Positions 1-64,000 of a stretch of DNA of 64,000 nucleotides are shown here, piece after piece. The notes beneath the pieces are model-generated. The model did not search any database. It was not told the origin of the DNA and saw nothing but the letters and a program-made list of their open reading frames with translations. The stretch's first letter is position 1; every line of letters begins with the position of its first letter. The position numbers and the translations under genes are program-made. This DNA is from Lachnospiraceae bacterium (GTDB lineage Bacteria > Bacillota > Clostridia > Lachnospirales > Lachnospiraceae), in assembly GCA_017521605.1 (NCBI GenBank), contig JAFXCD010000009.1, forward strand, positions 173,649 to 237,648, given 5' to 3'.

Positions 1-2
1 AT

Positions 3-176
3 AAGGATCTGAAAATGCAGTTGGGGGATTGCTACCGGTTCTATTTCAAAGCTGATCCCGGTAACCATAAGGAAAAACAACTTCATACAGATAATCAGCT
101 CATTTCAAACAGTCTGCTTGGAATGGAATCCATTAATGAAACCGAACTTAGTACCAATTCTACTATTCAATCATAA
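3..176 (+). CDS. C-terminal end of an unknown protein (cut by window edge)
   Basis: An open frame enters from the left edge and stops with TAA at 174-176, giving 58 residues that begin KDLKMQLGDCYRFYFK and end in a polar Ser/Thr/Asn-rich tail. I do not recognise the family. It runs in the same direction as the ssb operon and stops about 30 bases before that operon's promoter, so it is probably the last gene of an upstream transcription unit of the same element. Confidence 0.5.
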   Translation, partial: KDLKMQLGDCYRFYFKADPGNHKEKQLHTDNQLISNSLLGMESINETELSTNSTIQS

Positions 177-203
177 ATAACACTATATATTGTGTTTAAT
201 CAT

Positions 204-232
204 TTGACATATTCTATATTTTGTGTTAATAT
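204..232 (+). promoter_or_regulatory. Sigma-A promoter of the plus-strand backbone operon
   Basis: Perfect TTGACA at 204-209, a 17-base spacer and TAATAT at 227-232. The motif TTGTGTTAAT overlaps the -10, and a related TTGTGTTTAAT lies just upstream at about 190-200, so a repressor could bind here. The minus-strand promoter at 46,102-46,131 has the same -35, the same -10 and the same bases around the -10. Confidence 0.85.
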
Positions 233-238
233 GCTTAT

Positions 239-400
239 GTAATTGATTTTTGTGCTATCCTTTAAAGGACATACCTACGTATGACGCACACGTTGTTTAT
301 GATTGAAATTAGTGTCAGAGAAATAACCATTTATAAAAATGGCAGTCTTTTGGCACTTTTTTTGATACAAAAAAATATTTCACACAGAAGGGAGAAATGA
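239..400 (+). ncRNA. Conserved structured leader upstream of the ssb-like gene
   Basis: About 160 nt of untranslated leader between the promoter and the first gene. It starts with TGTAATTGATTTTT, shared with the minus-strand leader near 46.09 kb, contains small hairpins (TCCTTTAAAGGA; CATAC-CTAC-GTATG), then the shared block CGTTGTTTATGATTG, then an intrinsic terminator. The two copies differ in the middle but agree at both ends, as expected for a functional regulatory RNA. No riboswitch class is recognised. Confidence 0.6.
311..364 (+). terminator. Leader terminator (attenuator) of the plus-strand operon
   Basis: The stem AGTGTCA / TGGCACT (one G-U pair) encloses an inner CCATTT/AAATGG hairpin and is followed by seven or more T. 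It lies between the promoter and the first gene, so it must be read through for expression. A near-copy occurs at 45,913-45,963 on the other strand. Confidence 0.75.
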
Positions 401-826
401 ATGATGAACGATCCAGTAACAATTATTGCAACAGGAAGAGTTACACAGGACCTGGAACTGAAGACAAGTCAGAACGGTAAGAATACCAAATACGTCCAGT
501 TCGGTTTTGCTGTAAACAAGGGGTATGGGGAAAACACTCATCCCAACTTCTACAGCTGTGTCACCTATGGTGAGAATGCACAACGAATGATTGATGCAAA
601 GGTCAAGAAAGGCAGCTTAATCCAGATTATCGGAGACCAGGAAATAGTTGGGTTCACCCGCAAGGATAATTCGAGTGGTCTGATGGCAAAAATCCAGTTA
701 CTTTCATGGAATTATGCACCAACCAACCGCCCGAAAGAATCTAATGCAGATGAGGACAACCTACCTGCAGATGATGGGTTCATGGCTATCGAAGACTGTG
801 GACAAGAAGGATTACCATTTAACTGA
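401..826 (+). CDS. ssb: Single-stranded DNA-binding protein-like (SSB)
   Basis: A 141-residue protein with an N-terminal OB-fold of SSB type (about residues 4-106: TGRVTQDLELKTS, then VQFGFAVNKGY and FYSCVTYGENA) and an acidic tail ending GLPFN. That ending resembles the DDDIPF tip by which SSBs recruit replication and repair enzymes. GGAG at 391-394 fits a start at 401 or the next ATG at 404. It is the first gene of the plus-strand backbone operon, and the element's RecD2, exonuclease, annealing protein and primase are likely partners. It is shorter and more divergent than housekeeping SSB, as usual for plasmid copies. Confidence 0.8.
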   Translation: MMNDPVTIIATGRVTQDLELKTSQNGKNTKYVQFGFAVNKGYGENTHPNFYSCVTYGENAQRMIDAKVKKGSLIQIIGDQEIVGFTRKDNSSGLMAKIQLLSWNYAPTNRPKESNADEDNLPADDGFMAIEDCGQEGLPFN

Positions 827-850
827 TGTACCATCAGTACAATGGCATAA

Positions 851-901
851 GAGGAATTGCAACTCGGAGTAATACACTTCGACTGTAATTCCTCTTTTTT
901 T
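851..901 (+). terminator. Intrinsic terminator between ssb and the next gene
   Basis: GAGGAATT pairs with AATTCCTC and is followed by seven T. It lies 25 bases before the next start codon and no promoter is evident after it, so it probably lowers rather than ends transcription of the downstream genes, or is overridden by antitermination. Confidence 0.75.
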
Positions 902-926
902 ATTTCAAAAGAAAGGACAAAAGAAG

Positions 927-1769
927 ATGAAAAAGAACATATTTACCTCAAGTATCAGAATTTTAATTGTAACCTTATTAGTGCTGGCAGTATATATGCC
1001 CAAAAAGTATTCAGAAACAGCAATGATGATTGCTATGGCTGTATGGCTTCTCATTGTGGGAGGCTCTTTTATCTTAAAGCAGTTCAAAAAGCGTAAAGGT
1101 AAAAAGAAAACCATCCAGCTTATCAAAGTCAACAGGTCTACACCTTTACCAAGTGCTGAACCTGCACCGGTAATTACTCCAAAAGCATCTGTATCACCGG
1201 AGTTTGAACAGGATCAGGAATTAATGATGCAGCACATCTCGCTTCGCATTGCAGAGAAATTGAAATCAGCCTATCCGCAATCCACCTGGCAATGGATAAA
1301 TAAGCCATCCATTCACGATTTACTTAATGGCACAACAGCCAGAATTAAAGTGGATGGAATGGATAAATTTACCCATGCCGACATTACCTTTGACCGTTTT
1401 GGACGTATTCATGTCACACCTATGGAAATCGGTCTTTTCGGTGCAGCTACTTCCGATACGGATAACGGCGAAACTGAAGATACTCCGAAAGAACCACCGG
1501 TAGTTGATGTGAAAGCCTGGTATGAACTGATTGGCCAGACCGTTCTGGAAACTCAGATTACCAACTTAAACGCCAACGGTCACAGCAAGCTTACCATCAA
1601 GGAAAACGGTGATATCGTGATTAACCGTCAGAAGAAGGAAGTACTGGTAACCACACTGGATGCATTCCCTGCTAAGAACTACTGGGAAGACCTTGTTAAG
1701 TTACTGGAAGAGAATGAGTTGAATGCCAAGATAGCGGGCAATAGTCTGCAGGTATCCTGGATCATGTAA
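927..1769 (+). CDS. Element backbone membrane protein of unknown function
   Basis: A 280-residue protein. Two hydrophobic segments at the N-terminus (about residues 9-24 and 32-51) are followed by a basic stretch (KKRKGKKK) and a soluble C-terminal part with an acidic Thr/Glu linker around residue 180. The soluble part probably faces the cytoplasm because the basic cluster follows the second segment. I do not recognise the family. GAAAGGACAAAAGAAG precedes the ATG. It sits directly before the MoxR-type ATPase (gap 15 bases), so it may be a membrane partner of the ATPase/VWA pair. Confidence 0.7.
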   Translation: MKKNIFTSSIRILIVTLLVLAVYMPKKYSETAMMIAMAVWLLIVGGSFILKQFKKRKGKKKTIQLIKVNRSTPLPSAEPAPVITPKASVSPEFEQDQELMMQHISLRIAEKLKSAYPQSTWQWINKPSIHDLLNGTTARIKVDGMDKFTHADITFDRFGRIHVTPMEIGLFGAATSDTDNGETEDTPKEPPVVDVKAWYELIGQTVLETQITNLNANGHSKLTIKENGDIVINRQKKEVLVTTLDAFPAKNYWEDLVKLLEENELNAKIAGNSLQVSWIM

Positions 1770-1784
1770 GGAAGGGGTGAGCAT

Positions 1785-3575
1785 ATGGCTAAGGTACAAT
1801 TATTTGCAAACTGGACATGGAAAATGAGCTTACCTGCACCCTTCGATACGGTTGCAGATGTCGTAAGCAAAACATTCTATTCCAAATACTGCACGGTAGT
1901 AACAAAGAAAGCCACTCTGCACTCTCCCATTTTGAGTGCTGTACTTGCTTATCTGGATATGGATACTTCATTTAATCCTGCTTCCACCTCAGAGTGTGCC
2001 ATTGGTACCCAGGGGGATAAGATCATTTCAGAATATCAAAGCAGGACCACTGAGATTCATGCAGTTGTCTTCAACAAAAAGAATGGCAAGTTTAATGTGG
2101 GACGTTATGCTGATGCAACCTCCTCCCCCAAGGTCTATTCCCTAAAGGATGGAGGAAATACCGGAACAGCACTATTCTTCACGCTTATGCCGGAAGCATT
2201 ACAGGATGATGAGTTCAAGGAATACTATGACATTCTTGGCAAATGCAAAAATGATGGTTTTACGGATATGGATGAAGCCCAAAAAGCTGCCTTCATCCTG
2301 TGTGATAACTTATATCGCCGCATTGAAGGTGCCGGTACATTACCAACTGCAGGTATTCACTTAAATATCCCTTCCACCGGTAACATCGCTCCCCTGACTC
2401 CCATGAACCTCAATAAGAAAGCATATTCCCCAAGTAGTGTACTATATGGTAACTTTACTATCCTTACCGGTACACCAGCTTCATCAGGAACAACTCTCAC
2501 AACGGATAAGAACGACTTTATCAATCATTTTCCACTTTCGGAAAGAAACCTTTCCCCACAAGAACAATTACTGATACCACGAATTGAAGACTGGTACGTC
2601 ATTCCACCGGAAGTAGTAACCATCTGTAAACACGCATATCAGACCACCAACAGTGTGCAGCCTATGCGTAACTTTATGATGCGTGGGCCTGCCGGTACCG
2701 GAAAAACAGAAGGTGCAAAGGCGATTGCTGCAGGTCTGGGTATTCCTTACCTTTATTACACCTGCTCTGCCAATACTGAGATCTACGATTTTCTTGGACA
2801 GATGCTTCCTGAAACAGATGAGAAGAACAATTCCTTTAAGGAATATCCGTCTCTTATGGACATTCAGATGGATCCGCCGACCGCTTACAAGAAGCTGACC
2901 GGAATCTATGATGAAGCCATTACTGATGCGGAAGTTTACAGCAAACTGTTAGAAGTCATGGAACAGGATGCCAAAGCACTTGCTGCCGAAAATGCTACCG
3001 GACAGAGATTCCGTTACGTGGAAACACCATTAATCACTGCAATCCGCAATGGTTATCTGATTGAGATTCAGGAACCTACTGTAATTGCAAATCCCGGTGT
3101 CTTAGTAGGATTAAATGCATTGCTTGACCGCTGTGCAAGTATCACACTTACCACCGGAGAGGTAATTAAGCGTCATCCGGATACCGTCGTGGTTATCACA
3201 ACCAACAATAACTATGCAGGGTGCCGTGACATGAATCAGTCTGTTATCTCCAGAATGAATCTGATTATGGATGTTGAAGCTCCTGATGTGGATACTCTGG
3301 CAGAACGAACCATGAAGGTTACCGGCTGCACAGATAAAACCATTGTTACTGACATGGCAGTATCTATTCAGGAAATCAGTGAACGGTGTAAGGAAACAAT
3401 GATTAATGACGGTAGCTGCGGGGTGCGTGAACTTATCAGCTGGGTGCAGTCCTACATGGTCTGTGGGGATGTACTGGAAGCTGCCAAGTACACTGTCTTA
3501 TCCTCAGTATCCAGTGATCCTGAGAACCGTGCGGATATCCAATCCTCTTGCCTGGAGCAACGCTTTGCCGCATAA
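1785..3575 (+). CDS. MoxR-type AAA+ ATPase
   Basis: A 596-residue protein. The N-terminal ~270 residues are unrecognised. A AAA+ module follows, with Walker A GPAGTGKT at about 302-309, a Walker B-like GYLIEIQEP and sensor-1 TTNNNY near 473, then VISRMN as arginine-finger region. MoxR/RavA-type ATPases act with VWA proteins as chaperone-like remodelling machines, and here the VWA partner follows two genes later (3850). The ATPase is larger than a minimal MoxR because of its N-terminal extension, which may select the substrate. The actual target in this element is unknown. Confidence 0.8.
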   Translation: MAKVQLFANWTWKMSLPAPFDTVADVVSKTFYSKYCTVVTKKATLHSPILSAVLAYLDMDTSFNPASTSECAIGTQGDKIISEYQSRTTEIHAVVFNKKNGKFNVGRYADATSSPKVYSLKDGGNTGTALFFTLMPEALQDDEFKEYYDILGKCKNDGFTDMDEAQKAAFILCDNLYRRIEGAGTLPTAGIHLNIPSTGNIAPLTPMNLNKKAYSPSSVLYGNFTILTGTPASSGTTLTTDKNDFINHFPLSERNLSPQEQLLIPRIEDWYVIPPEVVTICKHAYQTTNSVQPMRNFMMRGPAGTGKTEGAKAIAAGLGIPYLYYTCSANTEIYDFLGQMLPETDEKNNSFKEYPSLMDIQMDPPTAYKKLTGIYDEAITDAEVYSKLLEVMEQDAKALAAENATGQRFRYVETPLITAIRNGYLIEIQEPTVIANPGVLVGLNALLDRCASITLTTGEVIKRHPDTVVVITTNNNYAGCRDMNQSVISRMNLIMDVEAPDVDTLAERTMKVTGCTDKTIVTDMAVSIQEISERCKETMINDGSCGVRELISWVQSYMVCGDVLEAAKYTVLSSVSSDPENRADIQSSCLEQRFAA

Positions 3576-3586
3576 GGAGGTGTCCT

Positions 3587-3853
3587 ATGGTAACCGTTAA
3601 TGAAGACTACCTGAAACAAAATCTCGCAAGAAATATGCGTTTTTTACGAATGAGTAATTCACCACGCATATCTCAGACAATGCTTGCAAATAAACTGGGC
3701 ACCACTCAGGCAAGTATTTCTCTGTATGAAACTGCAATGCTTCTACCACCGGCACATATTCTCGTAGCCATGGCAGAGTGTTTTGGTTTTACCACAGACG
3801 AACTCTTGTCAGATAGCCTCCCAGATAAGAAAGGAATGAAGAAAAACGAATGA
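3587..3853 (+). CDS. XRE-family helix-turn-helix regulator
   Basis: An 88-residue Cro/CI-type protein: NLARNMRFLRMSN, then the helix-turn-helix SQTMLANKLGTTQASISLYE and a typical C-terminal FGFTTDELL. The start at 3587 is set by AAGGAGG seven bases upstream; a longer in-frame extension would overlap the ATPase gene and lacks a site. Its stop overlaps the next start (ATGA), so it is translationally coupled to the VWA gene. A regulator embedded between ATPase and VWA partner is unusual and may act on the operon promoter. Confidence 0.85.
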   Translation: MVTVNEDYLKQNLARNMRFLRMSNSPRISQTMLANKLGTTQASISLYETAMLLPPAHILVAMAECFGFTTDELLSDSLPDKKGMKKNE

Positions 3854-5928
3854 GAACATCACATTTAGCAATCAGACGAATGATTGCAAACAAGAAAAGC
3901 AAGCTGACAGATGAGCAGATTTTTTCCTCCCATCAGTATGCTGCATATCTTACAGATATTGCAGAGGGAGTAACGAAACGCTATGGCCGTTCCAGTAAGG
4001 TAAAAACTTACTGGGACATTTCGCCACAGGCTGACATTGCCCATACAGACAACCGCATTGTGGTACTGAATGCCGGTAACTATCTTACCAGAAGTTTTCC
4101 CACCAGAGAACTTATGGCAGATAGTCTTCTTGGTATTGTTGGACACGAATGCGGTCATATCCTTTTTTCCGACTTTACCATGCTCGGCACCTATCATCAG
4201 ACACTTTTAGGTGGACGCTTTTATCCAAAGGAACCTGCAGACTTATCTCCCAAACAGGAAAGAACCCTGAAGGAAATCCTTGAACGCTTTGAAGATAAGG
4301 ACGAAGCCGTTATCTCTGCGGTAGCACAGGTGACGCATACGCTGGTAAACATTATGGAAGATGTCTATATTGAAGGGCGTATGTGCGATGCCTTTCCCGG
4401 CGGAATCAAAACTGGTATCCTGCTTAACAACATGCGCTTTGCAGATGAAATGGATACCATCCGGCAGGAAATCGACAAATCACACCATGAAGTATTTATC
4501 ATTATCAATCTGTTAATCCAATATGCCAAAGCCGGCGACTTGAACAACCTGGATGGTTATAAGGGCCCTTATCTCGACGCAGTTTATGACTGTATCCCCT
4601 ACATAGATGAAGGTGCCTATGATGATGACTCCAGAGTACGCTTCGATGCCGCCAACAAGATTCTGCTTCTTCTATGGCCTTTTATGAAAAGCTTTATTGA
4701 TAAGGTTCGTGAAGACATCAAGAATGGGACCAATCATGCGGCAGAGGATCTAATCGATCAGGTTGCACCTACAACTCCTCTCCCCGGCGGAAAAGGAAAA
4801 CCGGCCCCCAAGGCTGGCAAATCCAAACACTCCCGTGAAGATGATGACGAGGACCTTGAAAAGCTTCAGCAGGTCTTAGACTACGAAAGCGGCAGAATGG
4901 AACTGGAAAAGACGGATGATATTGATGAAGATGGTGATGGCGGAATAACCAAAAACTCCGACTTTGCCGGAAGCGGATATGTATCTCAGGCAGCTGCGGA
5001 TATGGAACGTATTATGACGCAGCTTGCTGAAGATGCCGCTTACGAACAATATGAGGAAGAACTTGCTGCAGAGTTACAACAGGAAGCTGACAAAATCCGT
5101 TACGGAAACGCACACCGTGGAATGCATGTTAATATACACCGTATGTCCTATGTGGACCCTGCATATATGGAAGCCTATCAAAAGATAGCTCCTCCACTTC
5201 TGTTAATTTCCAAACGGCTTCAGAAGCAGATTTCCCAGTTACTCAAAGATTACAAAGAAGGCGGAAAGTTAGATAACCTTCCTATGGGTAAGCGTCTTAA
5301 TGTACGTAATGCCTTTCGTAATGATGGGAAGGTTTTTTACAAGCTGAAGCTACCCAATGAAAGAACTGATATTGCCATCGCAGTGCTTAATGATGAAAGC
5401 GGTTCTATGAGCAGTCATGACAGAATCACCTATGCCCGCTCTGCATCCATCATTCTCCATGATTTCTGCAAGGGACTTGATATTCCCATTGCAATCTATG
5501 GTCATACCGAGTTTGATGATGTGGAACTCTATGCCTATGCGGAATTTGACTCCATTGATAACAAGGATCAGTACCGCATGATGGATATGAGTGCCCGCAG
5601 CGGCAACAGGGACGGTGCAGCTTTACGTTATGTGGCTGAACGACTGATGAGTCGTCCGGAAAGCATTAAGCTTCTGATTATTATCTCGGATGGACAACCT
5701 GCAGGTAGCGGTTATTATGGAACAGCTGCCGAAGCAGACCTTCGTGGTATTAAGAAGGAGTATTCTGCCAAGGGGATTCAGCTGTTTGCAGCCGCCATTG
5801 GTAGTGATAAGCCTAACATCCAGCGTATCTACGGAGATGGCTTTCTGGATATTACCAATCTGGAAAAGCTTCCTATGAACCTGGGCAAGCTTATCATCCA
5901 GCAAGTAAAAAACAAATATGTAGCATAA
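3850..5928 (+). CDS. VWA-domain protein with N-terminal HExxH motif (CobT-like)
   Basis: A 692-residue protein. The N-terminal domain carries HECGH at residues 99-103, the zinc-metalloprotease HExxH signature; whether it is catalytic cannot be judged. A long acidic, low-complexity middle (about 300-385) follows. The C-terminal VWA domain has the MIDAS motif DESGSMS near 516 and a later SDGQPAGSG. The arrangement recalls CobT/RavA-partner VWA proteins that work with MoxR-type ATPases such as the one at 1785. The operon probably encodes an ATP-driven remodelling complex. No signal peptide is seen, so it is likely cytoplasmic. Confidence 0.8.
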   Translation: MRTSHLAIRRMIANKKSKLTDEQIFSSHQYAAYLTDIAEGVTKRYGRSSKVKTYWDISPQADIAHTDNRIVVLNAGNYLTRSFPTRELMADSLLGIVGHECGHILFSDFTMLGTYHQTLLGGRFYPKEPADLSPKQERTLKEILERFEDKDEAVISAVAQVTHTLVNIMEDVYIEGRMCDAFPGGIKTGILLNNMRFADEMDTIRQEIDKSHHEVFIIINLLIQYAKAGDLNNLDGYKGPYLDAVYDCIPYIDEGAYDDDSRVRFDAANKILLLLWPFMKSFIDKVREDIKNGTNHAAEDLIDQVAPTTPLPGGKGKPAPKAGKSKHSREDDDEDLEKLQQVLDYESGRMELEKTDDIDEDGDGGITKNSDFAGSGYVSQAAADMERIMTQLAEDAAYEQYEEELAAELQQEADKIRYGNAHRGMHVNIHRMSYVDPAYMEAYQKIAPPLLLISKRLQKQISQLLKDYKEGGKLDNLPMGKRLNVRNAFRNDGKVFYKLKLPNERTDIAIAVLNDESGSMSSHDRITYARSASIILHDFCKGLDIPIAIYGHTEFDDVELYAYAEFDSIDNKDQYRMMDMSARSGNRDGAALRYVAERLMSRPESIKLLIIISDGQPAGSGYYGTAAEADLRGIKKEYSAKGIQLFAAAIGSDKPNIQRIYGDGFLDITNLEKLPMNLGKLIIQQVKNKYVA

Positions 5929-5947
5929 AAGAAAGAAGGGACAATAC

Positions 5948-6598
5948 ATGAGTGAAGAATATATCTCAAATCAGATAGCAGTATACAAAAACAGTAAAAC
6001 TCTGGTGGAATTTCAGGACAAGCTGAAGGTCGCCAGTCTGGAATACTATGCACACATCCACGCAGATGGGGAACCTACCGATAATGGTCCTAAGAAACAC
6101 TCCTTAATCGGAATCCTGATGAAAGACTATTCCAATGGCACCGGAGAAAAGGCAGTCACAGTTACCGCCAATATCTCTCCGGAAGAGGCGAAATTTATCT
6201 TATCCCGCCTTACAGCCGGATTTCAGGAATACAGTTATGCGCAGGAAAAGATTTTCGGGGAACAGGATGCCAAGGGGTATGCCAAAGTATCCAAAGTGCG
6301 TATTATACGTGCCACAAAGGATGCTAAAGGTGCTCCACGTAATCTTCCCTGGTACATTGAAGTGGAAAACGGCAAAGGCATTCCTTTGAAAAATGCTTCC
6401 GGCGGTACTTACATGAAGCCCAAGTCCTTTATTAGTGAAGGTAAGGTTTACGCCAACTTAAGTGACCTTGATTTATTCAAACTCTTAAGCCGCGTATCCT
6501 CCTATATTGATTCCTGGGAGAAAGCTATCGCACCGCCACTTATTAAGCAGGCCAAGAATACTCTTGCCAACCGTCAGAGTTCCAGAAACGCTGCATAA
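5948..6598 (+). CDS. Element backbone protein of unknown function
   Basis: A 216-residue, soluble, mixed-charge protein without recognisable motif, signal peptide or membrane segment. It starts 19 bases after the VWA gene with AGAAGGGAC as ribosome binding site, and its GC content and codon use match the flanking backbone genes. A terminator-like hairpin follows directly. Confidence 0.7.
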   Translation: MSEEYISNQIAVYKNSKTLVEFQDKLKVASLEYYAHIHADGEPTDNGPKKHSLIGILMKDYSNGTGEKAVTVTANISPEEAKFILSRLTAGFQEYSYAQEKIFGEQDAKGYAKVSKVRIIRATKDAKGAPRNLPWYIEVENGKGIPLKNASGGTYMKPKSFISEGKVYANLSDLDLFKLLSRVSSYIDSWEKAIAPPLIKQAKNTLANRQSSRNAA

Positions 6599-6616
6599 GA
6601 AATAATTATAGTTTAG

Positions 6617-6649
6617 GAAGGGAATGCCTTATGGTGTTCCCTTCTTTTT
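6617..6649 (+). terminator. Terminator-like hairpin just before an AAAGGAGG site
   Basis: GAAGGGAA pairs with the TTCCCTTC half of the repeat, followed by five T and then AAAGGAGG for the next gene. Placed inside the operon, it could set expression of the regulator gene or the downstream genes. Confidence 0.6.
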
Positions 6650-6663
6650 GAAAGGAGGCAAGA

Positions 6664-7191
6664 ATGAAGAATGATACCAGATATGGTCTTATCCGCCATG
6701 TGGATGAGTTAGGAAGAGTTGTAGTCCCGAAGGAAATCCGTAAACAACTGAACATCAGTGAAACGGATGCCGTGGAAATCAGTGTGTCCGGGAGAAGTAT
6801 TGTTATTAAGAAATACCAACCTCTTCAGACACTGGCATCCCTTTGTGCAGAGTATTTATCCGCACTGGCAAGAAGTAGCAATGTAGCGTGTGCTATCTGC
6901 AGTACAGAATATGTGCTGACCTCCAGAGGCATCAATCTTTCTACGGATATTCCTCTGTCTGAAAAGGTTATGGAACATATCCGATTACAGATACCCTACA
7001 GCTATGATGAGGATGAGGTTTTAAACCTGTTTGACCATCAGAACTTCCTTGTGGATTCCCTATATCCCATCGGAACCAGAGAAAAACCCTGTGGCGCAGT
7101 TATTTATCTGCATTATCGCAACACAACTTCAGTTGAACAAGGCTGTGCAAAACTGATTGCCGACATGCTTACAGAATTAACAAACAAATAA
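6664..7191 (+). CDS. AbrB/SpoVT-like transcription regulator
   Basis: A 175-residue protein. Residues 1-53 form an AbrB-type swapped-hairpin DNA-binding domain (RHVDELGRVVVPKEIRKQL). The rest resembles the GAF-like sensing domain of SpoVT, with CAICSTEYVLTSRG as its most typical stretch. SpoVT-type proteins are tetrameric transcription regulators. In this element it probably controls backbone or cargo promoters; its ligand is unknown. Good AAAGGAGG upstream. Confidence 0.85.
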   Translation: MKNDTRYGLIRHVDELGRVVVPKEIRKQLNISETDAVEISVSGRSIVIKKYQPLQTLASLCAEYLSALARSSNVACAICSTEYVLTSRGINLSTDIPLSEKVMEHIRLQIPYSYDEDEVLNLFDHQNFLVDSLYPIGTREKPCGAVIYLHYRNTTSVEQGCAKLIADMLTELTNK

Positions 7192-7202
7192 GGAGGTGCA
7201 CA

Positions 7203-8258
7203 ATGAATGAATCAGCAATAACACGGGCCGCTGCTCTTTTGGAAAGAGAGTTCGGACCGGACTGGCTTACCATAGCCCAACAACTGGGAACGGAAAATCT
7301 GAGGCAGCGTGTGGGAAAGGAACTGACTTCCTTTATGGCATTTCCGGACCGCGGTACCGGTGGTGATAACAAATGGCGGGGCAACTGCTCTCCGGAGGTT
7401 GTAACTGCGGTGTTACGTTATGTCCTGGATGCCAAGCGATACTATGGCAAGGATATTTCACAGTTTACCCTGCTTGATCCCATGTCCGGTTCCGGTACCA
7501 GCAAAGCTGCAGCGGATAAATTGGGAGTAAAGTCCATCCTGTATGACTTAAATCCTGCTCCTGCAGCCGGTATCGGTAACTGGAATGCTTTAAAGAATGA
7601 TGTGGAAGATTCCGCGGATCTGATTTTCTTTCATCCGCCCTATCACGACATTATTCACTATTCCGGGAATATGTGGGGCAAACCTCATCCCGATGATTTA
7701 AGCCGGTGTGAAAATTACAATGATTTCCTGGAGAAACTAAACCTGTGCATCCGTAAGTTCTACATGGCACTCAGAAAGGATGGTCGTCTGGCTGTTCTTG
7801 TGGGTGACATCCGCACGAAGGGACAGTTTTACTCCATACAACACGATATGATGCGAATGGGTGATTTCGAGTCTTTTCTGGTAAAAGGACAGTTTAACTG
7901 TGTGTCTGACTCCAGACGCTACGAGAAACCGTTTATCCCGATTGTTACAGAATATATGCTTCTCCTGCATAAAAAGGATTCTTTAATCATTCCTTTTCAT
8001 TTCTCGCAGGACAGCCGCTTTTCTGTGGCAGATACAGATATTTCGGCTCTTACCTGGCACCATCTGATTCGTATGACTCTTGAAAGTGCCGGTGGCAGAA
8101 TGACATTAGTTGAACTGTACGCCAAGCTTCAACATCATCCAAAAGCAAAGAAAAACGCTCACTACAAAGAACGCATCCGTGCAACCATCTATGAGCATCG
8201 GACGCAGTACATATCCTGTGGGGACGGCACGTACCGCCTCTCCTATCAGGTCGCATAA
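7203..8258 (+). CDS. Orphan DNA methyltransferase (N6-A or N4-C type)
   Basis: A 351-residue protein with the S-adenosylmethionine site DPMSGSGT at about 95-102 and the catalytic HPPY near 144-147. Motif I directly followed by motif IV is compatible with amino-methyltransferases. The C-terminal ~90 residues look like a small helical, possibly winged-helix DNA-binding part. No restriction endonuclease is nearby, so it probably protects or marks the element's DNA, or counters host restriction. AGGAGGTGC precedes the ATG; the gene follows the AbrB-like regulator by 11 bases. Confidence 0.8.
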   Translation: MNESAITRAAALLEREFGPDWLTIAQQLGTENLRQRVGKELTSFMAFPDRGTGGDNKWRGNCSPEVVTAVLRYVLDAKRYYGKDISQFTLLDPMSGSGTSKAAADKLGVKSILYDLNPAPAAGIGNWNALKNDVEDSADLIFFHPPYHDIIHYSGNMWGKPHPDDLSRCENYNDFLEKLNLCIRKFYMALRKDGRLAVLVGDIRTKGQFYSIQHDMMRMGDFESFLVKGQFNCVSDSRRYEKPFIPIVTEYMLLLHKKDSLIIPFHFSQDSRFSVADTDISALTWHHLIRMTLESAGGRMTLVELYAKLQHHPKAKKNAHYKERIRATIYEHRTQYISCGDGTYRLSYQVA

Positions 8259-8268
8259 GGAGGCTAAC

Positions 8269-8622
8269 ATGTTACCAATATTCAATAAGAAAGCAATGAT
8301 GGAAACCAGAGAACCCAAGCGTTCAATCTATGTAACAGCAACACTTGCTCACGTGCTTACTCCGGGTATGCCTGCAGTATATCTGTATCACGGAAATCTG
8401 ATACGTACCTCTGCAGTAGAAGCCATACTGGAAGCGGCACCAAATCACGTACGGTTTGAAACAAAGAACAGCATTTATACGCTGTCCTTCTACAACCAGC
8501 CTGATGAACAGCAAATAGCATTACAATTACCCAGGGACTGCCAACAAGGTAGTCCCTTATTGGAAGGAGGAATGTGTTATGGAATCTACTTTAAATCCGG
8601 AAGCTCTACGCTTAAGGGGTGA
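8269..8622 (+). CDS. Small backbone protein of unknown function
   Basis: A 117-residue protein starting at the ATG at 8269 behind AAGGAGG. No known domain. It is predicted mostly beta (YVTATLAHVLTPG; VYLYHGNLIRTSAVE). Its 3' end overlaps the next gene by 44 bases in another frame, and a perfect 10-bp hairpin lies in its last codons. Confidence 0.65.
   Translation: MLPIFNKKAMMETREPKRSIYVTATLAHVLTPGMPAVYLYHGNLIRTSAVEAILEAAPNHVRFETKNSIYTLSFYNQPDEQQIALQLPRDCQQGSPLLEGGMCYGIYFKSGSSTLKG
8533..8557 (+). promoter_or_regulatory. Perfect hairpin before the ribosome binding site of the next gene
   Basis: AGGGACTGCC and GGTAGTCCCT form a 10-bp stem around AACAA, ending eight bases before GGAAGGAGG. There is no T-run, so it is more likely an RNA stability or translation element than a terminator. 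Confidence 0.5.
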
Positions 8623-9115
8623 ATTGGAAAAATCACTAAACACACTAAAGGTCAACCGGGACAAGGTACCGTTAAATGTGCTGAAGACCAAATATAAGAA
8701 GGGCTATGAAGAACTGTGTGTGAGTATCCGTAATACCACATCTGACTATGTAAAGCAGATCGTATTACATGAAATCCGTATCCACAAAGACTATCTGGAC
8801 GAAGGTATTGCCATAATGGAAAAAGCCATTCAGGAATCCGGATTATTAAAAGAAATATCAAAGGCAGCCTTTTGTAAGCAAAACGTAACAGAAGTTACAA
8901 ACCTGGCACTCAAACTGCGTAAAACCATTCTGGAAGCATTGGAACCTTTCTATGGCAGCCATACCGGTCTGTATATCACACCGGAATGTCTGGAACATCC
9001 GGATATACTTCCTGAGTTTTACTGTTTTGCCAATGGATGTATCTGGAAAGAGAGACAGTGGATTCCGCTTGAGAAAGCCCACTTAACTACTCTTCCGCTT
9101 ACTCAGTCAGCTTAA
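8579..9115 (+). CDS. Backbone protein of unknown function, duplicated downstream
   Basis: A 178-residue, largely helical protein (repeated Lys/Glu heptads in residues 1-110) with a conserved-looking C-terminal block (SHTGLYITPECL; PEFYCFANG). The start is set by AAGGAGG at 8564-8570. A degenerate second copy of the C-terminal half follows at 9137-9413. Family not recognised. Confidence 0.65.
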   Translation: MESTLNPEALRLRGELEKSLNTLKVNRDKVPLNVLKTKYKKGYEELCVSIRNTTSDYVKQIVLHEIRIHKDYLDEGIAIMEKAIQESGLLKEISKAAFCKQNVTEVTNLALKLRKTILEALEPFYGSHTGLYITPECLEHPDILPEFYCFANGCIWKERQWIPLEKAHLTTLPLTQSA

Positions 9116-9136
9116 TAAAAGGAGGGAAATCCCAAT

Positions 9137-9413
9137 ATGAATAGCATAATTAAGATTAAGAATCGTATTGCAGCACTTCTACAGAAACGTTACTCGACTT
9201 GCAGAGGAACTAGGCAAACAAATTATCTCCGTATTAGAGCTGGTATATTTGACACATTTGGGGTTGTATTTTACCACGGAATCTCTATATAATTCAAACG
9301 CTTTACCTGTAATTTATTGCATAGTAAATAATAGCATTCTTAAAAAACAAACAATGGATATCACTAAATCGTTCACCATAAATAAATTTACTATCAATTA
9401 TACAATAGATTAA
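9137..9413 (+). pseudogene. Frameshifted, diverged copy of the 8579 gene
   Basis: Behind AAAGGAGG an ATG at 9137 reads MNSIIKIKNRIAALLQKR; the similarity then continues in another frame (from about 9190), where RLAEELGKQIISVLELVY and HLGLYFTTESL align with the C-terminal half of the preceding protein. Base composition is already AT-rich like the cargo. I read it as a decayed tandem duplicate marking the backbone/cargo border; a programmed frameshift is possible but less likely. Confidence 0.65.
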
Positions 9414-9441
9414 TTGACAGCAATATTATAGTTGTTATAAT
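9414..9441 (+). promoter_or_regulatory. Strong sigma-A promoter for the 9474 gene
   Basis: TTGACA at 9414-9419, a 16-base spacer and TATAAT at 9436-9441: both hexamers are consensus. Transcription would start about 25 bases before the start codon. Confidence 0.8.
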
Positions 9442-9473
9442 AATTATATCCATAGTTAGGAGTGTGCCTCTCA

Positions 9474-10058
9474 ATGAAGAATAAAATAATAGTTATCAGT
9501 GTGATATATTGGAGTATAGTATTCCTACTAACATGCATATTTATTTTTTATGTTATTTATACAGCAGAACATAACAGATACTATATCTCATCAAATCTTA
9601 CTCGTAGCCAAAGTGAAGAAGTTAAGACATTAATTGGCTTTACTCAATTTTCAAGCTTAGACATAATAAATTACAAACATAAACGTGTATATGGTGATGA
9701 TGCAATTGCACATTATACTTTTGATATAACCATTTCTAAAGATGAGCACCATGCCCTTCTTGAGTATATAGATCAACAGGCAAATGAACTACTTGTATAT
9801 ATACAACCATGTATTAGAATCTATAAAGACGTCTTTGTATCAGACAAGTCAAAGTATGAAATGCAAATTGATTATATCGGTCAAGAGGGCAATGAAGGAC
9901 CAATAAAAACATATGTATTGGATAATACCCATGAGGTCGTTTATGCAAATAATGTCTACCTTCTTATTTCGTTATTGGTTTTATTTTCGTTATCATCCAT
10001 TCTCCTATACGTAATAATTTTACGAATTTGTTTTAAGAAATCGATTAGTAGAAATTAA
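9474..10058 (+). CDS. Two-segment membrane protein of unknown function
   Basis: About 194 residues with a hydrophobic segment near residues 5-26 and another near 160-184; the central ~130 residues would be extracytoplasmic. A GTG at 9462 extends the frame, but AGGAG at 9457-9462 fits the ATG at 9474. It has its own consensus promoter and is followed by a strong terminator, so it is a single-gene cargo unit. Family not recognised. Confidence 0.7.
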   Translation: MKNKIIVISVIYWSIVFLLTCIFIFYVIYTAEHNRYYISSNLTRSQSEEVKTLIGFTQFSSLDIINYKHKRVYGDDAIAHYTFDITISKDEHHALLEYIDQQANELLVYIQPCIRIYKDVFVSDKSKYEMQIDYIGQEGNEGPIKTYVLDNTHEVVYANNVYLLISLLVLFSLSSILLYVIILRICFKKSISRN

Positions 10059-10072
10059 CATATACCCTATAG

Positions 10073-10127
10073 ATGAAAAGGGTGTCCCCAAACTATGACT
10101 GATTAAGGTTTGGGACACCCTCTTCAT
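10073..10127. terminator. Strong bidirectional terminator
   Basis: GGGTGTCCC pairs with GGGACACCC, extended by AAAC/GTTT, giving a stem of about 14 pairs between two convergent genes. It serves the plus-strand membrane protein gene and the minus-strand DUF1906 gene. Confidence 0.8.
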
Positions 10128-10139
10128 TCTTAACTGATT

Positions 10140-12584
10140 CTACAATAGTACATTTACTTCTCCGGTAATATAATACTCTATTTTTTCAGAAAAAGCCGTC
10201 GCCATTACATCACCATATAAATCATGGTCATAGGATCCAAACATTGTTCCAAAAATGGCATTTAATGCGGTAATCGTTATCTGATCAGGTTTTGAAAATA
10301 TTTCTGCTACTTCTTTCAATGTGTCTTTATCGAATTCATTTATCAAATTCGCTTTAAACAACTGAAATCTTCGCTTATATGATTTTAACGTAATATAATA
10401 CTGCTCTAATATGTCGTATATGGGTGATGTTTCGAAAGAAAATCCACAAGATAAGTTAAACGCGTCGACATCCTGTATCATATCCTGAAATTCAAAACCA
10501 GAATTACTCGTAATTACTTCTTCTCCATCATCTTCATATTTAAAAGTATAATTAATGAGTTCTGTATCCATAAATCCAATTACTCGTTTCAGATCTTCTA
10601 AATTAAAATAGTTGTTCAAATCAAACTCGTCATAAGTGCTATATAAAACTCCTCCCACTTGGGCAAAATCTCCTGCCCATCCCGCAAAAGCAGCAACCTC
10701 CTTTGTTATTGCAGGATTATCGGACAGAAGAGCTAATAGAGTAGCTGCAAAATGCTGTACTTCAATATCTCTTTTTGTAAAATCCTCATATATATATATA
10801 TTCTCAGGTAATAAAGCCGTTGGTATGGCATTTTGATCATCAATCAGAAATTTTGAAGCTAAATATGTATCGAAACCACTATCATATGATCCTAATACTA
10901 TTCCCCATGCCCAGTTATTATAGTTTCTTGAACTAAGGTATCGTAGAACTAATGCGTTGATATCTTTAATACTTGGTGCAAGGAGAAGTCTCTCTGTTAG
11001 GTACTCCTGTGCATAATTATATAATAATCTGAATATATCAACATTCATATCCGTATCCGGGTAATTTGTTGTTTCATAAGTTATAAACTGAGATGGCAAA
11101 GTCGCTGTTTTTCGTGACGATGCAATAACTTTATCATAACCCATTCCTGGAAATTCGGAATTGCTTGTTGAAATCTCATGAAATTGGTCATATGACCAAT
11201 TATCCGGCATTTTCTGACCTATATTACACGTGTATCCAGAAGACATATCAGAAACAAAACTAAATGACGTAAGACCACTTTCATACAATTTACTGCAAAT
11301 CAGTCTAGGTCCATATACTCCAATCTTAAAATATGGAGCAACTATGTTATTAATACTTCTAAAATATGGCATAATATTCGAATCAATTTCTTTCATTAGG
11401 ACGTCATAGTCTACTGCAAAATAAATAGTAGCTGTTGATGGAAAGCCAAACCATTTGGCAGCTCGTACAGCCCTATAGCCATCTACAATACCTTGATATG
11501 CTGTAAAATATGATGCTGTTCCACCAGATGTTTGATATATTGGAAATATATTTAATCCAGCCTCTTTTAATATATCAATTTCATAAAGATATAATTCCTT
11601 ATCAAATGAACTACCAGGTGTATTTGTCAAGTACCTGCCAATATCCCTATATCCTCCTTGATATAATAACGCTGCATTCTCTTCCGTTATCTGTACGCTT
11701 GTATCCAAAGCTGTCGCCGTTCTATTTTTATCCCCTTTTGTCGAAAGTAATGATGCCCATGTTTGTTTGCCACATATACCATCTGCTCCAAGGCAAAGAA
11801 AATCTTGAAAATTATAAAGTGCGTTATAGGTTGCATTTCCCCAAATTCCATCAGCAGTACCTGGATAAAATCCATTAATGGTTAGTGCCCACTGAAGAAT
11901 TCTTTTTGAATTTGTATAACCAGCGGTGTTTTTTGAGATAATGGGAGCTTTACTTAATGTATCATCTCCCCATTTTCCATCAACTGTCGCTCCCCACTCT
12001 ATTTGTGCAGCTTTTATTAGGTTCGTTTGAGATTTTCTCTCCCAAACGCCATTGGGTGCTATTAACCCGATTTGAGAACCATAATAATAGTTAAGGCCTT
12101 TTTGCACCTGATGACGATATGTGTCAAAAATATCATCTGTAGGAATAAACGAATAACTGTCAGAATTCATAATTCCCTGTAAAATGTAAGGTCGAACAAT
12201 CCCATCCTGAGCAATGCCTGCCATACTTTGAAATGAGCGTATTGCATTTGCTGTATTCGGGCCAAAAACACCTGTAAATCCCCCTGGATTAAGCCCTTTA
12301 CACCATAACGATCCCTGAAGAATATAAATAATATTTTCTGGTGTTTCAGATTCTGGCGAACTACTTTCTTGCAATGTCGGATAATACTGATTTAGTGCAC
12401 TAATAGTCCCATTACCAAATATTCCATCTGGTGCGGTAATATTTGCTTCATGTTGTAATGCCCAAATCAACGCACGAAACGTATTATATCCTGTAATTCC
12501 GTCTTCAGTTAGTATTGGGAAATTTGCCAATTGTCCATAAGTGTCATTCAGCCATTCTTGTGTCTGTAAAACTCTTTCATCCAT
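10140..12584 (-). CDS. Peptidoglycan-binding DUF1906 glycoside hydrolase-like protein
   Basis: An 814-residue protein. The first ~280 residues hold about four peptidoglycan-binding_1-like repeats, each with a DGIFGNGT or ADGIWGNAT-type core. Next is a DUF1906 (Rv2525c-like, TIM-barrel glycoside hydrolase-like) domain at roughly 290-490, beginning ALDTSVQITEENAALLY and containing IYFAVDYDV. The C-terminal ~320 residues are unrecognised. No signal peptide is present, so release would need a holin, lysis or a non-classical route; a holin gene lies in the same cargo at 31.4 kb. Likely a cell-wall-acting enzyme, possibly for competition or lysis. Confidence 0.8.
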   Translation of the reverse strand: MDERVLQTQEWLNDTYGQLANFPILTEDGITGYNTFRALIWALQHEANITAPDGIFGNGTISALNQYYPTLQESSSPESETPENIIYILQGSLWCKGLNPGGFTGVFGPNTANAIRSFQSMAGIAQDGIVRPYILQGIMNSDSYSFIPTDDIFDTYRHQVQKGLNYYYGSQIGLIAPNGVWERKSQTNLIKAAQIEWGATVDGKWGDDTLSKAPIISKNTAGYTNSKRILQWALTINGFYPGTADGIWGNATYNALYNFQDFLCLGADGICGKQTWASLLSTKGDKNRTATALDTSVQITEENAALLYQGGYRDIGRYLTNTPGSSFDKELYLYEIDILKEAGLNIFPIYQTSGGTASYFTAYQGIVDGYRAVRAAKWFGFPSTATIYFAVDYDVLMKEIDSNIMPYFRSINNIVAPYFKIGVYGPRLICSKLYESGLTSFSFVSDMSSGYTCNIGQKMPDNWSYDQFHEISTSNSEFPGMGYDKVIASSRKTATLPSQFITYETTNYPDTDMNVDIFRLLYNYAQEYLTERLLLAPSIKDINALVLRYLSSRNYNNWAWGIVLGSYDSGFDTYLASKFLIDDQNAIPTALLPENIYIYEDFTKRDIEVQHFAATLLALLSDNPAITKEVAAFAGWAGDFAQVGGVLYSTYDEFDLNNYFNLEDLKRVIGFMDTELINYTFKYEDDGEEVITSNSGFEFQDMIQDVDAFNLSCGFSFETSPIYDILEQYYITLKSYKRRFQLFKANLINEFDKDTLKEVAEIFSKPDQITITALNAIFGTMFGSYDHDLYGDVMATAFSEKIEYYITGEVNVLL

Positions 12585-12789
12585 AGTTTTGCACCTTTCA
12601 TATAATTTATTATTAGATTTGCAAATCTATATATAAAAAGAAATAATAATGACTTTTGTAAACTTATGATATTACTTCTTCAAGAATACATCTGTAAAAT
12701 GTCGAGCTTTCTTGGATTTGGAGCCACATATTCTGATACCATTCCACTGAAAACCTCTCCTGTATGGTGCCCGAAAAAAGAAGCAATTA

Positions 12790-12825
12790 TCCGAGCCGCC
12801 TATTATTACACATAGACGGCTCGGA
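12790..12825. repeat. Stable hairpin in an otherwise empty stretch
   Basis: TCCGAGCCG pairs with CGGCTCGGA. There is no T-run on the plus strand and only a distant one on the minus strand, so its role as terminator is uncertain. The surrounding 12,593-12,853 shows no other gene. Confidence 0.5.
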
Positions 12826-12853
12826 CAAATTATAAAAAGGAATAATAATTAAC

Positions 12854-12970
12854 ATGCATTATTTAACACTGATTACCTCCGACATCCCCACACTTGAGGA
12901 AGACTTACAAGTAAATGCGGCTGTCAAAAAAGGAATCTATCATACGAAGCCAGTAAATTATGAGCATTAA
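12854..12970 (+). CDS. Possible 38-residue peptide or gene remnant
   Basis: An ATG behind AAAAAGGAA (spacing loose) opens a 38-residue frame, MHYLTLITSDIPTLEEDLQV to EH. No homology is recognised. The peptide could be real or the decayed start of a longer gene; it ends five bases from the convergent gene. Confidence 0.3.
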   Translation: MHYLTLITSDIPTLEEDLQVNAAVKKGIYHTKPVNYEH

Positions 12971-12974
12971 TTCT

Positions 12975-13613
12975 CTAAAGTGAAGGATATATATTTCCTG
13001 CTCCTGCTCCATATCTAACATTTAAAGTGTATGCCACCGCATCTGTAACATATTTTGATAAGTATTTTGTGCAGTTATATGTCACCCGTACTGTACGCAT
13101 ATCATCTGCGAATAATGTCGAGTAAGAAGTTGCTGCATATCCGGGATATACAGAGAGTAGATATCCGGCAGAATCAACATCCCCTGTATAAATGGTTATT
13201 CCACTTACAGTTGTTGTGTATGCTTTTAAATACAAGTAATTTGCATTTGCAGCATAAAAATATTTCTGTGTATCTAATGTCGAGCGCACAACTCCACCAT
13301 TCATCAATGCATTTTCTAATGGAGCATCCATTACAGAATCAAACTCCACTTCTGCAATATAACATTCCATGATATACTCCTCAAATTCTTCTATTGACAT
13401 TGCACTAAAGAATGCTACCATATCTTCATAGCTCTCACCTGCTGCAGGAGTCAATTGGTATGTTGTACCTAACTCAAGATTTAACTCTTCTAATCTTTCT
13501 TCATACATTTGCAAACTATCTATTCCCTCGCTTGCATACGCCATGGTTCCCTGATTAACAAGAATGGCAACTGCTAAAACCATTACTAATACTGTTTTAA
13601 TCGTCTTTCTCAT
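12975..13613 (-). CDS. Secreted protein downstream of ECF sigma/anti-sigma genes
   Basis: A 212-residue protein with an N-terminal signal peptide (MRKTIKTVLVMVLAVAIL, likely cleavage after TMAYA near residue 27). The mature part has no family I recognise; it is acidic at its N-side and Tyr/Thr-rich and beta-like at its C-side. It follows the anti-sigma gene by 37 bases with AGGAGG as ribosome binding site, so it is probably co-transcribed and may be the protein that the sigma unit controls or exports. Confidence 0.75.
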   Translation of the reverse strand: MRKTIKTVLVMVLAVAILVNQGTMAYASEGIDSLQMYEERLEELNLELGTTYQLTPAAGESYEDMVAFFSAMSIEEFEEYIMECYIAEVEFDSVMDAPLENALMNGGVVRSTLDTQKYFYAANANYLYLKAYTTTVSGITIYTGDVDSAGYLLSVYPGYAATSYSTLFADDMRTVRVTYNCTKYLSKYVTDAVAYTLNVRYGAGAGNIYPSL

Positions 13614-13650
13614 CTTTCGATTCCTCCTTATTATCTACGGTTTGTAATTC

Positions 13651-14517
13651 TTAAAGTTCAAGTATTCCTGACGAGTTTTCTGCTTCATACTCTATTGTTA
13701 AATAATCTTTTAAATTAATTACCCCTCCTTCCTTTGTAATAGCATATACCGTATATGCTCCTGGAACACTCACTTTATATATAGTATTTGTGCTATGCCC
13801 TACTTTGTTTTCCGTCTGCGTTTGGTGGTTATATACATATATTTCCTCTATAATCGCTTCCCCATGATAATTAATAATAAATGTACATGCACCATCTACA
13901 ACAACAACTTCTTCTCCAAAATTTTTATATATCAAATGTCTTGTTTCTGTTTGAACATTCCCGTCAAATATCATTACTGTATTCGATACATTCAAAACAC
14001 ACCAATAATATTTTCCTGTCTCATTGCTTAGAATTGTTTCTGACACTTTAGAAACCCTTATATTACTTATAAGTTCCTTATAGTTCCCCTCATGTATATA
14101 CCCTACACTGTAACACAAATTTTCTCCACTCAGATTGCCGTATAAAACCGACTCTTCTCCACTTAGCAAATCTGTTTCCGTACTAAAAATAACCATTTCT
14201 CCTGGTTCAATGACTACATTATTGATGCAGTATGTTTTTCCATCTCCCAAAACCTGAATCTCTCTAACCGTTTCTAAATTTTCAACTTCCATTATTTCCT
14301 CTTTACTAATAAACTCACTCTCCCAAACTAGACTAACTATTCCCGACAACCAAATTGTTATTATTGCAACACATCCTGTTAGCACACATACTATAGGTAA
14401 ACGATTTATTTTTCTTTCTGTGGCATTCGTATTCTTGCTTATGACAGATATATATATTCTGTCATTAACATCCTCTGAAAAACATAACTGATCCATTGCT
14501 GATTTATATCTATTCAT
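13651..14517 (-). CDS. Single-pass membrane anti-sigma-like protein
   Basis: A 288-residue protein: about 38 residues inside, a membrane segment near residues 39-65 (VCVLTGCVAIITIWLSGIV) and about 220 residues outside. Its ATG directly follows the stop of the ECF sigma gene (TAAATG), the usual arrangement for a sigma/anti-sigma pair. The outer part is predicted beta-rich. No zinc HxxxCxxC motif is seen in the short inner part, so it is not a classical ZAS-type anti-sigma. The anti-sigma role is inferred from topology and position. Confidence 0.65.
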   Translation of the reverse strand: MNRYKSAMDQLCFSEDVNDRIYISVISKNTNATERKINRLPIVCVLTGCVAIITIWLSGIVSLVWESEFISKEEIMEVENLETVREIQVLGDGKTYCINNVVIEPGEMVIFSTETDLLSGEESVLYGNLSGENLCYSVGYIHEGNYKELISNIRVSKVSETILSNETGKYYWCVLNVSNTVMIFDGNVQTETRHLIYKNFGEEVVVVDGACTFIINYHGEAIIEEIYVYNHQTQTENKVGHSTNTIYKVSVPGAYTVYAITKEGGVINLKDYLTIEYEAENSSGILEL

Positions 14518-14991
14518 TTATAAAACATCCTCACTTCCTAACAAAGTTCTTAATTTCTCTCTTCCACGCTTTAATCTTGTTCCTACTGTAGCCGGTGGTA
14601 TTTTCATTATTTTTGCAATCTCCTGAATAGAATATCCTTCATAATAAAAAAGATGTATAGGCAGTCTATATTTTTCTTTCAACTGAAAAACAGCCTCCAG
14701 CACCTCATTATATTCTTTAGGCATGTAACTCAAGTCTTCTGGCATATCTTTTCTTTTTGAAAACCAGCTACTTTTCACATAATTCTTGCTCTTATTGATG
14801 GCAACTCGTACTAACCATGCCTTTAAATGTTCTTCCGTCAAAAAGAACTTATCTTCCTTTAAGAGCGCGAAAAATACATCCTGTGCAATATCCTCTGCAT
14901 CAGAACTATTTTTCACATATGAATAGGCTAGTTTTAATACCATCTGCGAATAACAATCCACAGCACATTTTAACATTTCATTTTTATTCAT
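14518..14991 (-). CDS. ECF RNA polymerase sigma factor
   Basis: A 157-residue sigma-70 family protein of the ECF group. Region 2 spans about residues 10-75 (SYVKNSSDAEDIAQDVFFAL). Region 4 lies near 100-150, with the helix-turn-helix YSIQEIAKIMKIPPATVGTR. It probably directs transcription of its own operon, including the membrane protein and the secreted protein. GAGGGAG precedes the ATG. Confidence 0.88.
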   Translation of the reverse strand: MNKNEMLKCAVDCYSQMVLKLAYSYVKNSSDAEDIAQDVFFALLKEDKFFLTEEHLKAWLVRVAINKSKNYVKSSWFSKRKDMPEDLSYMPKEYNEVLEAVFQLKEKYRLPIHLFYYEGYSIQEIAKIMKIPPATVGTRLKRGREKLRTLLGSEDVL

Positions 14992-15141
14992 ACTTATTTT
15001 TGCTCCCTCTATATATAATACAATTACAAGGAAACTATTTTTTCATTTTGAAAAAATATATGATTAAGTTTATTATAGATTACTGTTAATACGAGTCCAT
15101 ATAAATGTTAAGGACTAGACTTATTGGATGAATGACGCAGA

Positions 15142-15178
15142 GAAGCTGCCCCTCCATACAAGGGACAGCTTCTTCATT
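15142..15178. terminator. Terminator-like hairpin
   Basis: GAAGCTG...CAGCTTC with an additional CCCT/AGGG pairing, flanked by partly pairing GATGAA/TTCAT. It lies between the end of the minus-strand nucleotide/sugar-phosphate operon and the promoter region of the ECF operon, so it may end the former. Confidence 0.65.
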
Positions 15179-15232
15179 TATAGTGTTTTATCATGTAACT
15201 TCTATATTCAATTAATATTCTTGGAATTCCGC

Positions 15233-15505
15233 TTAATTTACTATAAATGCACTTATTTCAATCTTTTCTTCATTGAGAAAATATTTTTTCACGAATTCTC
15301 TATTAATACGCTGAATATAATTATCTAATGCCATGAAAATACGATTATATCTTTCAATATTTCCTTTATCAAATATAATTGACCCACGAATCTCATTATC
15401 AAAGAAAACGTCACATATGATAACATCTATTATACAAAAAACTCCCAATAATAGTTTATCCCCACTAATTATAAGTGGGGATATTATCATAACATATTTT
15501 TTCAA
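15233..15505 (-). CDS. Possible small last gene of the PRTase/SIS-HAD operon
   Basis: A 90-residue frame starting with TTG 12 bases after the PfkB stop. It has a hydrophobic N-terminal third and a charged C-terminal half, and a GTGGGG/CCCCAC hairpin lies in its first codons. There is no convincing ribosome binding site and no recognised family. It may be a real sixth-to-seventh gene or untranslated 3' region. Confidence 0.3.
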   Translation of the reverse strand: MKKYVMIISPLIISGDKLLLGVFCIIDVIICDVFFDNEIRGSIIFDKGNIERYNRIFMALDNYIQRINREFVKKYFLNEEKIEISAFIVN

Positions 15506-15517
15506 ACAAAATTTGTA

Positions 15518-16516
15518 CTAACCTTCCTCAAACCCACATATGGGACACTTAATCTTAACCTCAATATTATTATCATGAATGGGCCAAAAATCTACTCCCG
15601 TAATTAGTCTTAGTTGTTCTATCCCTTTTGGCTCTTTCAATATTCCCTGGGCTCCAATAAAACCACATGCTTCTGTAGCTAACACTTGTGCTTTCTTCAA
15701 CATTTGAATCAGTTTTACTTGTGAAATATTCTGTACTTCTGGGTATTTCGTTAACAATTCGTATAGGAAGCCAGCCGTCAGCCAATCACCTGCCCCTGCC
15801 GTATCCAAAACATTATTACTATTAATACTCGGAAGATAGTTCCAGTCTCCCCAATCATCATGGTACTTAACTGTAAATTTTAATCCTTCCTGCCCCATTG
15901 TTACAATAACGATTTTTGCTCTGCTATCTTTCAAATCGCATAGTAATTGTTCACAAATTCCTTCCGAAATTCTTGCTGCCGAAAACTTAATTATATCCGA
16001 CGATTGACAACCGCTTAACAAGTTTGAATACATTCGAAATCCATTTGGCTCATACATATTCCACCCTTCTTTATTTATATTAGCCAAATAATTAATTCCT
16101 GACGAAAAACGATCATAAAATAATAAGTTACAATCATTGATTTCCGGCATTAGTTTTCTTGTCTTTTCATCAGAGGGTAAAATAACATTAATAAGATTAT
16201 TTTTACACCTTGAACATGACGTCCTAAAAAAATGAACATTATTAATAGGGTCTATGTTTTCTATAACTACGGATAAGTTTTTTTTACTTTTCTGAAAATA
16301 AACCGGAAATATATGTCTTATTTGTAATGCGTTTTTATACCAGTCTTCAATCTCTCCACTATACTCCGCAGTTAAAAGTTTGGTTTCAAATCCTAGCTGC
16401 GACAATATTGTCAAGACATTTGCAGCTGTTCCGCCTAAACTAATATATGAACTAGTCGACCATTCTATTAAATCCATACAGGCAAATCCTGCCCCCAAAA
16501 CTTTTATATTTTTCAT
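15518..16516 (-). CDS. PfkB-family carbohydrate/nucleoside kinase
   Basis: A 332-residue protein with both PfkB signatures: GGTAANVL at 28-35 and the catalytic DTAGAGDW near 237-244. The family phosphorylates sugars or nucleosides with ATP; which substrate cannot be read here. Two CxxC pairs (CSRC near 99 and CPIC at the C-terminus) may bind a zinc ion, which is not usual in ribokinase-like enzymes. It is the last clear gene of the operon that starts with the Nudix gene, following the 363-residue protein by seven bases. Confidence 0.85.
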   Translation of the reverse strand: MKNIKVLGAGFACMDLIEWSTSSYISLGGTAANVLTILSQLGFETKLLTAEYSGEIEDWYKNALQIRHIFPVYFQKSKKNLSVVIENIDPINNVHFFRTSCSRCKNNLINVILPSDEKTRKLMPEINDCNLLFYDRFSSGINYLANINKEGWNMYEPNGFRMYSNLLSGCQSSDIIKFSAARISEGICEQLLCDLKDSRAKIVIVTMGQEGLKFTVKYHDDWGDWNYLPSINSNNVLDTAGAGDWLTAGFLYELLTKYPEVQNISQVKLIQMLKKAQVLATEACGFIGAQGILKEPKGIEQLRLITGVDFWPIHDNNIEVKIKCPICGFEEG

Positions 16517-16523
16517 GTATCAT

Positions 16524-17615
16524 TCACCAACCAAATATTTCATCATCTAAACATAAACAATATAACTTATTGTTTTCCTCCAAGTACTCTTCATTTGAAG
16601 AATATCCTTGATTTTCTACAACCACTATACCTGCTTTAATAGATTGATTTTCCAAATGTAAAATAGCAAGCAACATACCAAGATCGATTAACTTACTGGA
16701 CTGTGAGGAAAAAGCATACTTATATCCATCTGTAGTTCTTGTATCCCTTCCCAACGCTTTTTCATAGTATCGAACGGTATCATATAATTTTCGATATATG
16801 AGTAAAGGATGATTTTCTGGTACATATATTATGTTTCTTTTATCAATATTATGTACTCTAAAAAGTGTTTCTCCATAATACCTAAGAATCGCTTCTCCAC
16901 GATGTATGTCCGTTGAAGGAAAAGGTACTACTGGGCAAATTTCTATTGGATCAAGAAAATTATAAATAATTTCGAATGCATTTTCCTCGTTCATACCTAA
17001 CATAGGAATCCATATAGTTTGCTCTATAGAGTTATCCTGGGACATAGAGAATGTATTAAACCCTTGCAGGTATTCTGCAGATTCCTCAACAATAACTGGA
17101 TTAATTTTTTCGTCCCACTCACTATTCTCACATACCATAATACATACTTTTTGCGTCTCATTCTTTATCTTTGTTATCCGTTTTATTAAACTAAATACAA
17201 CCGCTCTAGGCATTGCACTAATATCTATAATGATATGTTTATACTTCTGAATGCTTTTTTCATCGAAGTTCTCTCTAACACTTTCTGAAATAACTAAAAC
17301 TTTTGAATTACCCAACTTTGAATATTGAGGAACTTTTTTAATTTCTAATTCTATTCCCTTACTTAACTCCTTTATCCTCTTAATATTTTCTTCACTACGC
17401 GATTCATGAAGCTTATTCTCTTTTACTCCTCTGTCTTCATAATCCACAATACAAACACTCAGGCTGCTTATTTCATCCCTAATACATTCTAGTCCCTTTG
17501 TTGCTCGTGGATCAAACCCTTTACCCGCAATCAATAGCACTTCCTTCTTATCTCTAAAATGCTCTTTTATTGCATCTTCACCCTCTATAAATAGACAGTT
17601 CTCAAATGAAAGCAT
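16524..17615 (-). CDS. Operon protein of unknown function
   Basis: A 363-residue soluble protein I cannot assign. Its pattern suggests alternating strands and helices: LLIAGKGFDPRATKG near 28-42, HIIIDISAMPRAVVF near 126-140, VVPFPSTDIHRGEA near 231-244 and SSQSSKLIDLGMLLA near 306. The charged, Gly- and Pro-rich strand ends look like ligand-binding loops of a Rossmann-like fold. Its start overlaps the ATPase stop by 14 bases with GGGGGAAAGGATA before it, so the two are translationally coupled and probably work together. Confidence 0.75.
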   Translation of the reverse strand: MLSFENCLFIEGEDAIKEHFRDKKEVLLIAGKGFDPRATKGLECIRDEISSLSVCIVDYEDRGVKENKLHESRSEENIKRIKELSKGIELEIKKVPQYSKLGNSKVLVISESVRENFDEKSIQKYKHIIIDISAMPRAVVFSLIKRITKIKNETQKVCIMVCENSEWDEKINPVIVEESAEYLQGFNTFSMSQDNSIEQTIWIPMLGMNEENAFEIIYNFLDPIEICPVVPFPSTDIHRGEAILRYYGETLFRVHNIDKRNIIYVPENHPLLIYRKLYDTVRYYEKALGRDTRTTDGYKYAFSSQSSKLIDLGMLLAILHLENQSIKAGIVVVENQGYSSNEEYLEENNKLYCLCLDDEIFGW

Positions 17616-19515
17616 TATCCTTTCCCCCTAAAGTAAATTCCAATTGACCATCTTCTATAATATCTGTCTGCTGACACATTTTCAACAACTTACTTATATT
17701 ACATCTCTTATAACCTCCGTATGCTAATGGCAACCCATAATAAACACATAACCATCTATTCAAATATAATGTAATCTCACCACTCTTTTTTCCTTCTCTA
17801 CGTTCAAGATATCTTGATGAAATACAAGCCCCTAATACATCTATTAGCAATTGATATTCTGGATTGTTTATATTTTGCTTTAACTCAATCCCACCGATGG
17901 CAATTCCTGTATATGCTCCTCCTTCATAGGAATTTTTACCTAAATCTCTAGCGGATTGTCCCAGTTTTCCTATATTATTGAGAAATCTCTTAATTGTATC
18001 AATATTAGAATATCTAAAATCCATGTCATCCCATCGTTGTTTTACAATGTTATGAATTGTTTCAGTCTGTTCCTCGGCTGTAAGTGTAATACTTTTCCGC
18101 CTCCCATAGTTACCAAGAGACTTAATTCGGCAACTATCAAAATAAGCTCCTGCAAAAACCAAAAATTGTTGAACATTATAAGAAGATAGTATCTGCAAAT
18201 TATTCATTCCATAATAGAATGGAACCTTGCATTTATGGCACACATAAAATCTGGCTCCCTTTTCATTTTTGCTCACAAAATCTTTAAAAGATTCTAATGA
18301 CTTTACTTCTCCTAAGAAAAATGAAAGCTGACCACTCTGCTCCCTGCGTTCCATGATCATTATACTCTCATACCAAATTGCTTTATCCAAAGCAGTCATT
18401 GTCTCATTTTCTTTTAAATATGTCAAAACCTCTGAGTATTTCTGCTGCGTTTCATAATTTTTAACTAAAAATGAATTTATATCTGCGCAAAATTTTTTTA
18501 ATGTCTTATTATAAGGCTTTAAATCTATTTCCTCTGATATGCAATCAGAAAAATTTGTTAGCATACTCATTTGAGCATCTTTAACTCTACGATCGGCAAT
18601 CTTATTTATCATAGAATAAAATGATCCATTTTTATCCGACCAATAATTGTCAATTACGATGTTTAGGTTATAATCTCTATCTAAACTTCCATCCATAGAA
18701 ATTACTTGTGCATTTTCAACACCTTCTAGTCTTTGTCCAAACCATACCCCTATATTCGCTTTTAATGTAAGTACTGCTTCTGACACATATTGCCTTTGAC
18801 TGGTTGCCAATTTATGAAAATCATCGAATATCATTAATGTCTTTTCAAAATACTGCTCATTATTAATCAAAATATTGTTTGGTTCAAATAATTTCAAAAT
18901 AATAAGTGTTGTATTAATAAATGAAAGAGTTATACTTTCTACCCTGTCACTATCTAAATATTTACATAACTCCCTTTCACCATTGCAAGCCCAATCATAC
19001 AATGTTCTTCCATTTTCAAAATACTCCGACTCAGCTTCCATTTCTTCTGGCAAATTCAAAAAAGATACTTTTTCATAATCCTCTAAGGACCAATCAAATA
19101 CCTTCTCAATTCCACGCATAAATGAGATTGCAATACGATAATTTAGCAAAGCAAAAAATACTTGCTTTCGTCTACCGTTTTGAAACATTTCTTCTATAAT
19201 ACTATAATTTCGGGCACATGAAAGATACCCACTAAGGAGAAGCGTCTTATCATTATGTATAACTCCCAATCGTTTCATGTAATCGAAATATTCTTTATTA
19301 TCATCTTTTTGCTCTTTGCTCGCCGCTCTGCTCAATATTTCATTTGAAAAAGCACGAAATAAAGAAGTTTTTCCTGCTCCAGGTGTACTTGACACATAAC
19401 TTACTCCTGAAAAATTTTTTTCCTCTATCATTTGTAAAACCGTGCTTTCAAAAAGTGCTAAAAAATCAGATTGCTGCTCTGTATTTTTTACTAAAAAAGG
19501 ATTTTTCCAAACCAT
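17602..19515 (-). CDS. ORC/AAA-like P-loop ATPase of a conflict-type operon
   Basis: A 637-residue protein. Walker A is SSTPGAGKTSLF at about 42-53 and Walker B LMIFDDFHK near 228-236, with ASQR-like residues after it; this resembles ORC/CDC6-like and STAND-like ATPases. A CHKC pair near 430 may hold zinc. The C-terminal third has a helical, possibly winged-helix part. Such ATPases often sense or switch in bacterial conflict systems. Its ribosome binding site AAGGAGATG lies inside the end of the PRTase-like gene, which shows tight coupling. Confidence 0.8.
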   Translation of the reverse strand: MVWKNPFLVKNTEQQSDFLALFESTVLQMIEEKNFSGVSYVSSTPGAGKTSLFRAFSNEILSRAASKEQKDDNKEYFDYMKRLGVIHNDKTLLLSGYLSCARNYSIIEEMFQNGRRKQVFFALLNYRIAISFMRGIEKVFDWSLEDYEKVSFLNLPEEMEAESEYFENGRTLYDWACNGERELCKYLDSDRVESITLSFINTTLIILKLFEPNNILINNEQYFEKTLMIFDDFHKLATSQRQYVSEAVLTLKANIGVWFGQRLEGVENAQVISMDGSLDRDYNLNIVIDNYWSDKNGSFYSMINKIADRRVKDAQMSMLTNFSDCISEEIDLKPYNKTLKKFCADINSFLVKNYETQQKYSEVLTYLKENETMTALDKAIWYESIMIMERREQSGQLSFFLGEVKSLESFKDFVSKNEKGARFYVCHKCKVPFYYGMNNLQILSSYNVQQFLVFAGAYFDSCRIKSLGNYGRRKSITLTAEEQTETIHNIVKQRWDDMDFRYSNIDTIKRFLNNIGKLGQSARDLGKNSYEGGAYTGIAIGGIELKQNINNPEYQLLIDVLGACISSRYLERREGKKSGEITLYLNRWLCVYYGLPLAYGGYKRCNISKLLKMCQQTDIIEDGQLEFTLGGKDNAFI

Positions 19516-19518
19516 ATT

Positions 19519-20634
19519 TTACATCTCCTTATGTCGTGTAACTCTCGGAAACAATGCATCCACTTTGTCCTCCCAAGAATACCACAAAACTGGCAACGAG
19601 TTATTTGGTGTATTATGTGATAGAATCAAAGGCAACGCACAATCTGCAAACCCCAAATATGGATGAATCCCCTCGCCTTTTTCAAAGTGTTTATCTTCGT
19701 AACTTTTATAGCCCCTTGTTTTATGTTTACAATAATTCTTTTCTAATAATTTCAATAATTCTTGCTGTTGTTCAAATTCAACTGGCTTTACAATTTGCAC
19801 TGCTTCCACCGTAATATCAGAAATACCTTTTTCTAACGAGTATATTTTTAATTGCTCTTTCATATAATCCAATGATTTTTCGGTAGATATATATATAATA
19901 ACATGTATGTCTGCACTTTTATAGTCAAATTCATTGCGTTCTAGTAGATCGATAAATTTATTTATTTTCCCATGCCATCCGTCCTCGTCTTTACGAATAA
20001 AGCTCTTACCGCTTCCAGTAAAATCGTCAATCAGAAAGAAAGTACTTATACCGGCTTCTTTTAAATTAGAATATTTGCTCTTCACACTTTGAACTTGTGC
20101 ATCTTTAATAAACTCCGAGCGCATTTCTTTTGCTTTTTCTAAAGAAAAATCATAATGAACGAATACTTGCTCATTGCTAAGTTCCGGATTTTGTCTTCTA
20201 AAAAAGTCCATATGTGCTCCATCGCTCAAACCTAAGAACAGGCTACTTCTTCGAAAAAAATAATACAGCTTTTTGCGTTCATCTATATTATCTACTTTAT
20301 TCTGATTACAAAACATTCTTGTCTTATCCAGCAAGTGCCGCTTCATTTTCAAAGGAAATACATACATTACGAGCTGACGCATTTCTTCTTCCGATATGTA
20401 TATCAACTGATTCTTGACAAACTCATATGCCATTTGTTTTTCTTCTGGTGTATCGAATTGACGTAGCCATAACGCAATACTCTCTATATATCTCATACCA
20501 TGCGTGTATTGTTGATAATCATCATATTTTATCTCAGAAATAATTTGTATATTTTTTATTTCAGATACACTTTCAACAATTTTCCAATTTTGCATTTCTT
20601 CTTTTAGTATTGCCTGTGCCAACTCATCCTTCAT
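19519..20634 (-). CDS. Phosphoribosyltransferase-like protein
   Basis: A 371-residue protein. FFLIDDFTGSGKSF near residues 200-213 matches the PRPP-binding loop of type I PRTases (hydrophobic strand, two acidic residues, then TGSGxS). I recall a conflict-associated PRTase group (PRTase-CE) from comparative genomics and this resembles it, but no search was done. The N-terminal ~190 residues are helical. Catalysis could be glycosidic bond formation or breakage with PRPP; substrate unknown. It lies four bases after the SIS-HAD gene and four before the ATPase gene. Confidence 0.75.
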   Translation of the reverse strand: MKDELAQAILKEEMQNWKIVESVSEIKNIQIISEIKYDDYQQYTHGMRYIESIALWLRQFDTPEEKQMAYEFVKNQLIYISEEEMRQLVMYVFPLKMKRHLLDKTRMFCNQNKVDNIDERKKLYYFFRRSSLFLGLSDGAHMDFFRRQNPELSNEQVFVHYDFSLEKAKEMRSEFIKDAQVQSVKSKYSNLKEAGISTFFLIDDFTGSGKSFIRKDEDGWHGKINKFIDLLERNEFDYKSADIHVIIYISTEKSLDYMKEQLKIYSLEKGISDITVEAVQIVKPVEFEQQQELLKLLEKNYCKHKTRGYKSYEDKHFEKGEGIHPYLGFADCALPLILSHNTPNNSLPVLWYSWEDKVDALFPRVTRHKEM

Positions 20635-20638
20635 GTAT

Positions 20639-22519
20639 TCATCCCCACTTAACTTTATTATCTGCTATTGTTAATTTTTCTGATAAATAGTACCATGTTG
20701 CTTCCAAGTTCCTAATTCCCGGTTTGGAATAATTCCAGCAAAACCATGGCGAATTAGAAATATAATCAACACTTACTCCGTAAGTAGTCTGCAGTAATTC
20801 GTAATCATTCCCCCCAAAATGTCCGGCATCACCAATTCGCAAAAAGTCATTTTGTTCAAAATCCTTCCATTCTTTCCAAAGGAAAATGTTATTCTTACTA
20901 CTCGTCAATGGTATTATATCGATTGAATGACTCGATTCCAATATTTTAAGGGTAGGTACTCCTTGTACAAAAGCCTTTATCATTTCAAAACTGTCGCCAT
21001 ACTTTCCATCTGTACCTTTAATTATTGTAAGCTGATATGGATTTTTTTCAATCAGACCATCCACTACCATAACATCATCAGGGAAATATTTATACACGTA
21101 TTTTCCTATTTCTGCAAATTCATTTGGAAACTCTTTCTCCATTTTATTTGGTATTGACTCATCAGCTAGGGTTCCTATACAACCTCCATTATAATAAGCT
21201 ATTACAACTTGTTCCCAATAAGATTTATTAATAACTTTTTGAAGCTCTTTCCTGACCGATTTCCCTCTTCCAGTTGCAATACCAATCTTAATCCCTGCTT
21301 CTAAAAACTCGTTTATTTTTATATAGATCTCTCTCTCCGTTGCAGTGCTTTTCTCCTTATTATGCAAAGTTCCATCATAATCAAAAACTATACCTCGAAA
21401 TACATGATTCTGTAATTTATTATAATTTGTCTTACTTTGAGATATACATTCCTCCAAATCGATACTCATACCTGCAATATTTTTTCTTTCTGCCGCACTT
21501 AATATTATATTGTTATTTTTCTTCTCCAAATTATAATTTATATGATACATTTTTTTACCAAATTCTGAGACTTTAGGCTTGCCTGGATCAATTCCCCTAA
21601 ATATACCTGCATGATAAACTATTTCAAAGACATAATGAAATGCTTCAAAAAGTCCCATAATGGTCGTATCATCAACATCTAATCTTAGGACCGGAATCTC
21701 TTCTGGAACAATTTGTAAGGTTTGAGTTGCCAACTTTTTTTCTCTTGTTGAAACCAGTGCTATAATACCTGTACTATTTGCTCTATCACTTAACCAATAA
21801 TGACGTCCGTGTGCGAAATTCCGAAAATCAACTAATTGAATATTTCCCAAAGAAGTTTCACTAAATTTTGATTCTAAATCAACTGCTGCTGGCGATGTAA
21901 TTCCACCATGTAATACAACAATACTTTCCTTAGATAAAATCCTATTAAGAAGTGCTAAATCCATCTCACCATTTAACCAGCCAGCGTCCTCAGTTATTCT
22001 GAAAAACGGATTATTTGTTGCCCCTGCAAATGCATTTGCTAATATAGTTAAAGAAGATATAATTGATTCAACTGCTAAATAACCATCTTTAGCAACAGGC
22101 ATTTGATATTCAAAAAAATAGTTATGAAGATTATCTCTTTGTAGCTTCTTTATTGGAGAGTTCTTCCTCATACAACAGGTTAATATCCCTTCCATTTCTT
22201 GTTCACTAATAAATTTATAAGCATTTTTAGAATCATTATTGCCTCCACCGGCAGTAAATAACACTGCAACATTTCGTTTTAACTGACTAGAATAATATCC
22301 TAACTCCAAGGGCGTAACACTTTTACACATTCTTCCTGAAATGGTACACATATACTCAAATATTTTCGCAACAGAAAAAGACCCTCCGGATCCAATTCCC
22401 AGAAATGCTCTATTAGTGTACTTGTTTAAAAAACTAATTATTGTTTCACAATTGCACAATCTCGCTTGCTCATAAATTTTGGGGAGCAAATCCAACTCGT
22501 TACGATAATTTTTTCCCAT
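20639..22519 (-). CDS. Double SIS domain fused to HAD hydrolase
   Basis: A 626-residue fusion. Residues about 30-340 contain two SIS (sugar isomerase) modules: the first around FLGIGSGGSFSVAKIFEY, the second around VVLHGGITSPAAVDLESKF. Residues about 375-600 form a HAD hydrolase with motif I FDYDGTL near 379, motif II IATGRG and motif IV GDAGHFGGND near 561. SIS domains bind phosphosugars and HADs often remove phosphate, so the protein may isomerise or sense and then dephosphorylate a sugar phosphate. GAGGAAC precedes the start; the gene follows the Nudix gene by 11 bases. Confidence 0.85.
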   Translation of the reverse strand: MGKNYRNELDLLPKIYEQARLCNCETIISFLNKYTNRAFLGIGSGGSFSVAKIFEYMCTISGRMCKSVTPLELGYYSSQLKRNVAVLFTAGGGNNDSKNAYKFISEQEMEGILTCCMRKNSPIKKLQRDNLHNYFFEYQMPVAKDGYLAVESIISSLTILANAFAGATNNPFFRITEDAGWLNGEMDLALLNRILSKESIVVLHGGITSPAAVDLESKFSETSLGNIQLVDFRNFAHGRHYWLSDRANSTGIIALVSTREKKLATQTLQIVPEEIPVLRLDVDDTTIMGLFEAFHYVFEIVYHAGIFRGIDPGKPKVSEFGKKMYHINYNLEKKNNNIILSAAERKNIAGMSIDLEECISQSKTNYNKLQNHVFRGIVFDYDGTLHNKEKSTATEREIYIKINEFLEAGIKIGIATGRGKSVRKELQKVINKSYWEQVVIAYYNGGCIGTLADESIPNKMEKEFPNEFAEIGKYVYKYFPDDVMVVDGLIEKNPYQLTIIKGTDGKYGDSFEMIKAFVQGVPTLKILESSHSIDIIPLTSSKNNIFLWKEWKDFEQNDFLRIGDAGHFGGNDYELLQTTYGVSVDYISNSPWFCWNYSKPGIRNLEATWYYLSEKLTIADNKVKWG

Positions 22520-22530
22520 ACTTAGTTCCT

Positions 22531-22986
22531 CTATCCTTTAATATACTCCACCTTTGTATATCCACATTCTTCTTTCCACTCTATATATAATTCTGAATAT
22601 TCTCTCTGTAAAAATAATGGGATTCTGTATTCCATTCCCTCTGCTAATTCTTGCTCCTTTATCTTGTCTAGGTCAATCCAACTTATATTTCCTTCTTCAC
22701 AAAACTCATTTACATTTCCTTCATACTCAGTCGCAACGTAATTGAAAATAATATGTCTTTTTAAAATCTCCGGATTATAAATATGGGTTATTCCCACAAA
22801 AGAAGGTTCTAAAATGTTAATTCCTGCTTCTTCAAACAATTCTCTTTTAACACATTCTTCTAGACTTTCTCCATTTTCTAAATGTCCCCCTAGGAAAGCC
22901 CACCCCTTCCAACTTCGTGTTCGATTTATCATAAGTACTTTCCCTTGATTTATTACCGCACACATAGTAGTAAGTTCTATTTTCAT
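22531..22986 (-). CDS. Nudix (MutT-type) hydrolase
   Basis: A 151-residue protein with a complete Nudix box near residues 33-55: GGHLENGESLEECVK, then RELFEEAGI (GX5EX7REUXEEXGU). Such enzymes cleave nucleoside diphosphates linked to another group, for example nucleotide sugars, ADP-ribose or damaged NTPs. It is the first gene of the six-gene operon, with AAAGGATA before the ATG and a -10 box about 40 bases upstream. Confidence 0.9.
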   Translation of the reverse strand: MKIELTTMCAVINQGKVLMINRTRSWKGWAFLGGHLENGESLEECVKRELFEEAGINILEPSFVGITHIYNPEILKRHIIFNYVATEYEGNVNEFCEEGNISWIDLDKIKEQELAEGMEYRIPLFLQREYSELYIEWKEECGYTKVEYIKG

Positions 22987-23025
22987 AATTATGTTATCCT
23001 TTTCCTATTCCTAATTATCATAAAC

Positions 23026-23054
23026 ATTATAACATATAGAACCGTTCTTTTACC
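23026..23054 (-). promoter_or_regulatory. Probable promoter of the Nudix/SIS-HAD/PRTase operon
   Basis: TATAAT (minus strand) at 23,026-23,031. The -35 position 17 bases away is poor (GGTAAA-like). The palindrome GAACGGTTC lies in the spacer and could be an operator, as expected for a regulated promoter. Confidence 0.55.
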
Positions 23055-23181
23055 ATACATAATAGTATTTTTATTTTAATCTGTTGTTTCTCTACCTCGA
23101 TTATAAACAGTTGTTTTGTAACACTCTAATCATCTGGTATCTACAATATTACCTAATTATAACTTCGGTGTTTTTGCTTAT

Positions 23182-23625
23182 TTACACCTTCTTCTGAATT
23201 CTCTTCATTTCTATTACATATTGTCTTAGATAATATAAATTAAACGCCTTACTTGGAAATGCCTTCCTCAGCATCACGACATAATACCGCTTATCGTGCT
23301 GAAAAAACTTCCCTTCCTCATCTGGTTCAAGCAAAGCTACCGTTTCCCCAGAAATAACCGGCAAGCTACCATCCGGATTACGGTAATAATCTTTCCCTCC
23401 AAACTTACTCTCAATCACCTGCAGCTCTCGTCCCTTTACATTCTCTTCCTTAAGTTCCAGAACATCACCAAATCTTATTCCGGTCTCTAGCATCAGTTTA
23501 TACAACAACAGCAATTCCTTGTTGCCATATTGCCTAATACTCTCCTCTACCTGCAGTATGTAGGCTCCACGCTCAGCATAAGTCATTGTATCCCAGGTTT
23601 TGATTTCTTTTTTCTTCTCACGCAT
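23182..23625 (-). CDS. Short tyrosine-recombinase-like protein
   Basis: A 147-residue protein resembling the front of the tyrosine recombinase catalytic domain: the box I arginine in MLETGIRFGDVLEL (near 48-61) and a lysine-bearing SKFGGKDYY. The region that should hold HxLRH reads FNLYYLRQY, and the nucleophilic tyrosine and its GHS context are absent. It is therefore unlikely to recombine DNA alone. AAAAGGAG precedes the ATG. It lies beside a serine recombinase and shares its higher GC content. Confidence 0.7.
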   Translation of the reverse strand: MREKKKEIKTWDTMTYAERGAYILQVEESIRQYGNKELLLLYKLMLETGIRFGDVLELKEENVKGRELQVIESKFGGKDYYRNPDGSLPVISGETVALLEPDEEGKFFQHDKRYYVVMLRKAFPSKAFNLYYLRQYVIEMKRIQKKV

Positions 23626-23745
23626 CTTCTACTTCTCCTTTTCTACTTGCACCTTACTTCCAACCCATCTAACTTTAGTCCGTGCAAGCCCACCAGATAC
23701 CACTGGCGTTCCATATTCAGTTCCACACGGGCTGGTACCCAGTTG

Positions 23746-24363
23746 TCACTCATTACTCGAATCTTCATCCGGATTTTCATACTTTTTTACTAACCTGTAG
23801 AAGCTGTCCTTCTTCAGCCCCATAAGTGTCATTGCATTCCTTGCTGTAATCTCACCGGATTTCCATTGCCTGTAGTACTCGTCCCAGTTCTCCGGGAACT
23901 CTATCCGCGGCCTTCCCAGATACCTGCCTGCTTCCTTGGCAACTTCAATACCCTGACGCTGCAGCTCATGCCGTTCTTCCCAGTCGCCCTCTGCCACATA
24001 GGACAACAATGCAAGCACCACATCCGTTATTACCTGGCCCAGCAAATCCTTATTCAGGGAAGTATCTAGGATCTTATTATCCGCCACACGAATATCCATC
24101 CCCAGCTCCTTTGTAATATGGTGCCACTCCCGATAGATCTCTGCATAATTTCGTCCGAATCGCTTCAGCTCTGTTACTGTAAGACGATCCCCCGGACGCA
24201 TAATGTGATTGACCAACATATCATAGGTTTCCCTGTTAAACGTGTGGCCCGACTTCTTCTCCACATAAATATTCCGTTCCTCGATACCCATATCCATCAA
24301 TATTTTAATCTGTCTCTCCGGGTTCTGCTCCTTTGTGGAAACTCTCACATATCCAAAATCCAT
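23746..24363 (-). CDS. Serine recombinase (resolvase/invertase family)
   Basis: About 205 residues from the ATG at 24,363, preceded by AAAGGAGG; a longer upstream frame lacks a site. The N-terminal catalytic domain begins MDFGYVRVSTKEQNPERQ with the nucleophilic serine at position 9, and contains RLTVTELKRFGRNYAEIY. The C-terminal part carries a helix-turn-helix (ITARNAMTLMGLKKDSFYRL). It is a small resolvase-type recombinase, not a large integrase. It probably acts on the res-like repeats directly upstream of its gene. GC content is higher than the AT-rich neighbours. Confidence 0.88.
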   Translation of the reverse strand: MDFGYVRVSTKEQNPERQIKILMDMGIEERNIYVEKKSGHTFNRETYDMLVNHIMRPGDRLTVTELKRFGRNYAEIYREWHHITKELGMDIRVADNKILDTSLNKDLLGQVITDVVLALLSYVAEGDWEERHELQRQGIEVAKEAGRYLGRPRIEFPENWDEYYRQWKSGEITARNAMTLMGLKKDSFYRLVKKYENPDEDSSNE

Positions 24364-24392
24364 CTGCCTGCTCCTCCTTTCATAGAAATCCG

Positions 24393-24516
24393 TGTCGCTA
24401 AAGGTATACCTATGGAGATATATTTCCAATGGGTATTTTCTCAAGATTTCCTTATCGCTAAAGGTCTAAAAACCCTATTGCGACATCGCAGGATATGCAT
24501 AATACCTTTTGCGACA
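24393..24516. repeat. Res-like recombination site: inverted resolvase-type motifs
   Basis: Four related motifs: TGTCGCTAAAGGTAT at 24,393-24,407, TATCGCTAAAGGTCT at 24,453-24,467, and the inverted CCTATTGCGACA at 24,474-24,485 and ATACCTTTTGCGACA at 24,502-24,516. They lie immediately before the serine recombinase gene, the usual place of a res site and its autoregulatory promoter. Confidence 0.65.
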
Positions 24517-24585
24517 CATCATTCTATACGCAGTAACTTCTCAAATCACAACTCTGTGCAAGATGAATTTACCGATACTGCCACT

Positions 24586-24768
24586 TTAGATGATGAACTT
24601 CTTGATACAATTCATCAGCGTAGCAGACAATTCCTGATACAAATCCTCATCGAAGACATTGTTATCCATGGAATTTTTAATTAGTAACGGACGGTACATT
24701 TGGAAAATCTCCTCCAGTGCCTCCTTATCACCTTTCTGTGCCTGCCTAAGCAGCAATTCAAAAATCAT
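24586..24768 (-). CDS. HTH_16-type small protein (Tn916-like)
   Basis: About 60 residues starting at the ATG at 24,768 (a GTG nine bases earlier is possible). It reads MIFELLLRQAQKGDKEALEE, then ends in a basic helix, which matches the helix-turn-helix protein found with sigma-like factors in Tn916-type elements. Its start overlaps the end of the sigma-like gene by 11 bases, so the two are coupled. Confidence 0.75.
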   Translation of the reverse strand: MIFELLLRQAQKGDKEALEEIFQMYRPLLIKNSMDNNVFDEDLYQELSATLMNCIKKFII

Positions 24769-25234
24769 CCTTCCCACTCACCTCCATTTCCTTTCTAAGC
24801 TTTCTGAGTATGTAATAAAAGGCCATTTCTGCTTGTTTGGGTTTCATATTAAACTTTTCTCCTAACTCTTCAAAGGTCAATTCTCCAAATATTCTTGCAA
24901 ATAACAATTTACATTCTCGTTCTTTCAGCCTACCGAGTTCCTTTCTAAGCTTTTCGCTTTCCAATAATATCATAAACTCATGGAACCTCTCCCAATCCTC
25001 TAGCACAAATGCTGTCTGCTCGCCAACAAACTCATGATACTGGACATCAAAATCCAGATACTTCTTAATCTCTAAGTCTGATTGAATATTTTCTGTTAAC
25101 TGCTGCTGTTTCTTTTTTTTGATATAGCGTATCCGTTTGTTCGTTATAGCAGCAACCAAATACGCACTAAATCGATTCCGTAGGGACTCATTCTCCCCAT
25201 TCTTATATGTATTTACCACTTCTAAGTCCTCCAT
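24758..25234 (-). CDS. Sigma-70-like transcription factor of conjugative-transposon type
   Basis: A 158-residue protein with a basic N-terminal third (IRYIKKKKQQQ) and a C-terminal region-4-like helix-turn-helix (ELTFEELGEKFNMKPKQAEM) after LKERECKLLFARI. It pairs with the HTH_16 gene, as in Tn916-like elements, but no Tn916 transfer genes are present. It may control the recombinase module next to it. Confidence 0.75.
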   Translation of the reverse strand: MEDLEVVNTYKNGENESLRNRFSAYLVAAITNKRIRYIKKKKQQQLTENIQSDLEIKKYLDFDVQYHEFVGEQTAFVLEDWERFHEFMILLESEKLRKELGRLKERECKLLFARIFGELTFEELGEKFNMKPKQAEMAFYYILRKLRKEMEVSGKDDF

Positions 25235-25366
25235 TTCTTAACACTTCAAAATGAAGAACCCTTGGCGGTCCTCTTACCACAATTATGTAATGTTACACAA
25301 AATGATTTCCATTAATACATTAACGTAATATTATTCATCTGCATACGTCCAAATATGTCGTATTAT

Positions 25367-25399
25367 AAAAAAAGTAGGAGCCACAACTCCTACTTTTTT
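25367..25399. terminator. Bidirectional terminator
   Basis: AAAGTAGGAG-CCACAA-CTCCTACTTT flanked by A- and T-runs. It ends transcription arriving from the 351-codon membrane protein gene on the minus strand and would work in both directions. Confidence 0.85.
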
Positions 25400-25482
25400 A
25401 TATCAAATACAAATTTCTATCAATGAATTCAACTGTTTCTGCCAATACTATTCTTTTATTTTCAATTTCTTATACTCAGACT

Positions 25483-26496
25483 TTAACTATGTGTTTTTGC
25501 ATCTGCATTTTCTTGTATCCATTTAGAAACTGGATACAAATCTTGCATTTCTATTTCTTTAAAGGGAATATATACTTTTGTGCTACATTGACTCAAAATA
25601 TGTGCATCTCCACCTATACAGTGGTCATCGTCAATACGGTAAAAGACAAATATATTTTTATCTTTATTTTTAAAATACACTTTTGCATCGTTTGGCTCAA
25701 TATGATGGCCCAGAAAAATTATAGCAATATAAGCAATAATAATCGTTCCCAGTATACTAACCCCATACGCTCTTTGTCCTTCAACAAATATCGCACCTAA
25801 ATAGCTAAAAATAATCCCCCAAATCGTAGCAAGTATAAACCCCATTATTCTTAATTGTTGATATACCGTTCTCTTAACTTCTTTTTCTATATTTATTCCA
25901 CTTTCGTTCCAGTGTGTTTTAAAAAAAACCAGAATTTTCATATAGCCATCATGAATGCTTATGACAAATTTCCAATCTTTAATTGAATTAACTCTGTTTT
26001 TACAAATGTTACGAATACCAACTGTTATGTTTCCCACAAATACTATAAATTTACACAATATACTCTTAACCAACGACATAAAAAATCTGAATATATGTAC
26101 TCCTTGTAGTCTTTTACTAACTATCGCACCCAATATCATCACAATAATAGATATCAATGTAACACTCAGCACGAATAAACTAATAACGTAAAAATTTAGT
26201 ACTCGTTCACTAACTTCCATTGACTTCGCCAAACTACAACTAAGAAAACTAAACAGTATTAATGATAACACATACAGAAAACTACTAGCTGCATTTAATT
26301 TTATTCGTTCCTTTTTGAACATCAATGCCATTTCAATATTGTTTGAAAGCAAAAATGCATAACTAGAAATCATCTTTCTTCCCGCAGAAACCATAATCCC
26401 TCCAATGAGAAGTGCTAACCCTAATAACGCCTCCAATCCAGAAACTGCATTTACAACAAGTTCTATGTTCTCTCTCATTTTTTCTAATAAAGACAT
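25483..26496 (-). CDS. Membrane protein of unknown function
   Basis: 337 residues from the ATG at 26,496, set by GAAAGGATGG; an upstream GTG would add 14 residues. At least six hydrophobic segments are visible (around residues 20-45, 60-75, 90-105, 120-145, 205-230 and 235-255), then a ~70-residue soluble tail that starts near HHIEPNDAKVYFKNK. I do not recognise the family. It lies in the AT-rich cargo between the sigma/HTH pair and two XRE regulators, with a terminator behind it. Confidence 0.65.
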   Translation of the reverse strand: MSLLEKMRENIELVVNAVSGLEALLGLALLIGGIMVSAGRKMISSYAFLLSNNIEMALMFKKERIKLNAASSFLYVLSLILFSFLSCSLAKSMEVSERVLNFYVISLFVLSVTLISIIVMILGAIVSKRLQGVHIFRFFMSLVKSILCKFIVFVGNITVGIRNICKNRVNSIKDWKFVISIHDGYMKILVFFKTHWNESGINIEKEVKRTVYQQLRIMGFILATIWGIIFSYLGAIFVEGQRAYGVSILGTIIIAYIAIIFLGHHIEPNDAKVYFKNKDKNIFVFYRIDDDHCIGGDAHILSQCSTKVYIPFKEIEMQDLYPVSKWIQENADAKTHS

Positions 26497-26675
26497 GATT
26501 ATTTTACCATCCTTTCGTTTATATAGCTTGACAGACACAATACATTATGACATACCGAAATATGTGCATCAATCTTTATTACTTAACTTTATTATCTTGG
26601 ATATATTTTTTGCTTTATAAATGTAAATAAGGCAAGAGCTATTAAACTCCTGCCATATCTCATCTAATTATTATT

Positions 26676-26930
26676 TTATCCAAACAATAAATAATCCGTA
26701 GACGTGTCTAAGATTAATGCCAGCTCAGCAAGCCGATCTGTTGGACACCAATTTTCTCCATTTTCTATCCTTTGAATCTGGCGTTCGGTTGCATAACACA
26801 TCTTTTCAGCCAACTGAATTTGCGTCATTTTTTTTTGACGTCGTAATTTCTTAATTCTCAACCCAATATCCTTACTACTTACCTCCATATTAGCCTCCGC
26901 TCCGTATTCTTTTTGTTCATTATCTAACAA
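26676..26930 (-). CDS. XRE-family regulator
   Basis: An 84-residue protein with a 23-residue tail before a Cro/CI-type domain: IGLRIKKLRRQKKMTQIQLA, then a recognition helix with TERQIQRIENGENW and ending TSTDYLLFG. It lies 52 bases downstream of a second XRE gene in the same direction. Probable transcription regulator of nearby cargo. Confidence 0.85.
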   Translation of the reverse strand: MLDNEQKEYGAEANMEVSSKDIGLRIKKLRRQKKMTQIQLAEKMCYATERQIQRIENGENWCPTDRLAELALILDTSTDYLLFG

Positions 26931-26982
26931 AGCGAATGCAATTAAACTTATTTATACCCAATAGTGTTTTTTTCTTACTAAA

Positions 26983-27306
26983 CTACATTTCCTTACACAT
27001 ATCATATAGTATTTTCACAATATCATGCATTTTACTGGCCTGCTTGGGTTCTAGCATTTCAAGCACACAGATAATTTTTTCATTGCTATGGTGTGTATTA
27101 TCTTCCCCCAGCATTATGTAATCGCAACTAACGGATAATGCTTTTGAAATGCGACAAAGAATTTCTGCTGAAAACCCCTTTTTGCCCACTTCAATTTCAT
27201 ATAAAAATTTAACAGAAATATCCACCTTTTCGGCAAGAGCTTCTCTTGTATAGTTTTGAAGTTCTCGCAGTTCCCTAATTCGATCTCCAACTTGATTATT
27301 CGACAT
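26983..27306 (-). CDS. XRE-family regulator
   Basis: A 107-residue protein: VGDRIRELRELQNYTREALA, then helix-turn-helix and FLYEIEVGKKGFSAEILCRI, with a 40-residue C-terminal helical extension. It stands divergently to agrB across a ~300-base gap that holds two direct repeats of CCTACTGTTC at 27,370 and 27,383. It may regulate the agr module or itself. Confidence 0.85.
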   Translation of the reverse strand: MSNNQVGDRIRELRELQNYTREALAEKVDISVKFLYEIEVGKKGFSAEILCRISKALSVSCDYIMLGEDNTHHSNEKIICVLEMLEPKQASKMHDIVKILYDMCKEM

Positions 27307-27608
27307 ATTTCGCCTCCATATGCCAATATTCTATATCTTTTTACTAGAAACTATAAACCAGCTATGGTTCCTACTGTTCTTACCTACTGTTCCCTTTTAG
27401 ATGTAAATATACTCGGAAGATTGATGTTTCTTATATATTTTTACTTAACCAATCTTTTTATCCATCGAATTAACTCTTAATGATATATCCCTATAATTTT
27501 TTCCCATAAATTCTTTTTAGATAAACAAAATATACAATTGAGCAAAAAAATGAAAAAATATCAAATTACGCGATATTCTGTTGTTATCAGAACAGGAGAC
27601 ACTAATAC
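27307..27608. promoter_or_regulatory. Divergent control region between an XRE gene and agrB
   Basis: AT-rich spacer of about 300 bases. Direct repeats CCTACTGTTC occur at 27,370-27,379 and 27,383-27,392 (period 13); read on the other strand they give GAACAGTAGG, which recalls the ACAGTTAGG core of AgrA sites, though the spacing differs from the usual 21-base period. No second gene is evident. Confidence 0.4.
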
Positions 27609-28178
27609 ATGAAACTGATCAAAAAATATTTAAAAACAAAATACCATCTAAGCAATTATCAGATTGCTCAAATTGCATTTCTATTCAAGACTTTATTTTC
27701 GGAGCTAAGCAAAATGTTAATTATGGGAATCATATTTTATAAGCAGTTTACTTTATACTTATTTTCATTATTTGTCATGCTTTTTTTGCGCTGTTCCACC
27801 GGTGGCTTACACTTCTATACTTATTGGGGATGTTTGACTTGTTCCATTACATATATAGCTCTTGCACTTTGGGTTCTTCCAGCTATAACATTCCCAACCT
27901 ATATAAAACTGCTACTCTTGCTTATATGTATACTAATTTGTAACTTAATTGGACCAATTGTTTCCAAATACCGCCCCACCCCTTCCAAAGAACTTTACAC
28001 TCGCGGCAAAAATACAACTTACAAGTTTATATTCATATACTCTCTTGCACTGTATATAATTCCAGAAAATCCATATTTAATTGTCGGATTCTGGACCATT
28101 ATTTTACATTCGCTACAACTAATTTTAGCGAAAATACGAAAGAAAGGAGGACACACAAAATGCTTTCCAAATTCTTAG
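27609..28178 (+). CDS. agrB: AgrB-type peptide processing membrane protease
   Basis: A 189-residue membrane protein with the AgrB signature: His68 in STGGLHFY and Cys75 in YTYWGCLTC, seven residues apart as His77/Cys84 in Staphylococcus aureus AgrB. Hydrophobic segments lie near residues 35-60, 75-110, 140-155 and 160-170. AgrB cleaves and cyclises the AgrD precursor peptide and helps export it. ACAGGAGAC precedes the ATG. Its 3' end overlaps the agrD-like gene by 19 bases. Confidence 0.9.
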   Translation: MKLIKKYLKTKYHLSNYQIAQIAFLFKTLFSELSKMLIMGIIFYKQFTLYLFSLFVMLFLRCSTGGLHFYTYWGCLTCSITYIALALWVLPAITFPTYIKLLLLLICILICNLIGPIVSKYRPTPSKELYTRGKNTTYKFIFIYSLALYIIPENPYLIVGFWTIILHSLQLILAKIRKKGGHTKCFPNS

Positions 28179-28288
28179 ATTCTCTATCAACTTTATCATG
28201 GAATCTTGAAACCGGTGTTGTTAGTGCAATACTCTTTGGCGAACAAGCCTATCCTTCTGAAGCTGATTATAATGAGGATACAGAATAA
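28160..28288 (+). CDS. agrD: AgrD-type autoinducer precursor, probable Ser-based lactone
   Basis: A 42-residue peptide, too short for usual gene finding, behind AAAGGAGG. It shows the three AgrD parts: an amphipathic N-terminal helix (MLSKFLDSLSTLSW), a short hydrophobic core ending SAILF at 22-26, and an acidic, Pro-containing tail (GEQAYPSEADYNEDTE). There is no Cys; Ser22 sits where AgrD has its Cys, so the mature signal would be a lactone with ring SAILF, not a thiolactone. Processing after Phe26 is inferred. Confidence 0.8.
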   Translation: MLSKFLDSLSTLSWNLETGVVSAILFGEQAYPSEADYNEDTE

Positions 28289-28298
28289 CAAACTAACA

Positions 28299-28335
28299 AA
28301 AGAGTCGTCACATTGTAGTCTTGTGGCGACTCTTA
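28299..28335. terminator. Terminator between agrD and the agrC-like gene
   Basis: AAGAGTCG...CGACTCTT with inner CACA/TGTG pairing. The minus-strand side is followed by TTTT, so it fits termination of the agrA-agrC unit; it may act for agrBD too. Confidence 0.65.
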
Positions 28336-28359
28336 CGGTAATTGTCAAACTTAACGAAT

Positions 28360-29628
28360 TTAAACGTTTTCATCTTTATTAATTTCTAAGCTAAATATTA
28401 ACCAATTCTCTTCACTACGCAATATATTTCTACAACCTATTTGGCAATTCAATTCTTCACACAAACATTTTATATGATATAACCCGAGTCCACGATTGCT
28501 TCCTTTACTACTATACCCTTCTATAAACCAACTATTAATCTCATCAAATTCAATATATGGTGTTCTATTTCTAATCTCAAATACATATCTATTGGTATTC
28601 TCAAAAACAGATATCACAACTTGCTTATCACTACAATTCTTCTGTGCTTCTGCTGCATTATCTAGAAGAATACCTAACATCTCAATTAAATAATAAGTAG
28701 GCACCAGACACTTCTCTAATTTTGAGGATACTTTATACTCAATTTCTATTCCATCATCTTCCATCTCTACAATTTTTTTGTATAGAAAACCGACAATAAC
28801 TTTATTATCTATCCGCAATAAGTCATTATACTTATTCTCACTTATTAATTGTTGACAATACTCATCTTGTACTTCCACTAATTTTTCATATGTATCATAT
28901 GCATAATGTGCTGAAAGAATAGCGGTTAAATGATTTTTAAACTCATGTTGCCTCAATCTAACATTTGTTAACAACTCTGAATATGATTCTTCTGCCTCTT
29001 TTGTAACATCTAGCGTTCGTTCCATGTAATCAACTTTCTTTTGAGAAGCGTTCCACTTTACCATAATAAGTAATACAACCAATATAGAAGGAATCACTAA
29101 TATATATTTATCAATATTAATCTGCCCAATAATCTTTCCTTGAAACATTAATACTAAAATCACCAAAAATATTAATAATAGAAACCATTTTAAAAGACTG
29201 TGCCTTTTCCAAAACACCACATCTAATGTTTCCAGTTTGAACTTGGGTAACACGAATATGCATACTAATAACACCATCGCATTTCCTATAATATTTCTTA
29301 GTACCAAATTATTCCTAACAAAAAATGAAATTATAAAAAAACATATAAATTCAATTATGGCAATAAGTATTGTCGATAAAACTATTTTTAGTATAGCTCT
29401 ATGAACCCTATCTCTAAAAACCTTTCTGCAATAAAGAAAGATAGGAATGTATATTCCCAACGAAACCCATCCCACCTCTTCAAAACTATTGGCAATTTCC
29501 AATATAGCTAATAGACTTAAAAATAAAACACTTGTACCAATATCAAGCTTTACTGACCTTCCATATATACAATGTATACCACCAATCACTGCTGCAATTT
29601 CCAAGATTAATACTACCTGCAACCACAT
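28360..29628 (-). CDS. agrC: AgrC-type sensor histidine kinase
   Basis: A 422-residue protein. About six membrane segments fill the first ~190 residues, the sensor part for a peptide signal. The cytoplasmic kinase has the phosphorylated His near 229 (RLRQHEFKNHL), the N-box LLDNAAEA and the G-box GSNRGLGL, typical of the GHKL/AgrC (HPK10) group. It probably detects the peptide made from agrD and phosphorylates the response regulator encoded one base upstream. Confidence 0.9.
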   Translation of the reverse strand: MWLQVVLILEIAAVIGGIHCIYGRSVKLDIGTSVLFLSLLAILEIANSFEEVGWVSLGIYIPIFLYCRKVFRDRVHRAILKIVLSTILIAIIEFICFFIISFFVRNNLVLRNIIGNAMVLLVCIFVLPKFKLETLDVVFWKRHSLLKWFLLLIFLVILVLMFQGKIIGQINIDKYILVIPSILVVLLIMVKWNASQKKVDYMERTLDVTKEAEESYSELLTNVRLRQHEFKNHLTAILSAHYAYDTYEKLVEVQDEYCQQLISENKYNDLLRIDNKVIVGFLYKKIVEMEDDGIEIEYKVSSKLEKCLVPTYYLIEMLGILLDNAAEAQKNCSDKQVVISVFENTNRYVFEIRNRTPYIEFDEINSWFIEGYSSKGSNRGLGLYHIKCLCEELNCQIGCRNILRSEENWLIFSLEINKDENV

Positions 29629-29629
29629 A

Positions 29630-30352
29630 CTACTGAAAGATCTCCTTTACGTGCTTCCGGAACATAACTCCTATTTCTACTTGACCATGATTATTCTTTA
29701 ATTGAATAAATCTGTTCGTACTATCAACATTTCTCACGAAATCCTTATTTACCAGAGTATTTCTTCTACTTTGAAATATATTATAATCCGCGGTTTTACT
29801 TAGTATCTCTTTCAGGGTTACATAAGGAACCTTCAGTATATCTCCGTTATCCATATGGAAATGCATAATATGATTGTTACATTCAGCAAAAACCAACTTG
29901 TCTATCTCTACCATAACCACGATGCCATCCTTACGGAAGAACAGATTCTTTTCCTCAAGCTCTTTCTTGGGAAATCTCAGGCATTTTTCTATGATCTTCT
30001 TAACTACCTTGGAATCAAAAGGCTTTTCTATGAAACGTTGACACTGTAACTTATCATATGTATATAACTTAGAATCTTCCAAGGAAGTTATAAAGATTAC
30101 CGGAGCAAACTCATACTTTGCTATTTTTCTCAAATTATCGACAAACTCTAACCCTGAAATATCTCCGGGTTTGTTGATATCCAATATAATATCAACAAGA
30201 AATAAATCAATGTTATTATCCAGTATGTATTGATAAGCATTCTTCAGGTCATGCGTTGCATAAACTTCACACTTTATTTCTAATTCATCAATCACTTTTT
30301 TCAAATGTTCTATAGCTACAATATTATCCTCTAAAATAAGTATTTTTTTCAT
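29630..30352 (-). CDS. agrA: AgrA-type LytTR response regulator
   Basis: 240 residues from the ATG at 30,352 (a GTG nine bases earlier is possible; AAGGTG favours the ATG). The receiver domain begins MKKILILEDN and holds the phosphorylated Asp in FLVDIILD. The C-terminal LytTR DNA-binding domain spans about 140-240 (QSRRNTLVNKDFVRNVDS). It would activate promoters through LytTR-type direct repeats. It is followed by agrC with a one-base gap, and preceded by an XRE-like regulator. Confidence 0.9.
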   Translation of the reverse strand: MKKILILEDNIVAIEHLKKVIDELEIKCEVYATHDLKNAYQYILDNNIDLFLVDIILDINKPGDISGLEFVDNLRKIAKYEFAPVIFITSLEDSKLYTYDKLQCQRFIEKPFDSKVVKKIIEKCLRFPKKELEEKNLFFRKDGIVVMVEIDKLVFAECNNHIMHFHMDNGDILKVPYVTLKEILSKTADYNIFQSRRNTLVNKDFVRNVDSTNRFIQLKNNHGQVEIGVMFRKHVKEIFQ

Positions 30353-30372
30353 CACAGTCACCTTATCGCAAA

Positions 30373-31050
30373 TTAATTAACAGAATACATTACTTCTATA
30401 AGCTCTATAATCCTGTCCCGTATTTCGGGTGCAAGCCCCTCCAATATAAAACAGATTTCATTAATTAAGCAATTCTTATCTTTTAATATGATTGCTGGTG
30501 ACAATCTGAAAAGTTGGTACATTCTCCAAACTAACTCACTATCTGGAAGATTTCTATTGTTTTCTAAATCTCTCAACTTTTTAGGATCTACTCCTAGCTG
30601 TGCAGCCATCTCCTTCTGACTGTAACTCTTTATCCGTCGTATTAAATAGAACATATTAGCTACCGAGGTCTTCTTTTTATCTTTACACCATAGAACCTCC
30701 GCACTAATATAAATCTTATTCATATATTCCATTACATCGCTTATGCCTACAGCTATGCTTACGGAAGATATGAAATTCATAATATTGACTAATTGTTCAT
30801 ATCTATACTGAACAAAATAACCCTTATAAGTTTCTCCACATTTCTTTCCTGTAATCACATACTGTACATCTACGGGCGAATCGCATAGATACTTTAGTTC
30901 GGCATAACTAAATCGACGCAATTCTTTTTCCACGTTCATATAATTTCGCTGGTTATTGTATATGATTCCAGCCATTTCCTTTGTTGATAATTCTAATCTT
31001 ATACGCTCTTCAATTATTCTTTTGGTTACAACACTATAATCTGTACTCAT
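30373..31050 (-). CDS. Double helix-turn-helix regulator upstream of agrA
   Basis: A 225-residue protein with an XRE-type helix-turn-helix around residues 135-185 (SYSQKEMAAQLGVDPKKLRD) and a less clear one near residues 10-65. It starts the agrA-agrC transcription unit (gap 20 bases) and so may add a second input to the quorum system. Family otherwise not recognised. Confidence 0.75.
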   Translation of the reverse strand: MSTDYSVVTKRIIEERIRLELSTKEMAGIIYNNQRNYMNVEKELRRFSYAELKYLCDSPVDVQYVITGKKCGETYKGYFVQYRYEQLVNIMNFISSVSIAVGISDVMEYMNKIYISAEVLWCKDKKKTSVANMFYLIRRIKSYSQKEMAAQLGVDPKKLRDLENNRNLPDSELVWRMYQLFRLSPAIILKDKNCLINEICFILEGLAPEIRDRIIELIEVMYSVN

Positions 31051-31376
31051 GGGTAATATTCCTCTGAACTATAATTCTTGTTTTTACCCATTTTAAGATA
31101 TTTTATTTCCCCAAAATGTACCGATTATATGTATATCATGATTTTATTATTAGTTTATTCATCATTTTCTATTGATTGTCTTAATTTATTTCATCTTCAC
31201 AAACCGTCTAACTGTCTAATAATTTAGCCATAGTTTTATTCTATCAAATTATCTACATTATTTCTACCCCCAATAATGCGTTAGTATTATTTTTACATTT
31301 TTTAGTCATAAAAATATCCTCTTGACCTGATACTATTATCAATTCAAGAGGATATTTATTGTATTTTAATTGTCAA
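31051..31376. other. Intergenic region with terminator and upstream region of the agr unit
   Basis: No gene seen. A stem of AAATATCCTCTTGA with its complement at 31,312-31,357 is followed by T on the minus strand and ends the sigma/holin unit. A TATAAT-like -10 (minus strand) near 31,125 lacks a clear -35 and may serve the XRE-agrA-agrC unit. Confidence 0.55.
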
Positions 31377-31850
31377 TCACTTATTACTTTGCTTTTCATT
31401 TGTTTCCTTTTTTAATTCGACCAATATTTTCTTTAAAAATGGCGGTAACTCAACCCCCATTCTTCCTGCATTTTCTAATATTGACAACAATTCATTAAGG
31501 ATAAACCAAATAGTAACTAATAATCCAAAAAACGTTTTGCTTTCATAACTTATTCCCATTTCATTAGAGAAATAGAACAGTAAATAATCGGTACCCATAG
31601 CAACCAAAATGGTTAATATATAACCCACTTTCTTATATATTCCTATAATACTTTTCTTGCTACTCCATCCATATCTGTTATCATATGGATGTTCTATAGC
31701 TTCTTTTTTTGCTGCTAACATTCCTGAAAGATAATCTACAAACATAAATAAGCTTAAAGAAAGCAACATTGGAAATATCAAGCTAAACTGTTCACCTATC
31801 CATGTTCCCACTAAGGCAATAATTCCTTTATATATGTAATTTTTTTCCAT
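31377..31850 (-). CDS. Holin (TcdE/UviB-like, phage holin family)
   Basis: A 157-residue membrane protein with about three hydrophobic segments, containing LFMFVDYLSGMLAAKKEAIE, then the conserved block YGWSSKKSIIGIYKKVGYIL, typical of the Phage_holin_4 (toxin secretion/lysis holin) family. It follows a sigma-factor-like gene by 10 bases. TcdE and UviB, both in this family, lie near sigma-type genes and help release toxins or bacteriocins. A role in export of the signal-less DUF1906 protein is possible but inferred. Confidence 0.85.
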   Translation of the reverse strand: MEKNYIYKGIIALVGTWIGEQFSLIFPMLLSLSLFMFVDYLSGMLAAKKEAIEHPYDNRYGWSSKKSIIGIYKKVGYILTILVAMGTDYLLFYFSNEMGISYESKTFFGLLVTIWFILNELLSILENAGRMGVELPPFLKKILVELKKETNEKQSNK

Positions 31851-31860
31851 ATTATCCTCC

Positions 31861-32415
31861 CTAAATGTTACTAAAAAATTTCCGCAATAATTTCTTTTTC
31901 AATAATTTTCTTTGCCTATTTACATATTGTCTTGAAATCTTGAGCCTATCAGCTATTTCACAATCTGATAAATACTCTACCATTATTAAATAATATATTT
32001 CATACAGTCTTCCATCATATTTTCCTAAAAAGTCATTAACAACAATCTCTATGATCGCATTATCATACTCACTTTCAATATATGGCTGTATATAAAGCAT
32101 ATCATCATCAACACATATTTCGTGATTATGGCTCTTTTTACTTTTTCGATACAGTTCGAAAAACGTATTCCTTAAGGCATTTGATAAATAATTAAAAGTC
32201 TGTCCCTCATTTACTATGTACTCCAAACTAACAATTGCCTCCCACAATGCAAGTACTAATTCACCTCGAACATCTTCACTTTCCTCTTTATACAGAAGTC
32301 TGGTATATTTCCTAATGAGTGGATCAAACTTTTCAATTACAACACTAAATTTATCTTTGTCCCCATTTTTGATTTGTTCAATTAAGTTTATTAGTTGCCC
32401 CATGTTTCTCTTCAT
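31861..32415 (-). CDS. Sigma-70-like factor beside a holin gene (TcdR/UviA-like arrangement)
   Basis: A 184-residue protein with region-2-like LIRKYTRLLYKEESEDVRGE and a C-terminal region-4 helix-turn-helix (YLSDCEIADRLKISRQYVNR). The length matches the TcdR/BotR/UviA group of about 180 residues, whose members control toxin or bacteriocin genes and sit beside holin genes. The identity is inferred from size and context. Its target promoters are not evident in the window. Confidence 0.75.
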   Translation of the reverse strand: MKRNMGQLINLIEQIKNGDKDKFSVVIEKFDPLIRKYTRLLYKEESEDVRGELVLALWEAIVSLEYIVNEGQTFNYLSNALRNTFFELYRKSKKSHNHEICVDDDMLYIQPYIESEYDNAIIEIVVNDFLGKYDGRLYEIYYLIMVEYLSDCEIADRLKISRQYVNRQRKLLKKKLLRKFFSNI

Positions 32416-32636
32416 GTAAGAAAAAAAGAAATATTAAGGGAAATCGTAAACTCGTATTTTTAAATAATTTGCTTTATATCTACATAAATACTATTAACTA
32501 AATGTACCCCACAAATATAGATTCCCCTTTCTAATAGCTTATCTAATCTTTCTTTAACTTAAACGAACCTATCGTACGTCTTCTGTATACTTTGAGGTAT
32601 AGTATTCTTTGATTAATAACCATCTAAAACTTAAAA

Positions 32637-32661
32637 GAGCAGGGGATTTTTACCCCTGCTC
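32637..32661 (-). terminator. Terminator after the 65-residue protein gene
   Basis: GAGCAGGGG pairs with the CCCCTGCTC half across ATTTTT; the minus-strand side continues with TTTT. Confidence 0.75.
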
Positions 32662-32667
32662 CTTCTA

Positions 32668-32865
32668 CTACTCTTCTTCGTCTTCAAATTTTTTGTCTAC
32701 TATTGCTTCTAGTTTTTCAATGCACACTTCCAACCGTAAAAAAAGATTGTAGTGTGCCCATTCACCCCATTTATAGATCCCTTCCGGAACTTCGCTCATC
32801 ATCAAAAGCATACCTGCAACACCTTTAATCTCGTTTGTAGTCTTTTCCAACTCAATTTTGTTCAT
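32668..32865 (-). CDS. Small acidic protein of unknown function
   Basis: 65 residues from the ATG at 32,865, set by GGGAGGTGA; a longer frame exists but lacks a site. MNKIELEKTTNEIKGVAGML at the start, then acidic EDEEE end. Probably helical. It forms its own unit with the terminator just behind it. Family not recognised; phage-like small proteins are possible. Confidence 0.6.
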   Translation of the reverse strand: MNKIELEKTTNEIKGVAGMLLMMSEVPEGIYKWGEWAHYNLFLRLEVCIEKLEAIVDKKFEDEEE

Positions 32866-32986
32866 TCTTTCACCTCCCTTCCTATTTAATGGTAACACAA
32901 AGGAGATATGCCGAATTATTGACTATCTAAAAGTATTCTGGAATATTACAGTTTTCTTTTAGTACATCTAAAACTAAGTACATAAA

Positions 32987-33018
32987 AAAGAAGCAGCGTG
33001 TTACTATTCTGCTTCTTT
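32987..33018 (-). terminator. Terminator after the lipoprotein gene
   Basis: AAAGAAGCAG pairs with CTGCTTCTTT (10 bp) and the minus strand continues with six T. Confidence 0.8.
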
Positions 33019-33045
33019 GCCCAAATTATAAAATATTATTATTTT

Positions 33046-34398
33046 TTATTCCTCTAGTAGTAATCTTACTCTTTTCTCAATAATATCAATAACAACTTCC
33101 TTTTTTTTATCACCCGAAAAATATGCCCCTGCTTCTTCATGAATAATATCTAAAATCTCTTCCATATATTGGGGACAATACTTTCCGGTTGAAAAAACCT
33201 GAATAGCATCCTGCATAACTGCCTCCGTAAAGTCTACCATAGGATACGCTTTGCCATCCTCAATATCCTTAAGAAGCTCAAGGTTCTTCTCTGTAAACAA
33301 TTCCTTATGGGTAGGAAGTGCATAATAGCTTTGACCGGTTTTGGTCATAGCATAGGATAGAAATGCCCATGCACCTTCTAAATTTTTGGTGTTAGAATTG
33401 ATTACAAGGGTTTCCACACTTGGATTATATTTCGGATAATTACCATCATCAAAATAATAATCCAAAATTACTCTACCCTCTTTTTCCAAAGCTTCTCTGC
33501 CGGGATATAGCCCTATATAGCAGAAGGTATTCCGCATAATAGGTGCATATCCTTTGTTTCGGTTATCTGCATATTTCTTGGATACCTCTAAAACCTTGGA
33601 AAATAGTTCCGTAGAAAAATCACAGGATTTACTCTCCCAATCTATCATGCCCCAGAGATTTTTGGAACCGCATAAGAAATAATCCATAATGTGAATTCCT
33701 TCCTGAGCGTCATTTAAGAAAACAGCAGGTTCCGGATATGCCAACAAAATATCCACAAGGGTTTCCAAATCAGGAATTTGCTTATCCGGAAGGACATCTC
33801 CATCAATAGACATTCCGATTACATCCATAGATGGGCATAGGCCATATGTTTTATCGCCATCCGTTAAACATCTATACGCAGGAAAATATTTTTCATCTGT
33901 AATTCCACTCTTTTCCATCAGAAGTGACAAGTCTACCAAATAATCCTTAGCAATAATCTCCTTTGAAACTGGGAAAATATCGGTTGTCATGATATCTGGA
34001 CCTTTCCCTGTGGCAACCTCTATTTTCAATCGCTCCCTCTCATCTTGAAAAGCATTATCATAGGGATGCTGAACCATTTCAACATAGTACAAGTCATTCT
34101 CTTGATTGAAAGAAGCAATTAGCCCACTAATAATACGAGTTTCGTCACCCCCACATTCTAAATAGATGATAGTTTTATCGCTTTCGGGTTGCGATTCAGC
34201 ATCATCTTTTAGGTGGTCAGTATAAATATCTTTCTTAAATTCACCACTGTCTGCTTGATAAAAAATAGTTACATCCTCTGGCTTTTGAATTGTTTCCGAT
34301 TGCTTAGTAGAGCATCCTGACAAAAACAAAATCAAAATAAATATATACAAAATAGTAATAACTTTTATATTATCACTCTTTATGAATACCTTATTCAT
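33046..34398 (-). CDS. Extracellular solute-binding lipoprotein
   Basis: A 450-residue protein with a lipoprotein signal peptide (hydrophobic ITILYIFILILFLSGC, lipobox LSGC with Cys29). The body has the order and patterns of ABC sugar-binding proteins, for example IIYLECGGDETRIISGLIAS, then ATGKGPDIMTTDIF and LEGAWAFLSYAM. No permease or ATPase genes are near, so it may act as a receptor with host transporters, or in signalling. AAGGAGA precedes the start; the gene follows the small secreted Cys-rich protein. Confidence 0.85.
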   Translation of the reverse strand: MNKVFIKSDNIKVITILYIFILILFLSGCSTKQSETIQKPEDVTIFYQADSGEFKKDIYTDHLKDDAESQPESDKTIIYLECGGDETRIISGLIASFNQENDLYYVEMVQHPYDNAFQDERERLKIEVATGKGPDIMTTDIFPVSKEIIAKDYLVDLSLLMEKSGITDEKYFPAYRCLTDGDKTYGLCPSMDVIGMSIDGDVLPDKQIPDLETLVDILLAYPEPAVFLNDAQEGIHIMDYFLCGSKNLWGMIDWESKSCDFSTELFSKVLEVSKKYADNRNKGYAPIMRNTFCYIGLYPGREALEKEGRVILDYYFDDGNYPKYNPSVETLVINSNTKNLEGAWAFLSYAMTKTGQSYYALPTHKELFTEKNLELLKDIEDGKAYPMVDFTEAVMQDAIQVFSTGKYCPQYMEEILDIIHEEAGAYFSGDKKKEVVIDIIEKRVRLLLEE

Positions 34399-34421
34399 TC
34401 TATCTTCTCCTTATAATAAAT

Positions 34422-34441
34422 GCTGGAGGAATTCCTCCAGC
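34422..34441. terminator. Perfect 20-base palindrome between two secreted-protein genes
   Basis: GCTGGAGGAATTCCTCCAGC lies just after the stop of the small secreted protein. It is perfectly self-complementary with only weak T content after it, so it may be a weak terminator or protect the upstream mRNA. Confidence 0.55.
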
Positions 34442-34443
34442 AC

Positions 34444-34743
34444 TTACATATGAGGTGGAACGAATCCACATACACATGCTTCATTGTTTGGTGTCTTATG
34501 TGGTTCGCTATAATATTCCACGCCTGTCCAACCCACTTGACAAACATTACAAATATACGCACATTGTGCGGCACATTGATGTTCATAATATGTTGCATTT
34601 GGGTATGTTATGTTGTACACATATCTTTGTGCATTGAAATGTCCATTAGGACACTGTGGCCCCAAAGCACTTACTTCTAGCGATGTTCCCAACATAAACG
34701 TTGTTAATAACGCTATAGCTGACAATCTAATAACTTTTTTCAT
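34444..34743 (-). CDS. Small secreted Cys/His-rich protein
   Basis: A 99-residue protein with a signal peptide (MKKVIRLSAIALLTTFMLGT, likely cleavage after VSA near 27). The mature part has seven Cys and several His and Tyr: CPNGHF, HQCAAQCAYICNVC, then EACVCG. The pattern suggests a metal-binding ribbon or a disulfide-stabilised fold. Family not recognised. AAGGAGG precedes the start. It is followed by the lipoprotein gene on the same strand. Confidence 0.7.
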   Translation of the reverse strand: MKKVIRLSAIALLTTFMLGTSLEVSALGPQCPNGHFNAQRYVYNITYPNATYYEHQCAAQCAYICNVCQVGWTGVEYYSEPHKTPNNEACVCGFVPPHM

Positions 34744-34860
34744 TTCTTTTTCACCTCCTTATTATTATCATAATTAATTATAAAATTAAAGTCAATATAT
34801 TTATTTCTTTAATACTCATTAAGTATTATTTTTATTTTCTTAATATTATAAATATCACGT

Positions 34861-35244
34861 TTATGTATTATTTTGAAATGCAGCAAGCGAAGCCATGATA
34901 CCGTTTAGTGCGTCTTCATCCAAACTTGTAAGCATATCCTCTTTTGCCTTTGGCTCTTTCCTCTTCTCTTCAGGGATTGCATCTTCTCTCAATGAAACTC
35001 CCATCTGTTGTTCTCTTTCTTCGATTACCTGAAGAACCACTCTACGTATCCGTTCATAATCATAAGCACTTCCCGTGTGAACCGCTTCTCCGCTTTCCTG
35101 CATATCCTGGTACAGCATTACGGCTTTTACAATATACTGAGCTTTTCCCCTGCCCATACTGTTTAGCAGTTCTGCCACATAAATATGATCCGGGTCGTCC
35201 TTCTTAAATCCAACGGTTGTTACAAAAGGATTTTTCTTTTCCAT
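34861..35244 (-). CDS. parR: ParR-like centromere-binding protein
   Basis: A 127-residue protein. The N-terminal part (FKKDDPDHIYVAELLNSMGR, then GKAQYIVKAVMLY) matches the ribbon-helix-helix region of ParR proteins that bind the plasmid centromere. The C-terminal acidic part (about 85-127) would contact the ParM filament. It follows parM by five bases. ParMRC partition implies that the element has a plasmid-like, replicating state. Confidence 0.75.
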   Translation of the reverse strand: MEKKNPFVTTVGFKKDDPDHIYVAELLNSMGRGKAQYIVKAVMLYQDMQESGEAVHTGSAYDYERIRRVVLQVIEEREQQMGVSLREDAIPEEKRKEPKAKEDMLTSLDEDALNGIMASLAAFQNNT

Positions 35245-35249
35245 GGCAA

Positions 35250-36179
35250 CTACCTGCCTTTCTTCTGAATCCTGTAAAGCAGCTCATAGCCCTTTGCATT
35301 AGCACAGATGTCCTCAATAAAGATGCACTTGCCCACCTTACTGGACTTTTCTAAATACTCTCTTAATAGAAGTGCGCCACCGCCAATGAAAACCACACAA
35401 CCGGTTTTTAAATCAATTCCCAGTTCTCGAAGCGTACCAAGTAGATCGTCTACATACGTTTTAGTCATTTCCTGCACCAGACTAACAATGTCTTTATCAT
35501 GATCTGTTTTCTCGCCTTTAATAATACAGTCAATATCCGTTTCGTCAAGAAGAATATCATATTCTGAGTTTGTACGGGATTTAATCTTGTTATACAAAGT
35601 GATTACACCCTTTTCCAAAGAATCACATACAGCCAGCTCCGGTGCACCATTCCTAAGAAGAAGATAATCCAGTGTAAATCCGCCAATATCAACCGTAACT
35701 ACTTTACTGTATCCCTGAATGTCCCGAAAGATTGTCATGGCTGCCGCATAGTCCTGTGGAAATGCCACTACATCACCAATTTGGATAGTGTACTCTCTTC
35801 CTTTGTAAGTAAATACCTGCTTTCCCCTGTCTTTGAAATAATTCTGGAATTTCTCAAATAATGCACCGTAATGTTTAGGCGGAAGTCCAATAGGCAGGTC
35901 CACGTTAAGAACGGTATTTTCTACATCAGTTACTTTACCCTCCGCTTCCTTTGCAATGGCAAAAAGTGTCAGGATGAAGAATCTCTCGTCCTTCGTCTTA
36001 TCCCTCATGTAAGGAATCCTTTGGTCGGAAAGCGTATAGTAACGGCCGTTGTAATAAAGATACTCTCCTAACACCGGCTTGCAGTCACTTTCAATAATAC
36101 CGGAAGTGAAGAAAGAATCATTTGTCTTCGTGTTACGGTTTCCATGGTCTACAGCAACAATTAATTTTTGATACTTCAT
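35250..36179 (-). CDS. parM: ParM-like actin-family partition ATPase
   Basis: A 309-residue protein with the actin-fold signatures: phosphate-1 VAVDHGNRNTKT near 9-20, phosphate-2 VVTVDIGGFTLDYLL near 160-174 and adenosine VVFIGGGALLL near 268-278. ParM polymerises and pushes plasmid copies apart with ParR. A promoter-like TTGGTT (17) TATAAA lies upstream at about 36,200-36,240, after a terminator, so this pair can be expressed apart from the replication operon. Confidence 0.85.
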   Translation of the reverse strand: MKYQKLIVAVDHGNRNTKTNDSFFTSGIIESDCKPVLGEYLYYNGRYYTLSDQRIPYMRDKTKDERFFILTLFAIAKEAEGKVTDVENTVLNVDLPIGLPPKHYGALFEKFQNYFKDRGKQVFTYKGREYTIQIGDVVAFPQDYAAAMTIFRDIQGYSKVVTVDIGGFTLDYLLLRNGAPELAVCDSLEKGVITLYNKIKSRTNSEYDILLDETDIDCIIKGEKTDHDKDIVSLVQEMTKTYVDDLLGTLRELGIDLKTGCVVFIGGGALLLREYLEKSSKVGKCIFIEDICANAKGYELLYRIQKKGR

Positions 36180-36258
36180 AATTTGTCAGCTCCTTTTCTT
36201 TTATTTTACAGTTTTATACGCACAGATTATGTAAAAACCAACAACTAATACATAAAAA

Positions 36259-36301
36259 ATGCCGGGGCAGCACTTCCATAACGGAAACACCACTCCGGCA
36301 T
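36259..36301 (-). terminator. Terminator between primase and parM
   Basis: ATGCCGG...CCGGCAT with a long imperfect stem in between; the minus-strand side continues into T-rich sequence (TTTTTTAT). It separates the primase gene from the partition genes. Confidence 0.75.
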
Positions 36302-36323
36302 ACTGTCTTTCTATACGGATAGA

Positions 36324-37532
36324 TTACTTATTCTGCTCCAAATCATACAGATAATCATCCACTCCTTTACTGTGTTCCGCCCAGTCACCATCTTCATCCA
36401 TATCCCAGGTAAGCATCTTGCCCGGCAATCCAAGCTCCTTACAGATACCTGCTAACTTATGGCATCCGCGCTGGATATTCTGCCGCTTAATCTGTTTCTT
36501 CTCACAGATGATGATTGTGTTTTTCCAGTCCTCTTTATAATGGGGACAGTGCACACACTTCTCATTGTAATCGCCTCTGCATACCGGTTTAAGAAGTTTA
36601 TCCATATCATAAGCCTCATAGATAAATTCCGTACCCAGTCTTTTCATCGCCTGCAAAAACGGTGGAAGATTGGCATACTGGTTTGCTCCCGGTACACATC
36701 CGAAAGTTCTTCCGGATAATGCGTGTGACAAGTCGCCTTTTAGCGGCCCCTCTGTAATAAATACGGTTTTTGCTCCAGGCTCCCCAACTAAATGCACCGG
36801 CGAACCGGATGAGGTACCCATGTGGTAATTGGTGCTGGAAAGCCAGATATACTTTCTGCCATCGTAAGGATGGTCCAGTCTTATCTGCGCTCCCACAATC
36901 AATCCATCTATATTGCGGATGGGAATAAGAAACCCGGCAGACTTAGGATTAAAATGAATACTCCACTCACCGTCTTTTTCCTGATAGAACCCCGGAACTC
37001 CTTTTACGGTGCAACCCGCTTCAATTAGCTTCTTGGTAATTCTACGGAATCCAAAAACCGGAGTACTTTTATAGCCATTTCTTTCAATCTGTTCCTCTGT
37101 AAATCCACGTTTAAGAAGACTCTGTTTATGTGCATCTGCGAGAATCAACATGGAAAAGAACATGGTATAGGTTTTATTCTTCACTTCATCCGAAGCTTGC
37201 GGTACTGTTTCTATCTCAGGCTCTTTTGACTGTATTACTTTTTGTCTTACCTGATAATCAGGAGCCTTTTCATTCTTTCCAAGAGCATCCTTGATTTCTT
37301 TGCAGGCAGTCTGGTTATCCACTCCATAAACTTTTGCGTAAAGAGCAAGCATGCCTCCGCTTTCTCCGCATCGGTTGCACTTGAATACATTCTTCTTCAG
37401 ATTAAGATTTAGTTTTCCTTTCCTGTCACCACAGAACGGACAATCCACATCCAGGCTCACTGTATTCTTATGTCTTACGTGCAGATTAAGTAGTCCTGCT
37501 ATATCCCTGATATTAAAAGGAAAATCCTGCAC
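36324..37532 (-). CDS. DNA primase with CHC2 zinc finger and DUF3854 domain
   Basis: A 402-residue protein. The N-terminal zinc finger has CPFC...CNRC near residues 32-56 (CHC2-type, here with C replacing H). The middle and C-terminal part belongs to DUF3854, a TOPRIM-like primase-associated domain (TEGPLKGDLSHALSG near 255-269; YEAYDMDKLL near 300). It probably primes element replication together with the RecD2 helicase. Its gene follows the annealing-protein gene with a hairpin in the gap. Confidence 0.85.
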   Translation of the reverse strand: MQDFPFNIRDIAGLLNLHVRHKNTVSLDVDCPFCGDRKGKLNLNLKKNVFKCNRCGESGGMLALYAKVYGVDNQTACKEIKDALGKNEKAPDYQVRQKVIQSKEPEIETVPQASDEVKNKTYTMFFSMLILADAHKQSLLKRGFTEEQIERNGYKSTPVFGFRRITKKLIEAGCTVKGVPGFYQEKDGEWSIHFNPKSAGFLIPIRNIDGLIVGAQIRLDHPYDGRKYIWLSSTNYHMGTSSGSPVHLVGEPGAKTVFITEGPLKGDLSHALSGRTFGCVPGANQYANLPPFLQAMKRLGTEFIYEAYDMDKLLKPVCRGDYNEKCVHCPHYKEDWKNTIIICEKKQIKRQNIQRGCHKLAGICKELGLPGKMLTWDMDEDGDWAEHSKGVDDYLYDLEQNK

Positions 37533-37548
37533 GGCTTTCCTCCTTTCC

Positions 37549-37574
37549 GTGGCCCGGTACTCTTACCGGACCAC
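37549..37574 (-). promoter_or_regulatory. Hairpin before the primase ribosome binding site
   Basis: GTGG-CCGGTA...TACCGG-CCAC stem (each arm with one extra base) just upstream of GGAAAGGAGG. No T-run. One of several hairpins that precede ribosome binding sites in the backbone operons. Confidence 0.55.
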
Positions 37575-37590
37575 TACTGTTTATTGGAAA

Positions 37591-38580
37591 TTAACTTGCC
37601 TGTGCAAGAGCTGTATCTAACAGAAACTTAGCAGCAGCCCTAAGCAGATTGTCAGGTCCACCATAAGAAGTTACGTACCACTCCAGACTGTCCGGCTTTT
37701 CCATTGCCACCTGTCCAAGAGTCTTTCCCTTGTTAAAACCAATGGGAACCACAACGGACGCTGCCTTATCTCTGGTAAGCAGACTATAAATCTGTTCCAA
37801 CGGCATGTCTTTTCTGATTTCACCGGCACCACTATTTGCCTGCGCCGAATTCTGACTTGCAGCCAGTCTGTTGCCTGCCATAGCCATATTGGATGCCGCT
37901 ACAGGCTGACTTACATTCTGCTGCATTACGGGAGGCTGCGACATGGCAGGTGTGATACCCTGCTGCATGGCTGCCCCTACCTCACTGGGCATGGGAATAT
38001 ATTCTTCGATACCATGCTGTCCGGGAATCATATTGTCATCCACGGCAGTCTCCTGGCCGGTCAACTCTTCCTCCATGTAGGTTCCCTGTGGTATCATGCT
38101 ACCTCCATGCATAATCTGCTGGTCGATGGGTGCCTCTGTTACTTCCGGATCAAAGTCTTCTTCCATATCCGCAAACTGAAGTCCAAAACCTGCATCTGAT
38201 AATGCACGTCCCACTGCAGCAGTTTCCGCCAACTCCACATACTTGTTGCCGAACTGGTCGTCATTTGTCTGGTATTTCTGAGCCAGTGCATTAGATACAA
38301 AATTGTCCTCTGCATCATTACGGTTTAAGTACACTCTGGCCTCAACAATCGCTACCTGGTCGGTAAGCTTTATCAGCTTCTTGACAATCTTTCCTTCCGG
38401 ATGGCAAAGCCTGAACCAGAGCTTACGATAAGCAACATCCAGATAATACTTTCCTGTCTGCCCTTCTTTCTGTATCAAGCGCATGAACCTACGCGGGTCA
38501 AAACCTTCCACTTGGTTCAATTTACTGATTTCCGCTACCTCATCATACATTGAGTTTCCGTTTAAAGTCATTTCATTCAT
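37591..38580 (-). CDS. Putative single-strand annealing protein with ExoX-C-like domain
   Basis: A 329-residue protein. Residues about 85-155 show the pattern of Rad52/ERF-like annealing proteins (YVELAETAAVGRALSDAGFG). A Met/Gln-rich linker (about 175-265) follows, then a C-terminal domain resembling the ExoX-C/DUF3820 group (PIGFNKGKTLGQVAMEKPDS). Beside the YqaJ exonuclease it would form a RecE/RecT-like recombination pair with an SSB. Assignment rests on pattern and context. Confidence 0.65.
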   Translation of the reverse strand: MNEMTLNGNSMYDEVAEISKLNQVEGFDPRRFMRLIQKEGQTGKYYLDVAYRKLWFRLCHPEGKIVKKLIKLTDQVAIVEARVYLNRNDAEDNFVSNALAQKYQTNDDQFGNKYVELAETAAVGRALSDAGFGLQFADMEEDFDPEVTEAPIDQQIMHGGSMIPQGTYMEEELTGQETAVDDNMIPGQHGIEEYIPMPSEVGAAMQQGITPAMSQPPVMQQNVSQPVAASNMAMAGNRLAASQNSAQANSGAGEIRKDMPLEQIYSLLTRDKAASVVVPIGFNKGKTLGQVAMEKPDSLEWYVTSYGGPDNLLRAAAKFLLDTALAQAS

Positions 38581-38591
38581 TTGTATTCTCT

Positions 38592-38637
38592 CCTTCCATC
38601 TATGGAAGGCAGTTCTATATAATAAGTACCGCCTTCC
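38592..38637 (-). promoter_or_regulatory. Alternative hairpins overlapping a ribosome binding site
   Basis: Minus strand: GGAAGGC can pair with GCCTTCC; the same CCTTCC can instead pair with GGAAGG, which is part of the ribosome binding site for the annealing-protein gene. The two pairings exclude each other, so translation might be switched. Read directly from sequence; the switching is inferred. Confidence 0.5.
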
Positions 38638-38655
38638 GTCTATTTTCTTGAATTT

Positions 38656-39450
38656 TTACGAAGCATTTTGAAAATTTATTATCATTTGTCCGCCGGCTTC
38701 CTCTGCAAACTTCTCCACATCTTTATCATCTAAAACCACACCTGTTCCTTCAGCCTCTTTTTCCTCAAAGAAGCTATGAAATCTCCAGTGATTCAGATAA
38801 TAAAAAGGGGTGTACCATATCTCATTGTCCGGGTGAAAATCAGGCTTTACTAAACTATCTCCAACTATCACAATGGCCGGACATCCTAAAATGGATAACT
38901 GCACATAACACATAAGTGCAGCTGTCAGATCAATATCCTGGGCGAAGAAAAGTACTTCCTTCTGGTAATTGATACCATGCGCTTTTGCTACATTGGCAAA
39001 TGCTATTAACATGGCACCGGCACCGCAGGCAGGATCACTTACTGTAATAAAGCCTTTCCTTTGCCTTTCTTCTTCATCCACACCCACCATATTTATCTCC
39101 GCCATAAAATGACTGATATGATATGGTGTGAAAAATTGCCCTTTCTGTTCCTGATGAAGCTGCAGCCTGTGATACATACTGCCTAAGAAGTCCTGCTCCG
39201 GATTTTCACTAAGTGCAAGGGTTACAATACCTAATAACTCCGGGAACAAATTCTGAAACTCCTTCGGATACTTATTGATAATGGACAGGTATCTTTGCTC
39301 CCGTTCCTCTCTTTCCTGGGTGGGAACCAGATTTGCCATAGATGCAGCAGCCATGTATAGAAAATCATTCCAGACTTCCCACTTGGAATACCGGTATCCG
39401 AACTTACTAAAGATATCCAGAAACTCCTTTACATACTTACTTTCTGCCAT
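38656..39450 (-). CDS. N-6 DNA methylase-like protein lacking a clear NPPY motif
   Basis: 264 residues from the ATG at 39,450, which overlaps the stop of the upstream gene. It has the HsdM-like motif FFTPYHISHFMAEI near 122-135 and the AdoMet loop VSDPACGAGAMLIAFA near 150-165, followed by FFAQDIDLTAALMCYVQLSI. Where NPPY/F is expected there is only WYTPFYYLNHW, so methyl transfer may be lost. It may bind DNA or interfere with host restriction enzymes. Confidence 0.75.
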   Translation of the reverse strand: MAESKYVKEFLDIFSKFGYRYSKWEVWNDFLYMAAASMANLVPTQEREEREQRYLSIINKYPKEFQNLFPELLGIVTLALSENPEQDFLGSMYHRLQLHQEQKGQFFTPYHISHFMAEINMVGVDEEERQRKGFITVSDPACGAGAMLIAFANVAKAHGINYQKEVLFFAQDIDLTAALMCYVQLSILGCPAIVIVGDSLVKPDFHPDNEIWYTPFYYLNHWRFHSFFEEKEAEGTGVVLDDKDVEKFAEEAGGQMIINFQNAS

Positions 39451-39898
39451 CTTCCATATCCTTTCCGCCACAGACTTCCATGTGGATTTTATAGGTATTT
39501 CCACTTCCATCCGCAGTTACGACAAAACCATCTTCTGAAATATCTGTTATCTGTACTCCTTCGCCATCAATGGCATCCTGAATACAGCTAAGGATCCTTT
39601 CCTTATACATAAATTCGTCCTGATACTTACACTCCTTACAGAAGCATTCTGATAAAGTACAGCGGTACTGTCTGCCGTCTTTGGTTGCAATGTATGGATT
39701 GCAGATATAATGTCCTTTTCCGTTAAGAATAGAAATGGCAAATCCCTGTAATAACTCAATATCTGCTATGTCCCAGGGATAAATTTTCTCGGCATCCTCA
39801 TCCGACACATCCACAAGTTCTTTCAACAGATTATAGGCTGCATTGTCGATGGCATCCCGCCTTGCAAGCATTTTGTCACTTAATTCTATTTCCTTCAT
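39437..39898 (-). CDS. Backbone protein of unknown function
   Basis: 153 residues from the ATG at 39,898, set by GGAGGAAAGACGA. A Cys cluster (CTLSECFCKECKYQ near 88-101) suggests a metal site. Otherwise unrecognised. It overlaps the methylase-like gene by 14 bases and lies 40 bases after recD2. Confidence 0.65.
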   Translation of the reverse strand: MKEIELSDKMLARRDAIDNAAYNLLKELVDVSDEDAEKIYPWDIADIELLQGFAISILNGKGHYICNPYIATKDGRQYRCTLSECFCKECKYQDEFMYKERILSCIQDAIDGEGVQITDISEDGFVVTADGSGNTYKIHMEVCGGKDMEDGRK

Positions 39899-39938
39899 TC
39901 GTCTTTCCTCCATATACACTTTTAAAGTAAAATAATTG

Positions 39939-42152
39939 TTAAACTGCTATCTTCTTATCTGTTGTCAGCCGGTTATACTCTCTTATCACACGTTCACCCA
40001 GTCTGGTATTACGTTTGTCACTTTCGGTATTGTGAATAGCCATGTAAATAGCTTTCTTATTACCCACAATGGCAACTCTTACCTTGGCTCTGGTAACTGC
40101 TGTATAGAGAATATTTCTGCGTAGCATCTTATAAAACATGGGCAGCCACGGCAGAATGACTACTGGATACTCGGACCCTTGGCTTTTGTGTACGGTCGTG
40201 GCATAAGCATGCTCTATCATATCTAACTCGTCACTGGTATAGTTCACACTGCGTCCGTCTGAGAACTGAAGCCTTGCCAGTTGTACACCTTCCTCATCCT
40301 GATAGATGTCCGTCATATAACCTACATCACCATTACTAATCTGGTTCTTGTTTTTGTTATGTATGATACGGTCACCTTCTCTATAGGATCTCTTTCCGGC
40401 TTTCATTTCCTGTTTGCCTTCTTCCATGGGATTTACAATCTCCCATAATCTCGCATTCAGGGCATCTACGCTGGCTTCTCCTCTCTTACGAAATGGAGTA
40501 AGTACCTGTACCTGATCCACACCATACTCTGCTATGGCTTCCCGGTATAGCTTTTCCACCTTATCCGCAGCTTCCTCTGCAGTATCTGCATGTATCAGTT
40601 CAAAGCCGGTACCATAATCCAAAGTTGCATTGTTCTCCTGCATACGATAGGCATTGATGGCAATTCTGCTGTTCTCTGCCTGGCGGAAAACCATATCCAA
40701 TACAGTCACCGGTATTACACCACACATGACAAGCTCTCTGAAAACATTACCCGGTCCCACGCTTGGAAGCTGATTTACATCTCCCACAAGCACCAGTCTG
40801 GTACCCTCTTTGATGTGGCTGAAGAACTCATACGATAACCTCATATCTGACATAGTAAACTCATCTCCGATAATGAAATCTGCATCTAGCATTTCTTCCA
40901 CTGCTTCACAATCCTCATCATTAGTCAGTCCCAAGGCACTGTGCATGGTAATGGCATCAGGATGTCCTGTACTTTCAGCCATACGCCTGCTTGCACGTCC
41001 CGTAGGAGCTGTCAAAAGCACGTTTTTACCACCCAGCTTCTCATTGATATAGAGCAGTACCTTTTGTACCGTAGTCTTACCGGTACCGGGACCACCCGTT
41101 ATGATACTCACCAGATGAGTAAATGCTTTTCTTACTCCTTCCACCTGTTTAGCCGACAACAAAATACCTAACTCTCTCTGAGCTTCAGCAATTAAAGCTT
41201 CGAGTTTGTTTGATACTATGGTTTCCTGTACAAGCAATGTAGCAAGCTTCTTCGCAGCACCACACTCATAGCCATAAAGCCTTGCAGTATATAGAGCATT
41301 ATCTTCATAATACAGAATATGCTCCTTTACCATGCGGTACAGCTCCTGATACACTTCCACTTCTGATACCACTTCGTTCTGATATCCATGGTTTAACTGC
41401 TCATATACTTTTTTCTGGAAGAGCTGCTTATCTGCATATAAATGTCCTTCCTGCATCTCAAGCTCCATACAGTAATGGATGCAGCCTTCAATACGCATGG
41501 GGTCATTTAATCTGCACTTATTGGCCTTTGCAATTTCATCTACAGTCAGAAATCCAAATCCACTAATCTGACATAACATGAAAGGCTGGCTCTTTACAGT
41601 ATCCAACGCATTATTTCCGAAGTGTTCGTATATTTTCTGTATCTTTTTGGGAGTTACATTGAATGGTGTCAGATAGGCAGCTAAGTCACGCATGGCATGG
41701 CTGCTTCGATAAGATAAAAGAATGGTGTCCAGTTTCTTCTGTGTAATACCCTTAATCTCCAACAGACTATCCGGGTAATTATCCAGTATATCAAAAGTAC
41801 GTGTACCGAACCGGTCTACAATCAACCTTGCAGTCTTTGGACCAATCCCTTTTACCATACCTGATGAAAGATAACCCATAATACCCTCTTTCGTCTGAGG
41901 CAATATTTCCTCATAGGTATCCACCTGCAGCTGTAATCCATAATTACTCTTTATCCATTTACCCTGCATATCAATTTCTATGGAATCCGTATCCGGCAGG
42001 TTATTGCCTATGGCAGTGAACTGATATCCACTGCCTTTATAATACTGGCTTCTTGCCTGTGCAGGTACACTGTCATCCTCTGTGTGATACACAAAGATAC
42101 AATACCCATTCTCTTTATTCTGAAATATTGGTTTGATAAATCTACATTTCAT
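39939..42152 (-). CDS. recD2: RecD2-type SF1 helicase
   Basis: 737 residues from the ATG at 42,152, behind AAGGAAGG and overlapping the DUF4406 gene end by 11 bases. It has a RecD2-type N-terminal part with helix-hairpin-helix repeats (MVKGIGPKTARLIVDRFG). The helicase motifs are in order: Walker A GGPGTGKTT near 352, Walker B IIGDEFTMSDM, motif III VGDVNQLPSVGPG, and the late motifs VHKSQGSEYP and LYTAVTRAK. It probably unwinds 5'-3' during element replication or recombination. Confidence 0.9.
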   Translation of the reverse strand: MKCRFIKPIFQNKENGYCIFVYHTEDDSVPAQARSQYYKGSGYQFTAIGNNLPDTDSIEIDMQGKWIKSNYGLQLQVDTYEEILPQTKEGIMGYLSSGMVKGIGPKTARLIVDRFGTRTFDILDNYPDSLLEIKGITQKKLDTILLSYRSSHAMRDLAAYLTPFNVTPKKIQKIYEHFGNNALDTVKSQPFMLCQISGFGFLTVDEIAKANKCRLNDPMRIEGCIHYCMELEMQEGHLYADKQLFQKKVYEQLNHGYQNEVVSEVEVYQELYRMVKEHILYYEDNALYTARLYGYECGAAKKLATLLVQETIVSNKLEALIAEAQRELGILLSAKQVEGVRKAFTHLVSIITGGPGTGKTTVQKVLLYINEKLGGKNVLLTAPTGRASRRMAESTGHPDAITMHSALGLTNDEDCEAVEEMLDADFIIGDEFTMSDMRLSYEFFSHIKEGTRLVLVGDVNQLPSVGPGNVFRELVMCGVIPVTVLDMVFRQAENSRIAINAYRMQENNATLDYGTGFELIHADTAEEAADKVEKLYREAIAEYGVDQVQVLTPFRKRGEASVDALNARLWEIVNPMEEGKQEMKAGKRSYREGDRIIHNKNKNQISNGDVGYMTDIYQDEEGVQLARLQFSDGRSVNYTSDELDMIEHAYATTVHKSQGSEYPVVILPWLPMFYKMLRRNILYTAVTRAKVRVAIVGNKKAIYMAIHNTESDKRNTRLGERVIREYNRLTTDKKIAV

Positions 42153-42525
42153 TGATTTCCTTCCTTTCTTCCACAAGAATAAATCCGGATATACCTGTTT
42201 CTACCATCCGATAGATTGGAATACCCAGTTCTCTTGCTCTCCTTATCTCACCTTGCATACCATTACTTATGACATCGCCACAAATAACAAGTGCCTTACA
42301 AAGCTTCAGGACGGATAATCCAAATTCCAATGCGGCTTCCCTTTCCTGCTGAATAGTATCATCAAGATAATCCGGCAGAAAACTATGTGGTGCAATGGCT
42401 CTGCATTCCCAATATGCCGATACCATTTTTGCGTACACTCCAGCCTGAATCATATTGTGTTTCATGTCAGACCTCTTAAGTGCAGACAATGGCGAACAAA
42501 TATATACCAAATCCTCTTTTTTCAT
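42142..42525 (-). CDS. DUF4406 (nucleoside 2-deoxyribosyltransferase-like) protein
   Basis: A 127-residue protein starting MKKEDLVYICSPLSA, with the typical DUF4406 order: ICSPL near 9, APHSFLPDYL near 45, EFGLSVLKLCKALVICGD near 67 and SNGMQGEIRRARELGIP near 87. Related folds hydrolyse or transfer nucleobases. Found often in phages and mobile elements; the substrate is unknown. It overlaps recD2 and abuts the YqaJ gene by one base. Confidence 0.85.
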   Translation of the reverse strand: MKKEDLVYICSPLSALKRSDMKHNMIQAGVYAKMVSAYWECRAIAPHSFLPDYLDDTIQQEREAALEFGLSVLKLCKALVICGDVISNGMQGEIRRARELGIPIYRMVETGISGFILVEERKEINEM

Positions 42526-43565
42526 TAAGCGGCTCCCTTCTTCTTAACAGAAAATCTTCTGCTTTCCGTAGTATTCACGTAGTCATCATAGACATCCGGA
42601 TGCTGTACTTTTAATTTCTCCAGCCCCTTCTTATCAATGCTGGTTCGATATGCCGGATTGTACGTAACGATATATTCCGTACCACCATCCTTTAAGACAC
42701 CGGTACAGCTTACACCCATTTCTTCAACAATCTCTGCATAGGACTCCTTCATCTGTTCCTCCAGCTTCTTGGATTCCTGATCCAGCTTAGATTTCTGCTC
42801 CTTTAACTCCAGATATCTCTCAAGACCAACCAAATGCTTACGGTTTAACTTCACCTGATCCGCATCCTTATCTGCAGGACCATAATGCTTACGGATGCTT
42901 TCCAAAACCAAATCCGCCTTCTCGGTATATGGAGGTTCCACACCCATCTTCACGTTGTCATTCCAGAAATATTCTTCCTCTGCAATCAGATCCTCTTCTA
43001 AATCAAGGTCACGTTCCATATGACGAATAAAGAACTCGTCTTCATTGTTGCCATACAGGCAGGCAAAATAAACCCTGTTAATGTTCATCACGGCCATATA
43101 ATGTCTTCCCTGGTACTCATAATTTACCGGAGTAGAATTGTTGGCCCACTTGTCCTGACAGTTATAGTTGGTGGTCTTACACTCTAAAATCCCATATGTT
43201 CCATCACCAAAATCAATAAAAAAGTCCACATCCGCTAACATAAACGGATACAATGGATGGCGGAACATCTTACGGACAGGGAATACTCTGAAACCGGTCT
43301 TCTTGGAAAAGATTTCTGCTACCAGGTCTTCCAGTCTGTGTCCAACTTCCTTAGCAACCCAGTTACTTTCTTCCTCATCTATGGCAGGTGTGATACCACA
43401 TTTGTCATAATAAAGATCCCTTTTCGTACAAAAAGGGGACACTCCCATAATGGCCGCAGCATCACTTCCTCCAATGCCAAGACGACGGTATCCTAACCAG
43501 TCTTCCCTACTTAAATTCTCTGTATCTACAACAACTTCCGGTTTATAATTTAGATTTAAACTCAT
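42525..43565 (-). CDS. YqaJ-type viral recombinase (exonuclease)
   Basis: A 346-residue protein of the YqaJ/lambda-exo fold. RRLGIGGSDAAAIMGVSPF lies near 27-45. The probable metal-binding and catalytic residues are in ADVDFF (Asp) and GILECKTTNYN (ExK). It would trim 5' ends of double-stranded DNA for the neighbouring annealing protein. A long Lys/Glu coiled region (about 240-290) precedes the end. Starts behind GGAAAGGAAAAAGAT. Confidence 0.9.
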   Translation of the reverse strand: MSLNLNYKPEVVVDTENLSREDWLGYRRLGIGGSDAAAIMGVSPFCTKRDLYYDKCGITPAIDEEESNWVAKEVGHRLEDLVAEIFSKKTGFRVFPVRKMFRHPLYPFMLADVDFFIDFGDGTYGILECKTTNYNCQDKWANNSTPVNYEYQGRHYMAVMNINRVYFACLYGNNEDEFFIRHMERDLDLEEDLIAEEEYFWNDNVKMGVEPPYTEKADLVLESIRKHYGPADKDADQVKLNRKHLVGLERYLELKEQKSKLDQESKKLEEQMKESYAEIVEEMGVSCTGVLKDGGTEYIVTYNPAYRTSIDKKGLEKLKVQHPDVYDDYVNTTESRRFSVKKKGAA

Positions 43566-43580
43566 ATCTTTTTCCTTTCC

Positions 43581-43620
43581 GACAGAAAACGAGAGGAAAA
43601 CTACTTTCCTCCCGTCTGTC
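43581..43620 (-). promoter_or_regulatory. Hairpin between the DUF5688 and YqaJ genes
   Basis: GACAGA...TCTGTC with inner GGGAGGAAA/TTTTCCTCTC pairing just upstream of the YqaJ ribosome binding site. No clear T-run; part of the hairpin-before-gene pattern. Confidence 0.55.
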
Positions 43621-43633
43621 TATTCCTATTATT

Positions 43634-44557
43634 TTATTCCATATCTTCGCATAAAGGTTCTCCAGCCTCACGGATAAAAACTTCTTTCCGCTCTCTGTCA
43701 TAATAGTACACACTATTTGAAAGCTGTTCTTCTCTACGAACACCCTCCTCATTAATAAGCTGAACATCTTCTGCTCTTAATATATGACCGGAATGTTCCT
43801 CTTCCACCATTACTATTATTTCATGTGTACTACTGGGATAGATGATAAGATTAGAATTGTGCTTTATAGCTACTTTATGCAGAAATTCAGAATTCAGCAT
43901 AATCTTTGCACCATACTGCTTCTTTTCGTTAGATATGACATATACGCCGCCTTTTGCAGCAGGAATCTCCATACCTTCTTCAGCCATAGATCTCATGAAT
44001 CCTTTTAATATATCATCTAAACTGGCTATAAAAAACCGTTCCTTATCTATCATATTCTGTATACCTTGTTCTAGGATTGTCTCTTTGTCTACGCCCCACA
44101 TCTCTACTAAGTTCTCTGTGACAAAGATCAAACCATCAATGCCACCTTCTGTGATTACATCAACAAACGGTACAATAGCCAAATCCAAGAACGGCTTATG
44201 AACTCTCTCTTTCAGTACTTCCTGATTAGCCGAGTAATTTAACAAAGCCACCTTCAGTTTGGACTTAGACATTTCATACTGCTGGATCTCCTTAACAATT
44301 TTTCCCACATCTTCCTTTTCCTTTAGCTTATCTAGGATTAACGTAACAACATCTACCATTGAAATACGGTCGCTTTGATACTCTTGGTAAAGCTCATCTA
44401 CATAAATTATAGGACTGACACATTCTCCCTTTTGGTCAAACCGAATACCGTTATATACCTGCTCATTATTCTTTCTCGCTTTAACCAGTACCGGAGAATA
44501 GCTCTCATCCATAACATCCTTAAGTTCCGCAATTACTTCTTCCATAAATTTATCCAT
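43634..44557 (-). CDS. DUF5688 family protein
   Basis: A 307-residue soluble protein of DUF5688 (by recall): the order of RISMVDVVTLILDKLKE, then ALLNYSANQEVLKERVH and YVISNEKKQYGA fits. These proteins are common in Clostridia mobile elements; no activity is known. It lies between the first gene of the operon and the exonuclease gene. Confidence 0.8.
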   Translation of the reverse strand: MDKFMEEVIAELKDVMDESYSPVLVKARKNNEQVYNGIRFDQKGECVSPIIYVDELYQEYQSDRISMVDVVTLILDKLKEKEDVGKIVKEIQQYEMSKSKLKVALLNYSANQEVLKERVHKPFLDLAIVPFVDVITEGGIDGLIFVTENLVEMWGVDKETILEQGIQNMIDKERFFIASLDDILKGFMRSMAEEGMEIPAAKGGVYVISNEKKQYGAKIMLNSEFLHKVAIKHNSNLIIYPSSTHEIIVMVEEEHSGHILRAEDVQLINEEGVRREEQLSNSVYYYDRERKEVFIREAGEPLCEDME

Positions 44558-44578
44558 AGTTTTTTCTCTCCATTTCTT

Positions 44579-45736
44579 TTAATATGTTCCGGGAATATCA
44601 AATTCTTCCCAATTCATTGATAGTGCCCTTGCAATAGTTTCTTCCATTTTGGTAATCCTGCTTCCTTCTTCACCTTCACAGGTAAGCATATAAAGAATTT
44701 CAGAAATACCATAGTAAATGTCATGTGCAGTACAAGGATCCTCGCCCTGCTGTGCCTTAAATAACTCAACCGCTTCCGCCTGATATCTTTTAGGAATTTT
44801 CAGCTTATCCATGACACCACGCATACAGTTTACCGGATGCATAATATCAATCTTTAAAAGCTTGATAAGATTACCAGTAGCCAGCTGATACTTTGCATAT
44901 AACTGCTTTAACTGCTGGTCAAACTCCGTAATGTCATTTCCATAGCGATGTTCTAAACGTAACGGATTACCAAGATTAATGGTTGTATTCTCTGTACCTG
45001 ATACCAACATTGGATAAATATTCGCTCCTCCGTTTCCAGTATCTGAGGTTGTAATCCTTACCATAGGCTTCATCTCATCCACTGACTTTCCATGTAGCTT
45101 CAGTTCTTCCTTGTATGCTTCAAGCAGCTCGTCCTCACCGGACAACTCCCATAATGCCGAAACCATGTTGTGTTCATAAAAACCACCAATATACTGGCAG
45201 CCTTTAAAACTGGTACTCAGATAGTCCACCGCATGCATATAAATTTCCTCTACATCCATAATGGAATAATCATTACAGTCACCACTCAGTACCGCTGATA
45301 CTTTTCCTTCCGAAAATCGTATCAATGCTTCGCCATTTGCCACCTTCAGCAAATCATTCAGAATACGGGCATAGACACTCTTTTCAACTCTGCGAAGACC
45401 ATTTCCGGCAATCCCGGCTCTGTCAAGAATGCTCTTGATAGCACAGCCTCTGACCGGATAGTATTCACTTTTGTCCTTGAGAAGCAGTCCGGTATTTACG
45501 ATAGTATCTGAGATAATATCCTCATCCAGACCATCATTCACGTACTTCTCGCGCATTTCTTCTGCAATCGGGCTGCCTTCTGTGATTGCCACTAGACGCA
45601 GGTTCTTTGCTTTTCTTCTCTTCCAAAACGAATTAGTTCCAATCCGCTTGAGGCAGGCAAAAAAGTCATCCTGCTCTTGGAAGATGCCCCGATAGCCATC
45701 CTTAAATACACTTGTTTCATTCATTCTTTGTTCCAC
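44579..45736 (-). CDS. First protein of the minus-strand backbone operon (DUF932-like?)
   Basis: A 385-residue soluble protein. It has FWKRRKAKNLRLVAITEGSP near 35-54, a later RIVITTSD-like strand (VRITTSDTGNGGANIYP) and a helical C-terminal third. The layout distantly recalls DUF932 phage/plasmid proteins; this is uncertain. It follows a 360-base leader with two terminators and so should be the most regulated gene of the operon. Confidence 0.65.
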   Translation of the reverse strand: MEQRMNETSVFKDGYRGIFQEQDDFFACLKRIGTNSFWKRRKAKNLRLVAITEGSPIAEEMREKYVNDGLDEDIISDTIVNTGLLLKDKSEYYPVRGCAIKSILDRAGIAGNGLRRVEKSVYARILNDLLKVANGEALIRFSEGKVSAVLSGDCNDYSIMDVEEIYMHAVDYLSTSFKGCQYIGGFYEHNMVSALWELSGEDELLEAYKEELKLHGKSVDEMKPMVRITTSDTGNGGANIYPMLVSGTENTTINLGNPLRLEHRYGNDITEFDQQLKQLYAKYQLATGNLIKLLKIDIMHPVNCMRGVMDKLKIPKRYQAEAVELFKAQQGEDPCTAHDIYYGISEILYMLTCEGEEGSRITKMEETIARALSMNWEEFDIPGTY

Positions 45737-45812
45737 CTTTCTTTCTCTCCATTCTGGAGGTTATTTTATCCAGCCGCTAATGCGGACAAGCCCTCTGGGC
45801 ATTTCTGGCAAT

Positions 45813-45846
45813 AAAAAAAAGGAATGGTCCAACTAAGTTCCATTCC
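45813..45846 (-). terminator. Second terminator in the leader of the minus-strand operon
   Basis: Minus strand: GGAATGG...CCATTCC, then eight T. It lies about 80 bases before the first start codon and after the first leader terminator, so two terminators stand in series. Confidence 0.8.
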
Positions 45847-45912
45847 ATACTACGTGTGGTAATCCACAAAATAACTTTCTGCTCCCCTATGCATGTCTAT
45901 CCATAGAAAAAC

Positions 45913-45963
45913 AAAAAGTGCCAAAAGACTGCCATTTTAGTAAATGGTAATTCCTTTGACACT
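45913..45963 (-). terminator. Leader terminator (copy of the one at 311-364)
   Basis: Minus strand: AGTGTCAAAGGA pairs with TCTTTTGGCACT, with inner CCATTT/AAATGG and a T-run. It shares the loop and most stem bases with the plus-strand copy. Confidence 0.8.
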
Positions 45964-46101
45964 AATACAATCATAAACAACGTATGCCTGACTTCTACAA
46001 GTCAACTCCCACAAGGGATAACTGTTTGCAAGATATATCGGGTATATCCTGCCACATCCCGTTCCCCTAACTGGGTAAGCATAAAAATCAATTACAGCAT
46101 C

Positions 46102-46131
46102 ATATTAGCACAACATTTTGTGTTCTGTCAA
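46102..46131 (-). promoter_or_regulatory. Sigma-A promoter of the minus-strand backbone operon
   Basis: TTGACA (minus, 46,126-46,131), an 18-base spacer and TAATAT (46,102-46,107). A near-palindrome AACACAAAATGTTGTG lies in the spacer, a possible operator similar to the one at the plus-strand promoter. Confidence 0.85.
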
Positions 46132-46441
46132 CAGCCGCATACAATATCTGCTAATATATTTTTTCAAATTTTTTTGTCTTTTTTCAAGTATTTTGGAGTT
46201 TTTGGGTATTTAATTAGTAAATGACCTTACAAATTTCGTCATTGGTTCTTTGACAACTGAAGAACATACACCATCATGTATATGGGTTCTGATGAGTGAC
46301 ATACAAAGCCTTGATATGTCATCCGGTCAGATTGAATTGTACAAAGTACAGCCAGACAACGTGGCCAAAACGGGCACAGGAAGCGGGGATGGAAGGTATG
46401 AATATGGATAAATCCATTATTTTCCAAAATTTTGAATATTA
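46132..46441. other. Non-coding region between the operon promoter and xis
   Basis: No gene is convincing here. Several inverted repeats lie close together: AGAAC...GTTCT with ACA/TGT inside (near 46,258-46,288) and TGACATA...TATGTCA (near 46,298-46,322). They could be a small RNA, protein binding sites for excision, or an origin part. Confidence 0.4.
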
Positions 46442-46470
46442 TTGTGTAGCCTTATTTCATAGAGTATAAT
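46442..46470 (+). promoter_or_regulatory. Promoter of the xis-int unit
   Basis: TTGTGT at 46,442-46,447, a 17-base spacer and TATAAT at 46,465-46,470. It lies about 60 bases before the xis start. Confidence 0.7.
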
Positions 46471-46528
46471 TTCTCATAACAGAAAACTCAGCGACTCTTA
46501 ATTTGGCTGCACTAAGAAAGGAGCTTCT

Positions 46529-46753
46529 ATGGCAGCCACAGATGAAAAAATCTCTGAAGCAGGAAGCTATTCAAACCAGCCGTACAGAGATGTAAAGACA
46601 TATTCGGTACAGGATATAGCCGAAATTCTTAGAATCAGTCGATCCAAAGCATACGAGTTATGCATGAACCCTGAATTTAAAGTAATCCGGTTAGGTCGTA
46701 CTATTAGAATCTCCAAACAATCTTTTGACGAATGGCTTAACAACCTGTTGTAA
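46529..46753 (+). CDS. xis: Excisionase-like helix-turn-helix protein
   Basis: A 74-residue protein with a MerR-like DNA-binding domain of the HTH_17/excisionase type (YSVQDIAEILRISRSKAYEL, then FKVIRLGRTIRISKQSFDEW). It precedes the integrase by 18 bases. AAAGGAGC is its ribosome binding site. It probably directs the integrase toward excision. Confidence 0.85.
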   Translation: MAATDEKISEAGSYSNQPYRDVKTYSVQDIAEILRISRSKAYELCMNPEFKVIRLGRTIRISKQSFDEWLNNLL

Positions 46754-46771
46754 GAGTAGAAGGAGAACTGA

Positions 46772-48160
46772 ATGGCATCTATAATTAAGAGAAAGAAAAA
46801 ATACTCTGTTGTATATTACTATTATGATGAGAAAGGAGTGAAAAGACAAAAATGGGAAACTTGTCAGGATTATGCTGAAGCAAAAAAGCTAAAGGCTGAA
46901 GTTGAGCATCAGATGAACTCCGGCGCTTTTATTCCTCCACAGGAATTAACGGTTAAAGACTTGCTGGAGGATTTTGTAAGAATCTATGGTAGAACACATT
47001 GGGCTTTATCTACGTTCCAATCCAATGTTGCTTTGATTGCAAACTACATCAACCCTACTATTGGAGATGAATTGGTTCAAAATATTACTCCAAGATTCGT
47101 TGATGATTACTACTTAAGATTACAAAAAGTAAAAAGTGTTTCTGATCGTGGCCGTAAGCCCAAAAATGAATATTTATCGCCTTGTGTGATTCACGAAATA
47201 CATAAGCTTTTGAGATGTGCTTTTGATCAGGCTGTAAAATGGGAAGTGGTTGCTCGCAATCCTTTTCCAAAAGCAAATAAGCCCAAGGTTGAATATAAAA
47301 AGCGAGATATTTGGACAGCTGATATGATCCGTATTGCATTAGATAACTGTGAAGATATGAAATTATATGTAGCAATGAATCTTTCTTTTGCCTGCTCTTT
47401 ACGATTGGGTGAAATCAGTGGTCTCACCTGGAGCAATGTTTTCATTACAGAACAGCATATTTTGAATGATGATGCACATCTACTTGTGAAGCAGGAATTA
47501 TCAAGAGCTTCTAAGGAAACAATGGAGTTATTGGATGATAAGGATATTTATTTTGTATTTCCATCCATGATGTCAAATACTCACACGAACCTAATACTCA
47601 AGAAGCCAAAAACGGATTCAAGTATCCGAAAGGTGTGGATACCTAAAACTGTTGCTTATATCTTGCTTGAATGGAAGGGTATTCAAGATAAGTACAAAGA
47701 ATACTTAGGTTGTGATTATTATGATTATGACCTCGTACTTACTCTACCGAATGGCAGACCTGTTGAAAATCGTGTTATTGACAAGGAGTTTAAGAAGCTT
47801 AAAGAAAAGGCTGGTTTACCTTATGTTGTGTTTCATTCACTCAGACACTCCAGTACAACTTACAAGCTGAAACTTAATCATGGTGACCTGAAAGCAACTC
47901 AGGGAGACACCGGACATTCACAGATAGATATGATTACTGATGTGTATGCTCATATCTTGGATGAAGACAGAAAGATTAATGCTCAGAAATTTGAAGCAAC
48001 TTTTTATCAAAGGAATATCGGTAATCCTTTAAAGGATGTAAAGGCACCAGCAGATGATAACCCTGACTTGAATAATCTTGTATCTGCTTTGCAACAATCA
48101 CCCGAATTAGTAGCAATGCTTACCCAGCTAATAAAGGGAAATGCTCTTAGCACCTCTTAA
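46772..48160 (+). CDS. int: Tyrosine integrase
   Basis: A 462-residue site-specific recombinase. The N-terminal arm-binding domain is near 1-65, the core-binding domain near 60-180, and the catalytic domain follows: Arg near 210 (SLRLGEISGL), HSLRHS near 355, TGHS near 380 and the nucleophile in DVYAHI near 391. It is complete and probably active. It reads toward the tRNA-Arg genes, which are the likely attachment site. Confidence 0.92.
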   Translation: MASIIKRKKKYSVVYYYYDEKGVKRQKWETCQDYAEAKKLKAEVEHQMNSGAFIPPQELTVKDLLEDFVRIYGRTHWALSTFQSNVALIANYINPTIGDELVQNITPRFVDDYYLRLQKVKSVSDRGRKPKNEYLSPCVIHEIHKLLRCAFDQAVKWEVVARNPFPKANKPKVEYKKRDIWTADMIRIALDNCEDMKLYVAMNLSFACSLRLGEISGLTWSNVFITEQHILNDDAHLLVKQELSRASKETMELLDDKDIYFVFPSMMSNTHTNLILKKPKTDSSIRKVWIPKTVAYILLEWKGIQDKYKEYLGCDYYDYDLVLTLPNGRPVENRVIDKEFKKLKEKAGLPYVVFHSLRHSSTTYKLKLNHGDLKATQGDTGHSQIDMITDVYAHILDEDRKINAQKFEATFYQRNIGNPLKDVKAPADDNPDLNNLVSALQQSPELVAMLTQLIKGNALSTS

Positions 48161-48295
48161 CTGCTAATTAACAATTAGCAAGTTATTAGCAAACCTCTAT
48201 AAGTGGTAAAAAGTGGTTCGATTCCCAATTAGCAAATAATTATCGGAATAACGTTACTCTTTTCCGGCTTTAATGACATACAGTATTTTTTGATG

Positions 48296-48339
48296 AAAAA
48301 AAGAAAGCATTGAAAAAATCCAGTGTTTTCAATGCTTTC
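48296..48339 (-). terminator. Terminator of the tRNA-Arg gene
   Basis: GAAAGCATTGAAAA pairs with TTTTCAATGCTTTC; the minus strand then has seven T. It lies directly behind the tRNA 3' end. Confidence 0.85.
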
Positions 48340-48342
48340 AAC

Positions 48343-48414
48343 GTTGGTGAGGCGACTCGAACGCCCGATCTTTCGCTTAGGAGGCGACTGCACTATCCAC
48401 TGTGCTACACCAAC
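48343..48414 (-). tRNA. tRNA-Arg(CCT), intact
   Basis: A 72-base cloverleaf on the minus strand: acceptor GTTGGTG/CACCAAC perfectly paired, D-arm GCAC/GTGC, anticodon loop CTCCTAA (anticodon CCT) and T-arm GGGCG-TTCGAGT-CGCCT. The first anticodon-stem pair is G-A, others pair. It reads codon AGG. It has its own terminator. Its body differs from the truncated tRNA-Arg(CCT) at 48,500, so it may belong to the element. Confidence 0.85.
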
Positions 48415-48499
48415 ATTTATGAAAAACTTGCTAATAAAACAAGCGTTTCACCGTATAAAATTTTGATTTTATGCCCCTTTGGGAATACGCCGCCGTCCA

Positions 48500-48538
48500 C
48501 TTAGGAGGCGCTTGTTATATCCATTTAACTAAGGGAAC
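48500..48538 (-). pseudogene. 5' half of a second tRNA-Arg(CCT), cut after the anticodon
   Basis: GTTCCCTTAGTTAAATGGAT and the following bases give an acceptor strand, a good D-arm (GTTA/TAAC) and the anticodon region AGCGC-CTCCTAA-G. The expected 3' half (anticodon stem, T-arm, acceptor) is missing: the next bases are TGGACGGCGG. I read this as the host tRNA gene split by integration at the shared core CGCCTCCTAAG. Confidence 0.65.
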
Positions 48539-48586
48539 TAATATTTGTAATAAGGCATGGCTTTAGGTCATGTCCTCTATTACCTT

Positions 48587-49477
48587 TTAATACGTTTCGG
48601 GAAAATTCACTCTGCCCTGAAGCCAGATGGTACCTTTGAATCTTCTGCCTACCTGAGGTTCACCGAACAAATCTATTATATTGATTGCAACGTCAAAAGT
48701 CAATTCATTACTGCAAATTGTTAACAAATAAATTTCTTCTTCTGTCAAAGAATTTTTCACCTTTCTGCAAGCAATGATTTCACCAAGCACATTATAGTGG
48801 TCACATTCCACACCATAGGGCATAAAATAAGTATCTACAATACTGAATACATCCTCCTTCAGAATCTTCTTGGATATGCTTGTATACATATCCATATCCT
48901 CCAAAGTCAGTGTTTCAATAGCATCCTCATCACCCTTTCTGGCTGCATCGATAAGCTTAGAACGGTTGATAGAATCCCTGCGCTCCTTCTTTCTCTGCAT
49001 TTCATCCTTCCTGATAGGCATCATGATATTTCCCTCAGTAGAAAGTGCAGACATGGTTACGGAGCTGCCTGACAAAGACAATTGACCACAATATCTGGCC
49101 TTTATATAAGGAATCATATTCTGAAGATAAAAAATCAGTGTGATTCCTACATTGATATCATCGCAGGCTCCCTCATAAGCTTCTCTGGCGGCCAGTCGTT
49201 CAATAGTAACTTCCTCATAACTGGTAACTCTGGTTCCCCTTAAGTAAGGGTAATAATATTCATAGGTAAACTTATCATCCTCTTCATCAAAGGCTCCACA
49301 TACGGCAATACCCATTCCATCGGCGTAATTTTTGCAAAACTCACCCAGCATTACACCCTCTTCATTCAAGGTATATGCCCTCTCATCTGCCCCCGTTACG
49401 GACATGCGTATTAACTCTTTAATTTTCTTTCGGTCCGTGTACTCACTGAAGCCGATTGCTCTCATGAATTTGTGCAA
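48587..49477 (-). CDS. DUF3881 family protein
   Basis: A 296-residue protein of DUF3881, known to me from Lachnospiraceae chromosomes: MRAIGFSEYTDRKKIKELIR start, LNEEGVMLGEFCKNYADGMG near 37-57. AAGAAGGTG fits the TTG at 49,477 better than the ATG 12 bases later. Function unknown. It is the first chromosomal gene beyond the element, 48 bases from the tRNA remnant. Confidence 0.8.
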   Translation of the reverse strand: MHKFMRAIGFSEYTDRKKIKELIRMSVTGADERAYTLNEEGVMLGEFCKNYADGMGIAVCGAFDEEDDKFTYEYYYPYLRGTRVTSYEEVTIERLAAREAYEGACDDINVGITLIFYLQNMIPYIKARYCGQLSLSGSSVTMSALSTEGNIMMPIRKDEMQRKKERRDSINRSKLIDAARKGDEDAIETLTLEDMDMYTSISKKILKEDVFSIVDTYFMPYGVECDHYNVLGEIIACRKVKNSLTEEEIYLLTICSNELTFDVAINIIDLFGEPQVGRRFKGTIWLQGRVNFPETY

Positions 49478-49517
49478 AATTTCACCTTCTTTCTTAGAAA
49501 TACTTTATAAATACAAT

Positions 49518-50222
49518 TTACGTATAATCCACCACTCTACCCTGCAGATAGCTTTCCACATCCACATGATACTTACTGTAATCCTGTCCGTCCACATATA
49601 CACGCACTTCACTACCCTGCTGCAAAATCGGGTATGGATCCGTCCATATATTATCACTCATAAATCTATACAAAACACCACTAAATTCATCCTGATAATT
49701 ACAATATACCACAAAAGGATGGCGTCCATTTAAAGAATAGCTGTAATTTATATCTATTCTCTCCACTATTGCATAAATATATCTGCCCTGTTCACGCAGT
49801 TTCTTATTCCTTCTATCCTTTCGAATACCTAAAACTGTGGGAATAATTCCTACCAAAACAAATATAAGACCCATTCCTCCCATTATAACGGATGCAATTA
49901 AATTACCATGAAGTGTTCTGACTTTTTCCGGGTTATCAGGATCCAATTTCAAAATAATCTCTTTTCCCTCACGCATACTGCTATTGTAACTATTCAGCCT
50001 AACATCCTTATACTTTCGTCCTTGATACTCATAATCCACATATACCCTGTGATGTCTGTCACCATCAGAATCCCGATAACTCTCTATAGTCATTATAGTA
50101 CCGGAAACTTCAACCGCCGTTTCATCAAACTTCTTGCCTGAAATAGTTAAAAAGGTGCAGACGATTAAGAATATCACGCCAACTAAACCAAAAATACCAA
50201 ATATTAAATAATCCTTTTTCAT
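49518..50222 (-). CDS. DUF3592 membrane protein
   Basis: About 234 residues from the ATG at 50,222 (GAGGG before it). Two membrane segments (about 5-25 and 105-130) flank an extracytoplasmic DUF3592 domain with SGTIMTIESYRDSDG and ILKLDPDNPEKVR, and a second similar domain follows. Function unknown. Confidence 0.75.
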   Translation of the reverse strand: MKKDYLIFGIFGLVGVIFLIVCTFLTISGKKFDETAVEVSGTIMTIESYRDSDGDRHHRVYVDYEYQGRKYKDVRLNSYNSSMREGKEIILKLDPDNPEKVRTLHGNLIASVIMGGMGLIFVLVGIIPTVLGIRKDRRNKKLREQGRYIYAIVERIDINYSYSLNGRHPFVVYCNYQDEFSGVLYRFMSDNIWTDPYPILQQGSEVRVYVDGQDYSKYHVDVESYLQGRVVDYT

Positions 50223-50248
50223 TCGTAACATCCCTCATTACCAAACCA

Positions 50249-50430
50249 CAAAACAAATGCCTGCTTTGCAGGCGCTTGTTTAAATTTTTTTCCGCTCGTA
50301 AGCCCGCACCTTCAGTGCTTATTAGCGCATCCGCGCCGGCTTACTCGCTACCGATTGCGAAATCAAACCCGCTAAAACAAATGCCTGCTTTGCAGGCGCT
50401 TGTTTTATCTGGGTTTGATTTCGCTTATAC
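50249..50430. repeat. Nested palindromic repeats downstream of serS
   Basis: Two direct copies of AACAAATGCCTGCTTTGCAG, each a hairpin, lie near 50,253 and 50,374. The second is extended on both sides by GCGAAATCAAACCC and its complement, the latter being the last codons of serS, so an arm of about 30 bases results. GTAAGCC/GGCTTAC pair in between. The second hairpin is the probable serS terminator. Confidence 0.7.
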
Positions 50431-51688
50431 CGCCCATGTATGGTCTGAGTGCTTCAGGAATACTAATGGTTCCGTCAGCTTTCACATTATTCTCTAAGAA
50501 TGCAATAAGTCCACGGGGAGTTGCGAGTACTGTATTATTTAATGTATGCACAAAGTAAGTACCATTTTCACCCTTGGTACGGATTTTTAATCTTCTTGCC
50601 TGAGCATCGCCTAAGGTAGAACAAGAACCAACCTCAAAGTACTTCTTCTGTCTGGGGCTCCAAGCTTCTACGTCACAAGACTTCACCTTCAGGTCAGCCA
50701 GGTCACCACTACAACATTCTAAGGTACGTACAGGAATGTCCAAGCTACGGAAAAATTCAACAGAATACTGCCACATCTTATTATACCAATCCATTGAATC
50801 TTCCGGTTTACATAACACTACCATTTCCTGCTTTTCAAACTGATGCACACGATAAACACCTCGCTCCTCCATACCATGAGCACCTACTTCTTTACGGAAG
50901 CAGGGAGAGTAAGAAGTCATAGCTATAGGCAGACTGGTTTCCTTCACGATTTCACCTTGGAACTTACCAATCATAGAATGCTCAGAGGTACCGATTAAAT
51001 AAAGGTCTTCACCTTCAATTTTGTACATCATGGCTTCCATCTCTGCAAAGCTCATAACACCGGTAACTACATTACTACGAATCATAAAAGGAGGGATACA
51101 GTAAGTAAATCCCTTATTAATCATAAAGTCTCTTGCATAACTAATCATAGCTGAATGTATTCTTGCTGCATCGCCCATGAGATAGTAGAAACCTTCACCA
51201 CTGGTTCTACCTGCAGCTTCCTTGTCTAAACCACTGATACTATTCAAAATGTCAGCATGATATGGTACCTCAAAATCAGGTACTACAGGTTCACCATACT
51301 TCTGGATTTCCACATTTTCATTATCATCCTTACCAATTGGCACACTTTCATCAATAATGTTGGGGATTACCATCATAATCTTATTTACCTTAGTCTGAAG
51401 CTCAGGTTCCAATGCTTCCAGTTCAGCAAGACGTTCTTTGTTTGCAGCTACTTCTTCCTTCTTAGCTTCTGCTTCTTCCTTCTTGCCCTGTGCCATCAAT
51501 GCACCAATCTCCTTAGAAATCTTATTACGATTGGCACGAATGGCATCTGCCTCCTGCTGTACCAGTCTTCTTTGGGTATCCAACTCAATAACCTCATCTA
51601 CCAAGGGAAGTTTTGTATCCTGAAATTTCTTTTTAATGTTTTCCTTTACCACATCCGGGTTTTCTCTTAAAAAATCAATATCTAACAT
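50405..51688 (-). CDS. serS: Seryl-tRNA synthetase
   Basis: A 427-residue class II synthetase. The N-terminal coiled coil (about 30-105, Lys/Glu/Ala-rich) holds the tRNA-Ser long arm. Motif 2 is FRKEVGAHGMEERGVYRVHQ and the motif 3 region LNNTVLATPRGLIAFLENN, which deviates from the usual bacterial LNGSGLAxGR. The end is intact. It follows the HD-GYP gene by 17 bases, so no T-box precedes it. Confidence 0.93.
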   Translation of the reverse strand: MLDIDFLRENPDVVKENIKKKFQDTKLPLVDEVIELDTQRRLVQQEADAIRANRNKISKEIGALMAQGKKEEAEAKKEEVAANKERLAELEALEPELQTKVNKIMMVIPNIIDESVPIGKDDNENVEIQKYGEPVVPDFEVPYHADILNSISGLDKEAAGRTSGEGFYYLMGDAARIHSAMISYARDFMINKGFTYCIPPFMIRSNVVTGVMSFAEMEAMMYKIEGEDLYLIGTSEHSMIGKFQGEIVKETSLPIAMTSYSPCFRKEVGAHGMEERGVYRVHQFEKQEMVVLCKPEDSMDWYNKMWQYSVEFFRSLDIPVRTLECCSGDLADLKVKSCDVEAWSPRQKKYFEVGSCSTLGDAQARRLKIRTKGENGTYFVHTLNNTVLATPRGLIAFLENNVKADGTISIPEALRPYMGGISEIKPR

Positions 51689-51705
51689 AATCTTTTCCTC
51701 CGAAA

Positions 51706-52761
51706 TTATTCTAAAACTTTTTCAATAAAAATATTATGGACTTTTACCAAATCCTTAATCACTATTCCTGTAATTTCTTCTCCCTTTTCGTTATGAGTAA
51801 TCCGAATCACGGGTCTTTCCTGGAAATCCTTGTTCTGTCTGACTACAATTCCCTTTTCACCTTCATTAGTCATTACCATTGTACCGGTAGGATAAACTGC
51901 TATAAAACTCAAAAAGGTTTCTACTGCTTTTCCATCAAACTTCACATTCTTAAAATTCTTCAGATACTCCACTACCTCATAAAGCTTTACACGCTCACAA
52001 CCGATACCACTGATCATCTCATCAAAGGTATCACAAACCATAGCTATACGACATTCCTGCGAAATCTCCTTAGAATGAACAGGAAATCCTTCTCCATCCA
52101 AGGTCTCATGATGCAACAAAATAATATTCAAACTGCTGGGATTAAGCCACTTTTCATTTTTTAATGCATCATATCCATAAACAGGGTGTTTTTTGTACTC
52201 AGCCATATCCTGCTTACTAATTTCACTCATATTCAGGCAAAAAGCATCCAGCGTCTGGTAACGCAGACCGATATCATGCAACAGACAACCTACTCCTAAA
52301 TTATGAATCGATTTCTGATCCAATTTGCATTTCAATGCAGTCAAAATAGATAATGTACATACATTAACAGAATGTTCGTACAAATCGGAACTTTTCTGAC
52401 GTAGCTCAAGAACCTCTTCTAATATATTCTCATCATCCAGAATCGCACTCATAATATGATTAACTGTTGTTATTAGCTCTGCCAATTCTTCATTATTTTG
52501 GTAGGTATGACGTTCTAATATGTCTTTCACATTTTGGCTTACCGAACTTAAAATATTATCTTTTAATACTATCAATGCATCGGTTTCATCATAATACTCC
52601 TCCAAAACCCATACATCTGTAACACCCAAAGTTTTCAACCTTTCTATATAATCAGGTCTTAACCGGGCACCCTCAGGCAGTATAATCTGATAATCAAAAG
52701 TCATCAAGGGCTTACTTAGAATTTCATTACCTACTAAATCCTCTATCTTCTTTCTAATCAT
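51706..52761 (-). CDS. HD-GYP domain protein
   Basis: A 351-residue protein. The HD-GYP domain lies near 130-310: HSVNVC, then CLLHDIGLRY with the HD dyad and HHETLDGEGFP, the GYP-type signature with F in place of Y. Such proteins hydrolyse cyclic di-GMP. The N-terminal ~120 residues are unassigned (DUF3391-like by position). It lies between the ParB/DUF4446 genes and serS on the same strand. Confidence 0.85.
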   Translation of the reverse strand: MIRKKIEDLVGNEILSKPLMTFDYQIILPEGARLRPDYIERLKTLGVTDVWVLEEYYDETDALIVLKDNILSSVSQNVKDILERHTYQNNEELAELITTVNHIMSAILDDENILEEVLELRQKSSDLYEHSVNVCTLSILTALKCKLDQKSIHNLGVGCLLHDIGLRYQTLDAFCLNMSEISKQDMAEYKKHPVYGYDALKNEKWLNPSSLNIILLHHETLDGEGFPVHSKEISQECRIAMVCDTFDEMISGIGCERVKLYEVVEYLKNFKNVKFDGKAVETFLSFIAVYPTGTMVMTNEGEKGIVVRQNKDFQERPVIRITHNEKGEEITGIVIKDLVKVHNIFIEKVLE

Positions 52762-52778
52762 AGGCTATCCACCCTTTT

Positions 52779-53306
52779 CTATTCATTCTGATATTGTATT
52801 GCAAGTGTCAGTGCTTTTTCTTCTTCTTTACCCAGAGCCAGTTTACAACTGCCTTCCTTAATCTCCTTGGTATAAGAATAACAACCATCTGTACCGTGGA
52901 CAGAATTAATTATGAATCCATCATTGTGTTCATCCAAAAGTGCCAGACTGAAGCTTAACTGACCACCCATTTGCTGAAAAGCATCATATTTTACCAATCC
53001 TACTTTACTAAGAGTTCGTTCTGCTTTCTTATAAAGTATACGGATATCTTTTTTATTACGGTCTGAACAACTCTTCAAATATTTATTTTCTTCATGAACA
53101 GAAAGAATACTTTCTTCCAGACTCATACCATCCTTACCACATAGGAAAGCGTTTAACCTTTTTTCCATCTTCACCATTTTAACAATGGCAATGATAGCAA
53201 TAATTATTAATATTACTAATAGTATAAATAATATAAGTATAGGAATTCCTATATCCATTATTCCCAGTCCCAAGCTATCAAATAACTTGCTATATCCTTT
53301 TTGCAT
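52779..53306 (-). CDS. DUF4446 membrane-anchored protein
   Basis: A 175-residue protein with one N-terminal membrane segment (about 18-43), a coiled region and a conserved C-terminal domain (VGLVKYDAFQQMGGQLSFSL near 99-118). DUF4446 genes lie next to parAB in many Clostridia. Function unknown. Gap 18 bases to parB. Confidence 0.85.
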   Translation of the reverse strand: MQKGYSKLFDSLGLGIMDIGIPILILFILLVILIIIAIIAIVKMVKMEKRLNAFLCGKDGMSLEESILSVHEENKYLKSCSDRNKKDIRILYKKAERTLSKVGLVKYDAFQQMGGQLSFSLALLDEHNDGFIINSVHGTDGCYSYTKEIKEGSCKLALGKEEEKALTLAIQYQNE

Positions 53307-53324
53307 AAAGTCTCCTTGCTATGC

Positions 53325-54215
53325 TTATTTAAGCATCTCCAATAATCTATCCAAGTCATCATGACTATAAAATTCAATTTCAATTTTACCGGCACCATTT
53401 CCTTTGGAGCTAACCGAGACTTTAGTACCCAGACTTTGTTTTAGTTTTTCTTCTATATCCTGATAAATTGCCTGCATTGCCTTATCATCTAATTTTTTAG
53501 GCTTAGGTGCTTTATGTAAATTCTTCACCAACTTTTCTATATCACGTACACTCAGCTTCTCATCAAAAATCTTCTGTGCTAATGTATACTGTTCTTCACC
53601 ATCCTCAACAGCCAATAATGCTCTGGCATGTCCGGTACTAATCATATCATCTATTACCATTTGTTGAACTTTTTCATTTAATTTCAAAAGTCTGATTGAA
53701 TTGGTAACTGCTGCACGACTCTTAGATACTCTCTCTGCCACCTCGTCCTGTTTCAGATTGAACTCTGTTAATAATTTCTTATAGGCTAACGCCTCTTCAA
53801 TAGGATTTAAATCCTCTCTTTGTATATTTTCAATCAGAGAAATTTCTACGATTTCCTGCTCGGTATAGTTCTTAATAATAACCGGTACTTCTTTTAAACC
53901 GGCTAACTTGGCTGCACGCCAACGACGTTCACCTGCAATTATTTCATAATAATCTTTACGTTCCTGTACCAGGATGGGTTGAAGTAATCCAAATTGCTTA
54001 ATAGAATCAGCTAACTCCTGTAAAGCATCTTCATCAAAATATTTACGGGGCTGTTCTCTGTTAGGTTCTACCTTTGTAATCTTTACAATGGTTTCACCCT
54101 GTTCTTTTTCTTTTACTACTTCTGTTTTCTTAATTTCCTGTACTTTTTTTTCTTCTCCTACAACATTAGGAATCATCAAGTCTAAACCTTTTCCTAATCC
54201 TCTTGGCTTTGCCAT
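53325..54215 (-). CDS. parB: ParB/Spo0J chromosome partition protein
   Basis: A 296-residue ParB. The CTP-binding N-domain includes box II GERRWRAAKLAGLKEVPVI near 94-112 and IENIQREDLNPIEEALAY near 124-141. The helix-turn-helix follows (DEVAERVSKSRAAVTNSIRL), then a C-terminal dimer domain. It binds the parS sites at 55.5 kb. Gap 12 bases to parA. Confidence 0.95.
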   Translation of the reverse strand: MAKPRGLGKGLDLMIPNVVGEEKKVQEIKKTEVVKEKEQGETIVKITKVEPNREQPRKYFDEDALQELADSIKQFGLLQPILVQERKDYYEIIAGERRWRAAKLAGLKEVPVIIKNYTEQEIVEISLIENIQREDLNPIEEALAYKKLLTEFNLKQDEVAERVSKSRAAVTNSIRLLKLNEKVQQMVIDDMISTGHARALLAVEDGEEQYTLAQKIFDEKLSVRDIEKLVKNLHKAPKPKKLDDKAMQAIYQDIEEKLKQSLGTKVSVSSKGNGAGKIEIEFYSHDDLDRLLEMLK

Positions 54216-54227
54216 AATCCTGTCCCC

Positions 54228-54995
54228 CTATTTACCATTCTTTTGTATGAGTTCTTTAGCTAAATCCAAATAACTTTCCGCACCGGATGATTTTGGGTCA
54301 TATTTTATAATAGGCATTCCAAAACTTGGTGCCTCTGCTAATCTGATGTTTCTTGGAATCATGGTATTAAATATATACTGTTTTAGATTACTCTTTACAT
54401 TTTCAACTACCTGCATGGAAAGATTTGTTCTGGAATCATACATTGTAAATACTACACCTTCCATTTCCAAATAGGGATTTAATCTTTCCTTTACCAAATT
54501 AACTGTATGTATCAACTGACTCAGTCCTTCTAATGCGTAATATTCACACTGAATAGGTACCAAAATACTGTTAGCTGTAGTCATGGAATTGATAGTCAAC
54601 ATATTTAAAGAAGGTGGACAATCTATAATTATATAGTCATATTTATAATTCACAAAGTCCACTGCATTTTTCAATATAAATTCTTTTCTGTCTACACCAA
54701 TTAATTCTATCTCCGCTGCGGCAAGATTTACGTTGGAAGGAATAATTGATACATTAGGAATTACATCATCTATAATACAATCCCTAATACTACATTCCTC
54801 CAATATTAATTCATAAATTGTATTTTCTATTTCATTTTTTTCGATACCGAAGCCACTTGTAGCATTTCCCTGTGGATCTGTATCAATTAATAAGACTTTC
54901 TTTCCTAATTCAGCTAGAGCTGCTGCCAAATTAATGGATGTAGTTGTCTTACCAACTCCACCCTTCTGGTTTGCTACTGCAATAATTCTTCCCAT
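54228..54995 (-). CDS. parA: ParA/Soj partition ATPase
   Basis: A 255-residue Walker-type ATPase with the deviant Walker A KGGVGKTTTSINLA near 10-23, Walker A' IDTDPQGNATSGFG near 39-52 and Walker B YDYIIIDCPPSLNML near 118-132. It works with ParB in origin segregation and DnaA control. A TATAAT (minus strand) at 55,034-55,039 is a likely -10. Confidence 0.95.
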   Translation of the reverse strand: MGRIIAVANQKGGVGKTTTSINLAAALAELGKKVLLIDTDPQGNATSGFGIEKNEIENTIYELILEECSIRDCIIDDVIPNVSIIPSNVNLAAAEIELIGVDRKEFILKNAVDFVNYKYDYIIIDCPPSLNMLTINSMTTANSILVPIQCEYYALEGLSQLIHTVNLVKERLNPYLEMEGVVFTMYDSRTNLSMQVVENVKSNLKQYIFNTMIPRNIRLAEAPSFGMPIIKYDPKSSGAESYLDLAKELIQKNGK

Positions 54996-55474
54996 ATTAA
55001 CTCCTTATCTTAAGCCTTCTCCAATATAAAGAAATTATACTCCTGCGTAAAATTTTCTACATCGTATATGACAGTACTTATTAATTATGAAACTAATTTA
55101 TAAATCACCTACTACTTATCATATGTATGGTAATACCTATAAAATAGCTTCATAATTTTATAGGTCGTTTTGTTCGTTAAATATTCGTCATCACAGATCA
55201 ATAAATATGTTTATGTCTGTGATGACGATTTTTAATTTCTGCCACATATGCACATTATACCATAAATTATACTTTATATCCATATAAATCTGTTTTAAAA
55301 AATGCCGAAAATAAATAAATATAATCGTGTATACTTGTGTAATATAGAGTGTCTAAACATAGTATCTATTATATAAAACAATCTATACACTTTGTTTTAC
55401 AACTGTTTATTAATGTTTCACACATGAATTTATACAATGTTTCACATTCATATCACTATATATAGGGGTATAAA

Positions 55475-55490
55475 TGTTTCACGTGAAACA
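55475..55490. promoter_or_regulatory. parS: parS site 1
   Basis: Perfect TGTTTCACGTGAAACA, the bacterial parS consensus bound by ParB. Confidence 0.95.
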
Positions 55491-55533
55491 TTATATTGTG
55501 TTTTATTAACTATACCTATTAAGAAAGAAGGAA

Positions 55534-55549
55534 TGTTTCACGTGAAACA
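55534..55549. promoter_or_regulatory. parS: parS site 2 inside a terminator-like hairpin
   Basis: A second TGTTTCACGTGAAACA. It is embedded in a longer palindrome, AAGAAGGAA at the left and TTCCTTCTT at the right, just behind the response regulator gene, so the same DNA may work as partition site and as terminator. Confidence 0.9.
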
Positions 55550-55573
55550 TTCCTTCTTTTAATAAACTAAATT

Positions 55574-56218
55574 CTAATATAATTTAGCTAAATCATTTTT
55601 TATTGCAAATACCGCAGCTTGAGTTCTATCATTAACATCAATTTTTTTAAATAAATTAGATATATGATTTTTAACAGTACGTTCACTAATATTAAGTTCT
55701 ATAGCTATTTCTTTATTAAACATACCTTTTGTTATATATATCAACATCTCTTTTTCACGTTTTGTTAATGAAGCAACTTTTTCTTTATCTAAAGTTCTTA
55801 TAAGTAATCGATTATTCATTAATGGTACTAAACTAGGTTGTATATATTTTCCCCCTCTAAAGAGAGATTTAATTGCTTTTTTCAATTCAACAGATTCAGA
55901 ATCTTTTACCATATATCCTTCAACACCTAAATCAACAGCCTTTAATAAATAATCAACTTCATTGTGTACTGTTAACATCAATACTTTTACAGGATATTTT
56001 CTTTTTCTAATCTCTATTAATACATCAATCCCATTTTTTTTTGGCATATTAATATCCAATAATAATACATCCGGCATTATAATAGATAATTCATTTAAAC
56101 AGGCTTCACCATCACTGACTTCACATATAACTTCTATACTCCCATCATATTCTAATAATTGTCTAATACCTTCCCTACATAAAATATGATCGTCAGCTAA
56201 CATTACCTTAATACTCAT
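55574..56218 (-). CDS. NarL/LuxR-family response regulator
   Basis: A 214-residue protein: a receiver domain with the phosphorylated Asp in VLLDINMPKKNG near 55, and a C-terminal LuxR-type helix-turn-helix (LTKREKEMLIYITKGMFNKE, then ISERTVKNHISNL). It is the partner of the histidine kinase 16 bases upstream. Very AT-rich. Confidence 0.9.
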   Translation of the reverse strand: MSIKVMLADDHILCREGIRQLLEYDGSIEVICEVSDGEACLNELSIIMPDVLLLDINMPKKNGIDVLIEIRKRKYPVKVLMLTVHNEVDYLLKAVDLGVEGYMVKDSESVELKKAIKSLFRGGKYIQPSLVPLMNNRLLIRTLDKEKVASLTKREKEMLIYITKGMFNKEIAIELNISERTVKNHISNLFKKIDVNDRTQAAVFAIKNDLAKLY

Positions 56219-56234
56219 AAGTTAATAAGCTCCT

Positions 56235-56900
56235 TTAATTTAATGGAATCACAATATCAATTTTCAGTCCACTTCCTATATCAGTTGTATAAGTAATACT
56301 ACCATTTAAAATTTTTACTCTTTCACGTACAATCGACATTCCATGACTGATTCTTGTATTTGATATATTATTCTTTTCAAAACCCTTACCATTATCTTCA
56401 ACACATATAACAATTTCATTTTTAAATTTCTTACATAGAAATCTAATTTGTGTTCCTCCTGAATATTTTACAGCATTCATAATACATTCAACTACTATTC
56501 TATAAATATTCAAAAAAATATCTTTATCAACATCTATTGTATCAATATCTAAAATATACTGAAATTTAGTATTTTTCCTTAACCAATTAAAAAAAACACC
56601 AAATGCTTCTTTTAAACCTAAATCATCTAAAATAGCAGGACGCAAATCAAAAATAATATTTCTAATATCATTCATAGTATGTTTTAATGACTTTTTAATA
56701 TTCATTAGTTCCGTCTTTGCTTTTTCAGAATCATTTTCAATATATAAACTTAACAATTCAAGTTTATGATAAATATATGTTAAATCATGTAAAGTCGTAT
56801 CATGTAAGTCTCTTGCAATTCTCTTTCTCTCAGTTTCTTGCACTTCAAAAATAGATTTACTTATATTCGTATTGTTTATATCATTATTTTTTTTACTCAT
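56235..56900 (-). CDS. Cytoplasmic DesK/NarL-type histidine kinase
   Basis: A 221-residue protein without a membrane segment. The HisKA_3 phosphorylation site is RIARDLHDTTLHDLTY near 28-43; the ATPase part has CVEDNGKGFEKN and a C-terminal GSGLKIDIVIPL. Missing a sensor domain, it may use a partner protein. Its start lies just behind rsmG, so it is probably cotranscribed with mnmG-rsmG. Confidence 0.88.
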   Translation of the reverse strand: MSKKNNDINNTNISKSIFEVQETERKRIARDLHDTTLHDLTYIYHKLELLSLYIENDSEKAKTELMNIKKSLKHTMNDIRNIIFDLRPAILDDLGLKEAFGVFFNWLRKNTKFQYILDIDTIDVDKDIFLNIYRIVVECIMNAVKYSGGTQIRFLCKKFKNEIVICVEDNGKGFEKNNISNTRISHGMSIVRERVKILNGSITYTTDIGSGLKIDIVIPLN

Positions 56901-56902
56901 AT

Positions 56903-57625
56903 TTATACCAAAGGTTCCTTTGAAGGTAATCCGGCTTTTCTGGGATATTTTTTAGCAGTTAAGTTTACTTTCTTAATCACTACTAAATTACGATATATAT
57001 CTGATTCAGGCAAATAAAATTCTTCACATCTTTGGAATTCACCACCCAACAACTTAATTGCATTTTTTGCAATTTTCATTTCCTCTTCCATCTTTTCAGA
57101 CTTATAAGAAATAAATTCACCACCAACTTTTACATAAGGTAAACAATATTCTGATAAAGTAGATAAATTTGCTACTGCCCTGGAAACACATAAATCAAAT
57201 TTTTCACGTAATTTTCCGGGCTTTGCAAAATCTTCCGCTCGTCCATGAATTGCCTCTATATCGGTAAGTCCCAATTCATTAATAACTTCATTCAAAAAAA
57301 TAATTCTTTTATTTAAAGAATCCAAAAGAGTAACCCTTAAATTTGGAAACGCAATTTTTAATGCAAGTCCTGGAAATCCTGCACCGGTTCCAACATCAAT
57401 TACAGTAGAATTCTTTGAAACATCAAAAGCTTTTATCAATGATAAACTATCAACAAAATGCTTTTTCATTACTTCATCATATTCTGTAATAGCTGTAAGG
57501 TTCATAAAACCATTCCACTCTACCAGTAATTCATAATATCTCAAGAATTGAAATATTTGTTTTTGTGTTAATTTAATATTTAAATTTAGTAAATCTCGAT
57601 TAAATTGAGTTGTATTATATTCCAT
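56903..57625 (-). CDS. rsmG: 16S rRNA G527 methyltransferase
   Basis: A 240-residue RsmG (GidB). The AdoMet loop is VIDVGTGAGFPGLALK near 72-87, followed by VTLLDSLNKRIIFLNEV. It methylates N7 of G527 in 16S rRNA. Position after mnmG is the usual one. Confidence 0.95.
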   Translation of the reverse strand: MEYNTTQFNRDLLNLNIKLTQKQIFQFLRYYELLVEWNGFMNLTAITEYDEVMKKHFVDSLSLIKAFDVSKNSTVIDVGTGAGFPGLALKIAFPNLRVTLLDSLNKRIIFLNEVINELGLTDIEAIHGRAEDFAKPGKLREKFDLCVSRAVANLSTLSEYCLPYVKVGGEFISYKSEKMEEEMKIAKNAIKLLGGEFQRCEEFYLPESDIYRNLVVIKKVNLTAKKYPRKAGLPSKEPLV

Positions 57626-57673
57626 GAATATTATACTCCATTTTATATTTATTTACAATATATTGATTATATT

Positions 57674-59599
57674 TTATTTCTTTTTCGTATGTTGTTCTAA
57701 AAATACTAACATTACAGAAATATCTGCAGGTGACACTCCGGAAATACGAGAAGCTTGTCCAACTGAAATAGGCCTGAACATTTTCAATTTCTGACGAGCT
57801 TCCAATCTCAATGAAGGTACTTCATCATAATCCAAATCTTCAGGTATCATTTTCTTTTCCATCTTTTTATACTGTTCAACCTGACGAAGCTGTCGAATAA
57901 TATAGCCTTCATATTTAATCTCAATCTCAACCTGTTCAATCACATCAGCAGGTAATTTTTCCTTACCACAAATTTGTAAAGCAAAGGATTCTCTTTCCGA
58001 ATCAATCTCAGACAAGGCGGCATAGCCTAACTCAGGACGACATATTAATTCTGCTAATGAAGCTGCTGTTTTTAATGCAGTACTTCCCTGAGCCTCTAAA
58101 AATGCTTGCACATTTTTATTAGCACCTACAGTTGTATTTTTAAGTCTTTCTATTTCATTCTTAATCAATACTTCCTTCTTTAATAGAGCCTGATATTCTT
58201 CTTCAGTTATTAAACCGACTTCATAACCTTTCTTGCGTAAACGTAAATCAGCATTATCCTGACGAAGTAACAAACGATACTCTGCTCTGGAAGTCATCAT
58301 ACGATAGGGTTCCCTGTTATCTTTAGTTACCAAATCATCTATCAATACTCCAATATAACTTTCTGAACGATCCAGTATTAAAGGGTCCTTTCCAAGAATA
58401 GACATAGATGCATTTATACCTGCAATCAGTCCCTGTGCAGCCGCTTCTTCATAACCGCTACTTCCGTTAAACTGTCCGGCACTAAATAATCCTCTAATAT
58501 TTTTAAACTCCAGACTGGGGTATAATTCTCTTGCATTAATGCAATCATATTCAATAGCATAGGCATTACGAACTATTTTGCAATTCTCCAGACCGGGTAC
58601 TGTACGATACATAGCCAACTGTACATCCTCCGGCAAAGAAGAAGACATACCACCTACATACATTTCATTGGTATGGATGCCTTCCGGCTCTATAAATACC
58701 TGATGCCTTTCCTTATCTGCAAATTTGACTACCTTATCTTCAATAGAAGGGCAGTATCTGGGACCGGTACCTTCAATAATACCGGCATAAATAGGAGAAC
58801 GATCCAGATTTCCACGAATAATCTCATGAGTTCTTTCATTGGTATAAGTAAGCCAACAACTAACCTGTTCCTTTTGAACAGATTCAGGATCAGTAGAAAA
58901 AGAGAATGGTACTACTCTTTCATCTCCAAATTGTTCTTCCATCTTAGTAAAATCAATACTCCTCTTATCCATACGGGCAGGAGTACCTGTTTTAAATCGA
59001 CGAATTTCAATACCCATACTTTTCAGACTATCTGTTAAAAAATTAGCTGCTTGTAATCCATTTGGTCCTGTATAAGTAATAGCTTCACCACAAAGGCATC
59101 TTGCTTTCAAATAAGTACCTGTACAAAGAACAATTGCCTTACATTCATAAATAGCACCTGTATATGTTTTTACACCTGTTATCTTTTTCTTATCATTATC
59201 ATTTTCCCATAAAATCTCACAAATCTCTGCCTGTTTAATAGTAAGATGATCCTGATTTTCCAATATTTTACGCATTTCACGGGTATAATCCGCCTTATCC
59301 GCTTGTGCTCTTAAGGAATGTACTGCAGGTCCTTTAGAAATATTCAACATCTTTGACTGGATAAAGGTTTTATCTATATTTTTACCCATCTCACCACCCA
59401 GAGCATCAATTTCACGTACTAAATGTCCTTTTGAAGAACCACCTATATTGGGATTGCAGGGCATCAAAGCAATACTATCCACACTTACTGTAAAAATTAC
59501 AGTCTCTAAACCTAATCTGGCACATGCAAGAGCTGCTTCACATCCAGCATGTCCCGCACCAACTATACATACATCTACTTGTTCTCTTATTTCAGGCAT
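57674..59599 (-). CDS. mnmG: tRNA modification FAD enzyme MnmG
   Basis: A 641-residue protein, slightly longer than usual (620-630). FAD-binding [18 protein letters not shown] near 13-31, [19 protein letters not shown] near 52-70 and [16 protein letters not shown] near 370. With MnmE it makes the cmnm5 group at U34 of tRNAs. Confidence 0.95.
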
Positions 59600-59631
59600 A
59601 TATATTCCTCACTATATTTTTAATATCCAAT

Positions 59632-61041
59632 CTATTTTCCCATGCAAAACTTCGTGAATATTTCATTTATCAAGTCTTCATTAACTTCTTCACCTATAAT
59701 ATAACCTAATGATGCATATGCACTCATCAAATCGATAAAATAGAAATCTTCTGGCATATGCATTTCCAGGCTATTCATTACCATCTTTAGACTTTTTTCT
59801 GTTTCAACTAAAGCTTCCTTATGGCGCATATTGGTAATAACAACTTCTTCGTTGGATTTAATCCGGCCTTGCAAAAACATATTTTTTATAATTTCTTCAA
59901 ATTCTTCCATACCTGTATTTTCTTTGGTAGAAGTACGTACCAATTCCATATCTTTACTTCCGAATAATTCCTTTAATTCTTCCTCTGAAACCTTTCCTTC
60001 TAAATCAGACTTATTCAGTAATGTAATCACTTTTTTATCTTTAATAACTGAAATAATTTCTCTATCACTTTCATCAAGGGGAACAGAAGAATCTACTACA
60101 TAAATAATTAAATCAGCTTTTGCAGCGTATTCTTTTGCACGTTCTACACCTATTTTTTCTACAATATCCTCTGTATTATGAATTCCTGCAGTATCAATTA
60201 TATTGAGAGATATGCCACTCACACGAATATATTCCTGAAGTACATCCCTTGTAGTTCCTGCAATATCTGTAACGATTGCTCTTTCTTCTCCTACCATACG
60301 ATTCAATAAGGAAGATTTTCCGACATTGGGTTTTCCAACAATTACTGTATTAATACCTTCCTTCATCATTTTGCCATTATCTGCTGAAGCAATCAGCTTT
60401 TGCACTCTTTCTAAAATTGAAACTGCTTTTTCCTGCAACTTTTCTTCATAACCGTCCAGACTGATATGCTCAGGGTCATCTAATGCAGATTCAATAAAAG
60501 CAATTTCATAAATTATTTCTTCCCTTAATTTACGAACTGCTTCTGAAACACTACCTCTAAGTTGATCCACGGAGGATTTTAAGGCAAATTCATTTTGGGA
60601 ATGTATTAAATCCATAACTGCTTCAGCTTTTGCCAAATCTATACGACCATTTAAAAAGGCACGTTTTGTAAACTCTCCGGGTTCTGCCATTCTGGCACCA
60701 CATTTAATAATCAAATCTAAAACCTTCTGTAATAAAAGCACACCACCATGGCAGTTAATTTCTACTGTATCTTCTTTAGTATAAGAATTAGGTGCTTTCA
60801 TCAATGCCACCATAACCTCATCCACTATTCTTTTTTGAAAATCTTCTTCTTTAGAAAAACAATCTATTATATATCCATAATGAATGGTATGTGTTTTAAA
60901 TCTACAAAAACAGCTTTTACCATTTTTATTAACAAATAGTCTATTTACAATTTCAACTGCATCATCACCTGTCACTCTTATAATACCAATACCGGAATCT
61001 GAAAGTGCAGTAGCAATAGCAACAATGGTATCTGTTTTCAT
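59632..61041 (-). CDS. mnmE: tRNA modification GTPase MnmE
   Basis: A 469-residue protein with an N-terminal tetrahydrofolate-binding domain, helical domain and inserted G domain: GKPNVGKSS near 232 and DIAGTTRD near 256, NKSD near 345. The C-terminal FCMGK is the essential CxGK motif. Partner of MnmG. Confidence 0.95.
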   Translation of the reverse strand: MKTDTIVAIATALSDSGIGIIRVTGDDAVEIVNRLFVNKNGKSCFCRFKTHTIHYGYIIDCFSKEEDFQKRIVDEVMVALMKAPNSYTKEDTVEINCHGGVLLLQKVLDLIIKCGARMAEPGEFTKRAFLNGRIDLAKAEAVMDLIHSQNEFALKSSVDQLRGSVSEAVRKLREEIIYEIAFIESALDDPEHISLDGYEEKLQEKAVSILERVQKLIASADNGKMMKEGINTVIVGKPNVGKSSLLNRMVGEERAIVTDIAGTTRDVLQEYIRVSGISLNIIDTAGIHNTEDIVEKIGVERAKEYAAKADLIIYVVDSSVPLDESDREIISVIKDKKVITLLNKSDLEGKVSEEELKELFGSKDMELVRTSTKENTGMEEFEEIIKNMFLQGRIKSNEEVVITNMRHKEALVETEKSLKMVMNSLEMHMPEDFYFIDLMSAYASLGYIIGEEVNEDLINEIFTKFCMGK

Positions 61042-61125
61042 GAAAATCCTCCATTTCTAAAAATGCGCATTCGCATACATAATAATAATAAATCCTATGA
61101 AAAAAAATATCAATAAAAAAATAAA

Positions 61126-61153
61126 CCGGAAACAAGCATTTACTTGTTTCCGG
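61126..61153 (-). terminator. Terminator between jag and mnmE
   Basis: CCGGAAACAAG...CTTGTTTCCGG, followed on the minus strand by a T-rich stretch (TTTATTTTTTTA). mnmE would therefore have a promoter of its own in the ~80 bases after it. Confidence 0.85.
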
Positions 61154-61159
61154 CTATTT

Positions 61160-61783
61160 TTATTTCTTTAATGTAACAACTACTCTTCTGAAAGGTTCAT
61201 CACCTTCACTATGTGTACTTACATACTTATCATTCTGTAATGCAGAATGAATAATTCTTCTTTCATAAGGATTCATAGGCTCTAAGGATACTGTTCTCTT
61301 GGTTCTCTTAACCTTATAAGCAATGTTCTTTGCCAAATTTTCCAAGGTATCCTTTCTTCTTTGTCTATAATCTTCAGTATCAACTTTTACTCTTATATAA
61401 TCTTCATAATTCTTATTTACCACCAAAGATACTAAATATTGTAAAGAATCTAAGGTTTGTCCTCTTTTACCAATAAGAACACCCATATCATCTCCACTTA
61501 AATCAATATCCATATTCTTTTCTTCTTCATTATATTTTACTACTACTGCAACAACCATATTCATTGCTTCAAAAACTTCTTTAAGAAAATCCTTTGCAGT
61601 ATCTTCTACGGAAGATTTAACAGTTGCTTTAATTTTAGCAGCTTTTGCACCAATTCCTAAAAATCCTGCAGAACCTTCTTCTAATACTTCATATTCTAAC
61701 TTATCGCTTGTTACTCCTAATTTCTGACATGCTTCTGTAATACAATCACTTACTGTTTTTGCAGATATTTCAATAAATTCCAT
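61160..61783 (-). CDS. jag: Jag/KhpB RNA-binding protein
   Basis: A 207-residue protein: Jag N-domain (GSAGFLGIGAKAAKIKA near 37-53), KH domain with GKRGQTLDSLQYL near 109-121 and C-terminal R3H domain (NPYERRIIHSALQND near 172-186). It usually forms a pair with KhpA. It follows yidC. Confidence 0.93.
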   Translation of the reverse strand: MEFIEISAKTVSDCITEACQKLGVTSDKLEYEVLEEGSAGFLGIGAKAAKIKATVKSSVEDTAKDFLKEVFEAMNMVVAVVVKYNEEEKNMDIDLSGDDMGVLIGKRGQTLDSLQYLVSLVVNKNYEDYIRVKVDTEDYRQRRKDTLENLAKNIAYKVKRTKRTVSLEPMNPYERRIIHSALQNDKYVSTHSEGDEPFRRVVVTLKK

Positions 61784-61807
61784 GTTTTGATCCTCCCATC
61801 AAAAACC

Positions 61808-63127
61808 TTAATTTTTATTGTTTCTTTCATTATATTCTTTTACCATATTAGCCTTAGCCATCATACTACCGGGCTTAGCATTAGATGTGTAATTAGTTCT
61901 ATTTTTTGTATTATTATCATTATTTGAACTGCTTACATTATTCTGATAATTTGCATTACTCTGAATCTTCTTGGTATTCATATTTGCGTAAGCAGCCATA
62001 ATTTCCTGTTGCTGTTTCATTTTTTCTAACTTCTGAGCACTTTTTACTTCATTTTTCTTAATTAATTCATCAAAATCAATCTTATCAAAATGCTTGTTAC
62101 ATGCTATCTGAATAATGCCTCTTACTACAGAACCGGCAGTCCAGTAAATACCCATACCACAAGGTAATGTAAAACATAACCATGCAGACATAATAGGCAT
62201 TACCATATTCATGGTCTTTAAAGAAGACTCCATAGCACTTTCCTGTGAACTCTTATTTTTATCATTACTACTAGTCTGAGGCATTAATTTAACACTAATC
62301 CACTGTGTTAAAGCAGATAACAAAGGAATCATAATAGCTCCAATTACCAATCCCCATGCACCTGCAGCCCAGGCAGATTTTAATATATGATTAGGAGCAT
62401 TAGCAATATTTAAACCTAAAAAGCTATTATAAGTATCAATTAAACCGGTTGTAAGTTCATTACTTAATATCAACTGGTCATTTAAGGTTAATGAACTTAA
62501 TCCATAATGCTCTGCTACAATACCCATATCTGTAGAAGATAATTTATTTAATACATCAATAATACCATTGTGTAAATTATCTTCTGTAATGTGCTGTCCA
62601 TACATTCTTACAGTATTTTGAATAGTTGATACTTCAGAACTTGTAATAAATTTACCACCATCTACTTCTACTATTTTGTTTGCCAATACCATAAAAGCAT
62701 CCTTCATCTTGGTAACATATGCAGGAACAGATGCAATTACACGATATAAAGCTAACAAAATAGGCATTTGAATCAAAAGCTGTAAACAACTACCGGATGG
62801 AGATACACCGTATTTTGCATAAATCATCTGGATTTCCTGATTCTGAGCCATTTGAGACTGTTGGTCTGTTCTTCCTTTATACTTATCACGAATAGCCTGA
62901 ATCTCAGGATTTATCTTTGCATTCAGCTTAGAAAATTTTTGCTGTTTTAAAGTTAAAGGAAGCATCAATAAATTAATAATGATGGTAAATAAAATAATTG
63001 CCACACCTACATTGGCCAAATCAATCATGTCTAATCCTTTAAAAATAATATCCATGATTTTACCAAGAAGTCTGGTAATCCATCCTATTAATGCACCATC
63101 ATCCTGTGTTAAAAAAATAGCGTTCAT
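61808..63127 (-). CDS. yidC: Membrane protein insertase YidC
   Basis: A 439-residue protein with the YidC/Oxa1 core. Membrane segments include VGVAIILFTIIINLLMLPLT near 43-62, LLIQMPILLALYRVIASVPA and segments near 260 and 310. The tail (after ~350) is Lys/Asn/Gln-rich and long. It is without the large periplasmic domain, as in Gram-positives; no lipoprotein Cys is evident. Confidence 0.93.
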   Translation of the reverse strand: MNAIFLTQDDGALIGWITRLLGKIMDIIFKGLDMIDLANVGVAIILFTIIINLLMLPLTLKQQKFSKLNAKINPEIQAIRDKYKGRTDQQSQMAQNQEIQMIYAKYGVSPSGSCLQLLIQMPILLALYRVIASVPAYVTKMKDAFMVLANKIVEVDGGKFITSSEVSTIQNTVRMYGQHITEDNLHNGIIDVLNKLSSTDMGIVAEHYGLSSLTLNDQLILSNELTTGLIDTYNSFLGLNIANAPNHILKSAWAAGAWGLVIGAIMIPLLSALTQWISVKLMPQTSSNDKNKSSQESAMESSLKTMNMVMPIMSAWLCFTLPCGMGIYWTAGSVVRGIIQIACNKHFDKIDFDELIKKNEVKSAQKLEKMKQQQEIMAAYANMNTKKIQSNANYQNNVSSSNNDNNTKNRTNYTSNAKPGSMMAKANMVKEYNERNNKN

Positions 63128-63147
63128 TTATCCTCCTTGTATTACTC

Positions 63148-63357
63148 TTAAGGAACAGGATCATATCCTCCCTTCGAAAAAGGATTACATCTTAATATTC
63201 TCCATACAGCTAACAATGAACCTTTTATTGCCCCATATTTTTCTATGGCTTCCAATCCATATTCTGAACAACTGGGCACATAAGGACATTTAGTTCTTTT
63301 CATGGGTGATATATATTTTCTATACCATTTTATCAGAGTAATAAGTAGTTTTTTCAT
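63148..63357 (-). CDS. yidD: Membrane protein insertion efficiency factor YidD
   Basis: 69 residues from the ATG at 63,357 ([18 protein letters not shown]); a longer frame lacks a ribosome binding site. The C-terminal [13 protein letters not shown] signature is complete and [13 protein letters not shown] precedes it. Helper of YidC, standard position. Confidence 0.93.
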
Positions 63358-63419
63358 ATTATTATAACAAATCCTGCCTCTCATATTATTAAATATGGAT
63401 AAATTTAAATTAAATTTGT

Positions 63420-63776
63420 CTAATCTTCGTCGTAAAAATAAATTTTAATAATATGATGAAGCTTACTTAAGTGTAAAAGCGCACTTTCTACCTCTTTGTA
63501 ACCTACGGTAGCTGCACTTGCCCTTCCTACAATTACTATATCCAAACCACTATTGAATATATTTTCATGTAATCTGTAGCTTTCTCTTACCAATCTGGTA
63601 ACTCTGTGGCGAACCACACTATTACCTACTTTTTTACTGACACTTATTCCAATTCTGTTTTTGTCCAAGCCGTTTTTCTTTACATACATTATTAAATATT
63701 TATTCGCGTATGATTTTCCATTATTATAAACAAATCGGAATTGTTCATTCTTTTTTAATGACTCTGAAAACTTCAT
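63420..63776 (-). CDS. rnpA: Ribonuclease P protein component
   Basis: A 118-residue Rnp[21 protein letters not shown] near 41-60 and [10 protein letters not shown] near 62-71 form the RNA-binding signature. It supports P RNA in tRNA 5' processing. Lies between rpmH and yidD as usual. Confidence 0.95.
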
Positions 63777-63817
63777 AATATATCACAAATCCCTTCTTAT
63801 AAAAACATTTTCAGAGA

Positions 63818-63844
63818 GAAAAAAAGGTCACATTTCTGTGACCT
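63818..63844 (-). terminator. Terminator overlapping the rpmH stop codon
   Basis: AGGTCACA-TTTC-TGTGACCT with a T-run on the minus strand. It begins in the rpmH stop codon and would reduce read-through into rnpA. Confidence 0.8.
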
Positions 63845-63977
63845 ATGCTGATAATTTCTTTCTTCCTTTTGCACGTCTTGCTGCTAAAACTTTTCTTCCG
63901 CCGGGAGTACTCATTCTTGCTCTGAAACCGTGAACTTTAGATCTTGATCTTTTCTTAGGCTGAAATGTCATCTTCAT
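63843..63977 (-). CDS. rpmH: 50S ribosomal protein L34
   Basis: 44 residues, [18 protein letters not shown] at the start and [11 protein letters not shown] at the end, too short for ordinary gene finding. GGAGGTGCC precedes the ATG. Universal neighbour of dnaA, which should lie to the right beyond the window. Confidence 0.97.
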
Positions 63978-64000
63978 AAAAAAGGCACCTCCTTCTCTTT

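What the first reader, a model, noticed from the sequence alone, without database searches (positions are those of the whole stretch)
15518..22986. Six-gene Nudix / SIS-HAD / PRTase / ORC-ATPase / unknown / PfkB operon
Seen: six minus-strand genes with gaps of 4-11 bases or overlaps, four with motifs of nucleotide or sugar-phosphate chemistry (Nudix box, two SIS modules plus HAD, PRPP loop, PfkB signatures) and one with a Walker-type ATPase. Known: PRTase-like and ORC/STAND-like ATPases recur in bacterial conflict systems. Inference: the enzymes could make, modify or destroy a nucleoside or phosphosugar signal while the ATPase and the unknown 363-residue protein sense or execute. It lies as AT-rich cargo in a mobile element, as defence systems often do. 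I know no described system with exactly this set.
Basis: partly seen in the sequence, partly recalled or inferred. Interest (0 to 1): 0.85.

Follow-up and report, generated by a model that had tools for sequence, protein, structure and literature searches.

The report
Mobile PRTase-ATPase-CARF operon with sugar enzymes
A six-gene operon on a bacterial mobile element joins a likely infection-sensing trio (an ATPase, a nucleotide-receptor protein and a sugar-phosphate transferase) to a small set of sugar-phosphate enzymes, and nearly the same combination recurs on plasmids and other DNA of distant bacteria, so it looks like an untested immune system that may work through an unusual sugar-nucleotide.

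The parts
22531..22986 (-). Nudix hydrolase (151 aa), first gene; accessory, otherwise seen only in L002
   Evidence: PF00293 3.7e-19; strict Nudix box found only in window and L002 among 2811 ORFs of the operon loci (a divergent box would be missed)
20639..22519 (-). Double SIS sugar-phosphate isomerase/deaminase-type region fused to HAD-IIB phosphatase (626 aa); cassette gene
   Evidence: PF08282 6.3e-9; SIS region aligned to 8eol/3hba; E221, H237, H240, D380, D382, T384, K542, D564 invariant in 15 of 15
19519..20634 (-). PRTase-CE phosphoribosyltransferase-like protein (371 aa), trio gene, probable effector or signal maker
   Evidence: PF24390 7.3e-24; PADLOC PRTase_III-A 1e-16; PRPP-type loop D203, D204, F205, G209 invariant 16 of 16
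17602..19515 (-). ORC-CDC6-like P-loop ATPase (637 aa), trio gene, probable sensor
   Evidence: 13 of 16 aligned members match PF24389 (best 7.8e-29; the window copy itself does not); Walker A and D231 invariant 16 of 16
16524..17615 (-). Stand-alone CARF protein, CARF6 family, probably tandem (363 aa), trio gene, probable nucleotide receptor
15518..16516 (-). PfkB/ribokinase-family sugar kinase (332 aa) with an unusual CxxC...CxxC pair; cassette gene
   Evidence: PF00294 7.3e-12; profile matches fructokinase 5ey7 1.1e-21; G241, G243, D244 invariant 16 of 16
15457..15483 (-). Intrinsic-terminator-like hairpin after the last gene
   Evidence: 10-pair stem with T-rich tail

Best explanation
The locus is a mobile, two-module conflict system, most likely anti-phage. 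Module 1 is a PRTase-CE / ORC-CDC6-like ATPase / CARF trio that works as one complex: the ATPase detects an infection-linked cue, the CARF protein binds a nucleotide-type ligand and gates the complex, and the PRTase executes by moving a ribosyl- or sugar-phosphate to or from a base or nucleotide, draining or poisoning nucleotide metabolism. Module 2 (SIS-HAD and PfkB, plus Nudix here or NADAR elsewhere) talks to the trio through a small molecule: it isomerises, phosphorylates and dephosphorylates the sugar-phosphate that is the trio's donor, ligand or product, and Nudix/NADAR cut the nucleotide-sugar bonds of leftovers. Shown: gene content, families, the CARF fold of the model, conserved active-site residues, co-occurrence, modular co-evolution, mobile setting. 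Inferred: complex formation, cue, ligand, reaction and phage protection.
For: Trio together in 24 of 24 loci (loci were found by CARF or PRTase, one lone PRTase, L028, is left out, and in G296 the trio lies on two contigs that each end inside the ATPase). Trio distance matrices correlate at r 0.94-0.97, SIS-HAD/PfkB at 0.92, between modules 0.69-0.77. SIS-HAD is present in 23 of 23 loci not cut off at that side; PfkB in 22 of 24. Two plasmids (S. meliloti, R. tumorigenes) carry two trios of different clades but one cassette, and the cassettes of L011 and L009 group with other clades than their trios, as expected if the link is a diffusible metabolite. CARF. PRTases are described as effectors in type III retrons (PMC12548924, passages) and in a DprA-PRTase system protecting against T7 and lambda (PMC9122126, passages). 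PADLOC matches beside the operon: Gabija, Shedu, AbiE, type I methylase, PrrC, caspase, phospholipase effector (10 proteins picked by eye from 6 of 24 loci, all 10 matched).
Against: No experiment. A stand-alone CARF without an effector could instead degrade a ligand, as ring nucleases do. No Cas10 model over cut-off and no SMODS synthase were found in the genome, so the source of a CARF ligand is unknown. Defence neighbours were chosen after reading annotation, with no control; in the other 18 loci none was tested. L012 has a sugar ABC transporter and an arabinofuranosidase downstream on the other strand and an orphan SIS-HAD homologue (L029) sits by a sugar ABC transporter, so this enzyme type can also sit in plain sugar metabolism. 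The ATPase model was too poor to use and the window's ATPase does not itself match PF24389. Plain Foldseek ranks non-CARF folds first for the CARF model. Mantel permutations do not remove shared descent; several deep nodes of the SIS-HAD tree have low support (0.04-0.54).
Confidence: 0.45

Rival explanations
1. Signal-synthesis system: the cassette and PRTase together build a non-standard nucleotide or sugar-nucleotide second messenger; the CARF protein is its receptor and switches the ATPase, with Nudix/NADAR as the off-switch.
For: CARF folds are nucleotide receptors. SIS isomerase, PfkB kinase and HAD phosphatase are the enzyme types used to activate sugars in the ADP-heptose pathway (recalled). 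PRTase plus HAD is the proposed maker of a nucleoside signal in Ter systems (PMC7824862, passages). NADAR and a Nudix box were not seen together in any locus. One cassette can go with two trios.
Against: No obvious killing domain is left to execute. No nucleotidyltransferase family was matched by the six genes. PRTases elsewhere are described as effectors. 11 of 24 loci have neither NADAR nor a Nudix box.
Confidence: 0.25
2. Self-protection cassette: the trio is the toxic machine, and SIS-HAD/PfkB/NADAR/Nudix only repair or recycle damage it causes (for example ribosylated amines or nucleotide adducts), like FrlD kinase plus FrlB deglycase on glycated amines (recalled).
For: PfkB has a weak match to fructoselysine 6-kinase (8.7e-8, far below its cut-off) and SIS matches a deaminase-type enzyme. 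NADAR reverses guanosine ADP-ribosylation of RNA (PMC11833690, abstract). The cassette evolves partly apart from the trio.
Against: The cassette's SIS-HAD is present in all 23 loci that could be checked; a pure repair module might be lost more often. HAD plus kinase is more than a deglycase route needs.
Confidence: 0.13
3. Mobile-element housekeeping or competition: a stress, addiction or exclusion-type function of plasmids and integrative elements that acts against other elements rather than phage.
For: 17 plasmid records, 8 of them typed conjugative; the window copy lies on DNA with integrase and resolvase genes.
Against: It is also on four contigs of a virus collection (L022, L023, L024, L026; some may be host DNA) and in varied plasmid surroundings.
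Confidence: 0.1
4. Ordinary sugar or nucleotide salvage operon.
For: Four genes are plain metabolic families; orphan SIS-HAD near a sugar transporter; arabinofuranosidase and sugar transporter next to one copy.
Against: No transporter seen between the operon genes in 24 loci; the core includes CARF and an ORC-CDC6-like ATPase; sporadic distribution (2 of 392 order genomes).
Confidence: 0.07

Closest known systems
Retron type III PRTase/winged-helix effectors (PADLOC PRTase_III-A; that this label means retrons is my inference)
   Same: PRTase homologous (PADLOC model 1e-16); PRTase described as effector in a defence operon (PMC12548924, passages)
   Different: No reverse transcriptase matched among the six genes; ATPase and CARF instead; added sugar cassette
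Can1 / Csm6 / Can2 / Cam1 CARF effectors of type III CRISPR
   Different: No effector domain matched in the 363-aa protein; no Cas10 model (Csm1, Cmr2) over cut-off in the genome
Chp CARF-HAD phosphatase effectors (PMC12715507, passages)
   Same: CARF and HAD phosphatase in one system; nucleotide-level effect
   Different: There fused in one membrane protein that binds cA4; here the HAD is fused to SIS in a separate cassette
DprA-PRTase anti-phage system (PMC9122126, passages)
   Same: PRTase as suggested effector with a separate sensor; protects against T7 and lambda
   Different: Two components, DprA and PRTase; homology of the two PRTases not tested
Ter systems with PRTase and HAD (PMC7824862, passages)
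   Same: PRTase plus HAD proposed to make a nucleoside-like signal
   Different: No Ter family matched among the six genes
Pfam pair PF24390 PRTase-CE and PF24389 ORC-CDC6-like; PADLOC CARF6
   Same: The trio proteins or their relatives belong to these families
   Different: What their authors wrote about operon context could not be read; I saw no held paper linking them to the sugar cassette (listings; one search showed 20 of 49)

Membership tests
CARF superfamily (16524-17615) | Sequence match to CARF family models | tested here: met
   PDLC01910 1.1e-68; 19 of 19 aligned copies match three CARF6 models
CARF superfamily (16524-17615) | CARF fold | tested here: met
CARF superfamily (16524-17615) | Binds cyclic oligoadenylate or another nucleotide | not testable with these tools
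   Needs binding assay
Type III CRISPR accessory | Cas10 cyclic-oligoadenylate synthase in operon or genome | tested here: not met
   Not matched by the six genes; own genome: Csm1 model 4 hits, all below cut-off and covering only model positions 3-106, Cmr2 none. Genome 92.9% complete
CBASS | SMODS/CD-NTase synthase | tested here: not met
   Not matched by the six genes; PF18144 absent in own genome at E 0.01
PRTase-CE (PF24390) | Score above the family cut-off | tested here: met
   85.5 bits against 27
PRTase-CE (PF24390) | PRPP-type loop retained | tested here: met
   D203, D204, F205, G209 invariant 16 of 16; loop pattern found in 22 of 23 full-length copies
PRTase-CE (PF24390) | Transferase activity | not testable with these tools
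   Needs assay
ORC-CDC6-like (PF24389) | Score above cut-off | tested here: inconclusive
   13 of 16 aligned members match at E 0.05 or better; the window copy gives no match at E 1 nor at 1e-6 in the genome scan
ORC-CDC6-like (PF24389) | Walker A and B motifs | tested here: met
   P45 G46 G48 K49 and D231 invariant 16 of 16
Retron type III | Reverse transcriptase and msDNA RNA beside the PRTase | tested here: not met
   No reverse transcriptase family matched by the six genes; the RNA was not searched
Ter system | TerB/TerC/TerD components | tested here: not met
   No Ter family matched by the six genes
Anti-phage defence system | Protects a host from phage | not testable with these tools
   Only context evidence

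The most novel reading that the evidence does not exclude
An immune system that signals or kills with a sugar-nucleotide built on the spot: the SIS-HAD/PfkB cassette makes an unusual activated sugar-phosphate, PRTase-CE joins it to a base, the CARF protein reads or gates the product, and Nudix or NADAR erases it. This would be nucleotide-signalling immunity without any nucleotide cyclase or oligonucleotide polymerase.
Probability: 0.16. Interest if true: 0.88.

Novelty: new variant of a known kind. Interest (0 to 1): 0.62.

Why it matters
CARF receptors are known mainly as readers of cyclic oligoadenylate made by Cas10. Here a stand-alone CARF protein is locked to a PRTase and an ATPase, in a genome where no Cas10 was found, together with a sugar-phosphate cassette that evolves partly on its own. 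That makes two open questions directly testable: what ligand CRISPR-independent CARF proteins read, and what PRTase effectors of retrons and related systems do chemically. The cassette narrows the chemistry to sugar-phosphates, and the two-trio plasmids give a natural test of whether a diffusible product is shared.

Tried and rejected
PDB sequence search with the CARF and PRTase profiles found nothing at E 5; with the ATPase profile the best of 64 was E 0.0033, matches mostly at the P-loop. The ATPase structure prediction failed (pLDDT 51) and was not searched. Foldseek's own ranking of the CARF model is unspecific; I rely on the realignment with the HMM matches. Phage records: no match for PRTase or CARF. 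Viral contigs with the single PRTase sequence: none; alignments were needed. E. coli genomes: no DNA-level match for the PRTase gene. Near-identical operon DNA in plasmids: none. The tRNA-Arg 3' end occurs once in the genome, so no att pair was found. Type III CRISPR or CBASS as ligand source in trans: no support in the own genome. Nudix as a general part: rejected (2 of 24). My first Walker A pattern was too narrow (1 of 23); the alignment column audit replaced it. The same pattern audit (orphans L028 and L029 included) gave PRPP loop 22 of 23, HN-PNN 21 of 23, SIS GSGGS 19 of 21, SIS glutamate pattern 17 of 21, HGRH 20 of 21, HAD DxDGT 21 of 21, HAD GD-GND 19 of 21, PfkB GAGD 19 of 21. ORF 15233-15505 overlaps the terminator and has no family hit; I do not count it as a gene. 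DefensePredictor (PMC13092281, passages) names a PRTase in a figure of its systems; I could not tell whether it is related.

Rows left out of counts: L025 duplicates L022; L018/L027 and L006/L030 are each one locus; L001, L003, L021, L044 are the window itself; L028 (PRTase alone) and L029 (SIS-HAD homologue alone) are outside the 24. The tree and Mantel set holds 22 trios from 20 loci; L014, L017, L031 and G296 were not included. In that set I assigned the R. tumorigenes cassette to the nearer trio; its SIS-HAD groups with the clade of the other trio, so it is not counted as a swap.
Full report
1. Observation. The six ORFs lie exactly where described, on the minus strand, with gaps of 11, 4 and 3 bases, an overlap of 14 and a gap of 7, followed by a terminator-like hairpin at 15483-15457. 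Pfam places Nudix, HAD, PRTase-CE and PfkB. The double SIS region of the 626-aa protein is not hit by Pfam, but the family profile aligns over its whole length to solved SIS enzymes (8eol/3hba, E 2e-5), with a glutamate and an HG motif in register. That these are catalytic residues is recalled from GlmS-type enzymes.

3. The ATPase. The window copy has no Pfam match of note, but 13 of 16 aligned members match PF24389 ORC-CDC6-like, best 7.8e-29. Walker A and the Walker B aspartate are invariant. Its structure model failed.

4. Co-occurrence. tblastn of CARF, PRTase (E 1e-5) and SIS-HAD (E 1e-10) against 72,556 plasmid records gave 17, 18 and 18 records; 17 are shared by all three. If independent, about 0.004 shared records per pair would be expected, though related records (three Agrobacterium) are not independent. 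The two exceptions are a lone PRTase (L028) and a SIS-HAD homologue by a sugar ABC transporter (L029). Fifteen of the 17 plasmids are alphaproteobacterial, one is Paenarthrobacter (Actinomycetota) and one Paraburkholderia. Other copies: a Lachnospiraceae MAG (L002, CARF 82% identical, same six-gene order), genome G296 of the same order (L004 and L046, two contigs that each end inside the ATPase gene) and four IMG/VR contigs (L022, L023, L024, L026). L024 also holds genes that I read as Mu-type transposition genes (recalled, no family search). In genomes, 2 of 392 of the order have the CARF, the own genome included, and in a phylum sample only the own genome, 1 of 398. Genome sets could be centred only on the window's relatives, so abundance outside Bacillota is known only from plasmids and viral contigs.

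5. Anatomy over 24 loci (with 68, 71, 72). PRTase, ATPase and CARF together: 24 of 24 (loci were found by CARF or PRTase). SIS-HAD: 23 of 23 (L022 is cut at the PRTase). PfkB: 22 of 24; the two without (L012, L026) have NADAR. NADAR: 10 of 24. Strict Nudix box: 2 of 24. Neither: 11, and G296 cut off. Two plasmids (S. meliloti pRRI128_5; R. tumorigenes pRt1078) have two trios and one SIS-HAD/PfkB/NADAR/HTH cassette. In L017 the PRTase, CARF and SIS-HAD genes are each in more than one piece.

6. Two modules. Pairwise distance matrices correlate at 0.94-0.97 within CARF-ATPase-PRTase (22 trios), 0.92 for SIS-HAD with PfkB (17), and 0.69-0.77 between modules; none of 2000 permutations reached any of these, but permutations do not remove common descent. 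Trees show exchange: the Bradyrhizobium (L011) and Sphingomonas (L009) cassettes group, with good support, with other clades than their trios; several deep nodes of the SIS-HAD tree are weak. In both two-trio plasmids the trios belong to different clades. I infer that the trio is a physical unit and that cassette and trio meet through a metabolite.

7. Active sites. Motif residues are conserved: PRPP-type loop, SIS E221/H237, HAD D380/D382/K542/D564 and PfkB GxGD are invariant in the alignments (looser pattern audit, with a few misses told under Tried and rejected). The PfkB of the window has a CxxC motif with a second C-terminal CxxC; both patterns are missing in L006, L009, L016, L017, L019 and L027, all NADAR loci. 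A zinc site is my inference.

8. Setting. PADLOC matches beside the operon: GajA/GajB (L017), SduA (L014), type I methylase, PrrC and AbiEi (L026), AbiEi and a short AbiEii (L002), caspase (L016) and phospholipase effector (L018). I chose these ten proteins by eye from 6 of 24 loci, so this is not an enrichment test. In the window the operon lies in a long AT-rich stretch (about 9-35 kb) with a resolvase-domain gene upstream; a phage-type integrase lies beside tRNA-Arg. A gene near that integrase (44579-45736) occurs in 7 of 61 genomes of the genus, own included.

9. Mechanism. PRTases are treated as effectors in type III retrons (PMC12548924, passages) and, with DprA, in a system active against T7 and lambda (PMC9122126, passages). 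PRTase plus HAD is the proposed maker of a nucleoside signal in Ter systems (PMC7824862, passages). A phage enzyme homologous to Nampt uses ADP-ribose pyrophosphate in preference to PRPP (PMC12774641, passages), so non-standard donors are realistic. NADAR reverses guanosine ADP-ribosylation (PMC11833690, abstract), and Nudix domains cut NAD and ADP-ribose derivatives (PMC9503650, passages). SIS, PfkB and HAD together are enzyme types of ADP-heptose synthesis (recalled). I therefore favour a trio with PRTase effector and a cassette handling its sugar-phosphate, ahead of a pure signal-synthesis reading. A CARF needing cyclic oligoadenylate made in trans is not supported here: no Csm1 or Cmr2 over cut-off and no SMODS in the 92.9% complete genome.

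10. Known or new. All five general parts have models in Pfam or PADLOC. PRTase-CE and ORC-CDC6-like carry consecutive Pfam numbers, which suggests (not shown) that one group described them together; Makarova 2014 (PMC4012209, passage) mentions a kinase-AAA+-CARF fusion. Consistent with that, a protein in L053 that matches ORC-CDC6-like (7.9e-20) has a gene with a weak CARF match (1.7e-4) next to it. Makarova 2020, Burroughs 2015 and Burroughs 2020 were not found by the DOIs I recalled. In the held library the listings (20 of 49 shown) showed no paper that ties CARF and PRTase to SIS, PfkB, HAD or NADAR genes; I judged this from listings and passages. PRTase-CE itself is commoner than the trio: 13 of 392 genomes of the order, and in 12 of 14 places no trio partner was seen within the short fetched flanks. 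Hence: new variant of a known kind, with the cassette coupling as the interesting part.

Noticed in passing
L006/L030 and L018/L027: Two divergent PRTase-ATPase-CARF trios lie with one SIS-HAD/PfkB/NADAR/HTH cassette on one plasmid (S. meliloti, R. tumorigenes).
   Followed up: yes
window 15518-16516 and homologues: PfkB carries an unusual CxxC plus C-terminal CxxC pair; both patterns are missing in the PfkBs of six NADAR loci.
   Followed up: partly
L002:1159-1654: The AbiEii gene is short (149 aa; match covers 128 of 306 model positions) and ends just where the Nudix-led operon begins, as if the operon had landed in an AbiE system.
   Followed up: partly
L053:1-3291 (minus): An 838-aa protein matching ORC-CDC6-like, by eye with a kinase-like N-terminus, is next to a gene with a weak CARF match: ATPase-CARF pairing may recur in another architecture.
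   Followed up: no
L024:1291-4302 (minus): Genes that look like phage Mu transposition genes (by eye) lie a few kb from the operon, which may be cargo of a Mu-like phage.
   Followed up: no
window 46772-48415: Phage-type integrase beside tRNA-Arg(CCT) suggests an integrative element; the tRNA 3' end has no second copy in the assembly, so the far end is unknown.
   Followed up: partly
window 1785-5928: AAA_5-type gene followed, after a small ORF, by a CobT-type vWA gene, a MoxR-vWA-like pair.
   Followed up: no
L033:925-1800 (own genome contig C24): A NADAR protein more distant from the operon NADARs (7e-13 to their HMM) is encoded elsewhere in the same genome.
   Followed up: no
L017:4936-11922: Copy in Rhizobium sp. 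CC-CFT758 has the PRTase, CARF and SIS-HAD genes each broken into two or more frames, next to a Gabija system.
   Followed up: no
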